From Zhouia spongiae (GTDB taxonomy: Bacteria > Bacteroidota > Bacteroidia > Flavobacteriales > Flavobacteriaceae): DNA of 64,000 bases. Below, piece after piece: positions 1 to 64,000 of the stretch. The translations under genes and the position numbers were made by a program. The first letter of the stretch is position 1. Every line of letters starts with the position of its first letter. The stretch is taken from contig NZ_CP094326.1 of the NCBI RefSeq assembly GCF_022760175.1, positions 372,001 to 436,000 of the forward strand, read 5' to 3'. The notes under the pieces are model-generated. The model made no database searches. It was not told the origin of the DNA and worked only from the letters and a program-made list of their open reading frames with translations.

Positions 1-450
1 ATTCTTATCAACTTTGAAGAAATAAGAAGACGCAGTATTAAATTATGGAGCGGACTTCCGAAAGAATATTACGACTGGAAACCTGATGATAGTGCCATGT
101 CTTCCGCTGAAATCATTCAGCACGTTTTGGGAGCAGATCATGGGTGGAATATGATCATTAGTGGACAAGATATGGCTGATTACCGGTCTCCCTGGGATGG
201 CAGAAAATTTACAAACATGGAAAACGAACTTGAATTTGCCAGGCCTTACAGAGAAGAATTCCTTAATACTGTAACCACTTTTTCTTCTTCTGCATTGAAA
301 AACCAGGAAATCACTCATCCGGGCAATGGAAAAAAAAGAAAGCTGGGCGATTATTTATTACGTATCGGCTACCACGAATCTGTTCATGCAGGACAGTTCT
401 TATCATACCTGAGAGCCATGGGTATTGTTCGTCCTGATATATGGGATTAG
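1..450 (+). CDS. DinB-family protein, 5' end outside window
   Basis: The frame is open from the first base, so the N-terminus is missing; 149 codons and the stop are visible. The sequence looks like the DinB/YfiT four-helix-bundle superfamily, usually metal-dependent enzymes or thiol transferases of unknown substrate. Three histidines fit the family's metal triad: His41 (in IIQHVL), His125 and His129 (in HESVHAGQ), numbered from the window edge. An internal ATG at 97 exists, but starting there would cut off upstream codons that read as ordinary helix, so I treat the gene as truncated by the window rather than short. The substrate cannot be inferred. It is followed by a tandem heptamer repeat and a gene-poor stretch, so it is probably the last gene of its transcript. 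Confidence 0.8.
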   Translation: MLINFEEIRRRSIKLWSGLPKEYYDWKPDDSAMSSAEIIQHVLGADHGWNMIISGQDMADYRSPWDGRKFTNMENELEFARPYREEFLNTVTTFSSSALKNQEITHPGNGKKRKLGDYLLRIGYHESVHAGQFLSYLRAMGIVRPDIWD

Positions 451-489
451 TACTATAACCCTGAATTATATTTTGCGACTATTACTTTA

Positions 490-525
<36 letters not shown>

Positions 526-855
526 TTGTTCATTTTTTAGACAGGATTAATAAGCATCCACAATCGAAAACAACACACTAACAATGACAAAAATCTAAAT
601 CTTCCTACAGTACTCTTAATCATTATGGCAATATCCACAAAAATCATTATTTTTCCCACAATTTTAGAGTAAATTTGCCTCATCAGATAAAGATTACAGA
701 TTATTATATGTTTGACAAAAAGTGTTGCACTTACACAGATTCTTATTAGATAAGAATCCAAACGCATTTGCCATGAACAGACCAAACGATTCTATTTTTA
801 AGGGCAAAAACCATGGATTCCTTCATCTGGATATCAATGACAATTAAATCAATTA
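526..855. other. Gene-poor stretch before the sensor kinase
   Basis: About 330 bases without a convincing gene. Two matches to the Bacteroidota -7 element TAnnTTTG occur on the + strand (TAAATTTG at 670-677, TATGTTTG at 707-714), but neither has a well-placed -33 TTG. A 24-codon ORF (773-847) ends 8 bases before the kinase ATG. It could be a leader peptide, but has no recognisable features. The kinase promoter most likely lies here. Confidence 0.4.
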
Positions 856-2793
856 ATGAACACTTCTTTGATCTTATTACACATAACTTTTTTAGAGAAA
901 AGATTGCAGCCAAAGGCTGTATTGAATTGCCTACGGGAAAATAAAAAAGAACTGTTTTTTACAAAAAAAATTACAACTACAGTCTTTTTACTGCTTGCCT
1001 TTAATGTATTATCACAAACAAAAATGCAACACTTTAAAGCCTTTGGAGTAAACCCTACAGTTCCTAATGATTCTCTTTTTGAAAAAATAGACACAGCAAA
1101 GAATTTTAAAGCCAGATATAAAGCTACATATGACCTTATTAAATTTCATGAACAAAAAGGGAATATCGACTCTATTATTTATTATGGTCACCGATTATAT
1201 AGCGAAACCGCTAATGAAAAATTCCTTCATAAGAAAAAGTATTTGTCTGATCTGTCTGGTACTATTGCGGAGGGTAAACTTGAAAAAGGGTTATTTGACG
1301 AAGCTTTAAAATGGTTTTTGAAGGGAATAGAACATTCCAAAAAGAACCCTGATGACGAGTTCTATATCAAGAACAGAATAGGATTAGGTGTCGTAAAATA
1401 TATCAGAGGACAAGAGGAGGGAAAGGCAATCATTGAAGCATGTATTGAAGATGCTCCGAATGAGAAGTTGAAACACGATGCGCTCTCAGAACTCGGGTTT
1501 ATCTTTTTTATGGAAGGTGAACCGGAAAAAGCAAAGGAGCATTTCAATAAAGCTAAATTGTTCTACGTGTCCGAAGGCTATACGAAAGAAGCGTTAGCGA
1601 CCGATCTTTGGTTTGGGAGAATATTACAGAAAGAAGATAAAATTAATGAAGCCTTAGATCTTTGCTACCATGTTTTCAACGCATCGTTATCTAACAGTTT
1701 TTTTTCCTTGTATGCCAAGGCCGGTAATGTATTAGGAAATATTTACTTGCAGCAAAAAGATTATGAGAATGCAAAAACAATACTATCTACGGTATATATA
1801 AACTCTGTTCAATGGGGAAATCTGGATATAGAAAGGAGGGCTGTTCTAGGATTACAGAACGCCCATGCAAAAACGGGCGACTATAAAAACGCTCATGCAT
1901 TAATGACCCGATTGAACCGGATCAACAACCAAGTTCTTGAAATTCAAAACAAACAACAAGTAAACGAATTAGAAGTACAGTACAGAACATTGGAGCAAAA
2001 GCAGGAAATTGAACGGCAAAAAACAATGAAAATAAATATACTGATAGGTTTTCTCATTGTTTTAATCCCTGTGTTAGGCTTGTTATACATGTATTATCAG
2101 AAACTACAGACACAAAGCAAACTCACCAAAACCACAGAAGAAGTCAACCGGCAAAAGATAACAGCCTTGCTGAAAAGTCAAGAATTAAAATTAGTGAAAG
2201 CTTCACTGGAGGGGCAGCATAATGAAAGAAAACGTATTGCAAGAGAGCTTCATGACAGTATTGGGGGAAATTTGGCAACGATAAAACTACAACTATCAAA
2301 TGAAGCAAAACTTGAAAAAGAAAACCTCATCGAGCAAGTAGATGACACTTATAACCTGGTAAGGGAATTATCTCACAACCTCATGCCTGGAAAGTTTAAA
2401 GACTCTGCATTTACCACTATAATTTCCGAATACATTGATAACGTTAAGACTTTATCTAAAGAACAGATCGTCGTACAAATACATCCAAAAGAAGAAATTG
2501 ACAACATTGAAGATCATTTAAAAGTAGAATTGTATAAAATAGTTCAGGAATTACTGACCAATGCCTTAAAACATGCAAAGGCAACACAAATCGACATTCA
2601 GCTTTCCGTTTTTAACAATAGCATAAAATTACTTTTTGAAGATGACGGGGTGGGCTTTGATCAGGAAAAAGTAAAATACGGCCTTGGGCTTCAAAATTTA
2701 AAAGACAGATTAAAAACCATTAAAGGAAACATATTTATTAATGCATTTCCCGACAGAGGAACTGTAATTGATATCGATGTTCCTTTAAATTAA
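856..2793 (+). CDS. TPR-containing sensor histidine kinase (HisKA_3/NarX-type)
   Basis: A 645-residue membrane kinase. A signal-like hydrophobic stretch lies near residues 37-54, followed by a long helical region with TPR character (about 70-385), then a coiled coil and one transmembrane helix near 391-412. The dimerisation/phosphotransfer helix carries His466 in RIARELHDS, the HisKA_3 signature. The HATPase domain follows, with the N-box near residue 562 (VQELLTNALKHA), DDGVGFD near 596 and GLGLQNLKDR near 612. It should autophosphorylate and pass phosphate to the response regulator that starts directly after its stop. The hydrophobic stretch begins about 36 residues in, so the true start may be a later non-ATG codon; no in-frame ATG lies just before it. 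The signal sensed is unknown. Confidence 0.9.
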   Translation: MNTSLILLHITFLEKRLQPKAVLNCLRENKKELFFTKKITTTVFLLLAFNVLSQTKMQHFKAFGVNPTVPNDSLFEKIDTAKNFKARYKATYDLIKFHEQKGNIDSIIYYGHRLYSETANEKFLHKKKYLSDLSGTIAEGKLEKGLFDEALKWFLKGIEHSKKNPDDEFYIKNRIGLGVVKYIRGQEEGKAIIEACIEDAPNEKLKHDALSELGFIFFMEGEPEKAKEHFNKAKLFYVSEGYTKEALATDLWFGRILQKEDKINEALDLCYHVFNASLSNSFFSLYAKAGNVLGNIYLQQKDYENAKTILSTVYINSVQWGNLDIERRAVLGLQNAHAKTGDYKNAHALMTRLNRINNQVLEIQNKQQVNELEVQYRTLEQKQEIERQKTMKINILIGFLIVLIPVLGLLYMYYQKLQTQSKLTKTTEEVNRQKITALLKSQELKLVKASLEGQHNERKRIARELHDSIGGNLATIKLQLSNEAKLEKENLIEQVDDTYNLVRELSHNLMPGKFKDSAFTTIISEYIDNVKTLSKEQIVVQIHPKEEIDNIEDHLKVELYKIVQELLTNALKHAKATQIDIQLSVFNNSIKLLFEDDGVGFDQEKVKYGLGLQNLKDRLKTIKGNIFINAFPDRGTVIDIDVPLN

Positions 2794-3441
2794 ATGAATA
2801 TGGCATATAATATAATTCTGGCAGATGACCACAAAATGTTTTTAGATGGGTTATTAAGTATTTTTAATAACGAAGATGCTTATAATACGTTACTGACGGC
2901 AAATAGTGGTAAAAATGTCATAAAATACATAGACTCAAACCCCGACCAGTGCATAGACATCGTTATCAGTGATATTTCTATGCCGGATATTGATGGCATT
3001 ACACTAAACGATCACATAAAAAAGACACGTGCAGAAATTAAAACCTTAATTGTCAGCATGCATACCGATACGGGTATGATCGATACATTAATTAAAAGTG
3101 ATGTTGACGGGTACGTATCTAAAAATGCAACACAATCCGAGTTATTACAAGCCGTTAAAACAATTCTTAGTGGAGAAAAATACTTTTCTCAATCTGTAAA
3201 ACAAGCCTATATGGATAATGTTTTCAATAAAGGGAAAGATACTATGGTGATACTTACCAAAAGAGAAAAAGATGTGCTCAGGCTCATTGCTGAAGAACAT
3301 ACCACACAAGAAATAGCCGACAAACTCTTTTTAAGTAAGCATACCATAGAGAGCTACAGAAAGAACCTGATATCCAAACTTAATGTAAAAAACCTGGCAG
3401 GTCTAACCAAATATGCTATAAAACTAGGCCTAGTAGAATAG
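2794..3441 (+). CDS. NarL/LuxR-family response regulator
   Basis: A 215-residue two-domain regulator whose ATG abuts the TAA of the sensor kinase, so the two form a translationally coupled pair. The receiver has the acidic pair in LADDHK, phosphoacceptor Asp60 (ISDISMP) and Lys110 (YVSKNAT), so it looks phosphorylatable. The C-terminal LuxR-type helix-turn-helix spans about 150-212 (LTKREKDVLRLIAEE, then LFLSKHTIESYRKNLISKL). A second ATG two codons downstream is an equally possible start. Target genes are unknown; nothing downstream is obviously under its control. Confidence 0.93.
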   Translation: MNMAYNIILADDHKMFLDGLLSIFNNEDAYNTLLTANSGKNVIKYIDSNPDQCIDIVISDISMPDIDGITLNDHIKKTRAEIKTLIVSMHTDTGMIDTLIKSDVDGYVSKNATQSELLQAVKTILSGEKYFSQSVKQAYMDNVFNKGKDTMVILTKREKDVLRLIAEEHTTQEIADKLFLSKHTIESYRKNLISKLNVKNLAGLTKYAIKLGLVE

Positions 3442-3642
3442 TTTTTTATCCGACAATCGGGGCTTTATACTCCAGCCTGTATCTGAGGCAATCGCCTGTT
3501 CCTGTGAAATGTTCTTAAAAGAAATATCGCAGGGCTGGCTCCGCCCCCCCTGAAAACAGGGTATTCACTTTCGCTGGTTTCAGTCTGTTTTAAAGGTAAC
3601 TTCAAACGCATCTTTGTACCATCATTATAAAGAAACAAAATT

Positions 3643-3981
3643 ATGATCGTTTTTGGATGGCGGGAAGCCAAAATAAATATAGAGCCGGTAAGCAATCATA
3701 GTTGCAATTATTGCGACACCTCAGAATGCTTATTTATTCAGGTGAACAGATTGTATGCTCATATTTTCTGGATCCCGTTTATTCCATTACACAAAAAAGC
3801 ATACAGTATCTGTGGGCACTGCAAACAGCTAGTAAATAAAAATCAAATACCGCCTGATTTGCAGAAAAAAGCTAAAAAAGTTAAACAGGCAAGCAAGACA
3901 CCCTGGTGGATGTTTACAGGCTTGTTGGCCGTAATACTTTTTGTACTGTTCTTGTCCGCTTCCGCATTTTTTAACTCATAA
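3643..3981 (+). CDS. Small zinc-ribbon protein with C-terminal membrane helix
   Basis: 112 residues. Two cysteine pairs, CNYC and CGHC, flank about 33 residues and form a four-Cys zinc ribbon of the kind found in small flavobacterial zinc-ribbon family proteins. The C-terminus is one hydrophobic helix (MFTGLLAVILFVLFLSASAFF) preceded by a Lys-rich stretch, so the ribbon should face the cytoplasm. A small membrane protein follows 41 bases downstream and may be co-transcribed. I cannot assign a function. Confidence 0.75.
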   Translation: MIVFGWREAKINIEPVSNHSCNYCDTSECLFIQVNRLYAHIFWIPFIPLHKKAYSICGHCKQLVNKNQIPPDLQKKAKKVKQASKTPWWMFTGLLAVILFVLFLSASAFFNS

Positions 3982-4022
3982 ACAAGTAAAATAAATATAA
4001 ACCATTTAAATTTTAATTAAAC

Positions 4023-4442
4023 ATGATTTACGGAATTTCATTAGTATTCTTAAGTATAGTAGCGGTACCATCATTAATTTTAGCTAAAAAACCTAATGCC
4101 AAAGAGCTGCTTGAAAAAATAGAACCCTACCAGGGATGGATCGGCCTTGTATTCTGTATCTGGGGAATTTGGGGTATTATTTCAGCTATTTTAAACCTGG
4201 GGTGGTTAACTACAGCTCCGATATGGTGGATCACTTTTTTAGCCGGGAGTATCGTTGAAGCGGGCTTAGGTTTTATGCTAGGGTACGGAATGATAAACAA
4301 GCTGCTGTTATCAAAAAATGCCGGAGCAAAAGAAAAGGCAGAAAAAATAAGAGCCAGGATTGCACCTAAACAAGGAAAGTTAGGCTTACTGGGAATAGCT
4401 GTTGGGATATGGATGATCATTGCCTCATTTATGTTCATATAA
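4023..4442 (+). CDS. Small membrane protein with internal duplication
   Basis: 139 residues, very hydrophobic, with about four transmembrane segments. Residues about 24-54 ([19 protein letters not shown] and on) and about 100-136 ([20 protein letters not shown] and on) follow the same pattern: an AKE..EKI amphipathic helix, then P.QG..GL, then a Gly/Trp-rich membrane helix ending GIW.II. This indicates an internal repeat from an ancestral two-helix unit. I do not recognise the family. It follows the zinc-ribbon membrane protein on the same strand. Confidence 0.65.
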
Positions 4443-4578
4443 CCGTTATCCTTAACTGCTTCGGGGTGAATCATGTTGGATTTTTAAGGGTATTCCGCAT
4501 GACTTGCCCCGTATAATTTTAGCTATCTGAAGAAAATAAAGAACGATTTAAAATATCTTTACGAGATAGTGTCAAGTA

Positions 4579-5889
4579 TTATCTCTGGTAATCACTTACC
4601 ACCAACTTCCTCTTTCCAGATGCCAACAATGGGATATCATTCACATATTCCAAATCTATTACGGCATCTTCCCCCAAATATTCTTTAAATTCATCGATAA
4701 GACCTTCTTCTCCATCAAAAAGTTCGTTTTTCCTGTTGATCTTAAAAAGGTACTCTTTTTTATCCTTTTGAATAAACTGGTACTGCTTCAATTCTGAATA
4801 CTTCCACATGTTTACTGTTACGATATGAGAAGTAACCGGCTCCCCTTTGGTATTGTAAATTATATCCACCTTTCTCCCCTCTATATTCTTTAATACCAGC
4901 GCTCCTTTTTTATTTTTTTCAAAAACTGCAATATCTCCATTCTCGTATCGTATCATTGGCATACAATAATTGTATAAATCTGTTATTACTACCCTTCCCG
5001 GGTCTCCCAGTTTTGCAGGTTTATCTTCATTTAGATCTAATAGTTCTATATAAAAACTGGCCCAATTAATATGAAAATCACTTGTTCCATCGGGTACTTG
5101 CTGGGCTAACATTCCATTTTCCATATTTGAATATCTCGAAATTGCTGGAACGCCAAAGTAATATTCCATCCTTTTCTTTGTCTTCATATCCAACGCTTCT
5201 GAATTGGCAATAATGGAAGTTACATTATAATCATGTAATGGTGGTGATTCTATTTTATCTAAGTAATTACACAGTAATTCGTATGTTGAAGCAAACCCAA
5301 CTAATCCTTTTTTATGTGGGTCTCTTTTCATTTTTCCCAATAAAGATCTGAAATCTTCGTCCGTATAGCTATAGATACTGTGCGGTACAATGTTCTCCAT
5401 CCATCTTTTCAGCGGGCTTTTCATGTTTATCTTATTCCATACTTTCATATAAAATAATTTGGAACCGATTTTGAATCCGGCAAGGCCGGCAAAATAGATT
5501 ACATCAGCGGTACTCCTATTTCTTTTATCTTTATTATGAAAGAGCTTGAATGGCGTTCCCGTAGATCCGCTGGTTACTACAGAAGTATTTTCTTCGTTAA
5601 GAAATTTATCTGATTTAAAATTATCAAACGAATTTCTTATCATATTCTTATTGATCAGCGGAAAATCCTCGATAGAATCAAACCCCTGATACTTCTTATA
5701 AAAAGGGGTAGTTGAAGTAGCAAAGACCAGTAGATCATTAAGTCTTTTTTTTCTCAATTTTTCAACTTTAGAAGTATGCATATTATTTAAAACATATGCT
5801 ATATCCTTATAGTGCTTGCATACCTTCCCTCCCTTTAGAAAGTCTAATAACCAGAAGCAACATCTCCTGATATAATTTAAAATACTCAT
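4579..5889 (-). CDS. Phenylacetate-CoA ligase/CapK-like adenylate-forming enzyme
   Basis: 436 residues. The glycine/serine-rich ATP-binding loop SGSTGTPFKLF near residue 107, the YSNMENG region and the acyl-AMP-type TDLYNYCMPMIRYENGD and GRKVDII segments place it in the PaaK/CapK branch of the ANL adenylating superfamily. Relatives activate carboxylic acids as acyl-adenylates, and CapK-type members usually sit in capsule or polysaccharide clusters. Here the gene stands alone: no glycosyltransferases nearby, convergent with the membrane protein to its left, and about 800 gene-free bases upstream. That isolation suggests later acquisition or relocation, but I see no mobile-element ends. The acid substrate is unknown. 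Confidence 0.82.
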   Translation of the reverse strand: MSILNYIRRCCFWLLDFLKGGKVCKHYKDIAYVLNNMHTSKVEKLRKKRLNDLLVFATSTTPFYKKYQGFDSIEDFPLINKNMIRNSFDNFKSDKFLNEENTSVVTSGSTGTPFKLFHNKDKRNRSTADVIYFAGLAGFKIGSKLFYMKVWNKINMKSPLKRWMENIVPHSIYSYTDEDFRSLLGKMKRDPHKKGLVGFASTYELLCNYLDKIESPPLHDYNVTSIIANSEALDMKTKKRMEYYFGVPAISRYSNMENGMLAQQVPDGTSDFHINWASFYIELLDLNEDKPAKLGDPGRVVITDLYNYCMPMIRYENGDIAVFEKNKKGALVLKNIEGRKVDIIYNTKGEPVTSHIVTVNMWKYSELKQYQFIQKDKKEYLFKINRKNELFDGEEGLIDEFKEYLGEDAVIDLEYVNDIPLLASGKRKLVVSDYQR

Positions 5890-6478
5890 ATATAATTAAT
5901 TGCTATTAATCCTTGTAAAATTTAAGAAAACTATTTTTCCTGTTTATCAGTAATCGACCAAAGAACCTGATTTATGGGCGTAAGCATTTAAAACCGGAAC
6001 AGTTTTATTAATCTGACACAATCTCAGCTTAGATTGTACACTAAAATGTGGGCTCCATATTGATATGAAAACAAGACTTAGCGCTGGCATACATAATTTT
6101 TTCATCTGCCTCTCTCCCCTGTCGGCTTACACGAACCTTTGAAACGTTCCATTGGCATGTATTCTGGAAAAAACATGAGGTAAGTAAACTGCCCCGGAGC
6201 AAGCTCACAAGAGGGCTGTGCGTAAAAAAGGTACAGCGGAACTTTTTAGCGATAGAGCCGGATCGCACATAGACAATACATTTGAACGCAAGCCCTGTGA
6301 AATTCCTTTAGGAGTATTTTATAAGGGCAAGCCGGAGTTCCCGATTTCTATACGGATAAATCTCGATTATCGTGTAAAAACTGAAAACCCGGCTAGTGGA
6401 ATTTATCGGATCTACCCTGGCAGTAAACGCGGAAGGATTTACTGTACAGCCCCCTCAAGGCTCCTTCTTGAAAACAGA
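5890..6478. other. Gene-free stretch, no recognisable content
   Basis: No frame here reads like a conserved protein; the two longest (6041-6268 on the minus strand and 6218-6541 on the plus strand) have implausible composition, and the latter runs through the hairpin at 6479. One segment (6351-6382) resembles the 3' end of ftsZ (7381-7414). The 24-bp perfect hairpin at the right end has no gene to terminate, which hints at an unannotated plus-strand transcript or a decayed gene. Confidence 0.4.
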
Positions 6479-6528
6479 AAAACCAAACTCATAAAATCAG
6501 GCCTGCCTGATTTTATGAGTTTGGTTTT
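6479..6528. terminator. Perfect 24-bp inverted repeat, orphan bidirectional terminator-like hairpin
   Basis: The left arm (6479-6502, beginning AAAACCAAACTCATAAAATC) is exactly complementary to the right arm (6505-6528), with two bases between. The arms end in A-tract and T-tract, as in a bidirectional intrinsic terminator, but no gene on either strand ends nearby: the PaaK-like gene starts at 5889 and reads away, and the tRNA has its own terminator at 6661-6685. Confidence 0.7.
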
Positions 6529-6660
6529 AATTTATTTGTGACCATGAAAGGATTACTTTCGTGTCCTGAATGAGCTCAATGTAGTATGCTGCGCCTATCA
6601 TCACAGTTGGTTTTTGTGCCTTTACAGAAGCTGATAGCTTTTGACACTTCCAAAACCACA

Positions 6661-6685
6661 AAACCACGCCTTTCGAGCGTGGTTT
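6661..6685 (-). terminator. Intrinsic terminator of tRNA-Arg
   Basis: The stem AAACCACGC/GCGTGGTTT (9 bp) with a 7-base loop lies 12 bases past the tRNA 3' end. On the minus strand it is followed by a T-rich run. Confidence 0.75.
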
Positions 6686-6696
6686 CTTGAATGTCG

Positions 6697-6770
6697 CGAC
6701 CGCGGAAGGATTCGAACCCTCAACCCTCAGAGCCGAAATCTGATATTCTATCCAGTTGAACTACGCGGCC
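6697..6770 (-). tRNA. tRNA-Arg (anticodon TCG)
   Basis: A 74-base cloverleaf on the minus strand. The acceptor stem GGCCGCG pairs with CGCGGTC (one G-U) and is followed by discriminator G; CCA is not encoded. The anticodon arm has stem TCAGA/TCTGA and loop TTTCGGC, giving anticodon TCG, which reads CGA and related Arg codons. The T-arm has the standard GGTTCGAATCC. A terminator hairpin follows directly. Confidence 0.95.
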
Positions 6771-6813
6771 TTAAATATATTCCTGCAAAAGCAGGCTCTC
6801 ATTCATTATTTTT

Positions 6814-7263
6814 TTAAGCTAGTTTTTGCTTTACAATCGTTGAAATAGCTTTACCATCTGCTTTTCCGGCCATTTCTTTGGACGCCATCCCCATAACCTT
6901 CCCCATATCCTTCATGCCTTCAGCTCCTGTTTTGGCGATAATATCGTCTACGATCTTGGCTATCTCATCAACAGATAATTGTTCCGGCAAAAATTTTTCG
7001 ATAACAGCAGCCTGAGCAAGCTCCGGAGCCGCCAGATCTCCTCTTCCCTGCTCTGTATATATGGTTGCACTGTCTTTTCTTTGCTTAACTAATTTCTGCA
7101 AAAGTTTTATTTCTTCTTCTTCAGGCAACTCATCTCCTGCCCCGGCTTCAGTCTTTGCCAACAACAAAGCTGATTTTATTGCTCTAAGGGCCTCTAAAGC
7201 TACCTGATCCTTTGCTTTCATGGCAGCTTTCATTTCAGTCATTATGTTACTTTGCAGACTCAT
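6814..7263 (-). CDS. yqeY: GatB/YqeY domain-containing protein
   Basis: 149 residues from the chosen ATG. It is an all-helical YqeY-family protein, the stand-alone form of the GatB tail domain that binds tRNA in amidotransferases. The family pattern is clear: LKAAM..KD..AL.ALR.IKSALL, then LVKQRKDSA, then EKFLPEQLS and DMGKVMGMA. The open frame reaches 7317, but those extra 18 codons run into the terminator of ftsZ (7296-7330), so the start at 7263 is preferred. Its position directly downstream of ftsZ is common in Flavobacteriaceae, but the terminator between them argues for separate transcription. The physiological role is poorly defined, and a tRNA-linked function is only inferred. Confidence 0.92.
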   Translation of the reverse strand: MSLQSNIMTEMKAAMKAKDQVALEALRAIKSALLLAKTEAGAGDELPEEEEIKLLQKLVKQRKDSATIYTEQGRGDLAAPELAQAAVIEKFLPEQLSVDEIAKIVDDIIAKTGAEGMKDMGKVMGMASKEMAGKADGKAISTIVKQKLA

Positions 7264-7295
7264 ATCGGTGCTGATTTTAAAAAGGTATGCGAATA

Positions 7296-7330
7296 TAAAA
7301 AAATAACCCGAAACCATAAACGGTTCCGGG
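7296..7330 (-). terminator. Intrinsic terminator of the dcw operon (after ftsZ)
   Basis: The minus-strand stem CCCGGAACC/GGTTTCGGG (9 bp, one G-U) with a 6-base loop is followed by TTATTTTTTTA. It lies about 58 bases past the ftsZ stop and ends the roughly 15.5-kb operon. Confidence 0.8.
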
Positions 7331-7388
7331 AAATTTAAATAACCTGTAGGCTAAGTTGAATGCTATTAATCAATCTTGTCTACGTGGA

Positions 7389-9344
7389 TTAATCTACATT
7401 ATCGTGTAAAAACGAATTATTTGACCGTATTTGCGTTTCATCATTACTGTCTGCTCCTATCGACATACGGGAAGGGTCTTCGTGTCTTTTATCTTCTAAT
7501 TCTACTCCCATACGTTTGTAAGCGGGCTCTTTTTCTATCTCGTCAATTTTTGAATTGTTATGATGAAACTTATAATTAAAATCCTTTAGCTTCTTCTTAC
7601 GTTCTTCCACCCTTTTCTTTAAGGTATCTTCAATAGTACTGTTAAAAGGATCTGCTTCTGCAGGGATTTCTTCAGAAACGGATTCTTTAACCTTCTTCTC
7701 TGCCACAACCTTTTTCTCTATAACCAGTTCTTCTTCCTGGGGTTCGGACAGCTGAAGCCCGGACTTAGGCCCGGCATTATTCAGTTGCTCCTCAACTTCC
7801 ATGTAATCGTCAAGACTATATCGTTTTTCCCCTTTTTCTGAATACTCAACTACGGGAACAACTTCTATGTGGTCCTTTACTTCATATTCTTTAACCTCTT
7901 CTGATACTTCTTCTTCCAGATTAAAGGTTATCACGTTATCCCGGCCCCCGTTACTTCCCTCTTCCTCTACCGGCATATCGAATAACAAAGTCGTCTGTTG
8001 CTTTTTATCCTCAGCTTTTAATATCTCAGGGTCGATAACTTCAATATCCTTTATTTTCGCTGTAGTATCAATAATGACAAAATCTTCCTCAACAGCTTTT
8101 ACTTCTTCATAAGATATATTGATATTCTTAATAAGCACTGAAGTCGGTATCAGTTCCATCTCAGGTTCGTCTTCAACCAGGGTATGACGTACTACTTTTT
8201 CAGCTTTAGGAGTTTCCTTCTGCACAGGTTCATTTTTCACGGGAAGCTTCGCCGCTGAGGCCATAGTTGATCTCGTAGAAAGATGCTGCTCCGCTCTTTG
8301 CTCATCCTCCAGTGTGTGAATGATTTTCTTTGCTTCTACATTAACAATTTCATGTTGCTGCTCAGGGTTAAAACCCGTTGCTATAACAGTGACCGAAATC
8401 GAATCTCCCAAGGCATCGTCTTCACCAACCCCCATAATGATATTGGCACTGTTTCCAGCCTCTCCCTGGATGTGGTCATTGATCTCACCTATTTCATCAA
8501 GCGTTATTTCTTCAGTACCGGAAACGATCAACAACAACACATTCTTGGCTCCGGTGATCTTATTATCGTTCAACAATGGAGAGTCGAGAGCTTTCATGAT
8601 GGCATCCTGAGCCCGATTACCACCAACGGCCATTGCAGACCCCATTATAGCAGATCCACTGTTTGCCAATACAGTTTTAGCATCACGTAAATCGATGTTT
8701 TGTGTATAGTGATGGGTAATAACCTCTGCTATACCCCTTGCTGCTGTGGCCAAGACCTCATCTGCTTTCGAGAAACCTGCCTTAAAACCCAGGTTACCGT
8801 ATACTTCCCTAAGCTTGTTATTGTTGATGACGATCAATGAATCTACGTTGCTTCGAAGGTTTTCAACTCCTCTATGTGCCTGCTCATTCCGCATCTTTCC
8901 TTCAAACTGGAAAGGAATGGTTACTATACCCACAGTAAGGATATCCATATCCTTTGCCATTTTGGCAATAATAGGAGCTGCTCCTGTTCCGGTACCTCCC
9001 CCCATTCCTGCTGTAATAAAAACCATTTTTGTATTGGTATCCAGCATTCCTTTTATGTCCTCCAGACTTTCAATAGCTGCCTGTTCTCCTATTTCAGGAT
9101 TAGCACCAGCTCCTAATCCTTCGGTTAATGAAACACCCAGTTGAATCCTGTTCGGAACTGTACTGTTTTCAAGGGCTTGTGAATCGGTATTGCACACTAC
9201 AAAATCAACTCCATTAATTCCTTGCTGAAACATGTAATTAATGGCATTGCTGCCTCCACCGCCAACACCGATCACTTTTATAACGTTGCTCTGATTTTTT
9301 GGCAAATCGAATGATATGTTTCCAAAATCTTTATTGTTGCTCAT
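7389..9344 (-). CDS. ftsZ: Cell division GTPase FtsZ
   Basis: Tubulin-like GTPase that polymerises into the Z-ring at midcell. The N-terminal core carries GVGGGGSNAINYM (about 26-39), the tubulin signature GGGTGTG at 115-121, and the NxxxxD-type DLRDAKTVL segment with the synergy-loop region after it. At 651 residues it is much longer than the roughly 380-residue E. coli protein. The extra 300 or so residues form a very acidic, low-complexity linker (about 340-600) before a basic patch and a C-terminal peptide ending SFLHDNVD, the likely docking site for FtsA. Long FtsZ tails are known in Bacteroidota. It is the last gene of the dcw operon, 21 bases after ftsA, and is followed by a terminator. 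Confidence 0.98.
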   Translation of the reverse strand: MSNNKDFGNISFDLPKNQSNVIKVIGVGGGGSNAINYMFQQGINGVDFVVCNTDSQALENSTVPNRIQLGVSLTEGLGAGANPEIGEQAAIESLEDIKGMLDTNTKMVFITAGMGGGTGTGAAPIIAKMAKDMDILTVGIVTIPFQFEGKMRNEQAHRGVENLRSNVDSLIVINNNKLREVYGNLGFKAGFSKADEVLATAARGIAEVITHHYTQNIDLRDAKTVLANSGSAIMGSAMAVGGNRAQDAIMKALDSPLLNDNKITGAKNVLLLIVSGTEEITLDEIGEINDHIQGEAGNSANIIMGVGEDDALGDSISVTVIATGFNPEQQHEIVNVEAKKIIHTLEDEQRAEQHLSTRSTMASAAKLPVKNEPVQKETPKAEKVVRHTLVEDEPEMELIPTSVLIKNINISYEEVKAVEEDFVIIDTTAKIKDIEVIDPEILKAEDKKQQTTLLFDMPVEEEGSNGGRDNVITFNLEEEVSEEVKEYEVKDHIEVVPVVEYSEKGEKRYSLDDYMEVEEQLNNAGPKSGLQLSEPQEEELVIEKKVVAEKKVKESVSEEIPAEADPFNSTIEDTLKKRVEERKKKLKDFNYKFHHNNSKIDEIEKEPAYKRMGVELEDKRHEDPSRMSIGADSNDETQIRSNNSFLHDNVD

Positions 9345-9365
9345 AATACTTTTTTACTGGTTTGT

Positions 9366-10709
9366 TTACTCTGCGTTGTCTAAAAAATCTTTTAACTTTT
9401 CTGACCACTTCTCTAAAAATGACTTTTTAGGACTAGAAGGTGTCGAAACTTGAGGCTCGTTTGGTTCGGTTTGTTCTTTAGTATCTTCCGGCTCATCTTC
9501 AGAAACTGTTTCCTTTACTTCGGCTGCTACATCCGGCATTCTTTTCTGTTGTTGTTTTAGAGCGTTCATTACCAAACCAACAGCAGTTGCATATACCGGA
9601 CTCGCTACTTCAGCATCAGAGTCGCCAGCTAAATGTTCGTTCGGATACCCTATACGCGTATCCATTCCTGTTATATACTCCACCAGTTGCTTTAAATGCT
9701 TTAACTGGCTTCCTCCTCCGGTTAATACAATACCGGCAATAAGTTTTTTCTTTTGTTCTTCATGCCCATAGCTTTTTATTTCTGCATATATCTGCTCTAC
9801 GATCTCAACAACACGGGCATGAATTATTTTTGATAAATTCTTAAGGGTGATTTCTTTAGGCTCTCTCCCTCTTAACCCGGGTATTGAAACAATCTCATTA
9901 TCCTTATTCTCTCCCGGCCATGCCGAACCGAATTTTATTTTAAGAAGTTCAGCCTGCTTTTCAATGATGGAACACCCTTCTTTTATGTCCTCCGTAATAA
10001 CATTTCCTCCGAAAGGGATAACGGCTGTATGCCTAATGATACCGTCTTTAAAAATAGCCAGGTCTGTTGTACCTCCTCCGATATCTATCAATGCAACTCC
10101 CGCCTCTTTTTCTTCCTGACTGAGTACTGCGTCGGCTGAAGCCATTGGCTCCAGAGTTATCCCTCCTAACTCCAACCCGGAATTCTTCACACACCTGCCA
10201 ATATTCCTGATAGAAGATACCTGTCCTACTACCACGTGAAAGTTTGCTTCCAACCTTCCTCCGTACATCCCTATCGGCTCTTTAATCTCACTTTGGCCAT
10301 CAACCTTATACTCTTGCGGCAACACGTGGATAATCTCTTCACCCGGAAGCATCACCAGCTTGTACACCTGATTGCAAAGCCTATCGAGGTCTTCATCTTT
10401 TATCACCTCTTCTGCATCGGCTCTCGTAATATAATCGCTGTGCTGCAGACTTCTTATATGCTGACCTGCTATCCCTACCACAACTTCTCCGATCTTCACA
10501 CCGGAAGCACTCTCTGCTTCATGGACAGCTTGTTGTATCGACTGAATGGTCTGGGTAATATTATTGACAACTCCTCTGTGTACTCCTAAGCTTTTAGATT
10601 TCCCTATCCCTAATATCTCTACCTTACCATAGTCATTTAGCCTTCCTACCATGGCTACTATCTTAGTGGTCCCTATGTCTAGTCCTACAGCGTATCTAGT
10701 AACTTCCAT
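9366..10709 (-). CDS. ftsA: Cell division protein FtsA
   Basis: Actin-fold membrane tether for FtsZ, 447 residues. Phosphate-binding motifs are visible: VGLDIGTTKIVAMVG (8-22), VALIDIGGGTTDLAIF (about 204-219) and IVLTGGGSQL (about 325-334), with an SHS2-type insertion between the first two. After residue 380 an acidic, Pro/Thr-rich linker leads to a C-terminal amphipathic segment (KKSFLEKWSEKLKDFLDN), the expected membrane-targeting helix. It lies 3 bases after ftsQ and 21 bases before ftsZ, in the usual order. Confidence 0.97.
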   Translation of the reverse strand: MEVTRYAVGLDIGTTKIVAMVGRLNDYGKVEILGIGKSKSLGVHRGVVNNITQTIQSIQQAVHEAESASGVKIGEVVVGIAGQHIRSLQHSDYITRADAEEVIKDEDLDRLCNQVYKLVMLPGEEIIHVLPQEYKVDGQSEIKEPIGMYGGRLEANFHVVVGQVSSIRNIGRCVKNSGLELGGITLEPMASADAVLSQEEKEAGVALIDIGGGTTDLAIFKDGIIRHTAVIPFGGNVITEDIKEGCSIIEKQAELLKIKFGSAWPGENKDNEIVSIPGLRGREPKEITLKNLSKIIHARVVEIVEQIYAEIKSYGHEEQKKKLIAGIVLTGGGSQLKHLKQLVEYITGMDTRIGYPNEHLAGDSDAEVASPVYATAVGLVMNALKQQQKRMPDVAAEVKETVSEDEPEDTKEQTEPNEPQVSTPSSPKKSFLEKWSEKLKDFLDNAE

Positions 10710-10712
10710 ACT

Positions 10713-11429
10713 CTATTTTTTGGTGCACACTACCTGATTGTTAAACTTTAAATTCACTGCCTTATAATCTGACAATGACCTATCTTTTATAGCTTTCTGA
10801 TAAAAGGCTTTAAAATTGAAAAATTTATTATCCAAATTCTCCGTATCGCCCAACATCACTATAAATTCATCTACTCTTAATTTCAATTCAAAATTCTTAT
10901 CGGTTTTATGAATACCGACAATATGCTTTTTTAAAAATTCATCATTCCTGATATAATCAGCCAATCCGTAAATCTCTTTCAGATCATCTTTCTTAACATC
11001 ACCAGTTATAATCGGGACTCTGGCTGAAAACACGCTCGAAAGAGGCATTGGTTTTCCTTCTGAATCTATATAAAAAGGCACAGTAGCATTTACGCGGGCA
11101 ATTGGTTTTCGTTGCTTCACTTTAGCTCCAAGCTCCCCATTTACAGTAAGATAAACATGAGCATTTTGTATCATGTCATTAGAGTTTAGGGCTTGCTCCA
11201 ATATATTCAAATCTAGTTCATCTTTCCTTACCCCCGAAGTATCCTTATTTTTTTGTATTAACAACTTATTAACCATTTCATAAGTGATAAAAAGCTGATT
11301 TGAGTCGGCAAACCGAATCTCAACCCCGGTCATTTTTCGCGCGGCATTGCGGTTGACCGTAAAACTATACAACCCGACAACCCCCAGAATAAGCACAGGC
11401 AATTTTATATGTCGCCATTTAACCCTCAT
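10713..11429 (-). CDS. ftsQ: Cell division protein FtsQ
   Basis: A 238-residue bitopic protein with a short basic N-terminus, one membrane helix (LPVLILGVVGLYSFTV, about 10-25) and a periplasmic domain. The POTRA-like part (VEIRFADSNQLFITYEMVNKLL) and the following beta region (NAHVYLTVNGELGAKVKQRKPIARV) are typical of FtsQ/DivIB. It links early and late division proteins. The start codon overlaps the 3' end of murC by 4 bases, so translation is coupled. Confidence 0.93.
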   Translation of the reverse strand: MRVKWRHIKLPVLILGVVGLYSFTVNRNAARKMTGVEIRFADSNQLFITYEMVNKLLIQKNKDTSGVRKDELDLNILEQALNSNDMIQNAHVYLTVNGELGAKVKQRKPIARVNATVPFYIDSEGKPMPLSSVFSARVPIITGDVKKDDLKEIYGLADYIRNDEFLKKHIVGIHKTDKNFELKLRVDEFIVMLGDTENLDNKFFNFKAFYQKAIKDRSLSDYKAVNLKFNNQVVCTKK

Positions 11430-12772
11430 GTCAGTAATGCCGTTTTTAAAAATTCAACTTCTTTTCCTATATCTCCGGCACCCAGTGTCAGAACAACTTT
11501 TGCCCCGGATGCCTTAACAGTTGCAACAATCTCAGCTTTGGATATTCTCTTTTTGTTCCGATTATTTATCTTACTTAATAACCAATCAGAAGTTACCCCC
11601 TCAACAGGCTTTTCCCTTGCAGGGTAGATATCCAGCAATGCTACCTGATCAAATTTCGAAAGTGCGCTTCCAAAATCATCTGCAAAATCTTTTGTCCTAC
11701 TGAATAAATGAGGCTGAAAAATAACCAACGTCTCTTCTTCCGGATACATTTCCCTCACCGCCTGATACACCGCCTCAATTTCTGTAGGGTGGTGCGCATA
11801 GTCATCAATATAAACAAGCTCCTGCTTCCTGATCTGATAAGAAAACCTTCTTTCAACGCCTTTAAAAGTACTTAGCGCTTCGGCGAGGCGGCTGGTGGGG
11901 TTACCAGATTCTACCGCCATCGCGAAAGCTGCTAATGCGTTCAACAAGTTGTGTTGTCCTGGCTTGTTAAACTTTACATCTAAAAATTCTCCCTCAGGAG
12001 TCACCATATCAAAACAGTAGGTCGCGTTTTGAACTCTTATATTTCGTATGCAATAATCCGAATCGTCTTCTATTCCGTAGGTTATACCGTTTAACGGCAA
12101 ACCATTCTTTACAATGAGCTTTCCGCCTGGTTTCAGTTTTCCTGTGAATTCTTTAAAGGACTTCTCTAATTCGGCAGCATCTCCGTAGATATCTAAATGA
12201 TCTGCATCTATAGAGGTGACACAAGCCACATCAGGAGAAAGATTTAGAAAGGAGCGATCAAACTCATCCGCTTCCACCACACTCACATCGGTTCCTTCAA
12301 TAAGAAAATTACTTTTAAAATTTTCTGACACCCCGCCTAAAAAGGCAGTTATATGCTGTCCTGACTCCTTTAGTATATGGGCAAGAATAGCAGAAGTAGT
12401 CGTTTTACCGTGAGTACCGGCCACAGCATAACAAAACGTATCTCTTGTAATAACTCCCAGTACCTGTGCCCGTTTCTTTATTTCTATTCCTTTACTTTCA
12501 AAAAACCGGTATTCTTTATTTTCTCTTGGCACTGCAGGCGTATACACCACCAATGTTTCTTTTCCTTCTTTGTAAATAGCCGGTATTTCAGATACTCTGT
12601 CCTCAAAATGAACATCTATACCTATTTCCTGTAAACCATCCGTGATCTTACTTGGTGTTTTATCATACCCGGCTACGTTCTTTCCTAAAAACTTAAAATA
12701 ACGTGCCAAACCAGACATACCTATCCCACCAATCCCCAGGAAATAAATGCTATGTACAGTTTTTAAATTCAT
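11426..12772 (-). CDS. murC: UDP-N-acetylmuramate-L-alanine ligase
   Basis: Cytoplasmic Mur ligase (448 residues) that adds L-Ala to UDP-MurNAc. The N-terminal Rossmann domain shows YFLGIGGIGMSGLARY, the central ATPase domain has AGTHGKTTTS (about 118-127), and later come EADEFDRSF and DYAHHPTEI, all MurC hallmarks. It lies 17 bases downstream of murG. The start is a clear ATG. Confidence 0.97.
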   Translation of the reverse strand: MNLKTVHSIYFLGIGGIGMSGLARYFKFLGKNVAGYDKTPSKITDGLQEIGIDVHFEDRVSEIPAIYKEGKETLVVYTPAVPRENKEYRFFESKGIEIKKRAQVLGVITRDTFCYAVAGTHGKTTTSAILAHILKESGQHITAFLGGVSENFKSNFLIEGTDVSVVEADEFDRSFLNLSPDVACVTSIDADHLDIYGDAAELEKSFKEFTGKLKPGGKLIVKNGLPLNGITYGIEDDSDYCIRNIRVQNATYCFDMVTPEGEFLDVKFNKPGQHNLLNALAAFAMAVESGNPTSRLAEALSTFKGVERRFSYQIRKQELVYIDDYAHHPTEIEAVYQAVREMYPEEETLVIFQPHLFSRTKDFADDFGSALSKFDQVALLDIYPAREKPVEGVTSDWLLSKINNRNKKRISKAEIVATVKASGAKVVLTLGAGDIGKEVEFLKTALLT

Positions 12773-12789
12773 TGTCGCTACTGAAATCG

Positions 12790-13881
12790 CTATTCTTTTA
12801 TTAATTTCTCTATTTCGTCTACTATATGCCTTGTTGCATTCGGCAATGCCAGTTTTCCTATATTAGCTCCAAGCTCCTTCATTCTATCGTCCGAGTCGAT
12901 CAAATCTTTAAATTGTTTTTCAAACTGCTCTTCCAGATCCGTCTCTCTTATCAACACAGCCCCGTCTTTATCTGTCACAGCACTTGCGTTCTTGGTTTGA
13001 TGATCTTCTGCTACATTTGGCGAAGGAATGAATACAACGGGCTTCCCTACTATACACAACTCGGAAACTGAACTTGCCCCGGCCCTCGATATAATAATAT
13101 CAGCTGCGCCATAGGCCTTATCCATTTCATTCAAAAAAGCCAGCACTTTTACATCCGCACCCGCGTACTTTTTATACTCTTCGTAATAAAACCTGCCACA
13201 TTGCCAGATGAGCTGAATATTATTTTCTTTAAAGAACCCGATACGGCTCTCTATTAATTGATTTATTCTTCTGGCACCCAGGCTACCCCCGATCACCAGT
13301 AATGTTTTTTTACCCGGAGTCAGCTCAAACAACGCCAACCCTTCGGCTTTTTTATCTACAACACCTAAAAGATCCTGTCGAACCGGATTCCCTGTTTTTA
13401 AAATTTTTTCTTTCGGAAAAAAACGTTCCAGGTTATCGTAAGCTACAAATACCTTTTCGACTTTAGGTGCCAGAAGCTTATTGGTTATACCCGGAAAAGA
13501 ATTCTGTTCCTGAATGACACATTTTATTCCTTTGGAAGCAGCCACCTTTAGAAGAGGTCCGCTTGCATAACCTCCGGTTCCTATAACCAGATCAGGCTTA
13601 AAATCCCTTATTATCCTTCCCGCCTCCATCATACTCCTGATCAGCTTCAACGGAAACATCAGGTTCTTTAGTGTCAGTTTTCGCTGTATACCCGAAATCC
13701 ACAGCCCTTTTATTTCATAACCTGCCTGGGGCACCTTTTCCATCTCCATTCTATCCTTAGCTCCTACAAACAGGAATTCTGCATCCGGATAACGGACCTT
13801 AAGCTCATTAGCAATGGCTATAGCCGGGTAAATATGACCTCCGGTTCCTCCTCCTGACAATATGAACTTATACCTGCTCAC
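12790..13881 (-). CDS. murG: UDP-GlcNAc:lipid I GlcNAc transferase MurG (GTG start)
   Basis: Peripheral membrane GT28 glycosyltransferase, 363 residues, which converts lipid I to lipid II. The N-terminal loop [15 protein letters not shown] (10-24), [11 protein letters not shown] near 103, [10 protein letters not shown] near 198 and [11 protein letters not shown] near 266 are characteristic. The start codon is GTG (GTG AGC AGG), 14 bases inside the end of ftsW, so it is coupled to it. No in-frame ATG lies nearby. Confidence 0.97.
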
Positions 13882-15079
13882 TTAATACTTCCAATGGGTT
13901 TATTTCTGCTTTTTCCTTCTTCTCTGTTTTTACAGTCTCATCTGCTTCTTCCCTTTTTGCACTTACGCTTAATACGATCCCTATAGCCAGGCACGTCATC
14001 CATATCGATGTACCTCCGCTGCTGATAAGCGGAAGTGTCTGCCCGGTAACCGGAAACAGTTCTACTGCTACTGCCATATTTATAAATGCCTGAAATATAA
14101 TCGGCAGCCCTACCGCCAATACCAATAATTTTCCAAACACATCTTCTGCTTTATGTGCTACCACTACAATCCTGAACAGCAACAATAAATACAAAAACAC
14201 CAAAGTCAACGCTCCTACCAAACCATATTCCTCTACAATAATGGCATAAATAAAATCGGACGTACTCTGCGGCAAAAAGTTTTTCATAACACTTTTACCT
14301 GCCCCTAATCCTACCACCCCACCTGTAGCGATAGCTATCTTGGCCTTTTCTATCTGGTAATCCGATTCAGTATCTTCATTATCGGCAAAACTCTCTACGC
14401 GACTAATCCATGTATCTACACGATTGGGAAATAAACCCGGAAAAGCTTTTGCCGTCAGAACGAATAAAGCCAAACAGACCACACCCACTCCTACTATGCT
14501 CACCAGATATTTGATTGGATATCCTCCTATGAAGCACAACAACATCACCATTCCGAAAATGATAGCCGTGGTAGAAAAATTGGCCGGCAAAATTAAGCTT
14601 AATACAACAAATACCGGCAACCATAAAGGCATTAATGTTTCTTTAAATGAAACTTTTTTATCTTTTATTTTTGTGAGATACCGGGCCACATGCGTCAGCA
14701 ACACCAAAGCCGCCAGTGTAGACGTCTGAAAACTAATCCCTACGAACGGAATCCGGATCCACCTGCTGGCATTGGCTCCTCCTATAGTAGTTCCTTGAGC
14801 CAGGGTAATTAACAGTAACAAAATTACCACCGGCATCGCAATAATAGACAATGCCTTAAAATACCTGTAAGGAATTTTATGCACCCCGTATATTATAAAC
14901 AGCCCTATAAAAAGTAACGCCGCATGTTTTATAAGGTGCCCTACAGTCGTACCGTTACCAACCACATACACCAGGTTGGTACTTGCGCTGTAAATCGGCA
15001 AGAAAGAAAACAACGCCAAAAGGCATACTACTGCCCAAATAGCCTTATCTCCTTTTATATTCCTAAACAAACGCTGCAT
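13868..15079 (-). CDS. ftsW: FtsW/RodA/SpoVE (SEDS) family peptidoglycan polymerase
   Basis: 403 residues with about ten membrane helices. SEDS landmarks are present: [10 protein letters not shown] in the first half, [15 protein letters not shown] near residue 270, and [17 protein letters not shown] near 330. The C-terminal tail is charged and cytoplasmic. It polymerises lipid II at the septum with the FtsI-type transpeptidase encoded upstream. Its 3' end overlaps murG by 14 bases, and it lies 34 bases after murD. Confidence 0.96.
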
Positions 15080-15113
15080 AAATACCTCTTTACTTTATAC
15101 GTTTTAAATTCAA

Positions 15114-16448
15114 TTACAGTTTTCGCACTGCATCTTTAAACTGTCTTCCCCTATCTTCATAACTCTCAAAAAGATCGAAACTGGCACATGCTGGTGAAAG
15201 CAATACAGCATCTCCCTGTTCCGACACACTGTTTGCTATTTTAACCGCCTCATCCATCGATGTTGTCTCAACCATAACATCTACTACACTCCCGAAATAG
15301 TCTTTTATTTTCGAGTTATCAAGACCCAGACATACTATTGCTTTTACCTTTTCCCTGACCAATGGCATCAGCGGCGAATAGTCATTTCCTTTATCCTGAC
15401 CTCCCACAATCCAGACTACTGACGACTTTACACTATCGAGTGCAAAAAAGGTTGAATTCACATTCGTGGCTTTTGAATCGTTGATGTACTGAACCCCCCC
15501 AATTTTCAAAACACTCTCCAGACGATGTTCGACACCCTGAAAGTTTTGCATACTTTCCCGTATGGTTGTTTTTCTTATTTTTAATAATTGTGCTACAGCT
15601 GATGCTGCCATGGTATTTTTTACATTGTGTTTTCCTTCCAGGGCTAAAGTATCTGTTGACATGCTAAACAGGTTATTATCTATTGTTACTATTAATTCAT
15701 TATTCTTAACATAAGCACCATTTTCAAATTCCTTTTCAAGTGAAAAAGGCAACAATCTCGATCTTACCGGGTTGTTTTCAAGCCAGGCAGTTATCACCTC
15801 ATCGTCTGCATCATAGATCAGATAATTTTCTTCAGTTTGATTCATTGCTATTTTAAATTTTGAAGCAACATACTTCTCAAACTGATAGTCATACCTGTCT
15901 AAATGATCGGGGGTAATATTGGTTATTACAGCTATATCCGGTTTAAAATCCTCTATCCCATCAAGTTGAAAACTACTGATTTCCAACACATAGTGCTCCT
16001 GATCATTTTCGGCTACCATCCGGGCAAAACTATCACCTATATTCCCGGCCTTGGCAACATCCAACCCCCCATTACTCAACACATGGTACACGAGCTCTGT
16101 TGTGGTTGTTTTTCCATTACTGCCGGTGATACCGACGATATTCGCTTTTGTATATCTGGAAGCGAATTCTATTTCTGAAATCACCGGAATTCCCTTTTCT
16201 TCTAATCGAATGATCAAAGGAATATGATCCGGGATACCCGGGCTTTTCATCACAAGGTCCGCATTCAGGATTTTACTTTCCGTATGCTGCCCTTCCTCCC
16301 AGTCTATATCAAGATTTTTAAGAACGTTTCTATATTTTTCTTTTATTTCACCTCTATCGGAGACAAAAACCTCATAATTCTCCTTCACTCCTAAAATGGC
16401 AGTTCCAACACCGCTTTCTCCTCCTCCTAAAACCACCAATCGTTTCAT
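15114..16448 (-). CDS. murD: UDP-N-acetylmuramoyl-L-alanine-D-glutamate ligase
   Basis: Mur ligase adding D-Glu, 444 residues. The N-terminus has LVVLGGGESGVGTA and the ATP loop is GITGSNGKTTTTE (about 109-121); later come ITPDHLDRYDY, NDSKATN and LLSPACASFDLFESYEDRG, the MurD C-terminal signature. It starts one base after the mraY stop, so the two are tightly coupled. Confidence 0.97.
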   Translation of the reverse strand: MKRLVVLGGGESGVGTAILGVKENYEVFVSDRGEIKEKYRNVLKNLDIDWEEGQHTESKILNADLVMKSPGIPDHIPLIIRLEEKGIPVISEIEFASRYTKANIVGITGSNGKTTTTELVYHVLSNGGLDVAKAGNIGDSFARMVAENDQEHYVLEISSFQLDGIEDFKPDIAVITNITPDHLDRYDYQFEKYVASKFKIAMNQTEENYLIYDADDEVITAWLENNPVRSRLLPFSLEKEFENGAYVKNNELIVTIDNNLFSMSTDTLALEGKHNVKNTMAASAVAQLLKIRKTTIRESMQNFQGVEHRLESVLKIGGVQYINDSKATNVNSTFFALDSVKSSVVWIVGGQDKGNDYSPLMPLVREKVKAIVCLGLDNSKIKDYFGSVVDVMVETTSMDEAVKIANSVSEQGDAVLLSPACASFDLFESYEDRGRQFKDAVRKL

Positions 16449-16449
16449 G

Positions 16450-17688
16450 CTATCTCACTTTTAATGTTACTATCGTCAGAATAGCCAGGATAATCCCAAC
16501 AATCCAGAACCTGGTCACTATCTTACTTTCATGGTATCCTTTCTTCTGGTAATGGTGATGTAATGGCGACATTAAAAAAATACGTTTTCCTTCGCCATAC
16601 TTCTTTTTAGTATACTTAAAGTACCCTACCTGCAACACCACTGATAAATTCTCAGCCAGAAATATTCCGCATAAAATCGGGATCAGCAATTCTTTTCGAA
16701 CTGCAATAGCTATTACAGCAATGATACCCCCTATAGTCAAGCTACCGGTATCACCCATAAACACTTGTGCCGGGTATGCATTGTACCATAGGAAACCTAC
16801 CAGAGCACCTACAAATGCAGCTATAAAAACCGTTAACTCACCTACCTTTGGGATATACATAATATTCAGATAATCAGAAAAAATGATATTACCCGATACC
16901 CAGGCAAAAATACCCAGCGTAAGGACGATGATTGCAGAAGATCCGGCAGCCAGACCATCTATTCCGTCTGTAAGGTTGGCACCGTTAGAAACTGCGGTTA
17001 CTATCAAAATCACAAGCGGGATAAAGATTATCCATGCATAGCTTTTGTAGTTATCTCCTGCCCAGGCTATCAGTTCAGAATAATCAAACTCATTATTCTT
17101 AAACATCGGAATGGTTGTTTTCGTCGATTTCTCTTCATCTTTAAACAAGTGTTGCTGATCCTGCTCAGCCACCAATTCCGGCCTTGTTTGCTGGACATCC
17201 TTCAGTTTTTCTTTAATGGTTACATCGGGATGAAAATAAAGAGTGACACCGACGATAACACCAAGCCCTACCTGGCCTAATATTTTAAACCGTCCTTTTA
17301 AACCTTCTTTATCTTTTTTAAAGATTTTAATATAGTCGTCTATAAAGCCTATCGTACCCATCCAGACCGTAGTAACAATAAGCAATATGACATATATATT
17401 ATCTAAGGCAGCGAAAAGCAGCACAGGCACCAAGGTGGCCAAGATTATGATCACCCCGCCCATTGTCGGAGTACCGGCTTTTTCTACCTGACCTTCAAGT
17501 CCAAGCTCGCGAACTGTTTCTCCTACCTGTCTTCTTCTCAAATAATTTATAATGCGCTTACCATATATTGTGGATATCAATAATGACAGGATAACCGCCA
17601 AAGAAGCCCTAAAAGTGATAAACTGAAACAAACCTGCTCCGGGAATCTGGTAATTATCTTCTAAAAATTGAAATAGGTAATACAGCAT
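16450..17688 (-). CDS. mraY: Phospho-N-acetylmuramoyl-pentapeptide transferase
   Basis: Polytopic membrane enzyme that transfers phospho-MurNAc-pentapeptide to undecaprenyl phosphate to form lipid I. Motifs: GTPTMGG near residue 72, the catalytic-type [18 protein letters not shown] near 115, [12 protein letters not shown] near 240, [15 protein letters not shown] near 305 and [12 protein letters not shown] near 375. At 412 residues it is about 50 longer than the E. coli enzyme; the excess is a charged cytoplasmic insert at about 160-200 ([18 protein letters not shown]), which Bacteroidota MraY proteins commonly carry. murF is not next to it. Confidence 0.97.
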
Positions 17689-17693
17689 TTATT

Positions 17694-19157
17694 TTATTTA
17701 TTTAATTGATTTAAAATCTCTTTCACTATTTTATAATCGTCGAAATCAGAACGCACACCATTTACCTCCTGATATGTCTCATGCCCCTTTCCGGCAATCA
17801 GTATGATATCTTTATTATCCGCCAACTGACAGGCAGTTTTAATTGCTTGTTTTCTATCGGTAATCGACATGGTTTTTTTATAATTTTCAGCAGACACTCC
17901 CTTCTCCATATCCTCGATAATTGCAACCGGATCTTCTGTACGCGGGTTATCGGAAGTAAAGATCACCTTGGTGCTCAATGCCGATGCTATATTTGCCATT
18001 TTCGGGCGTTTAGTCTTATCTCGGTCTCCTCCACAACCCACTACTGTTATAAGCTCTTCATTTTTGGTCCGTATACTATTAATAGTCTCAAGAACATTCT
18101 TTAATGCATCCGGTGTATGCGCGTAATCTACAATAGCAGTAATTTTTGATGAGGAAACAAAATATTGAAATCTGCCGCTTACACTTTCCAACTCGCTTAT
18201 GTACCTCAGCACTTCTATTTTATCTAAGCCCAATTCCCTCGCTGCACCATAAATAGCCAGCAGGTTATAAGCGTTAAAACTCCCGATAAGCCTGGACCAG
18301 ACTTCGCTCTCATCAATCTTCAGCAATAATCCGTCAAATTGATTTTCGAGAATCTGAGCCTTGTAATCTGCATAATTTTTTAATGCATAAGCACATTTCT
18401 TAGCTCGGGTATTCTGCAACATTACGAGTCCGTTTTTATCATCAACATTGGTTAGCGCGAATGCAGATTTTGGCAAATGATCAAAAAACAACTTTTTAAC
18501 ATCCCTATACTCGGCAAACGAATGATGATAATCGAGATGGTCGTGTGAGAGATTCGTAAAGACACCACCAGCAAAAATCAGTCCTTCCGTTCTCTTCTGA
18601 TGGATTCCATGCGAGCTGACTTCCATAAAACAAAACTCAACTCCGGCAGCCGCCATCATCCTCATATAACGATTAACAGTAAGCGAGTCTGGCGTTGTAT
18701 GCGTAGCCTTATACTCTTGTTCATCAACCAGTATCTTCACAGTAGACATCAACCCCACTTTGTAACCTGCTTTTTTAAACAACTGGTACAATAATGTCGA
18801 TACTGTCGTCTTACCATTGGTACCTGTCACCCCTACCAGTTTTAAATCCCCTGAAGGGTTTCCGTAAAAATTGGCTGCCATTATTGCCAGCGCACTTTGA
18901 GTATCATCGACCTCTACGTATGTGATACCATTAACAATGACCTCGGGCAGTTTCTCGCACACAATGGCAATGGCCCCGCCGGCTGTAGCCTGGTCTATAT
19001 AATCGTGCCCATCGACAACAGTTCCTCTTATTGCAACAAACACATCATTAAGAGACACTTTCCTCGAGTCGAAATGCATCTCATTAACCGCGACGGAGGT
19101 TCCGCCTGTCACCGCGTTCAGGTTTACCTTATACAATATATCTTTTAACTGCATCAT
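17694..19157 (-). CDS. murE: UDP-MurNAc-tripeptide ligase MurE (meso-DAP type)
   Basis: Mur ligase adding the third stem residue, 487 residues. The ATP loop is TGTNGKTT (111-118), and a histidine-rich segment reads LSHDHLDYHHSF. The motif SDNPRTEDP near residue 400 has Arg after DNP, the signature of meso-diaminopimelate-specific MurE (lysine enzymes have DNPA), so this organism probably has DAP-type peptidoglycan. Two ATGs stand side by side at the start; the first overlaps the ftsI stop. Confidence 0.97.
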   Translation of the reverse strand: MMQLKDILYKVNLNAVTGGTSVAVNEMHFDSRKVSLNDVFVAIRGTVVDGHDYIDQATAGGAIAIVCEKLPEVIVNGITYVEVDDTQSALAIMAANFYGNPSGDLKLVGVTGTNGKTTVSTLLYQLFKKAGYKVGLMSTVKILVDEQEYKATHTTPDSLTVNRYMRMMAAAGVEFCFMEVSSHGIHQKRTEGLIFAGGVFTNLSHDHLDYHHSFAEYRDVKKLFFDHLPKSAFALTNVDDKNGLVMLQNTRAKKCAYALKNYADYKAQILENQFDGLLLKIDESEVWSRLIGSFNAYNLLAIYGAARELGLDKIEVLRYISELESVSGRFQYFVSSSKITAIVDYAHTPDALKNVLETINSIRTKNEELITVVGCGGDRDKTKRPKMANIASALSTKVIFTSDNPRTEDPVAIIEDMEKGVSAENYKKTMSITDRKQAIKTACQLADNKDIILIAGKGHETYQEVNGVRSDFDDYKIVKEILNQLNK

Positions 19158-21151
19158 GAAAGTTGCAAAACAATAGTTTGTCCCTTATTTATTTTTTCTC
19201 CGCTCTTAACGGATTGTTTCCTTACTTTTCCGTTTCCGATCAATTTTACTTTAACCCCCAGATTTTCCAGTATTGACACTGCATCCATACCGCTCATCCC
19301 TTCTACATCAGGTATCGTTTTACTGAAATTCTGGACTTTTGAGTAATAAGCCCTGTATTTTTCATCGACCGAAGGGTTTGATTTTTCCAGGTCTTCTACA
19401 GTATCAATAACAGGTGAGTTTGTATAAATTTTCTGGGCAATGCGTTTAAAAACCGGTCCGGAGACATCGGCTCCATAGATACCGACACTTTTATCCGGCT
19501 CATGTATCACCACTATACATGAATATTTCGGATCATCAGCAGGAAAGAAACCTGCAAAACTGGAAATGTATTGTAACTTCTGGCGGTCTTTTGCCGCGTA
19601 GTTCTTTTGTGCAGTCCCTGTTTTTCCGGCCATTGAAAAATTAGGAGAATAAAGCTTATGGCCGGTACCATGATCTTTTTCGACCACATTTTTCAACAGT
19701 GCCTTCACCTTGTCAATCGTTTCCTGAGAACATATAGAGGAGTTAATAACCTCCTTATCAAATTTTTTCACTGTCCTGTTCCACTCCTTAACCTCTTTTA
19801 TCAATCGGGGCTTTACCATTATTCCGTTGTTCGCAACAGCATTGTAAAAAGCCAGGATTTGAAGCGGAGTCATCTGCACCCCATATCCGTATGCCATCCA
19901 GGGCAAGGCAATTCCACTCCAGCGATTTTTATCGTTCGGATGCGGAATAAAAGGAGTCCCTTCTCCCTTGATCGACAAACCAAGAGGCTCATTCAATCCC
20001 ATATTATAAAGCCGGTTTACAAATCGTTTCGGATCATCGCAGTAAAACTGATCAATGACTTTTACGATTCCCGTATTCGAGGATCTTTCAAATGCCTCAC
20101 CCAAACTTATCTTTCCATATCCTCCCCATTTAGAATCCCTTACCTTGTATCGGTTATAAAACGTAAGCACTCCTTTTTCTGTATCGACAACAAAGTTTGT
20201 ATCCACTACTTTATCTTCAAAAGCAGCCACTAAAGACATCAACTTAAAGGTTGAACCCGGTTCATGAGATTCCCCAATGGCATAATTAAGCTTCTCATAA
20301 TATTTACCCCCTTCAGTGCGACCGAGATTTGAAATAGCTTTCACCTCCCCGCTTTTCACATCCATCACCACCACACAACCGTGATCTGCCTTATATTTTT
20401 CCAATTGCGCCAGCAACGCGTGGTGTGCTATATCCTGAATATTCACATCGATGGTTGAAACCACATCATAGCCGTCTTGTGGCTCCACCTCATTATAATC
20501 CGTTATTGGCTTCCACTGTCCTTTAGCAATCTTTTGCTTCAGGCGATGCCCTTCTTCTCCCTGTAAATACTGGTTAAAGGCGCCTTCCAAACCAACCGGG
20601 TTCGAAGCCCTCTCATAACCAATACTCCTTTTAGCTATTTTTCCTAACGGATACTCTCTTTTAGTTTCCTGCTCTACTATTATACCTCCTTTATAAGAAC
20701 CAAGATTAAACAAGGGGAAACTTTTAATCCTTACATAATCAGTATACCCAAGGTCTCTGGTCAATAGCAGGTACCTGTTTTTAGTCGCTCTTGCCTTTCT
20801 GAACAAATTCTGGTAATAGCTGGAGCTCTTACCAAACATAACCGACATAGAATCTGACAAGGGCTTCACATATTTTTCAAAATTTTCTACTCCCGGAGCC
20901 AAAGCATCAAACCTAATATCGTATTTAGCCACGGATGTTGCCAACAAACTCCCATCATCTGAATACAAATTACCGCGATTAGGCTCTATGGTAAAGTTCT
21001 TCACTGTTCGTTCGCTGGCCAGTTTGCGATATTTGTCACCATCAACCGTCTGTATGGTTATTAACTTTACCACAACAGCAATAGCAAACACAAAGACCAA
21101 CCCTGCTATAGCATACAACCTGTTTAATATGTGTTTTTCTGTTGTCGGCAT
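19154..21151 (-). CDS. ftsI: Septal penicillin-binding protein (FtsI/PBP3-type) with PASTA domain
   Basis: 665-residue class B transpeptidase. It has an N-terminal membrane anchor (about 13-33), a pedestal domain, then a transpeptidase domain with SxxK in HEPGSTFKLMS, SxN in RSSNTGI and KTG in AGKTGTAQ. A C-terminal PASTA repeat (TIPDVEGMSGMDAVSILENL and on) follows; E. coli FtsI lacks it, but Bacteroidota and Gram-positive enzymes often have it. It cross-links septal peptidoglycan with FtsW. The 3' end overlaps the murE start by 4 bases, and only one base separates it from the ftsL-like gene. Confidence 0.96.
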   Translation of the reverse strand: MPTTEKHILNRLYAIAGLVFVFAIAVVVKLITIQTVDGDKYRKLASERTVKNFTIEPNRGNLYSDDGSLLATSVAKYDIRFDALAPGVENFEKYVKPLSDSMSVMFGKSSSYYQNLFRKARATKNRYLLLTRDLGYTDYVRIKSFPLFNLGSYKGGIIVEQETKREYPLGKIAKRSIGYERASNPVGLEGAFNQYLQGEEGHRLKQKIAKGQWKPITDYNEVEPQDGYDVVSTIDVNIQDIAHHALLAQLEKYKADHGCVVVMDVKSGEVKAISNLGRTEGGKYYEKLNYAIGESHEPGSTFKLMSLVAAFEDKVVDTNFVVDTEKGVLTFYNRYKVRDSKWGGYGKISLGEAFERSSNTGIVKVIDQFYCDDPKRFVNRLYNMGLNEPLGLSIKGEGTPFIPHPNDKNRWSGIALPWMAYGYGVQMTPLQILAFYNAVANNGIMVKPRLIKEVKEWNRTVKKFDKEVINSSICSQETIDKVKALLKNVVEKDHGTGHKLYSPNFSMAGKTGTAQKNYAAKDRQKLQYISSFAGFFPADDPKYSCIVVIHEPDKSVGIYGADVSGPVFKRIAQKIYTNSPVIDTVEDLEKSNPSVDEKYRAYYSKVQNFSKTIPDVEGMSGMDAVSILENLGVKVKLIGNGKVRKQSVKSGEKINKGQTIVLQLS

Positions 21152-21152
21152 A

Positions 21153-21467
21153 TTATTTACTTACGACTCTTATTTTTTTTGGAGCTATTGTAGAAGGATA
21201 CAATCCTTTTTTACTCAATTTTTCTGTAACATTACTTTCTAAACGCATTTGCTGCACCTGTTCCCTGACATCCACAAACTCACTTCTTAACTCTAAAACC
21301 TCTTTATTAAGTTTATCCAGGGCAAAAACCTTCTTATCCGCATTATGAGAACTTGTTATCATGACAACTGCCAAAACCGAAGCAAACAAAATAAACTTCC
21401 AGTTCTTGACTGCATCATCACTCACCAGAAACTCTCCTTTTAATATTTCCTGTATCTTCTTTTTCAT
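21153..21467 (-). CDS. ftsL: FtsL-like cell division protein
   Basis: 104 residues with one membrane helix (WKFILFASVLAVVMITSS, about 23-40), then a periplasmic coiled coil (LDKLNKEVLELRSEFVDVREQVQQ) and a short basic end. Topology, size and position between rsmH and ftsI match the divergent FtsL proteins of Flavobacteriaceae. Sequence identity with FtsL elsewhere is low, so the assignment rests on topology and context. It overlaps rsmH by 4 bases. Confidence 0.85.
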   Translation of the reverse strand: MKKKIQEILKGEFLVSDDAVKNWKFILFASVLAVVMITSSHNADKKVFALDKLNKEVLELRSEFVDVREQVQQMRLESNVTEKLSKKGLYPSTIAPKKIRVVSK

Positions 21468-22366
21468 ATCCGCTCTGCGATTCTCAGCTTCGCACTTCTC
21501 GCCCTGTTATTTTCCTGAATTTCTCCAGCAGACGGCACAATCAATCCTCCTATTTTCTTAAACGGCACTTCAACATTCCCATACAAATCTTTCTCCGGCT
21601 CTCCTTCAAACAAACCATTCCTTATAAATCGCTTCACCAACCTATCCTCCAGAGAGTGGTAACTGATCAAACTCAACCGTCCACCCTCAGGCAACAGATC
21701 GGGTGTTTGAAGCAAAAATTCTTTCAATACCTCTACCTCCTGATTCACTTCAATCCGGATAGCCTGATAAATTTGCGCCAGTATTTTCTGTTCTTTAAAC
21801 TTTGGTAAAAACCTGCTCAAAACCTCTTTAAGCTGATTCGTTGTTTTTATAGGCGACTGCTCCCTGGCCTCAACTATGGCTCTTGCTATGGCAGGAGCAT
21901 TCCTCAACTCTCCGTACAAGCTCAACACTCTTCTGAGATCAACCTGCTCATATGTATTCACCACTTCATAAGCCGATAAAGGGCTTTTTTGACTCATCCT
22001 CATATCCAGGCCTGCATCAAAGCGGGTTGAAAATCCGCGCGAACCTTCGTCAAACTGATGTGAAGACACCCCGAAATCGCCCAGAATGCCATCAACTCTT
22101 TTAACGCCGTAAAATCGCAGGAACCTTTTTATATACATGAAATTCTCATTGATAAGTGTAAACCTCTCATCATCTATCGCATTCGACAATGCGTCTTCGT
22201 CCTGATCAAATGCATACAACCTTCCTTCAGCACCCAACCTGCGGAGTATCTCCCTGGAGTGCCCCCCGCCTCCGAATGTTACATCGACATAGACCCCATC
22301 TTCTTTGATAGCGAGGCCGTCAACCGTCTCTTTTAGCAAAACCGGATTATGATAACTCTTGTTCAT
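21464..22366 (-). CDS. rsmH: 16S rRNA (cytosine1402-N4)-methyltransferase
   Basis: SAM-dependent methyltransferase (MraW family), 300 residues. Signature pieces: HNPVLLKETVDGL at the N-terminus, VDVTFGGGGHS as the SAM loop (27-37), GILGDFGVSSHQFD near 94, RGFSTRFDAGLDMRM, and SYHSLEDRLVKRF near 235. It methylates C1402 of 16S rRNA at the decoding centre. It overlaps mraZ by 20 bases and ftsL by 4 bases. Confidence 0.97.
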   Translation of the reverse strand: MNKSYHNPVLLKETVDGLAIKEDGVYVDVTFGGGGHSREILRRLGAEGRLYAFDQDEDALSNAIDDERFTLINENFMYIKRFLRFYGVKRVDGILGDFGVSSHQFDEGSRGFSTRFDAGLDMRMSQKSPLSAYEVVNTYEQVDLRRVLSLYGELRNAPAIARAIVEAREQSPIKTTNQLKEVLSRFLPKFKEQKILAQIYQAIRIEVNQEVEVLKEFLLQTPDLLPEGGRLSLISYHSLEDRLVKRFIRNGLFEGEPEKDLYGNVEVPFKKIGGLIVPSAGEIQENNRARSAKLRIAERI

Positions 22367-22814
22367 TATAGTCTCCCATTACTTCTTCGGCCAAATCCCC
22401 AAAATCAACTGCCGTATCATCGATAGCCTGTTCATATTTTTCCTTATCCCATATCTCAACAATGTTGATTGCCGAAGAAAGCACAACCTCTTTCTGAATA
22501 CCGGCAAAACCAACCAAGTCTTTAGGAATCAACAACCTGCCTGTCGCATCTACTTCCACCATCTTCACACCAGCAGTAAAACGTCTAATAAAATCATTGT
22601 TTTTCTTAACGAAGCGATTAAGTTTGTTCATTTTTTGCATCAGCAAATTCCACTGATCCATCGGATACAATTCAAGGCACGGCTGAAAAACAGAACGCTT
22701 CAGCACAAAACCCTGCTGTAAGACAGGAGACAATTGCCCTTTTAGAGCAACAGGAAGCATCACCCTTCCTTTGGTATCTGCCTTACACTCATATGTTCCA
22801 ATGAAATTGATCAT
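22347..22814 (-). CDS. mraZ: Transcriptional regulator MraZ
   Basis: 155 residues from the chosen ATG. It has two SpoVT/AbrB-like halves: GTYECKADTKGRVMLPVALKG near the start and MVEVDATGRLLIPKDLVGFAG in the middle, each with the DxKGR or DxTGR turn. MraZ forms a ring-shaped DNA-binding multimer that controls its own dcw operon. The frame stays open to 22838, but that ATG lies within a few bases of the -7 box at 22843-22850, at or upstream of the expected transcript start, so the start at 22814 is favoured. It is the first gene of the operon, with three probable MraZ boxes directly upstream. Confidence 0.95.
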   Translation of the reverse strand: MINFIGTYECKADTKGRVMLPVALKGQLSPVLQQGFVLKRSVFQPCLELYPMDQWNLLMQKMNKLNRFVKKNNDFIRRFTAGVKMVEVDATGRLLIPKDLVGFAGIQKEVVLSSAINIVEIWDKEKYEQAIDDTAVDFGDLAEEVMGDYNEQELS

Positions 22815-22842
22815 TAACGAATATAGTTTTCCCTTCAATGTT

Positions 22843-22850
22843 CAAATATA
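22843..22850 (-). promoter_or_regulatory. Probable dcw operon promoter, -7 element TATATTTG
   Basis: An exact match to the Bacteroidota -7 consensus TAnnTTTG. It would place the transcript start near 22837, about 22 bases before the mraZ ATG at 22814. No clear -33 TTG is visible; the MraZ boxes sit where it would be. Confidence 0.6.
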
Positions 22851-22860
22851 AAGATTTATT

Positions 22861-22890
22861 TACCACTTTTTACCACTTTCTACCACTTTG
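22861..22890 (-). promoter_or_regulatory. Probable MraZ operator: three AAAGTGGTA boxes at 10-bp period
   Basis: On the minus strand three consecutive decamers read CAAAGTGGTA, GAAAGTGGTA and AAAAGTGGTA. They sit directly upstream of the -7 element of mraZ. MraZ is known to bind tandem repeats with about one-helical-turn spacing upstream of its own gene (TGGGN repeats in E. coli, AAAGTG-type repeats in Mollicutes). The match in position, period and core sequence makes an autoregulatory site very likely. Confidence 0.8.
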
Positions 22891-23034
22891 TTAATAAATT
22901 TCACCCAACACCAGATAAAACGTACTAAAACATAGATTATCAACATGTTAAAAACTGCTGCAAATTGAATTTTAACACGTTTTTTCTTTAATCCTTTTCT
23001 TCATAAAATTCGTTTTTGAACCTATTTTTAATTT

Positions 23035-23067
23035 TTGATTGATATAATCGTGAAATCCCTATATTTG
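23035..23067 (+). promoter_or_regulatory. Promoter of the alpha/beta hydrolase gene (TTG-N22-TATATTTG)
   Basis: TTG at 23035-23037 and TATATTTG at 23060-23067 are separated by 22 bases, close to the Bacteroidota -33/-7 arrangement. The predicted start point lies within about 10 bases of the first ATG (23079), so the leader is very short. Confidence 0.6.
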
Positions 23068-23078
23068 TTTTTTAGGAA

Positions 23079-23858
23079 ATGCAAACAGCCACTATGGTTC
23101 ACGATATTAAGAAAGAAGGAAAGTTTAGCTATTTAGAGGTTGGTGAAGGCACCCCAATGATCATCCTGCATGGCCTGATGGGAGGCTTAAGCAACTTTAA
23201 TGGCGTTACCGAATATTTCTCGAAAAAAGGATATAAAGTCCTGATCCCTGAATTGCCTATTTACACTATGTCCCTGCTTAAAACTAACGTTAAGAGCTTT
23301 GCCAAGTATTTAGAACAATTTATTGAATACAAACAACTTAACGAAGTTATTCTTTTAGGAAATTCCTTAGGAGGTCACATCGGGTTACTACACACCAAAC
23401 TATACCCTCAAAAAGTCAAAGCACTTGTTATAACAGGAAGCTCGGGACTCTATGAGAATGCCATGGGAGACGGTTATCCTAAAAGGGGGGATTATGAATT
23501 CATCAAGAAGAAAAGTGAAGATGTGTTTTACGATCCTGAAGTTGCCACCAAAGAGATTGTTGATGAAGTTTTCGAAACCGTTAACGACAGAAACAAACTG
23601 GTTAAAACCTTAGCGATCGCAAAAAGTGCCATCCGCCACAATATGGCAAAGGATTTGCCTCATATGCTTACCCCTACATGCATCATATGGGGAAAACAAG
23701 ACAATGTAACCCCTCCTAATGTTGCTGAGGAGTTTCATACGTTACTGCCTGACTCAGACCTGTACTGGATAGATAAATGCGGACACGCCCCGATGATGGA
23801 GCACCCTGATGACTTTAACAACATCCTGGAACACTGGTTGGAAAAAAGAAAATTTTAG
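23079..23858 (+). CDS. Alpha/beta-fold hydrolase
   Basis: 259 residues. The oxyanion region is IILHGLMGG (about 28-36), the nucleophile elbow is GNSLGGH, the acid lies in WGKQDNVTP and the catalytic His is in KCGHAPMMEHP: a complete triad. Members of this group are esterases, lipases or C-C hydrolases, and the substrate is not predictable from sequence. A second in-frame ATG at 23094 is a possible start, favoured if the leader from the nearby promoter is not leaderless. It is followed 3 bases later by engB and probably co-transcribed. Confidence 0.88.
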   Translation: MQTATMVHDIKKEGKFSYLEVGEGTPMIILHGLMGGLSNFNGVTEYFSKKGYKVLIPELPIYTMSLLKTNVKSFAKYLEQFIEYKQLNEVILLGNSLGGHIGLLHTKLYPQKVKALVITGSSGLYENAMGDGYPKRGDYEFIKKKSEDVFYDPEVATKEIVDEVFETVNDRNKLVKTLAIAKSAIRHNMAKDLPHMLTPTCIIWGKQDNVTPPNVAEEFHTLLPDSDLYWIDKCGHAPMMEHPDDFNNILEHWLEKRKF

Positions 23859-23861
23859 ATC

Positions 23862-24470
23862 ATGGATGTTAAGTCAGCTGAATTTGTTGTCAGTAATACA
23901 AATGTTGATAAATGCCCAAAGGATTTCATCCCCGAATATGCATTTATAGGTCGTTCGAATGTAGGTAAGTCATCGCTTATCAATATGCTTGTTCAGCGTA
24001 AAAGCCTGGCTAAAACATCAGGAAGACCGGGAAAAACACAATTGATAAATCATTTTAAGATCAATAATTCCTGGTTTTTGGTTGATCTTCCGGGATACGG
24101 CTACGCTAAAGTTTCGAAATCCGTCAAAAGTAAATTCCAAAAGTTCATTGTTGAATATTTTGAAAAAAGAAAACAACTTGTCTCCGCTTTTGTGTTAGTT
24201 GATGTCAGGCATGAACCTCAAAAAATCGATGTGGAATTTATGCAATGGCTGGGAGAAAACGGCATTCCGTTCTCCATTATCTTTACCAAAGCAGACAAAT
24301 TAAAACCCGGAGCTACAAAGCGCAATGTAGAAAACTACCTTAACGAGCTCATCGAAGACAGCTGGGAAGAGGCTCCGAATCATTTTATTACTTCCTCTTC
24401 TTCCAATGAAGGAAGAGAAGAACTGCTCGGCTATATCGACAACATTAACAGAGAACTCAAACAAACCTAA
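23862..24470 (+). CDS. engB: Ribosome biogenesis GTP-binding protein EngB/YsxC
   Basis: 202 residues, TrmE-Era-EngA superfamily GTPase. G1 is [10 protein letters not shown] (29-38), G3 is DLPGYG and G4 is TKADK, all intact. It assists late maturation of the large ribosomal subunit. It shares a transcript with the upstream hydrolase (3-base gap). Its 3' end overlaps the convergent DUF4252-type lipoprotein gene by 4 bases. Confidence 0.96.
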
Positions 24471-24934
24471 TTACTCCGAACTACTTCTGTCCACCCCTTC
24501 CGGATATCACCTATTTTTATATTATTCCCTTCAGCACTGATAATCAGCAGGTCATCTTCGTCGTGTACCCTAAAAATAACCTCTTTGGTTTTACCAAAGC
24601 GATTGTAAAGATACAGGTTCACCAATGTACCGTCATCCTTCAGGTAAAAAAGTTGTTCATAGCCTTTCCCGGAAACAAAATCGTCAAAGCGTTTATTAAG
24701 ACCTTTTGCTCTTTTGTCAAACACCATTACCCTGTATTTGGAAACACCGTCAACAATCTTTTTATACTCATCGAGATCACCCTTATCTACAAACAAATGT
24801 GTTATAAATTTTGACGCTCCCAAAGAGAACACCAAATCCTCTTCGTTTTCTTCCCTGAAAGTATCGTAAGGTGTTTTTACTCCGCAAGACGACAGTAAAA
24901 CCAAAGCACTGAAAACAAAAAACAACTTTTTCAT
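24467..24934 (-). CDS. DUF4252-type lipoprotein
   Basis: 155 residues. The N-terminal signal ends in the lipobox LLSSC (Cys17), so it should be lipidated. The mature part ([20 protein letters not shown], then a [23 protein letters not shown] stretch split by turns) resembles the DUF4252 family of small Bacteroidota lipoproteins. Function is unknown. It converges on engB and lies upstream of no obvious partner. Confidence 0.75.
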
Positions 24935-24992
24935 ACGTCTTCTTTTAATGGTTACATCTTAAAGACGAAACAAAGTTGTTTTTGTAACAAGA

Positions 24993-25328
24993 TTATTTTT
25001 TAATTTCCAATTTTTCAGCGAAATACTCACAAAAATCTTTCATTGTGGCGCTCATTTTTTCATCCTGGGTGGCCCTGTAAAAGGTATCCGACATCCCCAT
25101 AAGAGTCTGATGGAAGAATATTTTCATCTCATCGACAGTCATTTCTTTTGTCCACAAATCAATCCGGAGCGTCTCCTTCTTCTCACTGTCCCATACTGAA
25201 AGTAAAACCGCTTTGGCCTCCTCATCAGAAACCCCACCGTCTTCAGCTGTCCATTGTAACTTTTCAGGTACTCTGTTCTCGTCTAACTCTACTTTTAAGT
25301 TTATATTTGAAATATGCTTGCCAGCCAT
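24993..25328 (-). CDS. gldC: Gliding motility protein GldC
   Basis: 111 residues with no signal or membrane segment. The sequence pattern (SNINLKVELDENRVPEKLQW, then DLWTKEMTVDEMKIFFHQTL) matches GldC, a cytoplasmic accessory protein for gliding and the type 9 secretion machinery in Flavobacterium. Its start overlaps the stop of gldB by one base, the conserved gldB-gldC pairing. Its exact role is not known. Confidence 0.9.
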   Translation of the reverse strand: MAGKHISNINLKVELDENRVPEKLQWTAEDGGVSDEEAKAVLLSVWDSEKKETLRIDLWTKEMTVDEMKIFFHQTLMGMSDTFYRATQDEKMSATMKDFCEYFAEKLEIKK

Positions 25329-26284
25329 TATTTTCCTGGTTTATATCTTGAATTATTAAAAATCTCTTCTGTTGACATCTTCAACATTTGCTGCAAAGAT
25401 ACATCATTGTTTTCCATATACGAACGAACTATCTGCCAACCTACATACTGTCCTATCCGCCCCGGAGATTCTGCATCAAAGGACAAGTAAAATTTAGAAA
25501 AAGGCGCAGGCTCTATAAATCTTGTTTTTAACGATTGATCTGTAGAAAAAAGCGCATTGTTGTCTACCAAATGTCGCCAGATATTCGTTTCGTTATTTCT
25601 TGCCCACTGAATTTGTTTTTCGGTATATTTTATTTTTTCAGCATCTGTTTTAAAGGGTATCAAAAGATCCTTGAGGTACAGTTCCTTTCCGTACAGAATC
25701 ATTGCAGCAAGAAAGGTACGGTCTGACGGCAATGTCAATCTGCTCCTGGCAATTTTAGATGCCGCATCAACTACAATCAAATCCGGTTCGAAATCCCTTT
25801 TCAGATATTCCTGAATTCCTGTATAGAACTTATGATCCTTCCCCAGGTAATTATCCAAACCGATCAGCAACAAACTATCTGCATAAATAACACTGTTGCG
25901 GTAATCTACTTCCGTGGTAAGTGTAATTACATCCGGAGGAGTGAAATCATTCAGGTAGTAGGAGGCATGCTGAAACAATGAGTGCAACTGATCTGTCTCT
26001 TTTTTAAAGTCAGGATATACTTTTCCCACCTCTTCAACGAGTTCCGCCTGCAATGTATCGTTCAACCTCTTCACCCATATACTGTCTGGATAGGACTCCG
26101 GAAAAAGCAACGGAAACCTGCTTTTCAGTCCGGGAAGGTTTGAAACATCGGCTCCAGACAGGGCCTTATCAAATCTTTCTACATTAAAAGATACCTCAAT
26201 TTTTGATATTTCCTCTTCTGGTTTATTTTCTTTTCCGCAACTCCATATGATAATCGCAAAAAAAACACCTAAAATTCTCTTCAT
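25328..26284 (-). CDS. gldB: Gliding motility lipoprotein GldB
   Basis: 318 residues. The signal peptide ends at IIWSCGK (lipobox, Cys16). The body matches GldB, including RFDKALSGAD near the N-terminus, a FTPPDVITLTTEVDYRNS segment and SPGRIGQYVGWQIVRSYM near the C-terminus. GldB is an inner-membrane or periplasmic lipoprotein required for gliding in Flavobacterium; the mechanism is unresolved. The order nadE (divergent)-gldB-gldC is conserved in the family. Confidence 0.93.
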   Translation of the reverse strand: MKRILGVFFAIIIWSCGKENKPEEEISKIEVSFNVERFDKALSGADVSNLPGLKSRFPLLFPESYPDSIWVKRLNDTLQAELVEEVGKVYPDFKKETDQLHSLFQHASYYLNDFTPPDVITLTTEVDYRNSVIYADSLLLIGLDNYLGKDHKFYTGIQEYLKRDFEPDLIVVDAASKIARSRLTLPSDRTFLAAMILYGKELYLKDLLIPFKTDAEKIKYTEKQIQWARNNETNIWRHLVDNNALFSTDQSLKTRFIEPAPFSKFYLSFDAESPGRIGQYVGWQIVRSYMENNDVSLQQMLKMSTEEIFNNSRYKPGK

Positions 26285-26318
26285 TTATACAAATTAAAAG
26301 CTAAAGCTATATTATATT

Positions 26319-26347
26319 TTGATAATTAAACGAATACGTTAAATTTG
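26319..26347 (+). promoter_or_regulatory. nadE promoter (TTG-N18-TAAATTTG)
   Basis: TTG at 26319-26321 and TAAATTTG at 26340-26347 match the Bacteroidota -33/-7 pair with 18-base spacing, 28 bases ahead of the nadE ATG. Confidence 0.65.
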
Positions 26348-26375
26348 CCTGCAAAGTTAACGCAAACTTGTTATT

Positions 26376-27167
26376 ATGAAAACCCGGGAGGTCATAGATT
26401 ATATTGTAAACTGGTTAAAAACATATGCTAATAACGCCGGCATGAATGGATTTGTTGTAGGGATTTCAGGCGGGATCGATTCGGCCGTAACCTCTACGTT
26501 ATGTGCTAAAACCGGATTAAAAGTACTCTGTGTGGAGATGCCGATACACCAGGCTCAAAATCAGGTTACCAGAGCTTTAAACCATATTGAGTGGTTAAAA
26601 TCGAATTTTGACACTATAGGGATGCAACAAGTAAATCTCACCTCGGTTTTCGACTCCATGGTAAACGAATTCCCACAAGTAGCAAACGAAGAAGAAAGGT
26701 TTTTAGCACTTGCCAATACAAGGGCCCGTTTGCGCATGACCGCCTTGTATTACTTTGCCGCAATGGACAGACTGCTTGTTGCCGGCACCGGAAATAAAGT
26801 AGAAGATTTCGGTGTTGGATTCTTTACAAAATACGGAGACGGTGGGGTTGACATCAGCCCTATTGCCGATCTTTTAAAAACAGAAGTCTATGCTATCGCA
26901 AAAGTTCTTGGTATTAACCAAGACATCATAGATGCCGCTCCAACTGATGGCCTATGGGGAGATGACCGGACGGACGAAGATCAAATCGGAGCTTCATACC
27001 CCGAACTGGAATGGGCCATGAAAATGGACAAGGAAGGGAAAAACCCTTCTGAATTCGAAGGAAGAAAGCAAGAAGTTTTCGAGATTTATATTAAGTATAA
27101 CACTACTAACAAACACAAAATGATCCCTATTCCGATTTGCGAAATACCTCTTCATCTAAAAGAATAG
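26376..27167 (+). CDS. nadE: NAD+ synthase (ammonia-dependent)
   Basis: 263 residues. The PP-loop SGGIDS lies at 31-36, and later segments (GTGNKVEDFGVGFFTKYGDG, APTDGLWGDDRTDEDQ) are the NadE deamido-NAD and Mg sites. It converts deamido-NAD to NAD. It lacks the N-terminal glutaminase domain found in longer NadE proteins, so it should use ammonia directly. It is divergent from gldB with its own promoter. Confidence 0.96.
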   Translation: MKTREVIDYIVNWLKTYANNAGMNGFVVGISGGIDSAVTSTLCAKTGLKVLCVEMPIHQAQNQVTRALNHIEWLKSNFDTIGMQQVNLTSVFDSMVNEFPQVANEEERFLALANTRARLRMTALYYFAAMDRLLVAGTGNKVEDFGVGFFTKYGDGGVDISPIADLLKTEVYAIAKVLGINQDIIDAAPTDGLWGDDRTDEDQIGASYPELEWAMKMDKEGKNPSEFEGRKQEVFEIYIKYNTTNKHKMIPIPICEIPLHLKE

Positions 27168-27194
27168 ACATTTGACGGATTGTTTTAAGTGGAA

Positions 27195-27226
27195 TTTTGC
27201 AGTGAGAATTTTATTAACTACCTTTA
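27195..27226 (+). promoter_or_regulatory. Probable promoter of the downstream regulator (TTTTG-N19-TACCTTTA)
   Basis: TTTTG at 27195-27199 and TACCTTTA at 27219-27226 are 19 bases apart. The last base of the -7 element deviates from TAnnTTTG. This would leave a leader of about 100 bases before the ATG at 27330. Confidence 0.45.
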
Positions 27227-27329
27227 CATATTATACCCCCAAGCCGACAATAGACAAAGTGTTTTCTACACCTTTACGCTTGACCTATTATGTGCGGTTG
27301 CTAAAATCTAACCCTTAAACAAAATTATT

Positions 27330-27959
27330 ATGATTAAAGTTTTAGTGGCTGACAACCATCCTATCATTCAAAAAGGTATTGAGGCGGTTCTGAACAATCA
27401 CAAAGACATTAAAATTGTCGGAAATGTTAGTTCAACGACCGAACTTTTTGAATTCTTGTCTAAAAAGCAAGCAGATATCGTTCTGATGGAGATGGACATA
27501 CCCGAAGTAAATGGTATAACAGCCCTCAGAAAAATTAAGCAAGAGTACCCTAACACAAAGACTTTAATGTTCAGCTCCCAACCGGAAGATGTATATGCTT
27601 TGAGCACCATTAAAGCTGGAGCATACGGGTATCTATCGAAAGATGCGGATACGGACTTGCTTTACGAAGCTATTTCAAAAGTTTCAAACAACGGGATGTT
27701 CATCACGAATGAACTCGCCCAGAGACTGGCTTTTGATGAAAGTACCAACAAACCAAGAAGGTTTTTCAGAAAACTATCTACCCGTGAAATTGAGGTGCTT
27801 AAATTATTAGCTGCAGGTAAACGCAATAAGTTCGTTGCACAGGAACTAGGCCTTAACGAAAAAACAGTAAGTACCTACAAAGCACGTTTGATGCGAAAAC
27901 TTAATGTAGATAACTTAGTTGATTTGTTACAACAAGCCAAAGCATTAGAACTGTACTAG
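27330..27959 (+). CDS. NarL/LuxR-type regulator with non-canonical receiver (Glu54 in place of Asp)
   Basis: 209 residues: receiver (1-120) plus LuxR helix-turn-helix (about 146-205, LSTREIEVLKLLAAGKRNKF and on). The phosphoacceptor position reads VLMEMDIPEVNG, so Glu54 replaces the usual Asp. The N-terminal acidic pair reads VADNHP, so Asn9 replaces the second Mg-binding Asp. Lys104 (YLSKDAD) is kept. These changes suggest it does not use normal phosphotransfer and may be constitutively active or ligand-controlled. No kinase gene is adjacent. It is convergent with dnaG, 2 bases apart. Confidence 0.9.
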   Translation: MIKVLVADNHPIIQKGIEAVLNNHKDIKIVGNVSSTTELFEFLSKKQADIVLMEMDIPEVNGITALRKIKQEYPNTKTLMFSSQPEDVYALSTIKAGAYGYLSKDADTDLLYEAISKVSNNGMFITNELAQRLAFDESTNKPRRFFRKLSTREIEVLKLLAAGKRNKFVAQELGLNEKTVSTYKARLMRKLNVDNLVDLLQQAKALELY

Positions 27960-27961
27960 TG

Positions 27962-29926
27962 CTATAGAACCCTGTTGAGTTTTCTCGACAGTAACATTCT
28001 TAATTGATGGTAGCTCATGATTTCTTCTAAAATATCACTGTTGCTGCCATCATTTTTTCCTATGGTGTCATCCTGAAGTTGCTCGACCCTTTTCTCAATA
28101 AGATGACACCTTAAATTCAGTATGGTTTCGGTTACCAATTGCGACAAGGCATCTGTTTTGCTCTTAACCAGAATATCTTTCCGGTCCCAGTTATGTAAAG
28201 CATATTTCTCATCTTCCATCAAAATTGACGTAATTTCTGAGGCAACCTGTGGTTCTGCATGATTAATATAAGAATCGACACTAAACTTATTTTCATCCTG
28301 ACTCAGGGCAACCACCAACTCATCATATATTTTCTTAAAGATCGGATTGGTTAGCTCTACCTCGTCTTGTTGAAGATCTACATATATTTTTTCAAAAACC
28401 CGGGCCGTATGAATTTCAGGCTCAAGCACCAGCTCTCCTTTTTCATTCTCCTTCAACAACAAATCTTCAAAGTCTTCCGTTTTATTTCCGTACAACAACA
28501 GCAGTTGGATAATCTGGCGTTCTAATTCCTGTTGAAAATCAATTTTCTTAAATTGCTGTTCATCATTCCTTACTACATCGAAAGCCTTTTGCTCCTGCTT
28601 GTGTTTCTTATTGGCTTCCCTTAGCTCATGTTTCCCTATCTGGGCCAGGGTATTAAACAATACGTCTTCAGAAATATCCATAATCCTTGCACATTCCTGG
28701 ACATACACTTCCCGCTGGATTCTATCAGGGATCTTGGCAATACTGTTAATAATATCACGTATCGTATCGGCTTTTTTTACCGGGTCATTTTTAGCTTCAT
28801 TAACAAGAACAGAAGCCTTGAACTGAATAAAATCCTGTGCGTTCTCCTGAAGGTACAGGCTTAAATCTTCCAATCCATTTTCTCTGGCGAAGCTATCGGG
28901 GTCTTCCCCTTCCGGAAAAGTACACACCTTAACATTCATGCCCTGCTCTAATATCAAATCAATCCCTCTCAAAGAGGCCCTTAATCCGGCGGCATCGCCG
29001 TCAAAAAGCACTGTTATGTTTTTAGTAAGCCTGTTTACCAGCCTTATTTGCTCAGATGTCAGGGCCGTACCGCTTGAGGACACTACATTCTCGATCCCTC
29101 GTTGATTAAACTGAATAACGTCGGTATAACCTTCAACCAAGTAACAATTATCTTCTTTGGCTATTGACTGTTTTGCCTGGTACAGACCGTAAAGTACCTT
29201 ACTCTTATGATATATCTCACTTTCTGGTGAGTTAAGGTACTTGGCAGCTTTCTTATCATTAACAAGTATTCTCCCTCCGAAACCTAAAACCCTTCCGCTC
29301 ATTGAGTGGATCGGAAACATCACCCGTCCCTTAAAACGATCAAATTTCTTTTCTCCTTTTACTATGGTCAGGCCGGTTTTATCCAGATATTCGAGCTTAT
29401 ACGCATTATCGAGTGCATGCTTTGTAAAAGCCTCCCATTGATCGGGAGAATACCCCAATTGAAACTTTTTTATAGTCTCATTTGTAAAACCACGTTCTTT
29501 AAAATACGTCAAACCGATTGCTTTTCCTGCTTCTGACTCCCAGAGTGTACTAGTAAAATATTTTTGAGCAAATTCAGATACCAGGTACATGCTTTCCCTT
29601 TCATTGGCCTGCTCCTTATCTTCGTTGGAAAGCTCAGTCTCTTCAATCTCTATATTATACTTTTTAGCAAGATACTTTACTGCTTCAGGGTACGTAAGGT
29701 GCTCGTGCTCCATCAAAAACGAAACCGCATTCCCCCCTTTTCCGCTACTAAAGTCTTTCCATATCTGCTTTACAGGCGAAACCATAAAGCTAGGGGTCCG
29801 CTCATCGGTGAACGGGCTTAAGCCTTTAAAATTAGCCCCGGACTTTTTCAACTGAACAAAATCACCTATCACTTCCTCCACCCGGGCGGTTTCAAATACT
29901 TTGTCTATGGTTTCCTTAGAGATCAA
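27962..29926 (-). CDS. dnaG: DNA primase DnaG lacking zinc ligands (TTG start)
   Basis: 654-residue replicative primase that makes RNA primers. The N-terminal domain keeps the CHC2 fold pattern (FKGLSPFTDERTPSFMVSP, then QIWKDFSSGKGGN) but all four zinc ligands are replaced: Ser37, Thr40, Asp58 and Ser61 stand where Cys-His-Cys-Cys are expected. The catalytic core is intact, with YLVEGYTDVIQF and the Toprim LFDGDAAGLR. The C-terminal helicase-interacting part is divergent. The only possible upstream start is TTG (TTG ATC TCT AAG), because a stop lies four codons earlier; the N-terminus MISKETIDKVFE fits the family. Confidence 0.95.
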   Translation of the reverse strand: MISKETIDKVFETARVEEVIGDFVQLKKSGANFKGLSPFTDERTPSFMVSPVKQIWKDFSSGKGGNAVSFLMEHEHLTYPEAVKYLAKKYNIEIEETELSNEDKEQANERESMYLVSEFAQKYFTSTLWESEAGKAIGLTYFKERGFTNETIKKFQLGYSPDQWEAFTKHALDNAYKLEYLDKTGLTIVKGEKKFDRFKGRVMFPIHSMSGRVLGFGGRILVNDKKAAKYLNSPESEIYHKSKVLYGLYQAKQSIAKEDNCYLVEGYTDVIQFNQRGIENVVSSSGTALTSEQIRLVNRLTKNITVLFDGDAAGLRASLRGIDLILEQGMNVKVCTFPEGEDPDSFARENGLEDLSLYLQENAQDFIQFKASVLVNEAKNDPVKKADTIRDIINSIAKIPDRIQREVYVQECARIMDISEDVLFNTLAQIGKHELREANKKHKQEQKAFDVVRNDEQQFKKIDFQQELERQIIQLLLLYGNKTEDFEDLLLKENEKGELVLEPEIHTARVFEKIYVDLQQDEVELTNPIFKKIYDELVVALSQDENKFSVDSYINHAEPQVASEITSILMEDEKYALHNWDRKDILVKSKTDALSQLVTETILNLRCHLIEKRVEQLQDDTIGKNDGSNSDILEEIMSYHQLRMLLSRKLNRVL

Positions 29927-29944
29927 ATCTGTAAACTATTTTTA

Positions 29945-29979
29945 TAAAAATAATAATTCCCGTTTAAAAAAACGGGAAT
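29945..29979 (-). terminator. Intrinsic terminator after the ECF/outer-membrane operon
   Basis: A perfect 10-bp stem, ATTCCCGTTT (29956-29965) with AAACGGGAAT (29970-29979), and a 4-base loop, followed on the minus strand by TATTATTTTTAT. It lies between the barrel protein stop and dnaG, so dnaG needs its own promoter. Confidence 0.8.
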
Positions 29980-30005
29980 CAAAAGTAAGGAAATATGCTG
30001 AAGGA

Positions 30006-31100
30006 CTAAAGTTCAAACCGTAATCCCAGAGAAATATTATGCTGATCGATGTTCGGGTCCTTAAACATTGGATTTAAATCATATTTAGCATACAATGACA
30101 CATCTCCAACACCAATATAACCAGCTATTCCATATATAAAGTTATTCGTATTATAATTACGCTTCACCTTGTCCTTCGAACTGTCTCCGTCACGAGAATA
30201 CTTTAACTTCTGTCGCGTTCCCATATTTAATCCTGCATAACCACCTACACCAAAAACTAATTTACGTTGCGTCGAATACCTAAAATAATCTTCTCTGTCA
30301 ATTCTTTTTGAAGGGCCGAACTCAAAAAACACCGGAACCACCAGATTATCCATCCTCAACTTTGCCTTTTTTATGCTTCCATCAAAATCCTCCAGCTCTG
30401 TAACGTCTCCATTTTTAACAAAGTACCGGTTATCGTCTACTTTTATACCATTCGACTGATATGAGATTCCATAGCTAAGACGTACCGCATTACTGTTTTT
30501 AAACAATCGGGTTTTCCATTGCCATCCCAGCTCAAAAAACTTACTCCCCCCTACTTTATAAGGGCTATCGTTAAATGACACACCATCTATCAAGCCATGA
30601 TTCAATCCAAAAGCCAGTATCAAATCCGAATAGGTCCTTCTATCGTAAACTCTCTCACAACCTTTACAGGTAAGGTTAAACCAACCCTGGTAATATTCAT
30701 CAACATCGTCGCCGATGCTAATAGCTACAGAATATCCGTCATCTTTAAAATCCACTTCAGTATCTATGTCTTCTCCACGCTGTAACAGGGCAATTTTATT
30801 ATCTATTATAGACGTTTTATTTTCAATGTTCAGTGCGGCTATCCTTGCTGCTGCTTCCTTTTCTTTTTGAGCCAGCTCTTTTGATATTTTCCCTTTATTT
30901 TCCAGATCAGTAATACGCTGAACTTCTATTTTCAATTTTTCTTTTTCTTCTTTGATCACTTGCTGTTTTTGAAACTCAAGAAGCTCTATTTTCTTTTCTA
31001 TGTAGCCGATATTCGTACTGTCGGCTTTTATCTGCCCCGCTACCTTTTGAACACTACTTACCAGTATCGCCAATGCGATATAAACAATTACTCTGTACAT
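30006..31100 (-). CDS. Outer-membrane beta-barrel protein with N-terminal coiled coil
   Basis: 364 residues. A signal peptide (about 1-22, ending VAGQ) is followed by a charged coiled coil (about 33-95, rich in KEKEKLKIEVQ-type heptads), then about 230 residues of alternating aromatic and polar residues typical of a porin-like barrel, ending in LGLRFEL with the terminal aromatic-x-hydrophobic pattern of BAM substrates. One pair of cysteines (CKGC) is present. It is the last gene of the sigma/anti-sigma operon, 27 bases after the anti-sigma-like gene, so it may be a target or sensor of that system. The specific function is unknown. Confidence 0.75.
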   Translation of the reverse strand: MYRVIVYIALAILVSSVQKVAGQIKADSTNIGYIEKKIELLEFQKQQVIKEEKEKLKIEVQRITDLENKGKISKELAQKEKEAAARIAALNIENKTSIIDNKIALLQRGEDIDTEVDFKDDGYSVAISIGDDVDEYYQGWFNLTCKGCERVYDRRTYSDLILAFGLNHGLIDGVSFNDSPYKVGGSKFFELGWQWKTRLFKNSNAVRLSYGISYQSNGIKVDDNRYFVKNGDVTELEDFDGSIKKAKLRMDNLVVPVFFEFGPSKRIDREDYFRYSTQRKLVFGVGGYAGLNMGTRQKLKYSRDGDSSKDKVKRNYNTNNFIYGIAGYIGVGDVSLYAKYDLNPMFKDPNIDQHNISLGLRFEL

Positions 31101-31127
31101 AACATTTAATTTTGATTGATGAATAAA

Positions 31128-31847
31128 CTACTGATTACGCTCGGCCACAGCCGTCTTTACCTTAATAAAACTTTCTTTAAGGGCTTCGAAGACTTTCTCC
31201 TTAAAAGACTGATCCAAAGCTGTCTCCACCTCTGACAACAAGACCATGGCACTCAAACTATCTGGGCTTTTTATGATCGTATTTTCATATAAGTCTTTTT
31301 GAGCTTGTAATAATAAAGCTTCTACCTCTGCATCTGTAACCTCCCTCTTTTCACTAAGGGCAGCTATTTTAGAAACCACCTCATCTACTTTCTTTTCCTC
31401 TCGTGTTTTTTCATATTGCACCTCAACAATTCTTTCATCGGTCGAAACACCTGGTTTTTTGAAACTTGATTTTCGTTTTTTTGAGATTTTATTCGTTCTT
31501 TCTACTGAGAGTTCCTTCTCTTTATTTTCAATACCAACAATTGCCTCTCCCTCTTTATGATCATCCTCTATAAGGAGATCGTCATTTATAAGAACCGGCT
31601 CTTCTTTGGTTGTTTCCACTACCTCTACAGGTTCCCGGTCTTTACCCGACCTGAATAAATAGACACTGCTGACTACAGCCAAAACCATCAAAGCGGCTAC
31701 CCAATGTACCAGCATCTTTTTTGGCTTTACCACTTCGTTCTCTTCATCTAACATTTCGGACAACCTATCCCATGCATCAGGTCCCGGCTCCACCTTTCGC
31801 TCTTCAAGCTTCCTTTTTATATACTTATCAAGATAATTGCTTTTCAT
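31128..31847 (-). CDS. Probable anti-sigma factor, single-pass membrane protein
   Basis: 239 residues from the chosen ATG. The N-terminal cytoplasmic part (YIKRKLEERKVEPGPDAWDR) is a common opening of flavobacterial proteins encoded after ECF sigma genes. A membrane helix follows (MLVHWVAALMVLAVVSSVYLF, split by few polar residues, about 52-70), then a periplasmic, highly charged helical domain. It overlaps the sigma gene by 20 bases. I call it anti-sigma from topology and position; no ASD or zinc motif is visible. The frame can start at 31868, but the later ATG gives the usual N-terminus. Confidence 0.65.
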   Translation of the reverse strand: MKSNYLDKYIKRKLEERKVEPGPDAWDRLSEMLDEENEVVKPKKMLVHWVAALMVLAVVSSVYLFRSGKDREPVEVVETTKEEPVLINDDLLIEDDHKEGEAIVGIENKEKELSVERTNKISKKRKSSFKKPGVSTDERIVEVQYEKTREEKKVDEVVSKIAALSEKREVTDAEVEALLLQAQKDLYENTIIKSPDSLSAMVLLSEVETALDQSFKEKVFEALKESFIKVKTAVAERNQ

Positions 31848-32415
31848 ATTCTTGATTTTTGAGTTCATTAATCCTGTCCTGCAACATTTTCCTGGCTTTA
31901 AACAATTGTGATTTAGATGTACTTTCTGAAATATTCAGCTGAGCGGATATTTCTTTATGGGAGTATCCTTCAACAGCAAACAGCAAGAATACTGTTTTAT
32001 AACCTTTAGGCAATTCGTCTATCATCTGCTGTATTTCCTCAACATCTATAAACTGCTGATAATCATTTTGCACAAGATCGTCATCAGAATGCCCTTTATC
32101 ATTCTCGATAAGAACCAGATCTTTTTTACTCCTCAGATGCGACAAACACTCTCTCACCATAATCTTTCGGATCCAGCCTTCGAAACTCCCATCGCCCCTA
32201 TACATCTCCAGATTTTTAAAAACTTTATAAAACCCCTGGATCAATACGTCTTCGGCATAATGGAGGTCCTTAATATAATACCTGCATACCGATAGCATTT
32301 TAGGCGCGTGGAGCGAATATAATTTACGCTGTGCATCCCTGTCGCCGTTTATACTTTTCTTTACGAGTTTTTTTTCGTTGGTATGAAGCTGTATGACCCT
32401 CAAGATCTGTTTCAT
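31828..32415 (-). CDS. ECF-type RNA polymerase sigma factor
   Basis: 195 residues. Region 2 (DRDAQRKLYSLHAPKMLSVC through DLHYAEDVLIQGFYKVFKNL) and region 4 (LPKGYKTVFLLFAVEGYSHK, then LNISESTSKSQLFKARKMLQ) are clear sigma-70 ECF features, with no region 1 or 3. It should direct polymerase to its own promoter, and an ECF-like promoter (AACC-N16-CGTCTA) lies directly upstream. Its 3' end overlaps the probable anti-sigma gene. Confidence 0.92.
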   Translation of the reverse strand: MKQILRVIQLHTNEKKLVKKSINGDRDAQRKLYSLHAPKMLSVCRYYIKDLHYAEDVLIQGFYKVFKNLEMYRGDGSFEGWIRKIMVRECLSHLRSKKDLVLIENDKGHSDDDLVQNDYQQFIDVEEIQQMIDELPKGYKTVFLLFAVEGYSHKEISAQLNISESTSKSQLFKARKMLQDRINELKNQEYEKQLS

Positions 32416-32430
32416 TGGTGTTTCTATTTA

Positions 32431-32460
32431 CATAGACGCATTTGAAATTAAAAAGGTTGT
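32431..32460 (-). promoter_or_regulatory. Candidate autoregulated ECF promoter (AACC-N16-CGTCTA)
   Basis: On the minus strand ACAACCTTTT is followed 16 bases after AACC by CGTCTA, then the sigma ATG about 18 bases later. AAC-type -35 and CGTC-type -10 elements with 16-17 bp spacing are the general ECF promoter pattern. A housekeeping-like TATTTTTG also occurs at 32481-32488. Confidence 0.55.
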
Positions 32461-32530
32461 CCCTGGTAATTATTTTTTATCAAAAATAAAACCAGACATC
32501 GCGGTTGAGGGTATAAAAAGGGAAAGTTAT

Positions 32531-33508
32531 TTATTTTTTACGTTCTATTACGTAATTAACCATAAGCATTAAAGCGTCCTTGTATGTTGATTCATCGTAA
32601 TACCCCAGCAGTGACAACGCCTCTTCCTTAAAAGCGATCATTTTCTTTTCTGCATATTCAAGGCCACCACGATCTTTTACAAAAGCGATTACTTCTTTAA
32701 CCCGTTTTTTGTTTTTGTTGTGATTCTTCACTGAGTTTATCAGCCAGTCTTTTTCTTTTTTCGAGCAATTATTCAGGGTATAAATTAAGGGCAAGGTCAT
32801 TTTTTGCTCCTTAATATCAATTCCTGTAGGTTTTCCGATAGGACCGTCTGTATAATCAAACAAATCATCCTTGATCTGAAAAGCCATCCCGATAAGCTCC
32901 CCGAATTTACGCATACGCTCTACGTCTTCTGATTCAGGTTTAACAGAACATGCTCCTAAACTACAACATGCCGCTATCAGGGTAGCGGTCTTTTGACGAA
33001 TGATCTGGTAGTACACATCTTCTGTAATATCTAAGCGGCGTGCTTTTTCTATTTGAAGTAGCTCACCTTCGCTCATTTCACGAACCGCAACAGAAATAAT
33101 TTTCAAAAGGTCAAAATCATTATTATCAATAGAAAGAAGTAATCCTTTTGATAACAAGTAATCTCCGACTAAAACTGCAATTTTATTTTTCCAGAGTGCA
33201 TTGATTGAAAAAAAGCCTCTGCGAAGATTTGCATCGTCTACCACATCATCGTGTACCAGCGTAGCCGTATGGATCAATTCGATTACCGAGGCTCCGCGAT
33301 ATGTTCTTTCATTGACATTTCCTCCGGAAACTAACTTTGACACCAGAAAAACAAACATCGGGCGCATTTGTTTTCCCTTACGATTTACAATGTAGTGTGT
33401 AATTCTATTTAGAAGAGCCACCTTTGAAGACATAGAGTCATAGAACTTTTTTTCAAAAAGCTCCATTTCTTCCCTAATAGGCGACTTAATTTGTTCTACT
33501 ATCTTCAT
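32531..33508 (-). CDS. Polyprenyl diphosphate synthase (octaprenyl-type)
   Basis: 325 residues from the chosen ATG. The first aspartate-rich motif is HDDVVDDANLRRG and the second is KDDLFDYTDGPIGKPTG; GKQMRPMFVFL near the N-terminus binds substrate. It condenses isopentenyl diphosphate onto allylic diphosphates to make the isoprenoid tail of menaquinone. The open frame reaches a TTG at 33520, but that codon is part of the -7 box (33518-33525), so the ATG at 33508 is chosen, giving a nearly leaderless message. Confidence 0.93.
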   Translation of the reverse strand: MKIVEQIKSPIREEMELFEKKFYDSMSSKVALLNRITHYIVNRKGKQMRPMFVFLVSKLVSGGNVNERTYRGASVIELIHTATLVHDDVVDDANLRRGFFSINALWKNKIAVLVGDYLLSKGLLLSIDNNDFDLLKIISVAVREMSEGELLQIEKARRLDITEDVYYQIIRQKTATLIAACCSLGACSVKPESEDVERMRKFGELIGMAFQIKDDLFDYTDGPIGKPTGIDIKEQKMTLPLIYTLNNCSKKEKDWLINSVKNHNKNKKRVKEVIAFVKDRGGLEYAEKKMIAFKEEALSLLGYYDESTYKDALMLMVNYVIERKK

Positions 33509-33517
33509 TAGCGGCAT

Positions 33518-33549
33518 CAAAGATAGTACTTACTTAAAAATATCAGCAA
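33518..33549 (-). promoter_or_regulatory. Promoter of the polyprenyl synthase gene (TTG-N21-TATCTTTG)
   Basis: On the minus strand TTG (33547-33549) and TATCTTTG (33518-33525) are 21 bases apart, a good Bacteroidota -33/-7 pair. The start point falls within about 5 bases of the ATG at 33508. Confidence 0.65.
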
Positions 33550-33581
33550 AAAAGTTACAGGAATCATTTATTTAAAATCCG

Positions 33582-34622
33582 TTATGACTTGTTTGCCAAT
33601 TGTCCACAGGCTGCGTCAATATCTTTTCCTCTCGATCTCCTGATAGTAACAGTTATCCCGTTGCGTTCTAATAGATCTTGATACATACTTATGGCATCAT
33701 TCCCCGCCTGCTTGAAATGATCATCCCCAATCGGGTTATATTCGATCAGGTTTACCTTTGAAGGAGCAAACTTGCAGAAACGAACCAATGCCTCTGCATC
33801 TTTACGAAGGTCATTAACTCCTTTCCAGATCACATATTCGTATGTGATCCTGCTTTTGGTTTTTGCATACCAGTACTCCAGGGCCTCTCTTAGATCGCCG
33901 AGAGGGAACTTCTCATTAAAAGGCATTATGGGTGTACGAACATCATCTAAAGCTGAATGAAGCGATACTGCCAATTTGAACTTTACTTCATCATCGGCCA
34001 GCTTCTTAATCATTTTCGGGACACCTGATGTAGAAACAGTAATTCGTCTTGGCGACATGCCTAGTCCTTCAGGGGATGTAATTTTTTCTATGGCCTTCAA
34101 TACATTTTTATAGTTCATCAACGGCTCTCCCATTCCCATAAAAACGATATTAGACAACGGCCTGTTATAGTACAGACGACTCTGATTGTCAATAGCTATT
34201 ACCTGATCGTAGATCTCGTCCGGATTGAGGTTTCTCATACGCTTCAACCTGGCGGTAGCACAAAATTTGCAATCTAAACTACAACCTACCTGACTGGAAA
34301 CACAGGCCGTGGTTCTGGTTTCAGCAGGAATCAGCACAGACTCAACAATAAGGCCGTCATAGAGCTTCACCGCATTTTTTATCGTGCCATCCTTACTTCT
34401 TTGCATGTGATCAACTTTCACATGATTAATCACAAAATTATCATTTAACATGAACCGGGTTTCTTTCGAAATGTTAGTCATGTCCTCAAAAGAGTGAGCC
34501 CCTTTACTCCACAACCACTCATAGACCTGATTGCCCCTAAAGGCCTTATCGCCGTTAGACACAAAAAAATCTCTTAATTCATCTTTACTTAACGCCCTGA
34601 TATCTCCGTTAGTTACTTCCAT
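33582..34622 (-). CDS. rlmN: Dual-specificity 23S rRNA/tRNA adenine-C2 methyltransferase RlmN
   Basis: 346 residues. Radical-SAM enzyme methylating A2503 of 23S rRNA and A37 of some tRNAs. The [4Fe-4S] motif is CSLDCKFCA, preceded by TTACVSSQVG, and GMGEPLMN is present; a C-terminal Cys near CGQLANKS serves the ping-pong mechanism. The frame runs back to 34691, but that region contains the queA terminator (34671-34703) and a TATTTTTG -7 element (34628-34635), so the ATG at 34622 is chosen. Confidence 0.96.
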   Translation of the reverse strand: MEVTNGDIRALSKDELRDFFVSNGDKAFRGNQVYEWLWSKGAHSFEDMTNISKETRFMLNDNFVINHVKVDHMQRSKDGTIKNAVKLYDGLIVESVLIPAETRTTACVSSQVGCSLDCKFCATARLKRMRNLNPDEIYDQVIAIDNQSRLYYNRPLSNIVFMGMGEPLMNYKNVLKAIEKITSPEGLGMSPRRITVSTSGVPKMIKKLADDEVKFKLAVSLHSALDDVRTPIMPFNEKFPLGDLREALEYWYAKTKSRITYEYVIWKGVNDLRKDAEALVRFCKFAPSKVNLIEYNPIGDDHFKQAGNDAISMYQDLLERNGITVTIRRSRGKDIDAACGQLANKS

Positions 34623-34627
34623 TACCG

Positions 34628-34635
34628 CAAAAATA
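34628..34635 (-). promoter_or_regulatory. rlmN promoter -7 element (TATTTTTG)
   Basis: Matches TAnnTTTG and ends six bases before the chosen rlmN ATG, implying a leaderless or nearly leaderless message. No -33 TTG is evident. Confidence 0.5.
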
Positions 34636-34670
34636 GTGAAGTTCTCTCTATTACTTATGCCTTTATCCCT

Positions 34671-34703
34671 ATATAAAATAAGGCCCTGCATAAGCAGGAC
34701 CTT
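34671..34703 (-). terminator. Intrinsic terminator after queA
   Basis: The minus-strand stem AAGGTCCTGC/GCAGGGCCTT (10 bp, one G-U) with loop TTAT is followed by ATTTTATAT. It lies 26 bases past the queA stop. Confidence 0.75.
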
Positions 34704-34728
34704 ATAAATATATTATATAAATCTTAAA

Positions 34729-35778
34729 TTACAAGATCAACATGGCATCTCCGTATGAATAAAATTTATATTCTTCCTTCACAGCTTCCTTATATGCTTT
34801 CATCATTAAATCATGTCCGGTAAAAGCAGATACCATCATCAACAAAGTTGATTTTGGCGTATGGAAATTTGTAATCATACAATCGGCAATACTAAAATCG
34901 TATGGAGGAAAAATAAATTTATTGGTCCAGCCCTGAAACGGATTTAAAGTTCTGTCTGAGGACACTGAACTTTCCAAACCACGCATTACCGTCGTACCAA
35001 CTGCACATACTTTATGTTTTTTAGACTTGGCTTCATTGACGATGTTTACAGACCTGTTCTCTATATACAGCTCTTCACTGTCCATTTTATGCTTGGAAAG
35101 GTCTTCTACTTCAACAGGATTAAAAGTTCCCAGGCCTACATGCAATGTAACTTCTGCAAAATCGATCCCTTTTATCTCCAAACGTTTTAATAAATGTTTA
35201 GAAAAGTGTAATCCTGCTGTAGGTGCAGCAACTGCCCCTTCATGTTTGGCATATATAGTCTGATATCGTTCTTCATCTTCCGGTTCTACCTCTCTCTTAA
35301 TATATTTTGGCAAAGGGGTCTCTCCAAGGTCATTCAATTTCTGTCTGAACTCATCATAAGAACCATCGTATAAAAAGCGGAGTGTTCTTCCTCTGGATGT
35401 TGTATTGTCAATAACTTCAGCCACCAAACTCTCGTCATCACCAAAATACAGTTTGTTTCCAATCCTGATTTTTCTGGCCGGATCTACTAAAACATCCCAT
35501 AAACGCTGATCTGCATTTAATTCTCTCAACAAAAACACTTCGATACGTGCCCCGGTCTTTTCTTTATTACCAAATAAACGAGCAGGAAATACTTTGGTAT
35601 TATTGAGTACCATCACATCTCCTTCATCGAAATAATCGATAAGGTCTTTAAAAAGTTTATGTTCAATTTCTCCAGTTTCTCGGTGTACCACCATCAAGCG
35701 AGCTTCATCTCTCATCTCAGATGGGTATTCAGCCAATAACTCCTTCGGAAGATCAAAGTTAAAATGAGATAATTTCAT
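34729..35778 (-). CDS. queA: tRNA preQ1(34) S-adenosylmethionine ribosyltransferase-isomerase
   Basis: 349 residues. Converts preQ1 in tRNA to epoxyqueuosine using the ribosyl group of SAM. Motifs include [21 protein letters not shown] at the start (split by few residues), [25 protein letters not shown] and [19 protein letters not shown]. It is a single gene with a terminator downstream. Confidence 0.97.
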
Positions 35779-35856
35779 CTAAAAAGTATTTTTTAAGCCT
35801 GCAAATATACAATCCTAAAACAGGGGTTGTCAAGGAAATAGGCAATTAATTATACA

Positions 35857-37095
35857 TTAGCCTTCTATTTCCTTTATTTTAAACGCTAATTTTTTCATAT
35901 CCGTCCAAAAATCAGGATAGGATTTAGAGACAACCCCGGCGTCATTTATGATTATAGACGTCCTTAATGCCAAGGGAGCGAAAGCCATGGCCATTCTATG
36001 ATCGTTATAAGTATCAATAGCGACATCTTTATTCATTGATGAAGATGATTTTAAATACAATTCCTTATCTGTTACTTCTATAGACGCTCCTAGCTTCCCT
36101 AGCTCCGTTTTTAAAGCTTCCAGTCTGTCGGTCTCTTTTATTTTCAGGGTATGCAATCCGCTAAGACTACATGCAATACCGAGCCCAAACGCTGTAACAG
36201 AAATTGTTTGCGCTATATCGGGGGCGTCGCTCAGATCGATCTCTATAACCTTGTTCAAATCTATTTCTTCTGTTTTCTCCAGAATGATATTTTCTCCTTC
36301 GTATTGGGTGATAACACCAAAATCTTTATAAACTTCGGCCAATACAGAATCGCCCTGTAAACTGTTCTCTTTATAACTGGACAATTTAATTTTTGTTCCT
36401 ACTTCTGATAATGCAGCAACACTATAAAAATAGGATGCAGAGCTCCAGTCTGATTCTACTACAAATTCAGCCCGGCTTAACTCTGTATGGAAAGGTTTTA
36501 CAGTAATTTCATTTCCTTCAAAAATTGTTTCTGCTCCGATATGATCTAACAATGCCAATGTCATTTTCATGTATGGGACAGAGGTGATTTTTCCTTCCAG
36601 GGACAGATGCAAACCACTATCTAATGTCGGTGCCACCAGCAATAATGCCGAAATATATTGACTGCTGACATTAGCCGCCATTGAAACTTTATTTTTGCTT
36701 ATTCTCTTTCCGCTTATTTTTAATGGCGGATATCCTTCATTTTCGGTATACTCTATTTCTGCGCCTAACTGCCTGAGTGCATCTACCAATATTCTTATAG
36801 GACGTTCCTTCATCCGTTTCGAACCGGTAAGGACAACCTCTCTCCCTTCCTGTGTTGCGAAAAAAGCTGTTAAAAACCGCATGGCTGTTCCGGCATGATG
36901 GATATCGACCTCTCCATTGATGATCTTCAGCCCCTTCTGCATCACTTCTGAATCGTCTGAATTTGATACGTTATCAATTTTTAACGACGGATAGAGTGCC
37001 TGTAAGAGCAAAGCCCTGTTACTTTCACTTTTCGATCCTGTTATTTTGATATGTTCTGATAATTTTCCCGTTGAAGATTGAAGGTGTAAATTCAC
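35857..37095 (-). CDS. aroA: 3-phosphoshikimate 1-carboxyvinyltransferase (EPSP synthase), GTG start
   Basis: 412 residues from the chosen GTG. Shikimate-pathway enzyme joining shikimate-3-phosphate and phosphoenolpyruvate. Typical segments: ITGSKSESNRALLLQAL, HHAGTAMRFLTAFF, LTGSKRMKERPIR, ESDWSSASYFY, KETDRLEAL and NDHRMAMAFAP. The open frame begins at an ATG (37167) that overlaps the mazG-like stop, but the first 24 codons would be a translated terminator hairpin (37127-37155). GTG at 37095 gives VNLHLQSSTGKL, the normal N-terminus. Other aromatic genes lie 2 kb upstream. Confidence 0.93.
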   Translation of the reverse strand: MNLHLQSSTGKLSEHIKITGSKSESNRALLLQALYPSLKIDNVSNSDDSEVMQKGLKIINGEVDIHHAGTAMRFLTAFFATQEGREVVLTGSKRMKERPIRILVDALRQLGAEIEYTENEGYPPLKISGKRISKNKVSMAANVSSQYISALLLVAPTLDSGLHLSLEGKITSVPYMKMTLALLDHIGAETIFEGNEITVKPFHTELSRAEFVVESDWSSASYFYSVAALSEVGTKIKLSSYKENSLQGDSVLAEVYKDFGVITQYEGENIILEKTEEIDLNKVIEIDLSDAPDIAQTISVTAFGLGIACSLSGLHTLKIKETDRLEALKTELGKLGASIEVTDKELYLKSSSSMNKDVAIDTYNDHRMAMAFAPLALRTSIIINDAGVVSKSYPDFWTDMKKLAFKIKEIEG

Positions 37096-37126
37096 TTTTA
37101 TGTATTTATAAAATGAGGTGTAAATT

Positions 37127-37155
37127 AAAAAAAGACCCCTGTTTTTACAGGAATC
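37127..37155 (-). terminator. Intrinsic terminator after the MazG-like gene
   Basis: The minus-strand stem GATTCCTGT/ACAGGGGTC (9 bp with two G-U pairs) with loop AAAA is followed by TTTTTTT. It begins 12 bases past the stop at 37167. Confidence 0.7.
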
Positions 37156-37166
37156 GTAAAATAACA

Positions 37167-37493
37167 TTATTTAAGCTTTTCGTTACTATGGTGCCGATCG
37201 TGATCACGTTTCGTCTTTTTGTCCATTTTTTTATCAAACGCAGCTTGTAAATCTATTCCGGTTTGATTCGCCAAACACAATACCACAAAAACCACATCGG
37301 CAAGTTCTTCTCCAAGATCCTTCTCCTTATCGCTCTCCTTTTCACTTTGCTCTCCGTAACGTCTCGCTATAATCCGGGCTACTTCGCCTACTTCTTCTGT
37401 TAGCTGGGCCATATTGGTTAATTCATTAAAATAACGAACTCCATGCTCCTTGATCCATTTATCTACAGCTAATTGTGATTCCTTTAAATTCAT
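37167..37493 (-). CDS. MazG-like nucleotide pyrophosphohydrolase
   Basis: 108 residues, one all-helical MazG/NTP-PPase domain. The metal-binding pattern EEVGEVAR (about 30-37), then GEELADVVFVVLCLANQTGID, gives the ExxE...ExxD arrangement. It probably hydrolyses non-canonical or excess nucleoside triphosphates. It lies 3 bases after dtd, another clean-up enzyme, in the same transcript, and is followed by a terminator. Confidence 0.88.
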   Translation of the reverse strand: MNLKESQLAVDKWIKEHGVRYFNELTNMAQLTEEVGEVARIIARRYGEQSEKESDKEKDLGEELADVVFVVLCLANQTGIDLQAAFDKKMDKKTKRDHDRHHSNEKLK

Positions 37494-37496
37494 TTC

Positions 37497-37949
37497 CTAT
37501 TCTTTATTCTTAGTATCTATAATTATTGTCACCGGTCCGTCATTAACGAGTGTTACTTTCATATCGGCTCCAAACTCACCGGTTCCTACTTTTTTCTGAA
37601 GATCTCCTTCTAATTGTTTGACAAAAGCCTCGTATAGCGGAATTGCAATCTCCGGTTTGGCTGCTTTGATATATGAAGGTCTATTCCCCTTTTTGGTTGA
37701 TGCATGTAGCGTAAATTGACTAACGACAATTGCATCGCCTCCTGAATCAATCAAAGACCGGTTCATGACCTCATTATCGTCGTTAAATATCCTGAGGTTA
37801 GCTATTTTCCTTGAAAGCCATTCTATATCATTTTTCTCGTCATCGTTTTCAATTCCAAGTAAGACCAGCACCCCGTGACCTATTGATGATTTTACGTTTC
37901 CGTCAATAGTTACACTCGCCTCTGTAACTCTTTGTATTACTGCTCTCAT
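37497..37949 (-). CDS. dtd: D-aminoacyl-tRNA deacylase
   Basis: 150 residues. The opening MRAVIQRVTEASVTIDG, the cross-subunit SQFTLHASTKKGNRPSY and the C-terminal NDGPVTIIIDT (containing the Gly-cisPro-type GPVT) are diagnostic of Dtd. It removes D-amino acids, and some glycine, mischarged on tRNA. It is transcribed with rsgA upstream (29-base gap) and the MazG-like gene downstream. Confidence 0.97.
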   Translation of the reverse strand: MRAVIQRVTEASVTIDGNVKSSIGHGVLVLLGIENDDEKNDIEWLSRKIANLRIFNDDNEVMNRSLIDSGGDAIVVSQFTLHASTKKGNRPSYIKAAKPEIAIPLYEAFVKQLEGDLQKKVGTGEFGADMKVTLVNDGPVTIIIDTKNKE

Positions 37950-37978
37950 TTACTTACTGAACTTTTTTATTCCCGGGA

Positions 37979-38929
37979 TCAATCTTCCCCATAAATATCC
38001 GTACGATAAGGCTCATCGTCTCCTTCTAATAATTGTATATAGCTTCGGTATCTCGACCACGAAACCTGATTATTATCCAAGGCTCTTTTTACAGCACATT
38101 TGGGTTCATCTACGTGCAGACAGTTATTAAATTTACACTCGCTCTTCAAAGCGAAAAACTCGGGGAAATAATCGCCTATTTCATCTTTCTCCATATCGAC
38201 AACACCAAAGCCTCTGATTCCGGGAGTATCAATAATCCGTGCATCAAAACTCAGATCATACATTTCGGCAAAAGTAGTTGTATGCTGTCCTTGCCGGTGG
38301 TACTCTGAAATCTCTGCCGTCTTCAGGTCAAAACTGGGTTCTATCATATTCACCAAAGTAGATTTCCCTACCCCGGAATGACCGGAGAACATCGAGGTCT
38401 TCCCTTTCATCATTTCTTTTACCTGATCTACATTTTTCCCGGTCTTGGCAGAAATCCCCATACATTCATAGCCTATACAGCGATACATTTGAGCCAGGTA
38501 TTTAGCTTGTATTAACTCTTCTTCTGTATAGGTATCTGTCTTATTGAATACTAAAACCGCCTTTATATCGTATGCCTCGGCAGTTACCAGAAACCTGTCG
38601 ATAAACGAGGTATAGGTTACCGGATTGCTGATGGTTATCAACAAAAACACCTGATCTATATTAGCGGCTATTACGTGTGTTCGCTTAGACAGGTTTACCG
38701 ATTTACGAACAATATAATTTTCACGATCGTGAATTTCTTTAATGACCCCTACAGCCTCATCTCCTAAATGCTCCAGATCGAAATCAACGACATCGCCTAC
38801 GGCTACCGGATTGGTGCTTTTGATTCCTTTTATCCGGAATTTCCCTTTTATCCGGCATTCATATATTTCTCCTTCCGGAGTTTTTACCGTGTACCAGCTC
38901 CCGGTAGATTTATAGACGGTTCCTGTCAT
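37979..38929 (-). CDS. rsgA: Small ribosomal subunit biogenesis GTPase RsgA
   Basis: 316 residues from the chosen ATG. OB-fold N-terminus, then a circularly permuted GTPase: G4 FNKTD comes first, G1 FSGHSGVGKSTLVN later, then G3 DTPGIRGFG, and a C-terminal zinc motif with CKFNNCLHVDEPKCAV. It helps release factors from the nascent 30S subunit. The frame reaches 38968, but the family starts at MTGTVYKSTGSWY, so 38929 is used. Confidence 0.96.
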   Translation of the reverse strand: MTGTVYKSTGSWYTVKTPEGEIYECRIKGKFRIKGIKSTNPVAVGDVVDFDLEHLGDEAVGVIKEIHDRENYIVRKSVNLSKRTHVIAANIDQVFLLITISNPVTYTSFIDRFLVTAEAYDIKAVLVFNKTDTYTEEELIQAKYLAQMYRCIGYECMGISAKTGKNVDQVKEMMKGKTSMFSGHSGVGKSTLVNMIEPSFDLKTAEISEYHRQGQHTTTFAEMYDLSFDARIIDTPGIRGFGVVDMEKDEIGDYFPEFFALKSECKFNNCLHVDEPKCAVKRALDNNQVSWSRYRSYIQLLEGDDEPYRTDIYGED

Positions 38930-38974
38930 TAAAATTATTTTATGGCAAAATAAGCAAATCTCAGCCAATAAATT

Positions 38975-38999
38975 AAAAAAAGCCCTTTTCAGGGCCCTT
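38975..38999 (-). terminator. Intrinsic terminator of the Phe/Tyr operon
   Basis: The minus-strand stem AAGGGCCC/GGGCTTTT (8 bp, two G-U pairs) with loop TGAAAA is followed by a T-run. It lies just past the DAHP synthase stop and separates the operon from rsgA. Confidence 0.7.
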
Positions 39000-39005
39000 A
39001 ATTTA

Positions 39006-40088
39006 TTAAGATTTCAATATCTTTTCCTGATGATTGATCGATTCCTGGTGAATAGCTTTAAACATCTTGAGCACAAACTCTTCACTAAGTCCTCTTTGCT
39101 CTCCTTCCAAAATCATGTTTCCTAAAATCTCATTCCATCGTTTTGACTGAAGAACCGCTACATTCTTTTGCTTTTTCAGGGTTCCGATTTCATCTGCCAC
39201 TTTCATACGTTTGCCCAGGGTATCGATAAGGCTGTTATCTATTACGTCTATCTGTGCCCGCAACTGGTTTAGTTTATTATTGTATTCAGCTTCCGCATCT
39301 GTTTCTTTTCTTATTTTCAGATCTTTCATGATTTGCACCAGCCTTTCAGGGGTAACTTGTTGTGCAGCATCACTCCATGCCTTGTCCGGATCAAAATGGG
39401 TCTCGATCATCAAACCGTCGTAATTAAGATCTAAAGCGGTCTGAGAAACATCAAAGATCAAGTCCCTGTTTCCACTGATATGCGAAGGATCACAAATAAG
39501 CGGAAGATCCGGGAACTTATTTTGTAACTCAATAGCTAATTGCCACTCAGGAATATTTCTGTATTTGGTTTTTTCGTATGTTGAAAACCCTCTGTGAATT
39601 ACCCCTAATTTTTCAATACCGCTTTTATATAAACGTTCTATCCCGCCGAGCCATAACGACAAATCCGGATTTACAGGGTTTTTCACCAATACTATTTTAT
39701 CTGTTCCGTCTAAAGCATCAGCTATTTCCTGAACTATAAACGGACTTACCGTTGACCTGGCTCCGATCCATAGAAGATCTATGTCTGCTTCCAGGGCCAG
39801 CTCTACATGATTTGCATTAGCGATCTCTGTAGCCGTTTTCATTCCGGTTTCTTCTTTTACTTTTTTCAACCAGTTAAGTCCAAGTGCTCCAACTCCTTCA
39901 AAGTTTCCGGGACGAGTACGCGGTTTCCAAATTCCGGCTCTGTAATAGTTTACATCGGTATCTTTTAACTGATGTGCAATATTTAGTACCTGCTCTTCTG
40001 TTTCTGCACTACATGGCCCTGCAATCACCAATGGGTGATCCAACCCTAAATCATCTAACCATGTTCTTAACTCCTTTGAATTTTCCAT
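39006..40088 (-). CDS. Bifunctional DAHP synthase/chorismate mutase (type II)
   Basis: 360 residues. The N-terminal KDO8P/DAHP-synthase-like barrel (1-260) has VIAGPCSAETEEQ, GIWKPRTRPGNFEG, DPSHISGNRDLI and LMIETHFDPDKAWSDA. A C-terminal helical AroQ chorismate mutase (about 268-358, LRAQIDVIDNSLIDTLGKRM) follows. It catalyses the first shikimate-pathway step and the branch step to prephenate. In related fusions the mutase domain acts as the allosteric sensor for the synthase. It is the last gene of the Phe/Tyr operon, 15 bases after tyrA. Confidence 0.95.
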   Translation of the reverse strand: MENSKELRTWLDDLGLDHPLVIAGPCSAETEEQVLNIAHQLKDTDVNYYRAGIWKPRTRPGNFEGVGALGLNWLKKVKEETGMKTATEIANANHVELALEADIDLLWIGARSTVSPFIVQEIADALDGTDKIVLVKNPVNPDLSLWLGGIERLYKSGIEKLGVIHRGFSTYEKTKYRNIPEWQLAIELQNKFPDLPLICDPSHISGNRDLIFDVSQTALDLNYDGLMIETHFDPDKAWSDAAQQVTPERLVQIMKDLKIRKETDAEAEYNNKLNQLRAQIDVIDNSLIDTLGKRMKVADEIGTLKKQKNVAVLQSKRWNEILGNMILEGEQRGLSEEFVLKMFKAIHQESINHQEKILKS

Positions 40089-40103
40089 TTTTAAATTTTC
40101 TGT

Positions 40104-40964
40104 TTAATTTGTCTTGATTGATATTCCTGCTAAAATTTCTTTTATTCTGTTTGTATTTGCCATTTCATCATAGATAGAGGAAAAGTCATTTTGCTCTATC
40201 AGTTCCTTGAATCTTAAAAGGTTTCCTATGTACTCTTCCAGGGTTTCGATCACATTCTCCCTATTATGCTCAAAAATGGGTGCCCACATGGCCGGAGAAC
40301 TTTTAGCCAGCCTTACTGTGCTTTCAAAACCACTACCCGCCATATCGAATATGTCGCGTTCATTTTTTTCTTTTTCTATGACAGTTTTCCCCAACATAAA
40401 CGAACTTATATGCGACAAATGGGAGACATAAGCTATATGCTTATCGTGTGCCTTGGGTTCCATATACCGGATCCGCATTCCGAGATCCTGGAAAATTTTC
40501 ATTGCTCTTTCCTGCAATTTAAAAGCTGTTTTTTCAACTTCACACACGATATTGGTTTTCCCGTTATACAAACCTTCAATAGCTGCATTAGGACCTGAGA
40601 ACTCCGTACCTGCAATTGGGTGTGTAGCTAAAAAGTTTCTTCGTTTTTTATGGTTTGCTACTTCACTACAAATTAACGATTTAGTAGAACCTACATCAAA
40701 AACAAGAGCATCGTCATTTACGATATCCAAAACTTCCGGAACTACCTTTAGCGCTGCATTTACCGGTATTGACACAATGACTACTTCAGCCTCCTTAAGA
40801 TCGATCATTTCTGAAGCCTCATCAATAAAACCAAGGGTTAACGCCTTTTGAATATGTTCTTGATTTGTATCTATTCCAAAGATCCTGACTGAAGGATTGG
40901 CCCTTTTTATATCGATCGCCATCGATCCGCCTATGAGTCCCAATCCTATTATAAATACATTCAT
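40104..40964 (-). CDS. tyrA: Prephenate dehydrogenase
   Basis: 286 residues. The N-terminal NAD-binding fold has VFIIGLGLIGGSMA (3-16), then DVGSTKSLI and ATHPIAGTEFSG, typical of prephenate/arogenate dehydrogenases, with a helical dimerisation domain after it. It makes 4-hydroxyphenylpyruvate for tyrosine. It lacks a C-terminal ACT domain. It sits between the aminotransferase and the DAHP synthase/mutase. Confidence 0.94.
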   Translation of the reverse strand: MNVFIIGLGLIGGSMAIDIKRANPSVRIFGIDTNQEHIQKALTLGFIDEASEMIDLKEAEVVIVSIPVNAALKVVPEVLDIVNDDALVFDVGSTKSLICSEVANHKKRRNFLATHPIAGTEFSGPNAAIEGLYNGKTNIVCEVEKTAFKLQERAMKIFQDLGMRIRYMEPKAHDKHIAYVSHLSHISSFMLGKTVIEKEKNERDIFDMAGSGFESTVRLAKSSPAMWAPIFEHNRENVIETLEEYIGNLLRFKELIEQNDFSSIYDEMANTNRIKEILAGISIKTN

Positions 40965-41000
40965 TTCTTATACTGTTTTGGTTTCCTGAGCTATTTACCG

Positions 41001-42146
41001 TTAAAACCTATTAATTGCCTCTTTAATTTTACCTTCCGGAACACATAACGAAAAACGGATATACCGGTTTCCATTGCTTCCGAAAATACTCCCCGGTGTA
41101 ATAAAAATGCTTTGTTTATATAAAATATCGTCTATAAATGCTTCTACAACGTCTATTTTTTCAGGGAGTCTTGCCCAAACAAACATGCCAACTGCATTCC
41201 TGTCGTACTTACAGTTCAGTTTATCAGCCAATTGATATATCAGTTCTCTTCTTTTCTGGTATTGTTCGTTAATACTCTCATACCAATTATCTGAAAGCTC
41301 CAGAGCCTTCACAGCCCCTTTCTGCAGGCCATAGAACATCCCGCTATCCATATTGCTTTTTACTTTGATCACCGCCTGAATATGTTCTTTACTCCCAAGA
41401 ATGAATCCTACCCTCCATCCGGCCATGTTAAAGGTCTTACTTAATGAATTTAACTCTAATGCTACTTCTTTTGCCCCTTTCTCGGATAAAATGCTATTAT
41501 GTTCTTTATTAAGTACAAAGCTGTATGGGTTGTCATTTACCAAAAGGATATTATTTCTCTTTGCGAAAGCGATCAATGCTCCGAACATCTTTTTATCTCC
41601 CCTAGCTCCTGTTGGCATATGCGGATAATTCAACCACATTATTTTCACTTTAGACAAATCCTGCTGTTCAAGTGCTTCAAGGTCGGGCATCCACCCGTTT
41701 TCTTCTTTTAAATCGTAGTAATTTGGCACAGCACCCACTAACTTTGTGACAGAAGTATAGGTAGGATAACCCGGATTCGGTATTAACACCTCATCACCTT
41801 CATTTAAAAAAGCCATACTGACATGCATGATCCCTTCTTTTGATCCCAGTAATGGCAGCACTTCATTATTGTAATCTACCTCTACTTTGAAATGTTTTTG
41901 GTAAAAAGCCGAAATGGCTTTTCTCAGTTCCGGCAATCCTACATAGCTCTGGTATTGATGGGCTTTTTCATGGGTCAAAGATGCTGTTAAAGCATCCAGG
42001 ACTTCAGGTGCTGGAGCCATATCCGGACTTCCTATTCCCATGTTAATAACAGGCTTTCCTTCTGCTATTAACTGACTTACCTCTCTTAGCTTTTTAGAGA
42101 AATAGTACTCTTGTACTGTATCTAATCGTTTTGCAAACTGAATCAT
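41001..42146 (-). CDS. Class I/II PLP aminotransferase (aromatic)
   Basis: 381 residues, fold-type I. The PLP lysine lies in LNSLSKTFNMAGWRVGF, and GSKEGIMHVS, NPGYPTY and NYPHMPTG are conserved cofactor and substrate segments. Its place between pheA and tyrA, with a 4-base overlap with pheA, indicates the last transamination to phenylalanine and tyrosine. Sequence alone does not exclude a broader LL-DAP- or alanine-type specificity. Confidence 0.9.
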   Translation of the reverse strand: MIQFAKRLDTVQEYYFSKKLREVSQLIAEGKPVINMGIGSPDMAPAPEVLDALTASLTHEKAHQYQSYVGLPELRKAISAFYQKHFKVEVDYNNEVLPLLGSKEGIMHVSMAFLNEGDEVLIPNPGYPTYTSVTKLVGAVPNYYDLKEENGWMPDLEALEQQDLSKVKIMWLNYPHMPTGARGDKKMFGALIAFAKRNNILLVNDNPYSFVLNKEHNSILSEKGAKEVALELNSLSKTFNMAGWRVGFILGSKEHIQAVIKVKSNMDSGMFYGLQKGAVKALELSDNWYESINEQYQKRRELIYQLADKLNCKYDRNAVGMFVWARLPEKIDVVEAFIDDILYKQSIFITPGSIFGSNGNRYIRFSLCVPEGKIKEAINRF

Positions 42147-42970
42147 AGTCTAGCATTTTTATATTCCCCGAGTACTTTAAAGTGCTCAGCCATTATTTCT
42201 AAAACAGACTTGGCCTTTTCAAAATCCGAGTACTTTTCAAAAGTCACATCCACAAAAAACGAATATTTCCATGGTGTTTCTATAATAGGCAATGATTGAA
42301 TCTTCGTTAAATTCATTCGGCAATCGCTCATAACGTTAAGTATGGTAGCCAGGCTCCCCCTTTTATGATCCAACTCAAATTTTAACGATGCCTTATTGAT
42401 CTCATCTTCCGGAATAGCCGAGTTTTTAGTCTGGACGATCACAAATCGGGTAGCATTATTTTTTATGGTCTGAATTTCAGGCCCCAAAATTTCCAAATCG
42501 TACATCTTAGCTGCCGCATAACTCGCAACAGCACCTACACCATCGAGCTGCTGTTCATGTATTCTTTGTGCCACTTCGGCCGTATCTGCATCTTCAATAA
42601 GTTTTATATGCGGGTATTTCTTGAAAAATTCTTTGGTTTGCAGTAATGCCATCGGATGCGAATACACCTCATTAATATCTTCTATCTCCTGCCCTTTTAA
42701 AGCCATTAAATTTTGATGGATATTGATATAATGTTCACCGATTATATGCAGGTGATTAGCATCGATCAAAGCATAATTTGGAATTATGGATCCGGCTATT
42801 GAATTCTCAATAGCCATTACCGCCATGCCACATGTCTTATCCAGAAGACTATCTACCAGTTTATCAAAAGACAGACATTCATGAACATCTACCCCATCAT
42901 GAAAATACTCCTGTGCCACCAAATGGTGAAAAGATCCTCTGATTCCCTGTATTGCAACTTTAGTTTTCAT
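42143..42970 (-). CDS. pheA: Prephenate dehydratase
   Basis: 275 residues. The catalytic domain (1-180) has VAIQGIRGSFHHLVA and the diagnostic NNATRFVIVQT near 170-180. The C-terminal ACT domain (about 190-270) includes the Phe-binding-type KIQSLPIIETPWKYSFFVD. It turns prephenate into phenylpyruvate and is probably Phe-inhibited. It is the first gene of the operon; an intrinsic terminator ends 12 bases before its ATG and a Phe-rich leader ORF lies upstream, indicating attenuation. Confidence 0.96.
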   Translation of the reverse strand: MKTKVAIQGIRGSFHHLVAQEYFHDGVDVHECLSFDKLVDSLLDKTCGMAVMAIENSIAGSIIPNYALIDANHLHIIGEHYINIHQNLMALKGQEIEDINEVYSHPMALLQTKEFFKKYPHIKLIEDADTAEVAQRIHEQQLDGVGAVASYAAAKMYDLEILGPEIQTIKNNATRFVIVQTKNSAIPEDEINKASLKFELDHKRGSLATILNVMSDCRMNLTKIQSLPIIETPWKYSFFVDVTFEKYSDFEKAKSVLEIMAEHFKVLGEYKNARL

Positions 42971-42982
42971 TTAATTTTTATG

Positions 42983-43013
42983 TAAAAAAAAAGTCCCGAT
43001 TGCTCGGGACTTT
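42983..43013 (-). terminator. Attenuator terminator in front of pheA
   Basis: The minus-strand stem AAAGTCCCGA/TCGGGACTTT (10 bp, perfect, loop GCAA) is followed by TTTTTTTTT, ending 12 bases before the pheA ATG. A strong terminator placed inside the leader of a biosynthetic operon, after a Phe-rich leader ORF, is the classic attenuator layout. The competing arm CGGGGCT near the end of the leader ORF can pair with AGTCCCG of the 5' stem. Confidence 0.88.
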
Positions 43014-43039
43014 AATATTATATACTTTTTCACATATAC

Positions 43040-43117
43040 CTATAACAGCCCCGTTCCTCTCTTAAAGAAATAAAAGAAGAAATAAAAAAAGTTCCAGTTA
43101 TAAATAGTTGCGATCAT
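43040..43117 (-). CDS. Phenylalanine leader peptide (pheL-like)
   Basis: A 25-codon ORF, ATG to TAG, on the minus strand, 69 bases upstream of pheA. Residues 9-18 read NFFYFFFYFF; in total it has seven Phe, three Tyr and one Trp. By analogy with enterobacterial pheL, a ribosome stalled on these codons would leave the segment CGGGGCT (codons 22-24) free to pair with the 5' arm of the terminator and allow read-through. A ribosome reaching the stop would cover it and let the terminator form. It is far too short for routine gene calling. The name is by function only; no homology to pheL is claimed. Confidence 0.85.
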   Translation of the reverse strand: MIATIYNWNFFYFFFYFFKRGTGLL

Positions 43118-43577
43118 TTGTTTGTCTTAAATCTGCTGCTAATGTAAATATTAATTTGTAAAATAAAACCCATGAACCTTATTTTTTCGAAAAAAAAATA
43201 TTTTCATTACTTTTTTTTTGGATTTTGAATTAAATATCACAGATATTAAAAAATTGACAACAGCTATTTAAGCCTCTTCAACATGAGTTTAACACAACAC
43301 AGATACCAAATGATCAATAATCTAATACAATATCATACAAGTATAAAGGAGTGCAGCCGGGATGCCTGAACCAAATGCCTTTAAAATAAGGTTTCGGCTT
43401 TCGTGATAGCCGAAGGAACAGACCAGACATAAAAACATTAACAAACCGACTAACAATCGAAAACAAACCGGACTCACGTCTCTTTAATTATTTACTACCG
43501 TTACATTCTATATAATTAGAAAACTTCTTCATTTTAAAAGATTAATCAATTACCTTTCGGAAAATTAGAAGTCCTTT
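43118..43577. other. Divergent intergenic region between the Phe leader and pncB
   Basis: 460 AT-rich bases without a gene. It must hold the leader/pheA promoter (minus) and the pncB promoter (plus), though neither has a clean -33/-7 pair. A 7-bp hairpin TTCGGCT/AGCCGAA with an 8-base loop occurs at 43393-43414. Confidence 0.4.
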
Positions 43578-44771
43578 ATGATGATTAATGAAAATAACTA
43601 TTCTATTTTCAACTCTATACTCGATAATGATTTTTATAAATTCACGATGCAGTGTGCTGTTGTTAAGCTTTTTCCCAATGTAAAGGCCAAGTACAAGTTC
43701 ATCAACAGGGGGGAGCATAAATTTCCGGAAGGTTTTGGGCAAGCACTCAGAAGTGCTGTAGACAACATGGCCCGATTACAGTTAACAAGGGATGAAAAAA
43801 GCTTTCTTACGGAAACATGTCATTATTTAAACCCTGCATATATAGATTTCCTGGAAGGGTATCGTTACGACCCCTCTGAGGTTAGTATCCAGCAAACCGG
43901 CGAAGATCTCGAAGTATATGTTTCCGGATACTGGTACCGTACCATTTTGTGGGAGGTGCCTCTGCTATCGCTCATCTGTGAATTGTATTATGAGCTTACA
44001 GGACAGGAACGCTGGACCAAAGAAAAAGTAGTAGACACTACCCTCAATAAAATAAAACTCTATAATGAGCTTGGGGTAACTTTTGCAGAATTCGGCACAC
44101 GCAGACGTCATTCGTACCGGACCCATCGCGAGGTCATGCATACTTTATCTACCTACAAAGGGAAAAGCTTTATTGGCAGCAGTAATGTACATATGGCGAT
44201 GCTCTATAATGTAAAACCAATCGGAACTCATGCGCATGAATGGTTTATGTTTCACGCAGCCGAATACGGATTTAAAATGGCTAATGCACTCTCATTAGAA
44301 CATTGGGTAGATGTGTATAGAGGCGATCTTGGAGTTGCTCTCTCCGACACCTATACCACAGATGTGTTTTTTAAACAATTCGACACTAAGTTTGCCAAAT
44401 TATTTGATGGTGTACGCCACGATAGCGGGGATCCTATTGAATTTGCCGAAAAGACCATCATACACTATAAACATCACGGAATCAACCCCTTGTACAAGTA
44501 CATTATCTTTTCGGACGGTCTAAACCCTGAAAAAGTTGAATCTATTACGCATGCGTGCAAAGGAAAAATAGGCATCTCTTTCGGTATAGGTACCAATCTC
44601 ACAAATGACGTGGGGCTCAAACCAATGAATATAGTTATTAAACTTACTGATGTACTTACTAATGATAACGAGTGGATCCCTACCGTAAAACTCTCTGACG
44701 AACCCAACAAGCATACCGGTGACGAGAAAATGATATCATTAGCCAAGGAATTACTACGTATCAAAGACTAA
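43578..44771 (+). CDS. pncB: Nicotinate phosphoribosyltransferase
   Basis: 397 residues. Salvage enzyme converting nicotinate and PRPP to nicotinate mononucleotide. Recognisable segments are NDFYKFTMQ near residue 18, INRGEHKFP, EFGTRRRHSYRTH (phosphate-binding/catalytic His region), IGTHAHEWFM and VRHDSGDP near 277. Two ATGs stand together at the start. Together with nadE 17 kb away it supplies NAD. gldA follows 66 bases later but has its own promoter. Confidence 0.96.
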   Translation: MMINENNYSIFNSILDNDFYKFTMQCAVVKLFPNVKAKYKFINRGEHKFPEGFGQALRSAVDNMARLQLTRDEKSFLTETCHYLNPAYIDFLEGYRYDPSEVSIQQTGEDLEVYVSGYWYRTILWEVPLLSLICELYYELTGQERWTKEKVVDTTLNKIKLYNELGVTFAEFGTRRRHSYRTHREVMHTLSTYKGKSFIGSSNVHMAMLYNVKPIGTHAHEWFMFHAAEYGFKMANALSLEHWVDVYRGDLGVALSDTYTTDVFFKQFDTKFAKLFDGVRHDSGDPIEFAEKTIIHYKHHGINPLYKYIIFSDGLNPEKVESITHACKGKIGISFGIGTNLTNDVGLKPMNIVIKLTDVLTNDNEWIPTVKLSDEPNKHTGDEKMISLAKELLRIKD

Positions 44772-44793
44772 TATAATGGCTTTTTCGTTTAAG

Positions 44794-44823
44794 TTTGCTG
44801 AACCAATCATTTTTATATTTTTG
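44794..44823 (+). promoter_or_regulatory. gldA promoter (TTTG-N18-TATTTTTG)
   Basis: TTTG at 44794-44797 and TATTTTTG at 44816-44823 are 18 bases apart, 14 bases upstream of the gldA ATG. Confidence 0.65.
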
Positions 44824-44837
44824 ATCAAAATATCAAT

Positions 44838-45731
44838 ATGTCAATTGCTGTATCGAACATTACAAAAGTTTACGGAGAACAAAAAGCCTTAAATAACATT
44901 TCATTTAGTATTGAAAAAGGTGAAATAGTTGGATTTCTCGGACCGAATGGCGCCGGAAAATCAACTATGATGAAGATCCTTACCACTTATATAAAACCGA
45001 GCAGCGGCAAAGCTTCGGTTAACAAATATGATATTGGTACAGAAAAAAGAAAGGTACAGAAAAGCATAGGCTACCTCCCCGAGCATAACCCGCTGTATCT
45101 CGATATGTATGTAAAAGAATATCTGGCATTTAATGCCGGCATATACAATATCCCTAAAACCCGTATTAAGGAAATTATCACGCTAACAGGTTTAACTCCT
45201 GAAGCTCACAAAAAAATAGGACAACTTTCCAAAGGTTACAGGCAAAGGGTTGGATTGGCAACAGCCATGCTTCACGATCCTGATGTACTGATACTGGATG
45301 AACCAACGACTGGGCTCGATCCTAATCAACTGACTGAAATTCGTGAACTTATAAAAAATGCAGGAAAGAATAAAACCGTTTTACTTTCCACCCATATCAT
45401 GCAGGAAGTGGAAGCTATATGCGACAGGGTTATTGTAATCAATAAAGGGCAGATCGTTGCAGATAAAAAACTCTCTCAATTAAATGATGAAAAGCAACAA
45501 GTAATCTTTGTTGAGTTTGATTATCGCGTGGAAGACATCTTATTAAAAGAGCTCCCACATATAACAACCATTAAGAATATTGCCGGATTCGCCTATGAAT
45601 TACACTTCAATACGGATAAAGACATGAGGCCTGCTATTTTCGATTTTGCACAGGAGAATGGTTTAAAAACACTTCAGCTCAACCATAAACACAAAAACCT
45701 GGAAACGCTGTTCAGGGAACTAACATCTTAA
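44838..45731 (+). CDS. gldA: Gliding-associated ABC transporter ATPase GldA
   Basis: 297 residues. Walker A GPNGAGKST (35-43), signature LSKGYRQRVGLA and Walker B VLILDEPTTGLDP are intact, and the C-terminal region after residue 215 matches GldA-type subunits. In Flavobacterium GldA works with membrane proteins GldF and GldG in gliding. Neither gldF nor gldG is adjacent here, which is usual. Confidence 0.9.
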   Translation: MSIAVSNITKVYGEQKALNNISFSIEKGEIVGFLGPNGAGKSTMMKILTTYIKPSSGKASVNKYDIGTEKRKVQKSIGYLPEHNPLYLDMYVKEYLAFNAGIYNIPKTRIKEIITLTGLTPEAHKKIGQLSKGYRQRVGLATAMLHDPDVLILDEPTTGLDPNQLTEIRELIKNAGKNKTVLLSTHIMQEVEAICDRVIVINKGQIVADKKLSQLNDEKQQVIFVEFDYRVEDILLKELPHITTIKNIAGFAYELHFNTDKDMRPAIFDFAQENGLKTLQLNHKHKNLETLFRELTS

Positions 45732-46087
45732 CCAAAAGCAAATTAACCCTGTTTTTTTGTATCTTTATATAGAAGATCAATTTATTTTACCTTAAGCAAC
45801 TTGTAGCCTCTGGTTCATGCTGTGTTTCCATTATAAATCATTAACACCGACCATATGGGATCAGCAAACAAAAATTCTTTATTTTATCGATCAGGAGAAC
45901 GAAAGGGCATTCGAGCTATTAGAAATACTGCTCCTGAAACACACATATCTAATCCATCCGTAAAACACAGGTTCTCAACTCTTTCAGAGACCCGACAATA
46001 CTTAATCGTTTTTTTAATTAGAAGATCAGATAACCGCAAGCTGGCTGCTCAGACCATAAAGCATTTGCTAACCAAAACCACACCATC
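45732..46087. other. Intergenic stretch between gldA and an NTF2-like lipoprotein
   Basis: 356 bases. A 78-codon frame (45855-46091) overlaps the next ATG by 4 bases but is basic, lacks any recognisable motif and probably is not a gene. A weak -7-like TATCTTTA occurs shortly after gldA. Nothing else is seen. Confidence 0.35.
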
Positions 46088-46552
46088 ATGAAAAAGTTAT
46101 TTATTATAATCGGAGGATTCATCATTATCTCAAGCGGTTGTAAACAAGAAACTATTAAAGGAAACCTTGTTTCAGAACATAAGAATAAAATAAAAATGAC
46201 TGACATTGAATGGTCTGAGCAGGCTGACAATCCCGACAAACATTTAGAATTCTTTGCCGATGAAGCTATTGTCCTTGCTCCTGGACAACCTATTCTGTCG
46301 GGTAAAAAAACCATTAAGGACCTGCTGGAAAGATATCATTCCATTCCCGGTTTCAAAATTCATTGGGAACCGGTTAAAGTTGAAGTAGCCGAATCCGGCG
46401 ACCTCGGGTATTCATTGGGAACGTATGTCCTTACCATGCAAGATTCCCTCGGGAATGAAATTAAAGACTACGGGAAATACGTTACTATTTGGAAAGCGTA
46501 TAATGACAGCTTGTGGAAAGTTTCTGTCGACATGTTCAATTCAAACAAATAG
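46088..46552 (+). CDS. SnoaL/NTF2-like (DUF4440-type) lipoprotein
   Basis: 154 residues. The signal ends in the lipobox SSGC (Cys18). The mature part has the alpha+beta cone layout of NTF2-like proteins: EFFADEAIVLAPGQPILSGKKTIKDLLERY (split by turns), then YSLGTYVLT and YGKYVTIWKAYNDSLWKVSVDMFNSN. Such proteins may bind small ligands or be enzymes; the role here is unknown. It is convergent with the GIN-domain gene 12 bases away. Confidence 0.78.
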   Translation: MKKLFIIIGGFIIISSGCKQETIKGNLVSEHKNKIKMTDIEWSEQADNPDKHLEFFADEAIVLAPGQPILSGKKTIKDLLERYHSIPGFKIHWEPVKVEVAESGDLGYSLGTYVLTMQDSLGNEIKDYGKYVTIWKAYNDSLWKVSVDMFNSNK

Positions 46553-46564
46553 CAACCGAAACTA

Positions 46565-47317
46565 TTATTCAAAGATCAGTTTTCCTTTAAACAACTCTTC
46601 CACTTCAACGACAGGGGGTCTGTTAAAAGACCTGACATTACCATAGCTGATTATTTCCCCTTTTAAACTTTCTACAGGGTTGACCAGGATGTCATTAGTT
46701 CCCCTATGATAGACAGAAACCTTCTCTGCCATTAATTCTTTACCTTCAAACCTGCTATTTCCTGCGGTATATCTAAGCTCCAAATTACGAACCCTGCCCC
46801 TGGCATAACAGTTGGATAAATTTGAAAAATTGAGTCTCAGGGTATCCATGTCGATATCGATATCAAAATCCCCAACAGACTGATAACCTCCGGCACTATA
46901 TTGTTCAGAGATCAACAATAAGTTTTTATATTTCCATACCCCGTCAGAATATACGGTAAATTGACTCGCATTCCTGATTTCCTTTAAATCGGGTACTGTG
47001 ATATATATCCTGGTTTTGTCATAATCACGTACAAAATTACACGAGTTATTATCGGCCAAAATCAACCTTCCCTCCTCTACGCTCACACTAATATCATTAA
47101 TCAGGTTTTTACCCGACTCTACTTCAACTCTGTATTCATCGCCCATTTTAACGATCAGGGTGACACCATCAAGTACGGTGACTTTGTCAAAACCCGAAAC
47201 GTCCCTTATTTCTTTAACGAGACTCCCTGCGGTTTGAAAGCAATCCGAAGCATCTTCATTGTTACACGAAGTGACGGCCAAGGTTAACAGAAATAATACA
47301 AATAGTTTTTTCATCAT
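46565..47317 (-). CDS. GIN-domain (DUF2807) lipoprotein
   Basis: 250 residues. The signal peptide ends in VTSC (lipobox). The mature protein is a beta-helix-like DUF2807/GIN domain: regular short strands such as GFDKVTVLDGVTLIVKMGDE and KNLLLISEQYSAGGYQS with hydrophobic-x-hydrophobic spacing. These are cell-surface or periplasmic proteins of unknown function common in Bacteroidota. It lies 9 bases after the PagL-like gene and is probably co-transcribed. Two ATGs stand at the start. Confidence 0.8.
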   Translation of the reverse strand: MMKKLFVLFLLTLAVTSCNNEDASDCFQTAGSLVKEIRDVSGFDKVTVLDGVTLIVKMGDEYRVEVESGKNLINDISVSVEEGRLILADNNSCNFVRDYDKTRIYITVPDLKEIRNASQFTVYSDGVWKYKNLLLISEQYSAGGYQSVGDFDIDIDMDTLRLNFSNLSNCYARGRVRNLELRYTAGNSRFEGKELMAEKVSVYHRGTNDILVNPVESLKGEIISYGNVRSFNRPPVVEVEELFKGKLIFE

Positions 47318-47326
47318 TCAAACACA

Positions 47327-48421
47327 TTAAAATCTATACCCCAATCCAAATTCTACTGCTTCGGCTTTCGCCGCATGCGTTTTTAACGTAAGAGCACTAA
47401 AGAGTTTGTTGCCAAGATAATATTTTAGTCCAACTCTCTGGTATAATCGTCCTTCAAAATCGATCGGGTAGTACGTATAATATCCAAATTGAGTAACCAA
47501 AGACATCTTGTTCATAAAAAGTTCGTGTCCCACAAAAAGTCCGGTTCTTTTATAGTCATCATCTTCACTAATCCCCCAATGAGGAGATGCGACAGCCCTG
47601 TACCGGGCATACTGTTTTAAAAAATTCGAGTAGAATATATCGGTTCCCAACTGAACAGCACTTTTTTTATTGAGCCGCTTATCTGCATATACGGAGAATA
47701 CATAAAAAGGGAACTGCCCGCTATTTACCTGGTCACTTTCATTCAATCCGGCCCGGAAAACAAAATTTACACGCATCCTTTCCGTAAACTTATTACTCAA
47801 ATGGTCATCTGCATATACAGGGGTGTTTTTATCTAACTTATAATTAACCCCGACATTAAATGTTACAGAATTCACACTTGTATTCGGCGCTTTTACATTA
47901 GCATTGGAGTAGTGTATTAATGAAAGCCCGGCCTGAATTCCCAGATCACCTAGCAACCGTTCTTTTTTATAATTGAGCATCAACATCGTACTACTCAAAA
48001 TCCTTGACCCAAAAGCTACATTCCTGAAATTATTTTCATTATCGTACGGTGCTGAGGTATATGCCAAACCTTGCCCGATCCGCATCATCAAATTTCTATT
48101 TAAAAAATAAAAGTTATAGTGCGCATACAATGCATGATTCTGTCCGAGGTATTCATTCTTAAAATTCTGATATGAGTAAGAAGCTCCATAATCAGGATAA
48201 TTATAACGTTGCTCCCATTCTTTTCCCCCAAAGGTTTTTTTATTCCAGCCAATAATAAAACCTTCCGGATGCCCGGTAATTAAATGTTGGATATCGGTGT
48301 TGTGAAGGGCTATATTACCCGTAAAATAATTTACATCAACAAACGAGCTTTGTTGCTCTTTATCTTGAGCATTAACAACGTTGATAAATAATATAAAAAT
48401 GAAAACAGCTTTTTTCAACAT
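47327..48421 (-). CDS. PagL-like lipid A deacylase (acyloxyacyl hydrolase family)
   Basis: 364 residues. A signal peptide (1-18, ending VNAQ) is followed by an outer-membrane barrel. The motif LIHYSNANVKAPN near residue 170 has the His-x-Ser of the PagL catalytic pair with the following Asn/Pro pattern, and the C-terminus ends GLGYRF with a terminal Phe for BAM. It may remove an acyl chain from lipid A in the outer membrane. It is longer than enterobacterial PagL, so the extra barrel region may do something else. Confidence 0.75.
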   Translation of the reverse strand: MLKKAVFIFILFINVVNAQDKEQQSSFVDVNYFTGNIALHNTDIQHLITGHPEGFIIGWNKKTFGGKEWEQRYNYPDYGASYSYQNFKNEYLGQNHALYAHYNFYFLNRNLMMRIGQGLAYTSAPYDNENNFRNVAFGSRILSSTMLMLNYKKERLLGDLGIQAGLSLIHYSNANVKAPNTSVNSVTFNVGVNYKLDKNTPVYADDHLSNKFTERMRVNFVFRAGLNESDQVNSGQFPFYVFSVYADKRLNKKSAVQLGTDIFYSNFLKQYARYRAVASPHWGISEDDDYKRTGLFVGHELFMNKMSLVTQFGYYTYYPIDFEGRLYQRVGLKYYLGNKLFSALTLKTHAAKAEAVEFGLGYRF

Positions 48422-48519
48422 ATCTAAAAATCAGAGGCAAAAATAATTTTATTTTTCGGGTAAGAAAAAATTACTGTCAATTTGGTGATTTCCATATTGT
48501 TTTTGTCCCCTGATCTTAC

Positions 48520-49476
48520 TTAAAATACGGCTTCTGCAATTGTTTTGATATTATCCGATTTCCCCATCGAATAATAATGTAAAACCGGAATCCCTGCTTC
48601 TTTTAACTCTTTGGATTGCTGAATACTCCATTCTACACCTACCTGTCTGACCTCTTTATTGTTTTTACACTTTTCAACTGCAGCAATAAGTGTATCGGGC
48701 AAGTCTATTTTAAACACCTGCGGCAGTAATTGCAAATGCCGCTTTACGGCTATGGGTTTTAATCCCGGTATGATAGGCACATGAATACCATAATCTTTAG
48801 CTTGCTCTATAAACCGGAAAAACTTCTGATTGTCAAAAAACATCTGCGTAACCACATAATCGGCTCCGGCATCAACCTTTTCTTTCAATTTTTTCAGATC
48901 GAAATCTATTGACGGGGCTTCCAGATGCTTCTCCGGATATCCTGCCACACCTACACAAAAACTGGCTCTTTCTCCTTCTTCCAATGTTTCATGAAGATAT
49001 TTGCCACAGCGCAGATTATGAATCTGACGCACCAAATCAACCGCATAAGAATGTCCGCCTGCTGTTGGTTCAAAATACCGCTGATGCTTCATGGCATCGC
49101 CTCTTAATGCCATTATATTGTTTATTCCCAAATAATGGCAATCTACGAGCATATATTCTGTTTCTTCCTTTGTAAAACCTCCACATAATAAATGCGGTAT
49201 AGTATCCACATCGTATTTATGTTTAATCGCGGCACAAATACCTAAAGTTCCCGGGCGTCTTCTTGTTATTTTCCTGTCGAGTAGCCCTTCTCCCTTATCT
49301 ATATATACGAATTCTTCTCGCGATGTTGTTACATCTATGAACGGAGGATTGAACTCCATAAGCGGGTCTATGTTTTTATACAGTTCATTGATATTACTTC
49401 CTTTTTGAGGAGGAATAATCTCGAATGAAAACAATGTTTTCCCTTTTGCTCTTTCGATGTGTTCTGTAACCTTCAT
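48520..49476 (-). CDS. metF: Methylenetetrahydrofolate reductase
   Basis: 318 residues, FAD-dependent TIM barrel. FSFEIIPPQKGSN near the N-terminus, DVTTS, NIMALRGDA and YVVTQMFFDNQ are MetF hallmarks. It reduces methylene-THF to methyl-THF, the methyl donor for the cobalamin methionine synthase encoded 237 bases upstream. No terminator or clear promoter is visible in that gap, so it may be read through from metH under the SAM riboswitch. Confidence 0.96.
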   Translation of the reverse strand: MKVTEHIERAKGKTLFSFEIIPPQKGSNINELYKNIDPLMEFNPPFIDVTTSREEFVYIDKGEGLLDRKITRRRPGTLGICAAIKHKYDVDTIPHLLCGGFTKEETEYMLVDCHYLGINNIMALRGDAMKHQRYFEPTAGGHSYAVDLVRQIHNLRCGKYLHETLEEGERASFCVGVAGYPEKHLEAPSIDFDLKKLKEKVDAGADYVVTQMFFDNQKFFRFIEQAKDYGIHVPIIPGLKPIAVKRHLQLLPQVFKIDLPDTLIAAVEKCKNNKEVRQVGVEWSIQQSKELKEAGIPVLHYYSMGKSDNIKTIAEAVF

Positions 49477-49713
49477 TTTAATAATAATTTCTTTACCTCT
49501 TCAAAACTTCCTTCATATTCCCGATATATCCGTCTTCTCCCCGGGTAATCTGTTAAAATATATTTTTACTTACTGATTATATTCTTGAGACAGCTATCAA
49601 TTTTCAGAGATTTTTTCAGTCTTCACTTCTTCTGCTATTTTTTATTCAATTGGTCGTAACCATGAACAATGATATATTCTTAAAGTTAACACTATAAAAT
49701 CCGTTACGATTAT

Positions 49714-52392
49714 CTAGTCTGCTATGTTAGGGTTCAACCATTTATTTGCTTCCTCTATACTGATATCACGTCGTGATGCGTAATCTTCAACCTGATCTTG
49801 TTTGATCTTTCCCAATCCAAAATATTTGCTTTGAGGGTTTGCAAAATAATATCCTGATACTGACGATGCCGGCCACATAGCCAAACTGTCTGTAAGTTTT
49901 ACACCCGTATTCTTTTCTACATCCAGCAGCTTCCATATGGTTCTCTTTTCCAGATGGTCCGGGCAAGCCGGATAGCCTGGCGCAGGACGAATCCCTTTAT
50001 ACGATTCCCTGATCAGCTCTTCATTCGTTAATACCTCATCAGCAGCATATCCCCAGATTTCTTTACGTACCTTTTCGTGGAGGTATTCGGCAAATGCTTC
50101 CGCACAACGATCGGCGAGGGCTTTTATCATAATTGAATTGTAATCGTCTAAGTTCTCTTCATATTTTTTTGCGATTTCTTCAACACCAAAGCCTGTCGTC
50201 ACACAAAACGCCCCCACATAATCCTGTTTTCCTGAACTCTTTGGGGCTATGAAATCTGCCAAAGCCATATTTGGAGCTCCCTTTGTTTTCTTGGATTGCT
50301 GACGTAAAGTCAAAAATCTATCTATAGCCTCTCCTTCCTCATTGTAAACTTCAATATCGTCATCTCCTACCTGATTGGCAGGGAAAACCCCCAATACGCC
50401 GGTTGCCTTCAGCCATTTCTCTGATTTTATCTTTTGAAACATTTCAAGAGCATCTTTATACAATGATCGTGCCTGTTCACCAACCACATCATCTTCTAAT
50501 ATGGCAGGGTACTTACCATGTAAATCCCATGATCTGAAGAATGGGGTCCAGTCTATATAATCCTCCAATGCATCGATAGCGGCCTCTATTTTCTTAACGC
50601 CTATAAAATTCGGTCTCACCGGAGTAAAATTATTCCAATCGACGGAGAATTTATTTGCCCTGGCATCCTGGATGCTTAAATATGTTTTCTTTTTCGATCT
50701 GTTCAGGAATCCTTCCCTTAGTTTATCATACTCCTCCCTGATTGCCACCGAATAAGACTCTAAAAATTTAGGGTTCACCAAATTTCCTGCTACGGTAACT
50801 GCCCGGGATGCATCATTTACATGCACCACCGTTTTAGAATATTCCGGGGCAATCTTAACTGCCGTATGAGCTCTGGATGTAGTAGCACCACCAATCATTA
50901 CAGGGATATTGATATCCAGTTTTTCAAGTTCTTTGGCCAGGTACACCATTTCATCCAAAGACGGTGTTATTAATCCGCTCAGTCCGATTATGTCAACTTT
51001 TTCATCAAGGGCCGTCTGGATGATTTTTTCGGGGGGTACCATTACCCCGAGATCGACTACCTCATAATTATTACAGCCTAATACAACGCTGACAATATTT
51101 TTTCCAATATCATGTACATCTCCCTTTACTGTAGCCATCAGGATTTTACCTGCTGAACGGGACTCTTCGTCTTTTTCTTCCTCAATAAATGGCAACAAAT
51201 ATGCCACTGCTTTCTTCATTACTCTTGCCGATTTTACCACCTGCGGCAAGAACATTTTTCCACTTCCAAACAGATCTCCTACCACATTCATTCCATTCAT
51301 CAAATGTCCTTCAATGACTTCGATGGGTTTGTTTACTGCCTGCCTTGCTTCTTCTATATCGACTTCAACAAATTCATCGATTCCCTTTACCAGCGAATGG
51401 GTTATTCTATCCTGAAGTTCGCCGGATCTCCATTCTTGATTTTGTTTTTCAGCGACCTTCCCATTACCTTTTACCGTTTCTGCAAGAGTCATCAGTCGTT
51501 CGGTGGCATCTTCCCTTCTATCCAGCAACACGTCTTCTACATGTTCTAAAAGGTCTTTTGGGATGTCGTCATATACTTCCAGCATCTGGGGATTTACAAT
51601 CCCCATATCCATTCCGTTTTTTATGGCATGATACAAAAATGCTGAATGCATTGCTTCCCTGACTACATTATTTCCTCTGAAAGAAAAAGAAACATTACTG
51701 ACCCCTCCACTAACGTGAGCATGCGGTAAGTTTTCACGAATCCATTTCGTAGCTCTAAAGAAATCAATTGCATTTTTCCTATGCTCTTCCATTCCTGTAG
51801 CGACAGGAAATATATTCGGATCGAAAATAATGTCTTCAGGAGAGAATTTCACCTTTTCTACCAATATATCGTAAGACCGTTTACATATCTCTATTCTTCT
51901 TTCATAGGTATCTGCCTGTCCTACCTCATCGAATGCCATTACAATAACTGCTGCGCCATAGCGTTTTATCTGTTTGGCCCGTTGAATAAACTCTTCTTCA
52001 CCTTCTTTCAGACTGATGGAGTTCACAACACTTTTCCCCTGAACTACTTTTAGTCCTGCTTCGATGATTTCCCATTTAGAGCTATCGATCATAACGGGTA
52101 CTCTGGCGATATCGGGTTCGGCTGCCATTAAATTCAGAAACGTCGTCATGGCATAGACACCATCCAACATTCCTTCATCCATATTCACATCAATAATCTG
52201 CGCTCCTCCTTCTACCTGTGATCGTGCTACTTCCAGGGCTTCATCGTATTTTTCTTCCTTGATCAACCTCAGAAAACGACGCGACCCTGTTACGTTGGTA
52301 CGCTCTCCTATATTAATAAAATTACTCTCAGGCGTTACCACCAAAGGCTCTAACCCTGAAAGTTTCAAATATCTATTTGCTTTTGCCCCCAT
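49714..52392 (-). CDS. metH: Cobalamin-dependent methionine synthase, C-terminal subunit
   Basis: 892 residues from the chosen ATG. It holds the methyl-THF-binding domain ([20 protein letters not shown]), the cobalamin cap, the B12 domain with [13 protein letters not shown] (the DxHxxG cobalt-ligating His) and the SAM-dependent reactivation domain at the end ([12 protein letters not shown]). The homocysteine-binding domain is a separate upstream gene, so the enzyme is split. The frame reaches 52479, but the ATG at 52392 overlaps the stop of the first part (TAATG) and gives the normal [13 protein letters not shown] start. Confidence 0.96.
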
Positions 52393-53393
52393 TAAACTAA
52401 CTCCACAATTTTTCTTGGTTGATATTCTTTCACTGCATCGGCTATCATACGTATGTGATCGGGAGTTGTTCCACAACACCCTCCGATGATATTCACCACA
52501 TTCTCCTCGAGGTAAGTCCTGATAAGTTGTTGCATCTCTTCTGCAGTCTGATCGTACTCTCCGAAATGATTTGGCAAACCGGCATTAGGATAGGCTGATA
52601 TATAGAATGGGGTGTTCTGAGCTAATTGCTTAACATATGGCAATAACTGATCTGCTCCTAAGGCACAATTAAACCCTACACTTAATAACGGGATATGCGA
52701 AATGGAGACCAAAAAGGCTTCCGGCGTCTGTCCTGACAATGTTCTTCCGGAAGCATCTGTAATCGTTCCGCTAACCATAACAGGAATGTCAATTTTCTTC
52801 TCTTCTTTAACCTCATCAATAGCAAATAAAGCTGCTTTGGCATTCAGTGTATCGAATACAGTTTCTATCAGCAGCACATCTGCCCCGCCATTTATTAAAC
52901 CTTCTGCCTGTTCTTTATAGGCTATCCGTAATTCATCAAAAGTAATGGCACGATAGCCCGGGTCATTAACATCCGGCGACATACTTGCAGTTTTATTGGT
53001 TGGGCCCATAGCTCCTGCTACAAAACGAGGTTTGCCTGGTGTTAATGCAGTATATTTATCTGCCACTTCCTTTGCTATTCTTGCTGATTCGTAGTTTAGT
53101 TCATACGCTAAATCTTCCATATGATAATCAGCCATGGCGATTGTTGTAGATGAGAACGTGTTCGTTTCCACAATATCGGCTCCCACCTCAAAATAAGCTG
53201 CATGAACTTCAGCGATTGCCTTAGGCTGGGTTAAAGACAGTAAATCGTTGTTGCCCTGTACCGGATATTTAAAATCTTTAAACCGGGCACCCCGAAAATC
53301 TTCCTCTGTAAATTTATACTGCTGCAACATGGTTCCCATGGCACCATCCATTACCAAAATTCTTTTTTCGAGTTCTTTTCTAATATCTCTCAT
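52392..53393 (-). CDS. Methionine synthase, homocysteine-binding subunit
   Basis: 333 residues, TIM-barrel homocysteine S-methyltransferase domain. [11 protein letters not shown] near the N-terminus, VETNTFSS, a distal Cys in GFNCALGAD and the zinc-binding [13 protein letters not shown] near 309 give the three zinc cysteines. It supplies the homocysteine half of MetH; the partner starts in its stop codon. A SAM-I riboswitch lies about 140 bases upstream. Confidence 0.95.
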
Positions 53394-53533
53394 ACGAGCT
53401 GCTTTAGCTTATTCCCTTCTATCACAATACCGTTTGCGATTAGAAAGGTTTATTATTTAAATTGATTGTTAAAAAGAAAGGAAAGCGTAATACGTAGAAT
53501 ATGCTTTGTTATCTGTCCTTTTATCCTGAACCA

Positions 53534-53628
53534 TTCAAGAAAAAAGGTAGAACGTAGCACCTTCTCTATTTGCATAGAGGGTTGCTAAGGCTTCAACGGG
53601 TCTAATCCCTTCACCTTTCTTGATAACA
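53534..53628 (-). ncRNA. SAM-I (S-box) riboswitch upstream of split metH
   Basis: On the minus strand the S-box core is clear: TTATCAAGAAAGGTG, AGGGATTAGACCCGTTGAAG, CCTTAGCAACC, a variable P3-P4 arm, then GGTGCTACGTTCTACC. TCAAGAAA pairs with a TTTCTTGA on the 3' side as P1. It should bind S-adenosylmethionine and lower metH expression. The motif GATAACA at 53507-53513, complementary to TGTTATC at the aptamer's 5' end, lies downstream and also occurs after the second copy, so it may belong to the expression platform. Confidence 0.9.
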
Positions 53629-53697
53629 TCATCATTTTAATGAACTAGTGTGCAAAGATACACACATTTGTTTTTTCTGCAAACCTCTGTATCCAAG

Positions 53698-53749
53698 AAA
53701 AAAAAATCCGGACATCTTAAAGTGTTTTATCACAAAATGACGCCCGGAT
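53698..53749 (-). terminator. Terminator of the sulfite reductase/siroheme operon
   Basis: The minus-strand stem ATCCGGGCGTC/GATGTCCGGAT (11 bp, two G-U pairs) with a 22-base loop is followed by TTTTTTTT. It lies 24 bases past the stop of the flavoprotein gene. Confidence 0.75.
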
Positions 53750-53772
53750 CGAATATTTAAAACAAAGATGGA

Positions 53773-54828
53773 TCAAACAATACTTTTCACTACTTCTTTT
53801 TTAGCCTCTTTTACTGATCCGTCAAAGCCTTTAACACCTCCTACCGTCGTATATTTCATTATATATCGTTTGTCCGGATGGATCCTTTGATAAGCGCTTT
53901 GACACATGATGGCCGCTTCGTGAAATCCTGATAAGATCAATTTTAATTTTCCGGGATAGGTATTTACATCTCCTATAGCATAGATCCCCGGAATATTTGT
54001 TGAATAATCGTAAGCATTATCAACCTTGATCGCATTCTTTTCTATCTCTAATCCCCAGCTGGCGATTGGTCCTAATTTTGGCGATAAACCAAATAGCGGA
54101 ATAAAATTGTCTACCGGAATATGGGATTCTCCGTTAGACTTATGCTTTACGGTCAGTGCTTCCAGCTTTCCGTTACCATGCAACTGAATAACCTCAGCTT
54201 CAGTGATCACTTCGATCTTACCTCTTTTAGAAAGCTCCCCTACTTTTTCAACGGAATCCAACGCCCCTCTAAATTCATTTCTTCTATGAACCAAATAGAC
54301 CTCAGATGCTATATCAGCCAGGAAAATAGACCAGTCCAGTGCCGAATCGCCACCTCCGGCAACAAGTACTTTTTTACCTCTATACACTTCAGGGTCCTTG
54401 ATAATATACGCCACTCCATTGTCTTCATAGTCTGTAATATTGTCTATCTGAGGCTTTCTGGGTTCAAATGACCCAAGTCCCCCCGCTATGACAACTACCG
54501 GTGCATGATGTCTGGTTCCTTTATTCGTTGTAACGATAAAGGTACCGTCGTCAAGCTTATCAATGGTATCTGCTCTTTCCCCCAGAGTATATGTCGGTTC
54601 AAAAGGTTTGATTTGTTCCAAAAGGTTGTTTACCAAATCTCCCGCCAGAACCTCCGGAAAAGCCGGAATATCGTATATCGGCTTTTTAGGATATATCTCG
54701 GCACATTGACCTCCGGGTTGGGGTAACGCATCTATTAAATGGCATTTTAGTTTTAACAATCCCGCTTCAAATACGGTAAATAATCCTGTCGGGCCCGCTC
54801 CTATAATAAGTATATCTGTTTTTATCAT
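53773..54828 (-). CDS. Ferredoxin-NADP reductase-like flavoprotein (TrxR/YumC type)
   Basis: 351 residues. The FAD motif is IIGAGPTGLFTVFEAG (7-22), the NADP motif VAGGGDSALDWSI (near 153) and the late FAD motif IYAIGDVNTYPGKLKL. There is no CxxC, so it is not thioredoxin reductase; it matches the YumC-type ferredoxin/flavodoxin-NADP reductases. As last gene of the sulfite-reductase operon it plausibly supplies reduced ferredoxin to that enzyme. It lies 14 bases after the siroheme gene. Confidence 0.88.
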   Translation of the reverse strand: MIKTDILIIGAGPTGLFTVFEAGLLKLKCHLIDALPQPGGQCAEIYPKKPIYDIPAFPEVLAGDLVNNLLEQIKPFEPTYTLGERADTIDKLDDGTFIVTTNKGTRHHAPVVVIAGGLGSFEPRKPQIDNITDYEDNGVAYIIKDPEVYRGKKVLVAGGGDSALDWSIFLADIASEVYLVHRRNEFRGALDSVEKVGELSKRGKIEVITEAEVIQLHGNGKLEALTVKHKSNGESHIPVDNFIPLFGLSPKLGPIASWGLEIEKNAIKVDNAYDYSTNIPGIYAIGDVNTYPGKLKLILSGFHEAAIMCQSAYQRIHPDKRYIMKYTTVGGVKGFDGSVKEAKKEVVKSIV

Positions 54829-54842
54829 TATTCGCTGATTTT

Positions 54843-55439
54843 TCAGAATTGAGTTTTTATCTTTTTTCTCGACACCAGGTTTTTGGTAACCTCGTTTAAT
54901 TGTTTGACTTTATCTTCGAAATTTCCTTTTAATGTATCTCTGTACTTATTCAGGTTTTGAACCAACTCATCCACATCTTCAGGAATTACGTCTTCAAAAA
55001 ACTGCCGCAGTCTTTTAGCTGTTGTCGGGGATTTTCCATTCGTTGAAATGGCCACTTTTACATTTCCCTTGGTCACAATCCCCCCCATATAAAAGTCACA
55101 ATAAGGAGGGTTATCAGCTACATTAACCAGAATGTTGCGTTCTTTACAATCATTATAAACTTTAATATTGACATCGACATCGTCTGTCGTTGCTATTACC
55201 ATGTGTTTCCCTACCAGATACCCGGCATCATAAACATCTTCTATGATCTTAAAACCATGCTTTTCAGACAGGGCTACAATGTCCGGTCTAAAAATTGGCG
55301 CTACCATAGTAACCTGAGCATTTGGACTGGACTTTAATAAAAACAATAGCTTTTCAATAGCTACATTTCCTCCTCCCACGATTAATGTATCGAGGGCATG
55401 AACTTTGAGGAAAATCGGATACAGCTCATTTCTTTCCAT
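54843..55439 (-). CDS. Precorrin-2 dehydrogenase/sirohydrochlorin ferrochelatase (CysG N-terminal type)
   Basis: 198 residues from the chosen ATG. NAD fold with LYPIFLKVHALDTLIVGGGNVA, then NVADNPPYCDFYMGGIVTKGN and AISTNGKSPTTAKRLRQ, diagnostic of the Met8/CysG-N family that oxidises precorrin-2 and may insert iron to make siroheme. The frame can extend to a TTG at 55448, but the ATG at 55439 is the usual start. It lies 10 bases after cobA. Confidence 0.93.
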   Translation of the reverse strand: MERNELYPIFLKVHALDTLIVGGGNVAIEKLLFLLKSSPNAQVTMVAPIFRPDIVALSEKHGFKIIEDVYDAGYLVGKHMVIATTDDVDVNIKVYNDCKERNILVNVADNPPYCDFYMGGIVTKGNVKVAISTNGKSPTTAKRLRQFFEDVIPEDVDELVQNLNKYRDTLKGNFEDKVKQLNEVTKNLVSRKKIKTQF

Positions 55440-55449
55440 AATTCTCAAT

Positions 55450-56235
55450 TTATGATGCCGCTACAAACGACGGTTCTACATTTATTTTATGCTGCAACTC
55501 TAAAATCTGCTGACGGTGTTTGACCACCTCTCCCAACACAATAATTGCAGGGTTTGTCAAATTTTGTTCGTTTACAATACTTTCAATAGTACTCACTGTT
55601 CCTACACCTACTTTTTCTTGTGGTGTTGTTCCGTTCTGAATAATTGCTACCGGCAGATCTTGTTTTCCTTCTTGCTTAAACAAACTTACTATCTCTCCCA
55701 GTTTACTCATTCCCATAAGAATAACAACTGTGGCTGTTGACCTGGCTGCCAATGCGACATCTCCTGATATTTTATGATCTTTCGTCGTGCCGGTAATTAC
55801 CCAGAAACTTTCTGAACTTCCTCTTTTGGTTAAAGGAATATTTTGATATCCCGGTACTGCCAGAGACGACGATATGCCCGGCACAAAACTAGTTTCTACA
55901 CCATATTTTGATGCGTATTCCATTTCTTCAGCTCCTCTTCCAAACACAAAAGGATCTCCCCCTTTCAGTCGCACTACATGTCCATGTGAACCCGCCCTGG
56001 ACACAATGAGTTCATTGATCTGATCCTGACTGTACGCATAGCAACCTTTACGCTTCCCTACAAAAATCTGCTCGGCTTCAGAAGCATATTCCAATAAGTC
56101 TGTATTCACTAATGCATCAAATAGTACCACATCGGCTGATTGCAATGCTTTAATTCCTTTCAGCGTAATCAAATCGGTATCACCCGGCCCGGCGCCAACA
56201 ACGGTTAATTTTGGTATTTTACGACTCCACTTCAT
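55450..56235 (-). CDS. cobA: Uroporphyrinogen-III C-methyltransferase
   Basis: 261 residues, SUMT family. TVVGAGPGDTDLITLKG at the N-terminus, VRLKGGDPFVFGRGAEE near 88, PGISSSLAVPGYQNIPLTKRG near 119 and VILMGMSKL are all SUMT motifs. It methylates uroporphyrinogen III at C2 and C7 to precorrin-2 for siroheme. Its start overlaps the end of the reductase gene by 17 bases, tying cofactor supply to the enzyme that needs it. Confidence 0.96.
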   Translation of the reverse strand: MKWSRKIPKLTVVGAGPGDTDLITLKGIKALQSADVVLFDALVNTDLLEYASEAEQIFVGKRKGCYAYSQDQINELIVSRAGSHGHVVRLKGGDPFVFGRGAEEMEYASKYGVETSFVPGISSSLAVPGYQNIPLTKRGSSESFWVITGTTKDHKISGDVALAARSTATVVILMGMSKLGEIVSLFKQEGKQDLPVAIIQNGTTPQEKVGVGTVSTIESIVNEQNLTNPAIIVLGEVVKHRQQILELQHKINVEPSFVAAS

Positions 56236-58309
56236 GTTTTCTAAATTGATCAGCTCTTTTATAAAATGCCTTCGAATCTTTTAAATATGATTCTGCGAAT
56301 GCTTGCACAGGCTCATTACTTTTTATCTGGTATACCATATCTGAAAATGAACCATCCATAGCAAACTTCCCTGTTTCAACAAAGGTTTCATCAAATTGTT
56401 TGATGATACTCGCCTGAGAATTGGTACTTAATCCTTCTGCCACCAATAGGGCTTTTGCGGTATTTACAATTGCAGTATAAGCGTGATAAATACCATCTGC
56501 CCATCTTTTTTGCAAAAGGGCTTCTTCTGCATTTGCATTCTTTTCCTCACTCTCAAACAACAATGTAGCTACTAAATCTATCACTACACCGGCACATTCT
56601 CCTACCCCTACTGCCTTCACATAGTTTTCATTATGTCCCCAGTCCACAAAGTCATCTTCAGTAAGATTCGTTGTATCGGAGAACGGTTTCAGAAAATCGT
56701 AAAAGTATATTTGTCCTTGCCTGTCATAATAATCCAAAAAATTTTCACCTTCATTTGTATTTGACTGAAAATCGTCCAAGATCGCTCTTAAAGCATTCGG
56801 GCCTCTTTTTGAAGGCACCTTAATAACCTTGTCTGAAAACCTTCCTTTACCATCTCCGACAACACCTCCTCCGAGAAGTATCTGTAATGCAGGAGCAACT
56901 AACTTTCCTGATTTAATCGACATCCCCTGAAAACCTATATGGGCCATGTTATGCTGACCACAGGCATTCATACAGCCGCTGATTTTGATCAGAATATCTT
57001 TATTATTGAAATACCGGGGATATTCTTCCTTCAGTACACGCTCCAACTCCACAGCTATCCCTGTGCTACTGGCAATACCCAGGTTACAGGTATCTGTACC
57101 CGGACAAGCAGTGATATCAGCTGTTGAATTATATCCTATATCGGTAAAGCCCAGTTGTTGCAGCTCCAGGTAAAAGAACGGCAACAATTCTTTTCGGATA
57201 TGGCGAATCAAAATATCCTGACGCAATGTGAACCTGATTTCATCAGCTGCATACTCCTTTATGAGTTTAGCCAGCTTTCTTGCTTTATCTGTATGAAAAT
57301 CTCCGAGTTTAACTTTAACGCCAACCGCATAGAAACCTTCTTGCTTTTGCTTTATTACATTACTATCGACCCAAGCCCGGTATGCTTCCTTATCTGCAAT
57401 ATTTACTACAGGAATATTTAACCCTACCTGAGAAAGGTCTGTTTCAGATTCTTTTATATCTATCGGGTATTCCGTTAAAGTCAGTGCCTTTTGTTCCTCT
57501 TCTATTAAATTCAAAAAAGCATCCAGGCCTGTGTCTTTAATCAGGAATTTCATTCTGGCTTTCATACGCCTTGCCCGTTCACCATACCGGTCAAAAATTC
57601 TCAATACACTTTCAATAAGCGGAATTATCTTTTCAGTTTCTAAAAATTCGTATATGACATCTGCATGACGTGGCTGAGACCCCAATCCACCTCCTAACAA
57701 AACCTTGAACCCTCTTTTTCCGTCTTTGATTTTTGCTATAAATCCCAGATCGTGTATGTAGCTTAAGGCCGTATCCTCTTCTGATCCTGAAAAGCTCATT
57801 TTAAACTTCCTTCCCATTTCCTGGCAAATAGGGTTTCTCAGGAAAAATTGAAATGCGGCATGTGCATAAGGGGTTACATCGAATGCTTCTTTTGGGTCAA
57901 TTCCGGCTTCGGCACTCGCTGTAACATTTCTCACCGTATTCCCGCATGCTTCTCTAAGTGTTACATCGCTCTTTTCTAATTCAGCCCATAATTCGGGTGT
58001 TCTATCCAGGCTCACATGGTGAATTTGAATATCCTGACGGGTGGTGATATGAAGTCTGCCAGTAGAATATTCGTCTGATACATCAGAAATACGATATAGC
58101 TGATCGCTGGTTACCTTACCATAAGGCAGTTTTATGCGAATCATCTGAACCCCTTCCTGACGTTGCCCATAAACGCCACGTGCCAGACGGAGGCTGCGGA
58201 AACGTTCTTCATCAATCTTTCCTTCTTTGAATAACCGAATCTTTCTTTCTAATTCAATGATATCTTTTTCAACAACAGGGTTTTCTATTTCTGTTCTAAA
58301 GCTTTGCAT
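56219..58309 (-). CDS. Ferredoxin-type sulfite/nitrite reductase with C-terminal helical extension
   Basis: 696 residues. The siroheme-[4Fe-4S] core carries the cysteine motifs ITACPGTDTCNLG and KISGCMNACGQHN, with RQDIQIHH and RNVTASAEAG for siroheme binding. After about residue 520 comes a 170-residue helical domain (LLQKRWADGIYHAYTAIVNTA) that resembles HEPN-type bundles and is absent from canonical sulfite reductases. Siroheme genes follow in the operon, and methionine genes precede it, so sulfite reduction is the more likely role, but nitrite is not excluded. The promoter region overlaps an inverted repeat. Confidence 0.9.
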   Translation of the reverse strand: MQSFRTEIENPVVEKDIIELERKIRLFKEGKIDEERFRSLRLARGVYGQRQEGVQMIRIKLPYGKVTSDQLYRISDVSDEYSTGRLHITTRQDIQIHHVSLDRTPELWAELEKSDVTLREACGNTVRNVTASAEAGIDPKEAFDVTPYAHAAFQFFLRNPICQEMGRKFKMSFSGSEEDTALSYIHDLGFIAKIKDGKRGFKVLLGGGLGSQPRHADVIYEFLETEKIIPLIESVLRIFDRYGERARRMKARMKFLIKDTGLDAFLNLIEEEQKALTLTEYPIDIKESETDLSQVGLNIPVVNIADKEAYRAWVDSNVIKQKQEGFYAVGVKVKLGDFHTDKARKLAKLIKEYAADEIRFTLRQDILIRHIRKELLPFFYLELQQLGFTDIGYNSTADITACPGTDTCNLGIASSTGIAVELERVLKEEYPRYFNNKDILIKISGCMNACGQHNMAHIGFQGMSIKSGKLVAPALQILLGGGVVGDGKGRFSDKVIKVPSKRGPNALRAILDDFQSNTNEGENFLDYYDRQGQIYFYDFLKPFSDTTNLTEDDFVDWGHNENYVKAVGVGECAGVVIDLVATLLFESEEKNANAEEALLQKRWADGIYHAYTAIVNTAKALLVAEGLSTNSQASIIKQFDETFVETGKFAMDGSFSDMVYQIKSNEPVQAFAESYLKDSKAFYKRADQFRKHEVES

Positions 58310-58347
58310 AATAGTCTACTTAGTCTATAGGTTAATAGATTTATTGG

Positions 58348-58383
58348 CAAAAGTATACCTTTTTTTAAAATACGTATACTTTT
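58348..58383 (-). promoter_or_regulatory. Inverted repeat overlapping the sulfite-reductase promoter
   Basis: The 10-bp arms AAAAGTATAC (58349-58358) and GTATACTTTT (58374-58383) are perfect complements with 15 bases between. The arm nearer the gene contains a -7 element, TACTTTTG on the minus strand (58348-58355). This is the layout of a repressor operator. It lies in the 83 bases between metZ and the reductase ATG. The T-rich flank could also make it a weak terminator of metZ. Confidence 0.6.
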
Positions 58384-58392
58384 TTTAAATTT

Positions 58393-59562
58393 TTAACTAC
58401 TTAATGCCTGTGAAATGTCATTTATAACATCATCAATATGCTCTAATCCGACTGAAACACGTACTAAACCATCTGAGATTCCGACTTGTAGCCTGTCTTC
58501 TTCACTTAATTTACTATGGGTCGTTGACGCAGGATGTGTAACAATGGTTCTGGTGTCGCCCAAATTTGCAGATAGCGAACACAACTTGATGTTATTTAGG
58601 AATTTACGACCGGATTCGACCCCTCCTTTTACTTCAAAGGCTACTATATTTCCTCCGAGTTTCATTTGCTTTCTGGCCACTTCGTATTGTGGGTGTGATT
58701 TCAGGAAGGGATATTTTACAAAGTTTACTCTTTCATGAGATTCTAAATAATCTGCCAGTTTAGCCGCGTTCTCGCAATGCTTCTCAACCCTGACTGCTAA
58801 GGTTTCCAGACTTTTAGATAACACCCAGGCATTAAAAGGAGACATTGCCGGCCCCGTATTTCTGCTGAACAGGTATATTTCCCTGACCAAATCCTCTCGT
58901 CCAACAGCTACACCGCCAAGAACCCTTCCCTGGCCATCGATAAGCTTTGTTGCCGAATGAATGACGATGTCTGCTCCAAACCCGATAGGTTTCTGAAGAT
59001 AAGGGGTTGCAAAGCAATTATCAACAACCAGTATCAGATTATGTTTTTTTGCAATTGTTCCCAACTGTTCTAAATCCAGAACATCTACAGCTGGATTTGT
59101 GGGAGATTCTGCAAATAATATTTTGGTATTCGGCTGAATAAGGTTTTCTATGCCTTCAACCTCATCAACCTTGAAATAAGAGGTCTCTATATTCCATTTA
59201 GGCAAATATTTGGTAAACAGGGTATGCGTAGACCCAAATACGGAACGTGCAGAAACTATATGATCACCACTATCCAAAAGTGCTGCAAAAGTAGAAAATA
59301 CGGCAGCCATTCCTGTGGCAAAAGCATAGCCTGCTTCCGCACCTTCCATTTTACAAATCTTTTCTACAAATTCAGAGGTGTTCGGATTTGTGAAACGGCT
59401 GTATATATTTCTTTGTTTTTCTTCAGAGAAAGATGCTCTCATATCTTCTGCATCTTCAAAAACAAAACTAGAGGTCAGGTACAAAGGAACTGAATGTTCT
59501 AAAAATTCGGTCCTGTCTAATTGCGTTCTTACGGCATCAGTTTCAAAATGATTCTTACTCAT
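58393..59562 (-). CDS. metZ: O-succinyl/O-acetylhomoserine sulfhydrylase (MetZ-like)
   Basis: 389 residues, Cys/Met metabolism PLP family. The PLP lysine lies in DIVIHSATKLIDGQGRVLGG; the phosphate and substrate region is YAFATGMAAVFSTFAALL, and SNLGDTRTIVTHPASTTH is near the C-terminus. It forms homocysteine from activated homoserine and sulfide. It starts one base after the MetX-ThrA fusion stop, so it uses that protein's product. Specificity for acetyl versus succinyl ester cannot be read from the sequence. Confidence 0.93.
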   Translation of the reverse strand: MSKNHFETDAVRTQLDRTEFLEHSVPLYLTSSFVFEDAEDMRASFSEEKQRNIYSRFTNPNTSEFVEKICKMEGAEAGYAFATGMAAVFSTFAALLDSGDHIVSARSVFGSTHTLFTKYLPKWNIETSYFKVDEVEGIENLIQPNTKILFAESPTNPAVDVLDLEQLGTIAKKHNLILVVDNCFATPYLQKPIGFGADIVIHSATKLIDGQGRVLGGVAVGREDLVREIYLFSRNTGPAMSPFNAWVLSKSLETLAVRVEKHCENAAKLADYLESHERVNFVKYPFLKSHPQYEVARKQMKLGGNIVAFEVKGGVESGRKFLNNIKLCSLSANLGDTRTIVTHPASTTHSKLSEEDRLQVGISDGLVRVSVGLEHIDDVINDISQALSS

Positions 59563-62500
59563 TAGTTATTCTTTTCGGTTAGTTTTAATATATCTCCAAA
59601 TACACCTCTCGCTGTAACCGCTGCCCCTGCACCGGCTCCCTGTATCACGATCGGTCTGTCTCCATAAGATTCCGTGTAAATTTCAAAGATTGAATCAGCG
59701 CCGCTCACCTGCCCCAGTGCACTACTTACCGGAACCGAGGTTAACTTAACATCCAGAACCCCCTTGTCTTGTTGTAAATCGCCGTGTAAATCTCCTACAT
59801 ACCTCAACACATGACCAGGCTCTTGTCCTTCTTTTATATCCTTATACGGTTCATCAAATGCAGCCAGGCTATTGAGGAAATCTTTCACTCCTCCTTCTCT
59901 GATATCCTCCGGCACCAGGTTTTGAATATTCACATCAGAAAACTCATTCTGCAAATCTAGTTCCCTTGCGAGGATAAGTAACTTCCTTCCTACATCATTA
60001 CCGTTAAGGTCTTCTCTTGGATCCGGCTCTGTGAAGCCGCTATCTATTGCTTTTTGTAATACGTCACTAAACGGTCTCTCTTCTGCAGAAAATGTATTAA
60101 ACAAATAGCTCAGGGTTCCTGAAAACACCCCGCGGATCCTCGTTATATTCTCTCCTGATATATGCAGTATCCTTATTGTATCAATAAGCGGTAATCCTGC
60201 ACCCACATTTGTTTCATAAAGATATTGTTTCTGATGTTCTTCCAACTTAACTCTCAAATCTTTATAGAAATCGTAACTTAGTGTATTGGCTATTTTGTTT
60301 GAGGATACGAGGTCAAACCCATTTTCAGCCAGTTTGATATAATTATCTACAAAACCCTTATTCGCAGTATTGTCTACAGCTATTAAGTTCTCTAAGTGAT
60401 GGGCTTTAGCGAAGGCAATGATATCGTCAACACTACTGTTTATACTTGAAAGCTTCAGGTCAGTTTCCCAACTTACTCCGATACCATCTTCAGCCAACAA
60501 GGCTTTTCTTGAATTGGCTACAGCAAAAATATTGAGTTTTACATTTTTGCGATCTTCTATTGCTTCTGCCGAAGCCAATACCTGATTTATTAATGTTCCT
60601 CCAACGGTTCCGTGACCAAAAACAGCAATATTTACCTTTTTCGATATTCCAAAGATCTCACCATGAATAACGTTAACTGCCTTGTGCAGATCAGATTGCT
60701 TAACAACCAAACTTACATTCTTTCCGGTAACTGTATTATTAAATAGTATTGGCACAATACTATTTTTAATCAACACATTATATGGTTTGTGAAATGTGCT
60801 CAAATCTTGTCCCACGATGGAGATAACGGCAACTTCATCTGTATAAGAGATCTTACTCACGTCATTAGCGTGAAAATCTATTTCAAATTCGCGTTCCAAA
60901 GCTCTTTTAGCCTGCTCTGCCTTATCTGCATTAACCACCAATCCGATCCCGCGTTCTGATGATCCCTGAGCGATGATACTGACACTTATTCCGGCATCGC
61001 CTAAAGCTTTAAATATTCTGGCATCTACACCGGACTTTCCTAATAACCCCCTACCCTCAAGGTTCAACAGGGCTACGTTGTCTAGAACTGATAAAGATTT
61101 AATTCCTTTCTTACTCGGGGTTGCCGTAATTAAAGTTCCATTACTATTTTCATTAAAAGTGTTCAGTATCCTAAGCGGAATGTTCTTTTCTATTAAAGGA
61201 ATAATGGTTTTTGCATGAAGAATATTCGCTCCAAAATTGGCTAGCTCATTCGCCTCATTATAAGATAACTGCTCTATTTGTTCGGCATTCTTTACCAAAT
61301 CAGGATTGGCTGTGAAAATTCCATCTACATGGGTGTAATTTTGTAATTCTTCAGCATTCAGAAAGTTAGCGATCAATGAAGCTGAATAATTACTGCCATT
61401 CCTGCCCAGAGTAGTAGTCTCGTTACTTAAAGTACTTCCAATAAAACCGGTCACTATATGAACAGCATTGCCATTCTTAGAAAAATAATGAGCTACATTT
61501 TCTTTAGACACGTTCTGTATCGGCTGAGCATTTCCAAACTTATTATCTGTTTTTATCAAAGTACGACTGTCGGTAAATACCGCTTTAAATCCTTTCTCGT
61601 TCAATAAATAAGTAATCAGTTTCGCCGACAATAACTCCCCTTGAGATAAAACATGATCCTTTATTTTAGCACTGTAATCGCCTAACAGGTGTACCCCTTC
61701 AAACACTTTTTCCAACTCGGCAAACTCTTCATTGAAATCTACGTTATAATCGGCCTGCTGGTAAGCTTTAAACGCCTCAAAGAGGTGTTTATAATCTGTA
61801 TTTTGAGCGGCTCTGTTTAGTATATTCTCCAGGTCGTCGGTAGCACTTCCTCTTGCTGAAACTACAACGGCTATACGTTCGCCTTCTTTAATTTTTGCCT
61901 CCAGGATATTTAGTGCATTGTTAATTCCTTTGCCATTAGCTAAAGACTTCCCTCCGAATTTTATCACCTTTATACCGCTACGTTTCTTGTCTTTCTGAAA
62001 AACGGGACTTAATATTTCCTCCAATTGATCGTGTTCAATTAAAAAAGCATCGTGTCCGTGCAAAGAATGTATTTCACCATAAACCACATTTGGTTTGGCC
62101 TGTGCCAAATGCTTATATGTCTCCCTGTTCTCTTCAGGAGTAAAAAACTGATCTGAATCAACTCCTATAATATGGATATTGGCCTTAATGGTCTCTAATA
62201 CATTATAGAGTTCTTTCCGGTCTCTTGAAACATCTATTGTTTTCAAAAGCTGGTTCATCAGCAGATAAGCCGAAACCTGAAAACGTTCCTGTAACTTTTT
62301 GCCGTGATGCATTAACCAGCTTTCAACATTAAAGATCTTGAGTTCTTCATTTGTCGTTCTGTGAAAACGCTCTTTAAATGATTCCGGAGTTCTATAGCAC
62401 AACATGGCATGCATGCGTGCATCGTGTACCGGGTCTTTTGAATTAAGTAAAATTCTTTCTTGAATCTGACAATTGGCAATTAGCCAATCTGTAGACTTCC

Positions 62501-62960
62501 AGTCGCTTGCAACCGGTATCAGATGCTCTGTTAAATCCGGATTTAAAACCGCCATTTCCCAAGCGATACCACCACCTAAAGAGCCTCCTATCAAAGCATA
62601 TAGTTTCTCTACTCCCAACTTTTCCAGTCCAAGCAGAAAGATCCTGGCTATATCCCTGGCTACAAAATCCTTATAATTATCTATCGAAAAGCCATCATAA
62701 CCATTACCCGGTATGTTAAATGATAACACCGTGTACTCTTTTGTGTCAATACACTTCCCTTCGCCAATGAGCTCCTTCCACCATCCGGTTGTACCTGAAA
62801 CATCAGAGTTTCCGGTAAGGGCATGATTTACTAACACCACAGGTGCTGTATGCAACGGTTGCCCGAAAAGCTGATAAGATAAAGGCAAATCTTGCTCAGA
62901 ACCATTTTCGGTTTTAAAATTGTTTATCTGAAGTTGTAATAAATTATTATCCAAGGCCAA
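59562..62960 (-). CDS. Triple fusion: MetX-like acyltransferase, aspartokinase, homoserine dehydrogenase (TTG start)
   Basis: 1132 residues, three enzymes in one chain. Residues 1-330: alpha/beta hydrolase of the homoserine acyltransferase type, with nucleophile ALIGGSLGGG and His in LHGHDAFL. Residues about 335-780: aspartokinase, KVIKFGGKSLANG, then VTGFIGST and ACT domains (SIIAQGSSERGIG). Residues about 787-1132: homoserine dehydrogenase, NIAVFGHGTVGGTL and GFTEPDPREDLNGNDVGRK (split). It covers aspartate phosphorylation, homoserine formation and acylation, but not the aspartate-semialdehyde step. The start is TTG, as TGA precedes it in frame; an out-of-frame ATG lies 4 bases upstream. 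A SAM-I riboswitch precedes it. Confidence 0.93.
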   Translation of the reverse strand: MALDNNLLQLQINNFKTENGSEQDLPLSYQLFGQPLHTAPVVLVNHALTGNSDVSGTTGWWKELIGEGKCIDTKEYTVLSFNIPGNGYDGFSIDNYKDFVARDIARIFLLGLEKLGVEKLYALIGGSLGGGIAWEMAVLNPDLTEHLIPVASDWKSTDWLIANCQIQERILLNSKDPVHDARMHAMLCYRTPESFKERFHRTTNEELKIFNVESWLMHHGKKLQERFQVSAYLLMNQLLKTIDVSRDRKELYNVLETIKANIHIIGVDSDQFFTPEENRETYKHLAQAKPNVVYGEIHSLHGHDAFLIEHDQLEEILSPVFQKDKKRSGIKVIKFGGKSLANGKGINNALNILEAKIKEGERIAVVVSARGSATDDLENILNRAAQNTDYKHLFEAFKAYQQADYNVDFNEEFAELEKVFEGVHLLGDYSAKIKDHVLSQGELLSAKLITYLLNEKGFKAVFTDSRTLIKTDNKFGNAQPIQNVSKENVAHYFSKNGNAVHIVTGFIGSTLSNETTTLGRNGSNYSASLIANFLNAEELQNYTHVDGIFTANPDLVKNAEQIEQLSYNEANELANFGANILHAKTIIPLIEKNIPLRILNTFNENSNGTLITATPSKKGIKSLSVLDNVALLNLEGRGLLGKSGVDARIFKALGDAGISVSIIAQGSSERGIGLVVNADKAEQAKRALEREFEIDFHANDVSKISYTDEVAVISIVGQDLSTFHKPYNVLIKNSIVPILFNNTVTGKNVSLVVKQSDLHKAVNVIHGEIFGISKKVNIAVFGHGTVGGTLINQVLASAEAIEDRKNVKLNIFAVANSRKALLAEDGIGVSWETDLKLSSINSSVDDIIAFAKAHHLENLIAVDNTANKGFVDNYIKLAENGFDLVSSNKIANTLSYDFYKDLRVKLEEHQKQYLYETNVGAGLPLIDTIRILHISGENITRIRGVFSGTLSYLFNTFSAEERPFSDVLQKAIDSGFTEPDPREDLNGNDVGRKLLILARELDLQNEFSDVNIQNLVPEDIREGGVKDFLNSLAAFDEPYKDIKEGQEPGHVLRYVGDLHGDLQQDKGVLDVKLTSVPVSSALGQVSGADSIFEIYTESYGDRPIVIQGAGAGAAVTARGVFGDILKLTEKNN

Positions 62961-63040
62961 TCATTTTTTATTGACTTTGAAAAAGGTTATAAAGAAAGGT
63001 GTAGAAAATCACAAAAGAAAATTCTTATTGTTATCTATCC

Positions 63041-63140
63041 TCAAAAAAATAATCCGAGGTAGAACGTAGCACCTTCTCTGACAAATCAAAGGGTTGCTAA
63101 GGTTTCTCCGGGTCTAATCCCTCCACCTTTCTTGATAACA
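63041..63140 (-). ncRNA. SAM-I (S-box) riboswitch upstream of the MetX-ThrA fusion
   Basis: Minus-strand core: TTATCAAGAAAGGTGGAGGG, ATTAGACCCGGAGAAACC, TTAGCAACCC, a P3-P4 arm, then GGTGCTACGTTCTACC. Most of the core is identical to the copy at 53534-53628, while the P3 loop and the last arm differ, as expected for two functional aptamers rather than a mere repeat. GATAACA (63029-63035) downstream can pair with TGTTATC at the aptamer's 5' edge. No run of T after a stable hairpin is obvious, so control could be translational. Confidence 0.9.
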
Positions 63141-63218
63141 TTTCTCAGTAAGTCGTTGAACTTTTGAAATGCAAAGAAACATATTATTATTAAAACAGCC
63201 AATACATTGGCTTTAATT

Positions 63219-64000
63219 TTATTGTTGATCTATCAGGTTAAATGCCTGTTCCAGATCTGCTTTTAGATCCTCCACATCTTCTAACCCTACAGAAATCCTG
63301 ATTAAATCGGGGGTTACTCCTGTTGATTCTTGTGCTGCTTCGTCTAATTGTTGATGGGTAGTGCTACCAGGGTGAATGATTAAAGACTTTGCATCTCCAA
63401 AATTTGCCAGCAATGAAAATATCTTCACATTATCTACAACTTTTTTAGCCGACTCAAAACCTCCCTTCAGCCCAAAAGTCACAACTCCGCTTTGTCCTTT
63501 CGGCAGATATTCTTTGGCAAGATCATAATACTTACTCGATTTTAAACCCGGATAATTAACCCATTCCACCTTTGGGTGATTCTGCAACCACTTGCTTAAC
63601 TCCAAGGCATTTTCACTATGCTTTTTAACTCTGATTTCAAGTGTTTCTATCCCTTGTAGCGTTTGAAAAGCATTAAACGGACTTAAGGCGGTTCCATAAT
63701 CTCTAAGGCCTTCTATTCTTACTTTTGCTATAAAAGCCGCTTCTTTCAGAACCTCATGATATATCAACCCGTGATACCCGGCTGACGGCTCGGTAAATTC
63801 CGGAAATTTCCCATTAGCCCAATTAAAGGTTCCGGCATCTATTATTACTCCTCCCAAAGAAGTTCCGTTTCCTGTAAGGTATTTTGTGAGTGAATGAATA
63901 ACGATATTTGCACCGTGCTCGACAGGATTCAGTAAAAATGGTGTCGGCACTGTATTGTCGACAATAAAAGGAACTTCAATTTCTTTAGCTACTTGAGCTA
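63219..64000 (-). CDS. O-acetylhomoserine sulfhydrylase (MetY-like), 5' end outside window
   Basis: 260 codons are visible and the frame stays open to the right edge. It is a Cys/Met metabolism PLP enzyme. The lysine lies in IVIHSLTKYLTGNGTSLGG, followed by LSPFNAFQTLQGIETLEIR and SLLANFGDAKSLIIHPGSTT near the C-terminus. Valine (GTG) in DNTVPTPF is internal, not a start. It makes homocysteine from acetylhomoserine and sulfide, overlapping the MetZ-like role 3.7 kb away. A SAM riboswitch lies after its stop, so the fusion gene downstream can be controlled separately. Confidence 0.93.
   Translation of the reverse strand, partial: AQVAKEIEVPFIVDNTVPTPFLLNPVEHGANIVIHSLTKYLTGNGTSLGGVIIDAGTFNWANGKFPEFTEPSAGYHGLIYHEVLKEAAFIAKVRIEGLRDYGTALSPFNAFQTLQGIETLEIRVKKHSENALELSKWLQNHPKVEWVNYPGLKSSKYYDLAKEYLPKGQSGVVTFGLKGGFESAKKVVDNVKIFSLLANFGDAKSLIIHPGSTTHQQLDEAAQESTGVTPDLIRISVGLEDVEDLKADLEQAFNLIDQQ

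Follow-up and report, generated by a model that had tools for sequence, protein, structure and literature searches.

A probable leader-peptide attenuator before the pheA operon of Zhouia spongiae and its range among the Bacteroidia

Related leaders and attenuators

The pheL leader of enterobacteria carries Phe codons and is not known to carry Tyr codons. We analyzed an element upstream of pheA in Zhouia spongiae (Flavobacteriaceae) that resembles pheL and the corresponding Rfam family RF01859 (Phe_leader) in having a U-rich stretch of Phe codons followed by a terminator, but differs in mixing Tyr codons into the leader and in preceding a pheA that encodes a prephenate dehydratase (PDT) without a mutase domain and heads a four-gene operon. 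RF01859 was the best Rfam match of the element (E-value 0.0015) and scored 30.9 bits, below its gathering score of 55; RF01743 (leu-phe_leader) scored 13.6 bits against a gathering score of 70. The likeness to the latter, a leader for Leu and Phe in Lactococcus, is by name only. No T-box was matched at gathering scores in the window, by which we mean the whole stretch of 64,000 nucleotides that was analyzed (contig NZ_CP094326.1, positions 372,001 to 436,000), nor at E-values up to 10 within its positions 42940–43200.

The closest description within the lineage comes from the transcriptome of Flavobacterium psychrophilum (PMC9723704), which reports strong clues for leader-peptide attenuation before amino acid biosynthesis operons and, separately, a structured 5′ element before pheA that other genera of the Flavobacteriaceae share. 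The original prediction for our locus, made from the letters of the window, knew of no described example in the lineage, and this claim does not stand: the F. psychrophilum element lies before the same gene in the same bacterial family, is conserved and has no Rfam hit, and the same mechanism was proposed there for amino acid operons. The main-text section of that study treats the subject in a few sentences; the main text does not name the pheA element outright as one of the attenuators, and the section does not give the codon tract, the arms, the spacing, or the range beyond Flavobacteriaceae. Among the matches listed in open-licence PMC, no paper is devoted to the pheA element, and older surveys (Vitreschak 2004, Lopatovskaya 2010) may list Bacteroidetes attenuators. 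The element belongs to a known kind of device that was already suggested in the lineage; added here are its full anatomy, the co-variation of its arms, their spacing, the class-wide range, and the case for Phe and Tyr as joint signals.

Anatomy of the leader and its operon

All parts of the element lie on the minus strand and are listed in the order of transcription, in window coordinates.

43139–43146, minus strand: possible –7 promoter box TACATTAG, a variant of TAnnTTTG
43040–43117, minus strand: leader ORF MIATIYNWNFFYFFFYFFKRGTGLL, from the ORF list and kept in relatives
43090–43113, minus strand: segment 1, forming the 5′ side of the 1:2 hairpin, from folding and from own versus permuted pairing in 194 leaders
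43064–43090, minus strand: putative regulatory Phe/Tyr tract FFYFFFYFF, codons 10–18, from the tract composition in 193 unique leaders
43047–43053, minus strand: antiterminator arm CGGGGCU, with its partner at 43011–43005, from sequence, co-variation, and folding
43030–43052, minus strand: region of segment 2, forming the 3′ side of the 1:2 hairpin and sharing positions with both the antiterminator arm and the stop codon of the leader, from folding and permutation
43015–43043, minus strand: inner antiterminator helices, 43043–43034 with 43025–43015, from folding
43005–43011, minus strand: core of the terminator 5′ arm, AGUCCCG, common to antiterminator and terminator, from sequence and co-variation
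42990–43013, minus strand: intrinsic terminator stem-loop of 10 bp, from pattern, folding, and changes in 47 aligned relatives
42984–42992, minus strand: terminator run of nine T, three of them also in the stem, from sequence

The short ORF contains a run of codons for the operon's own amino acids: it comprises 25 codons and a TAG stop (43117–43040), with seven Phe, three Tyr, and one Trp, the first two counts being those originally read from the sequence. A scan of both strands of the window for short ORFs rich in one amino acid group and followed by a terminator returned eight matches, among which the pheA leader was the only one rich in Phe/Tyr. The region 42971–43140 folds ~5 SD better than its dinucleotide shuffles.

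The flavobacterial –7 consensus TAnnTTTG is placed at –12 to –5 (PMC9723704), and transcription possibly starts near 43134 if TACATTAG is such a box; of 126 family leaders, 100 have the pattern TAC.TTAG in the 60 nt preceding their ATG. Neither an exact TAnnTTTG box nor a full –33/–7 promoter was found within 43118–43420. An A stands at position –3 relative to the start codon in 79% of 128 family leaders; the leader of the window has a C.

Between the leader and pheA lies an intrinsic terminator (43013–42984 overall), with a stem at 43013–42990 of 10 perfect pairs and a loop of 4 nt, followed by the T run. Stem and T run agree with the original prediction, as does the layout around them, while both spacings needed correction by one nucleotide: the stem begins 26 nt after the ORF stop (27 had been given), and the T run ends 13 nt, rather than 12, before the pheA ATG at 42970. 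The predicted pairing of CGGGGCT (43053–43047) with AGTCCCG (43011–43005) is likewise present, consists of seven pairs including one G–U, and competes with the terminator; folding the leader yielded the two expected alternative structures, antiterminator and terminator.

The 1:2 hairpin had no place in the original prediction. In the window, the first leader codons (43113–43090) pair with 43052–43030. Across 194 leaders, the pairing of a leader's own segments averaged –11.9 kcal/mol versus –8.8 kcal/mol for permuted segments, the best of 2000 permutations reaching –9.5 kcal/mol, and own pairing exceeded permuted pairing also in the family set and the class-wide set taken apart. These comparisons support the identification of the hairpin with the protector hairpin of classical attenuators, which would predict termination when the leader is not translated. 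The window has, in addition, an inner hairpin in which tract codons 13–16, with Y16 among them, pair with a purine stretch at 43064–43054.

The genes downstream form the series pheA–aminotransferase–tyrA–DAHP synthase/mutase, an order that Pfam and NCBIfam models bear out.

42143–42970, minus strand: pheA, prephenate dehydratase, first gene of the operon (Pfam PF00800, E-value 1e-52; NCBIfam prephenate dehydratase models below their cut-offs)
41001–42146, minus strand: class I/II aminotransferase (Pfam PF00155)
40104–40964, minus strand: tyrA, prephenate dehydrogenase (NCBIfam NF006307 above cut-off; Pfam)
39006–40088, minus strand: DAHP synthase with a C-terminal chorismate mutase (Pfam PF00793 and PF01817)
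38978–38999, minus strand: terminator-like hairpin after the DAHP synthase gene, possible operon end, by pattern match only

The neighboring upstream gene, for nicotinate phosphoribosyltransferase (43578, plus strand), is divergent, so the terminator is not the end of an adjacent upstream gene on this strand. Behind the operon, minus-strand genes for an RsgA-type GTPase, a D-Tyr-tRNA deacylase, a MazG-like protein, and EPSP synthase are tightly packed at 35857–38968; two of these, the deacylase and EPSP synthase, are connected with aromatic amino acids.

Conservation among relatives

We applied a single rule to the regions upstream of pheA, requiring an ATG ORF of 7–60 aa with at least five F/Y/W among its last 28 residues and a terminator placed from 6 nt before to 75 nt after the ORF end. 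The rule was passed by 204 of 239 unique real 300-nt regions versus 6 of 492 dinucleotide shuffles (each of 246 regions, including duplicates, was shuffled twice). A similarity-gathered set, made up of the best matches among those listed, contained 137 unique pheA loci, 127 of them from Flavobacteriaceae, where the sample leans to close relatives, and 10 from other families of the order; a class-wide set added 102 further unique loci, 5 of them from Flavobacteriaceae. Locus L002 was dropped as lying on the same contig as L031, L125 is the same as L034, and six class-wide loci coincide with family loci.

Among the Flavobacteriaceae loci in the matches listed, 121 of 127 pass the single rule, and an aromatic-rich leader with a terminator was found before pheA in 124, with one more locus partial. 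L025 fails the single rule and passes with another terminator finder; in L018 and L113 the element is displaced upstream, with the terminator ~530 and ~340 nt ahead of the pheA match; L124 is truncated where its contig ends, with tract and terminator visible; and L024 and L060 (2 of 127) have no such element upstream of pheA. Conservation of a Phe-rich ORF and terminator before pheA in close relatives, with compensating stem changes, was the check set beforehand for the attenuator reading, and this is what we found. In L322/L018 (genome G014), ~530 nt of repeat-like units with hairpins lie between the intact attenuator and pheA.

Of the loci from other families of the order, 7 of 10 pass (L064, L072, and L073 are without the element), as do 76 of 102 class-wide loci, or 71 of 97 once Flavobacteriaceae are set aside, leaving 26 of the 102 without it. 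Only genomes that have the gene enter the class-wide figure, a PDT match being present in 116 of 396, and five of these 116 places were left out (G807, G561, G498, G471, and G342). L305, counted as positive, is probably false; L224, counted as negative, passes if up to 700 nt are searched, with a Trp/Tyr-rich ORF 440 nt upstream that we doubted and kept as negative. Outside the class, none of 29 PDT loci, taken from the best-scoring 30 of a phylum-wide search and several of them from one family, had a leader with a terminator, and this suggests that the Bacteroidia leader has an origin separate from that of pheL.

Co-variation of the arms

Antiterminator arms were located by best pairing with three G–C pairs required, and permutation served as the control. 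The pairing score of own arms averaged 17.7 versus 11.4 for arms permuted among the 204 loci (highest of 2000 permutations, 12.7), a permutation that ignores relatedness. The terminator core fits one pattern in 163 of the 204 loci, and among these the core and arm are CCC–GGG in 74, CTC–GAG in 71, and CCT–AGG in 10, with one G–U in 8, counts that are not independent events. Six of the 204 leaders had no usable arm: three had none with three G–C pairs, and in three it was placed before the tract.

In the 47 aligned relatives, 97.5% of the cells of the terminator helix are paired versus at most 59.5% when the helix is slid, and both-sided changes occur in 8 of the 10 pairs. The antiterminator excludes the terminator, overlaps the leader end, and shows compensating changes, with a weaker signal on an unfitted alignment: in a plain MAFFT alignment of the 47 sequences, A:B (antiterminator) pairing was found in 75.1% of cells and in 56.0% at the best slide, two of five covariation measures were not above shuffles, and a slide of +1 gave more both-sided changes (19 vs. 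14 cells), one arm type being shifted by one column. A PheA tree with 58 rows calls for seven or more changes of terminator core type; 26 of its 55 inner branches are weak, and the well-supported branches alone force at most four gains or losses of one core type. L017 (CTC) is nested in a well-supported group that is otherwise CCC. Residues downstream of the tract go with the RNA arm: loci with CCC cores have, for instance, RGTGLL, and those with CTC cores NETLYV. The comparisons support a concerted change of the terminator and antiterminator arms.

Spacing, ribosome model, and proposed mechanism

The antiterminator arm starts a median of 11 nt (10th–90th percentile 8–12) after the last clustered aromatic codon in 198 leaders. 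The start falls within 5–14 nt of the tract in 189 of the 198 (95%) versus 63% for letter-shuffled arms, and because shuffled arms reach this range so often, the information lies in how tight the spacing is and not in the position by itself. Measured from where the stop codon ends, the arm lies anywhere from –37 to +23, with an SD of 8.1 versus 3.7 nt relative to the tract.

We modeled a ribosome with an assumed footprint of 15 nt on either side of the P-site. Eight A-site codons between 6 and 18, the last Phe, were tried with the RNA made up to the terminator 5′ arm. The antiterminator formed at every one of them with –16.1 kcal/mol or less, another hairpin contributing to this energy at early codons, and dropped to –6.8 kcal/mol at codon 19 and –2.5 kcal/mol at codon 20. 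With the terminator 3′ arm included, no fold was more stable than the terminator at any of the 13 codons tested, and at codon 18 the terminator had –18.0 kcal/mol versus –16.1 kcal/mol for the antiterminator stage; the switch must therefore be set by the order of formation, with the antiterminator first. Under the assumed footprint, and in keeping with the spacing in the 198 leaders, a stall at the regulatory codons would free the arm and a ribosome at the stop codon would cover it.

We put at roughly 93% the probability that the element controls transcription of the pheA operon by ribosome-mediated (leader-peptide) attenuation. The pheL-like logic originally proposed gains support from the conservation, the compensating changes, and a spacing suited to a stalled ribosome, and from these we infer translation of the leader, stalling, and antitermination. 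When charged Phe and Tyr tRNAs are ample, the ribosome would pass FFYFFFYFF to the stop codon and cover CGGGGCU, upon which the terminator would form and the transcript end after ~150 nt. When Phe or Tyr tRNA is short, the ribosome would halt in the tract with its leading edge just before CGGGGCU, and the free arm would pair with the terminator 5′ arm once this is made, allowing the polymerase to read into pheA and the three genes behind it. In the event of no translation, segment 1 (codons 2–10) would pair with segment 2, mask the arm, and favor termination.

Amino acids sensed and alternative explanations

The eight-codon tract of 193 unique leaders consists of 53% Phe, 28% Tyr, and 4% Trp. 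In its last five codons, Tyr accounts for 144 of 595 codons among 119 unique leaders from Flavobacteriaceae and for 143 of 330 among 66 class-wide leaders; the other single-base neighbors of Phe codons are found 0 and 3 times, respectively. If U-richness were all that is constrained, Tyr would not be the one neighbor spared, so Phe and Tyr are both probably read, and the suggestion that came with the original prediction, that Tyr may be sensed as well, gains support from the substitution pattern. Trp is found in the eight-codon tract of 64 of the 193 unique leaders and anywhere in the leader in 106 of 204, and W8 of the window falls within segment 1 of the 1:2 hairpin; we consider Trp doubtful as a third signal. 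The codon counts on 193 leaders omit L240, L285, L292, L293, L299, and L305, the tests of 1:2 pairing and of the last five codons omit these six and L301, and the last-five test further excludes loci from the order's other families. Rows were also omitted if they had no arm or if their tract was too short.

Leaders are also found before other amino acid operons. In related genomes, hisG is preceded by a leader with three or more His in 15 of 15 loci and trpE by one with two or more Trp in 15 of 16, the window's own genome being included in both. A Phe/Tyr rule was passed by 1 of 15 hisG and 1 of 16 trpE regions. These flavobacterial leaders resemble the pheA leader in being short, with a run of His or Trp codons and a terminator before the first gene, and differ in the amino acids. 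The identity of the amino acids thus follows the operon, which we count in favor of the attenuator. Arms were obtained in 12 of 15 hisG leaders by the pairing test, one of them misplaced; in the 16 trpE loci the test gave no arm or a misplaced one. Leader-peptide attenuation seems to operate at his and trp in the genome of the window too. Its leader before hisG (L178) is MNNIQLHHHHFHTCAQAR and that before trpE (L196) is MKNIINNTWWWISLRQKS, each with a terminator.

An attenuator might read Phe as its only signal, the Tyr codons being neutral stand-ins that limit the U run or serve RNA pairing. Enterobacterial pheL, which has Phe codons and is not known to have Tyr codons, would be a precedent, and RNA pairing may help fix some of the residues, with Y6 and W8 located in segment 1 and codons 13–16 in the inner hairpin. 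The last five codons, however, lie outside segment 1 as tested for 1:2 pairing, and it is in these codons that Tyr is frequent and the other neighbors of Phe codons are not; moreover, the Phe codon TTC is equally able to break U runs, and the operon makes both Phe and Tyr. We regard Phe as the sole signal as unlikely.

More distant explanations take the function away from the codons. The leader peptide is conserved and very hydrophobic, as a nascent-chain arrest peptide or a small hydrophobic protein might be, with the terminator secondary, but the tract has no fixed residue, Phe and Tyr replace each other freely, the residues after the tract follow the RNA arm, and the comparable hisG and trpE leaders hold other amino acids, making an acting peptide very improbable. 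That U-rich DNA in an AT-rich region readily gives Phe codons, and that no Rfam family reaches its cut-off at the element, would fit either an ordinary terminator beside a chance ORF or a new type of riboswitch or T-box. Against them stand the small number of shuffles that pass the rule, the near absence of Leu, Ser, Ile, Val, and Cys neighbors of Phe codons, the co-variation of three strands, and the lack of a T-box match in the window at gathering scores; on the shuffles, the codon neighbors, and the Rfam results, we rejected these explanations as having a negligible chance of being correct.

Genomic matches and meaning of the element

A covariance model built from the 47 sequences was searched in 40 genomes, and 125 candidates per genome were scored. 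Among these candidates, the window's own genome had two matches besides the pheA site and no other convincing site. The better one and its counterpart in the same genus are terminator hairpins that follow a gene we take to be rhodanese-like and have no aromatic leader; the third own-genome match and the match in genome G022 likewise show no leader. The match in G014 is the displaced pheA attenuator of L018.

If the attenuator reading is true, leader-peptide control would be common for aromatic amino acid genes in Bacteroidia with a PDT and, in Flavobacteriales, would extend to his and trp genes. The element would be a natural candidate for a dual-input attenuator, responding to Phe or Tyr, and for an Rfam family. 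Ribosomes of this bacterial group are reported to work without Shine–Dalgarno pairing (PMC6847099; PMC9976891). That a single leader sensing Phe and Tyr is an old and widely kept device of the class, implying close coupling of polymerase and ribosome at leaders without Shine–Dalgarno initiation, is in our estimate an evenly balanced proposition. As attenuation needs polymerase and ribosome in step, the leaders could serve as a simple reporter of transcription–translation coupling in the class.

The window also contains two SAM riboswitches (Rfam RF00162), at 63028–63141 and at 53506–53629 (minus strand), both over the gathering score.
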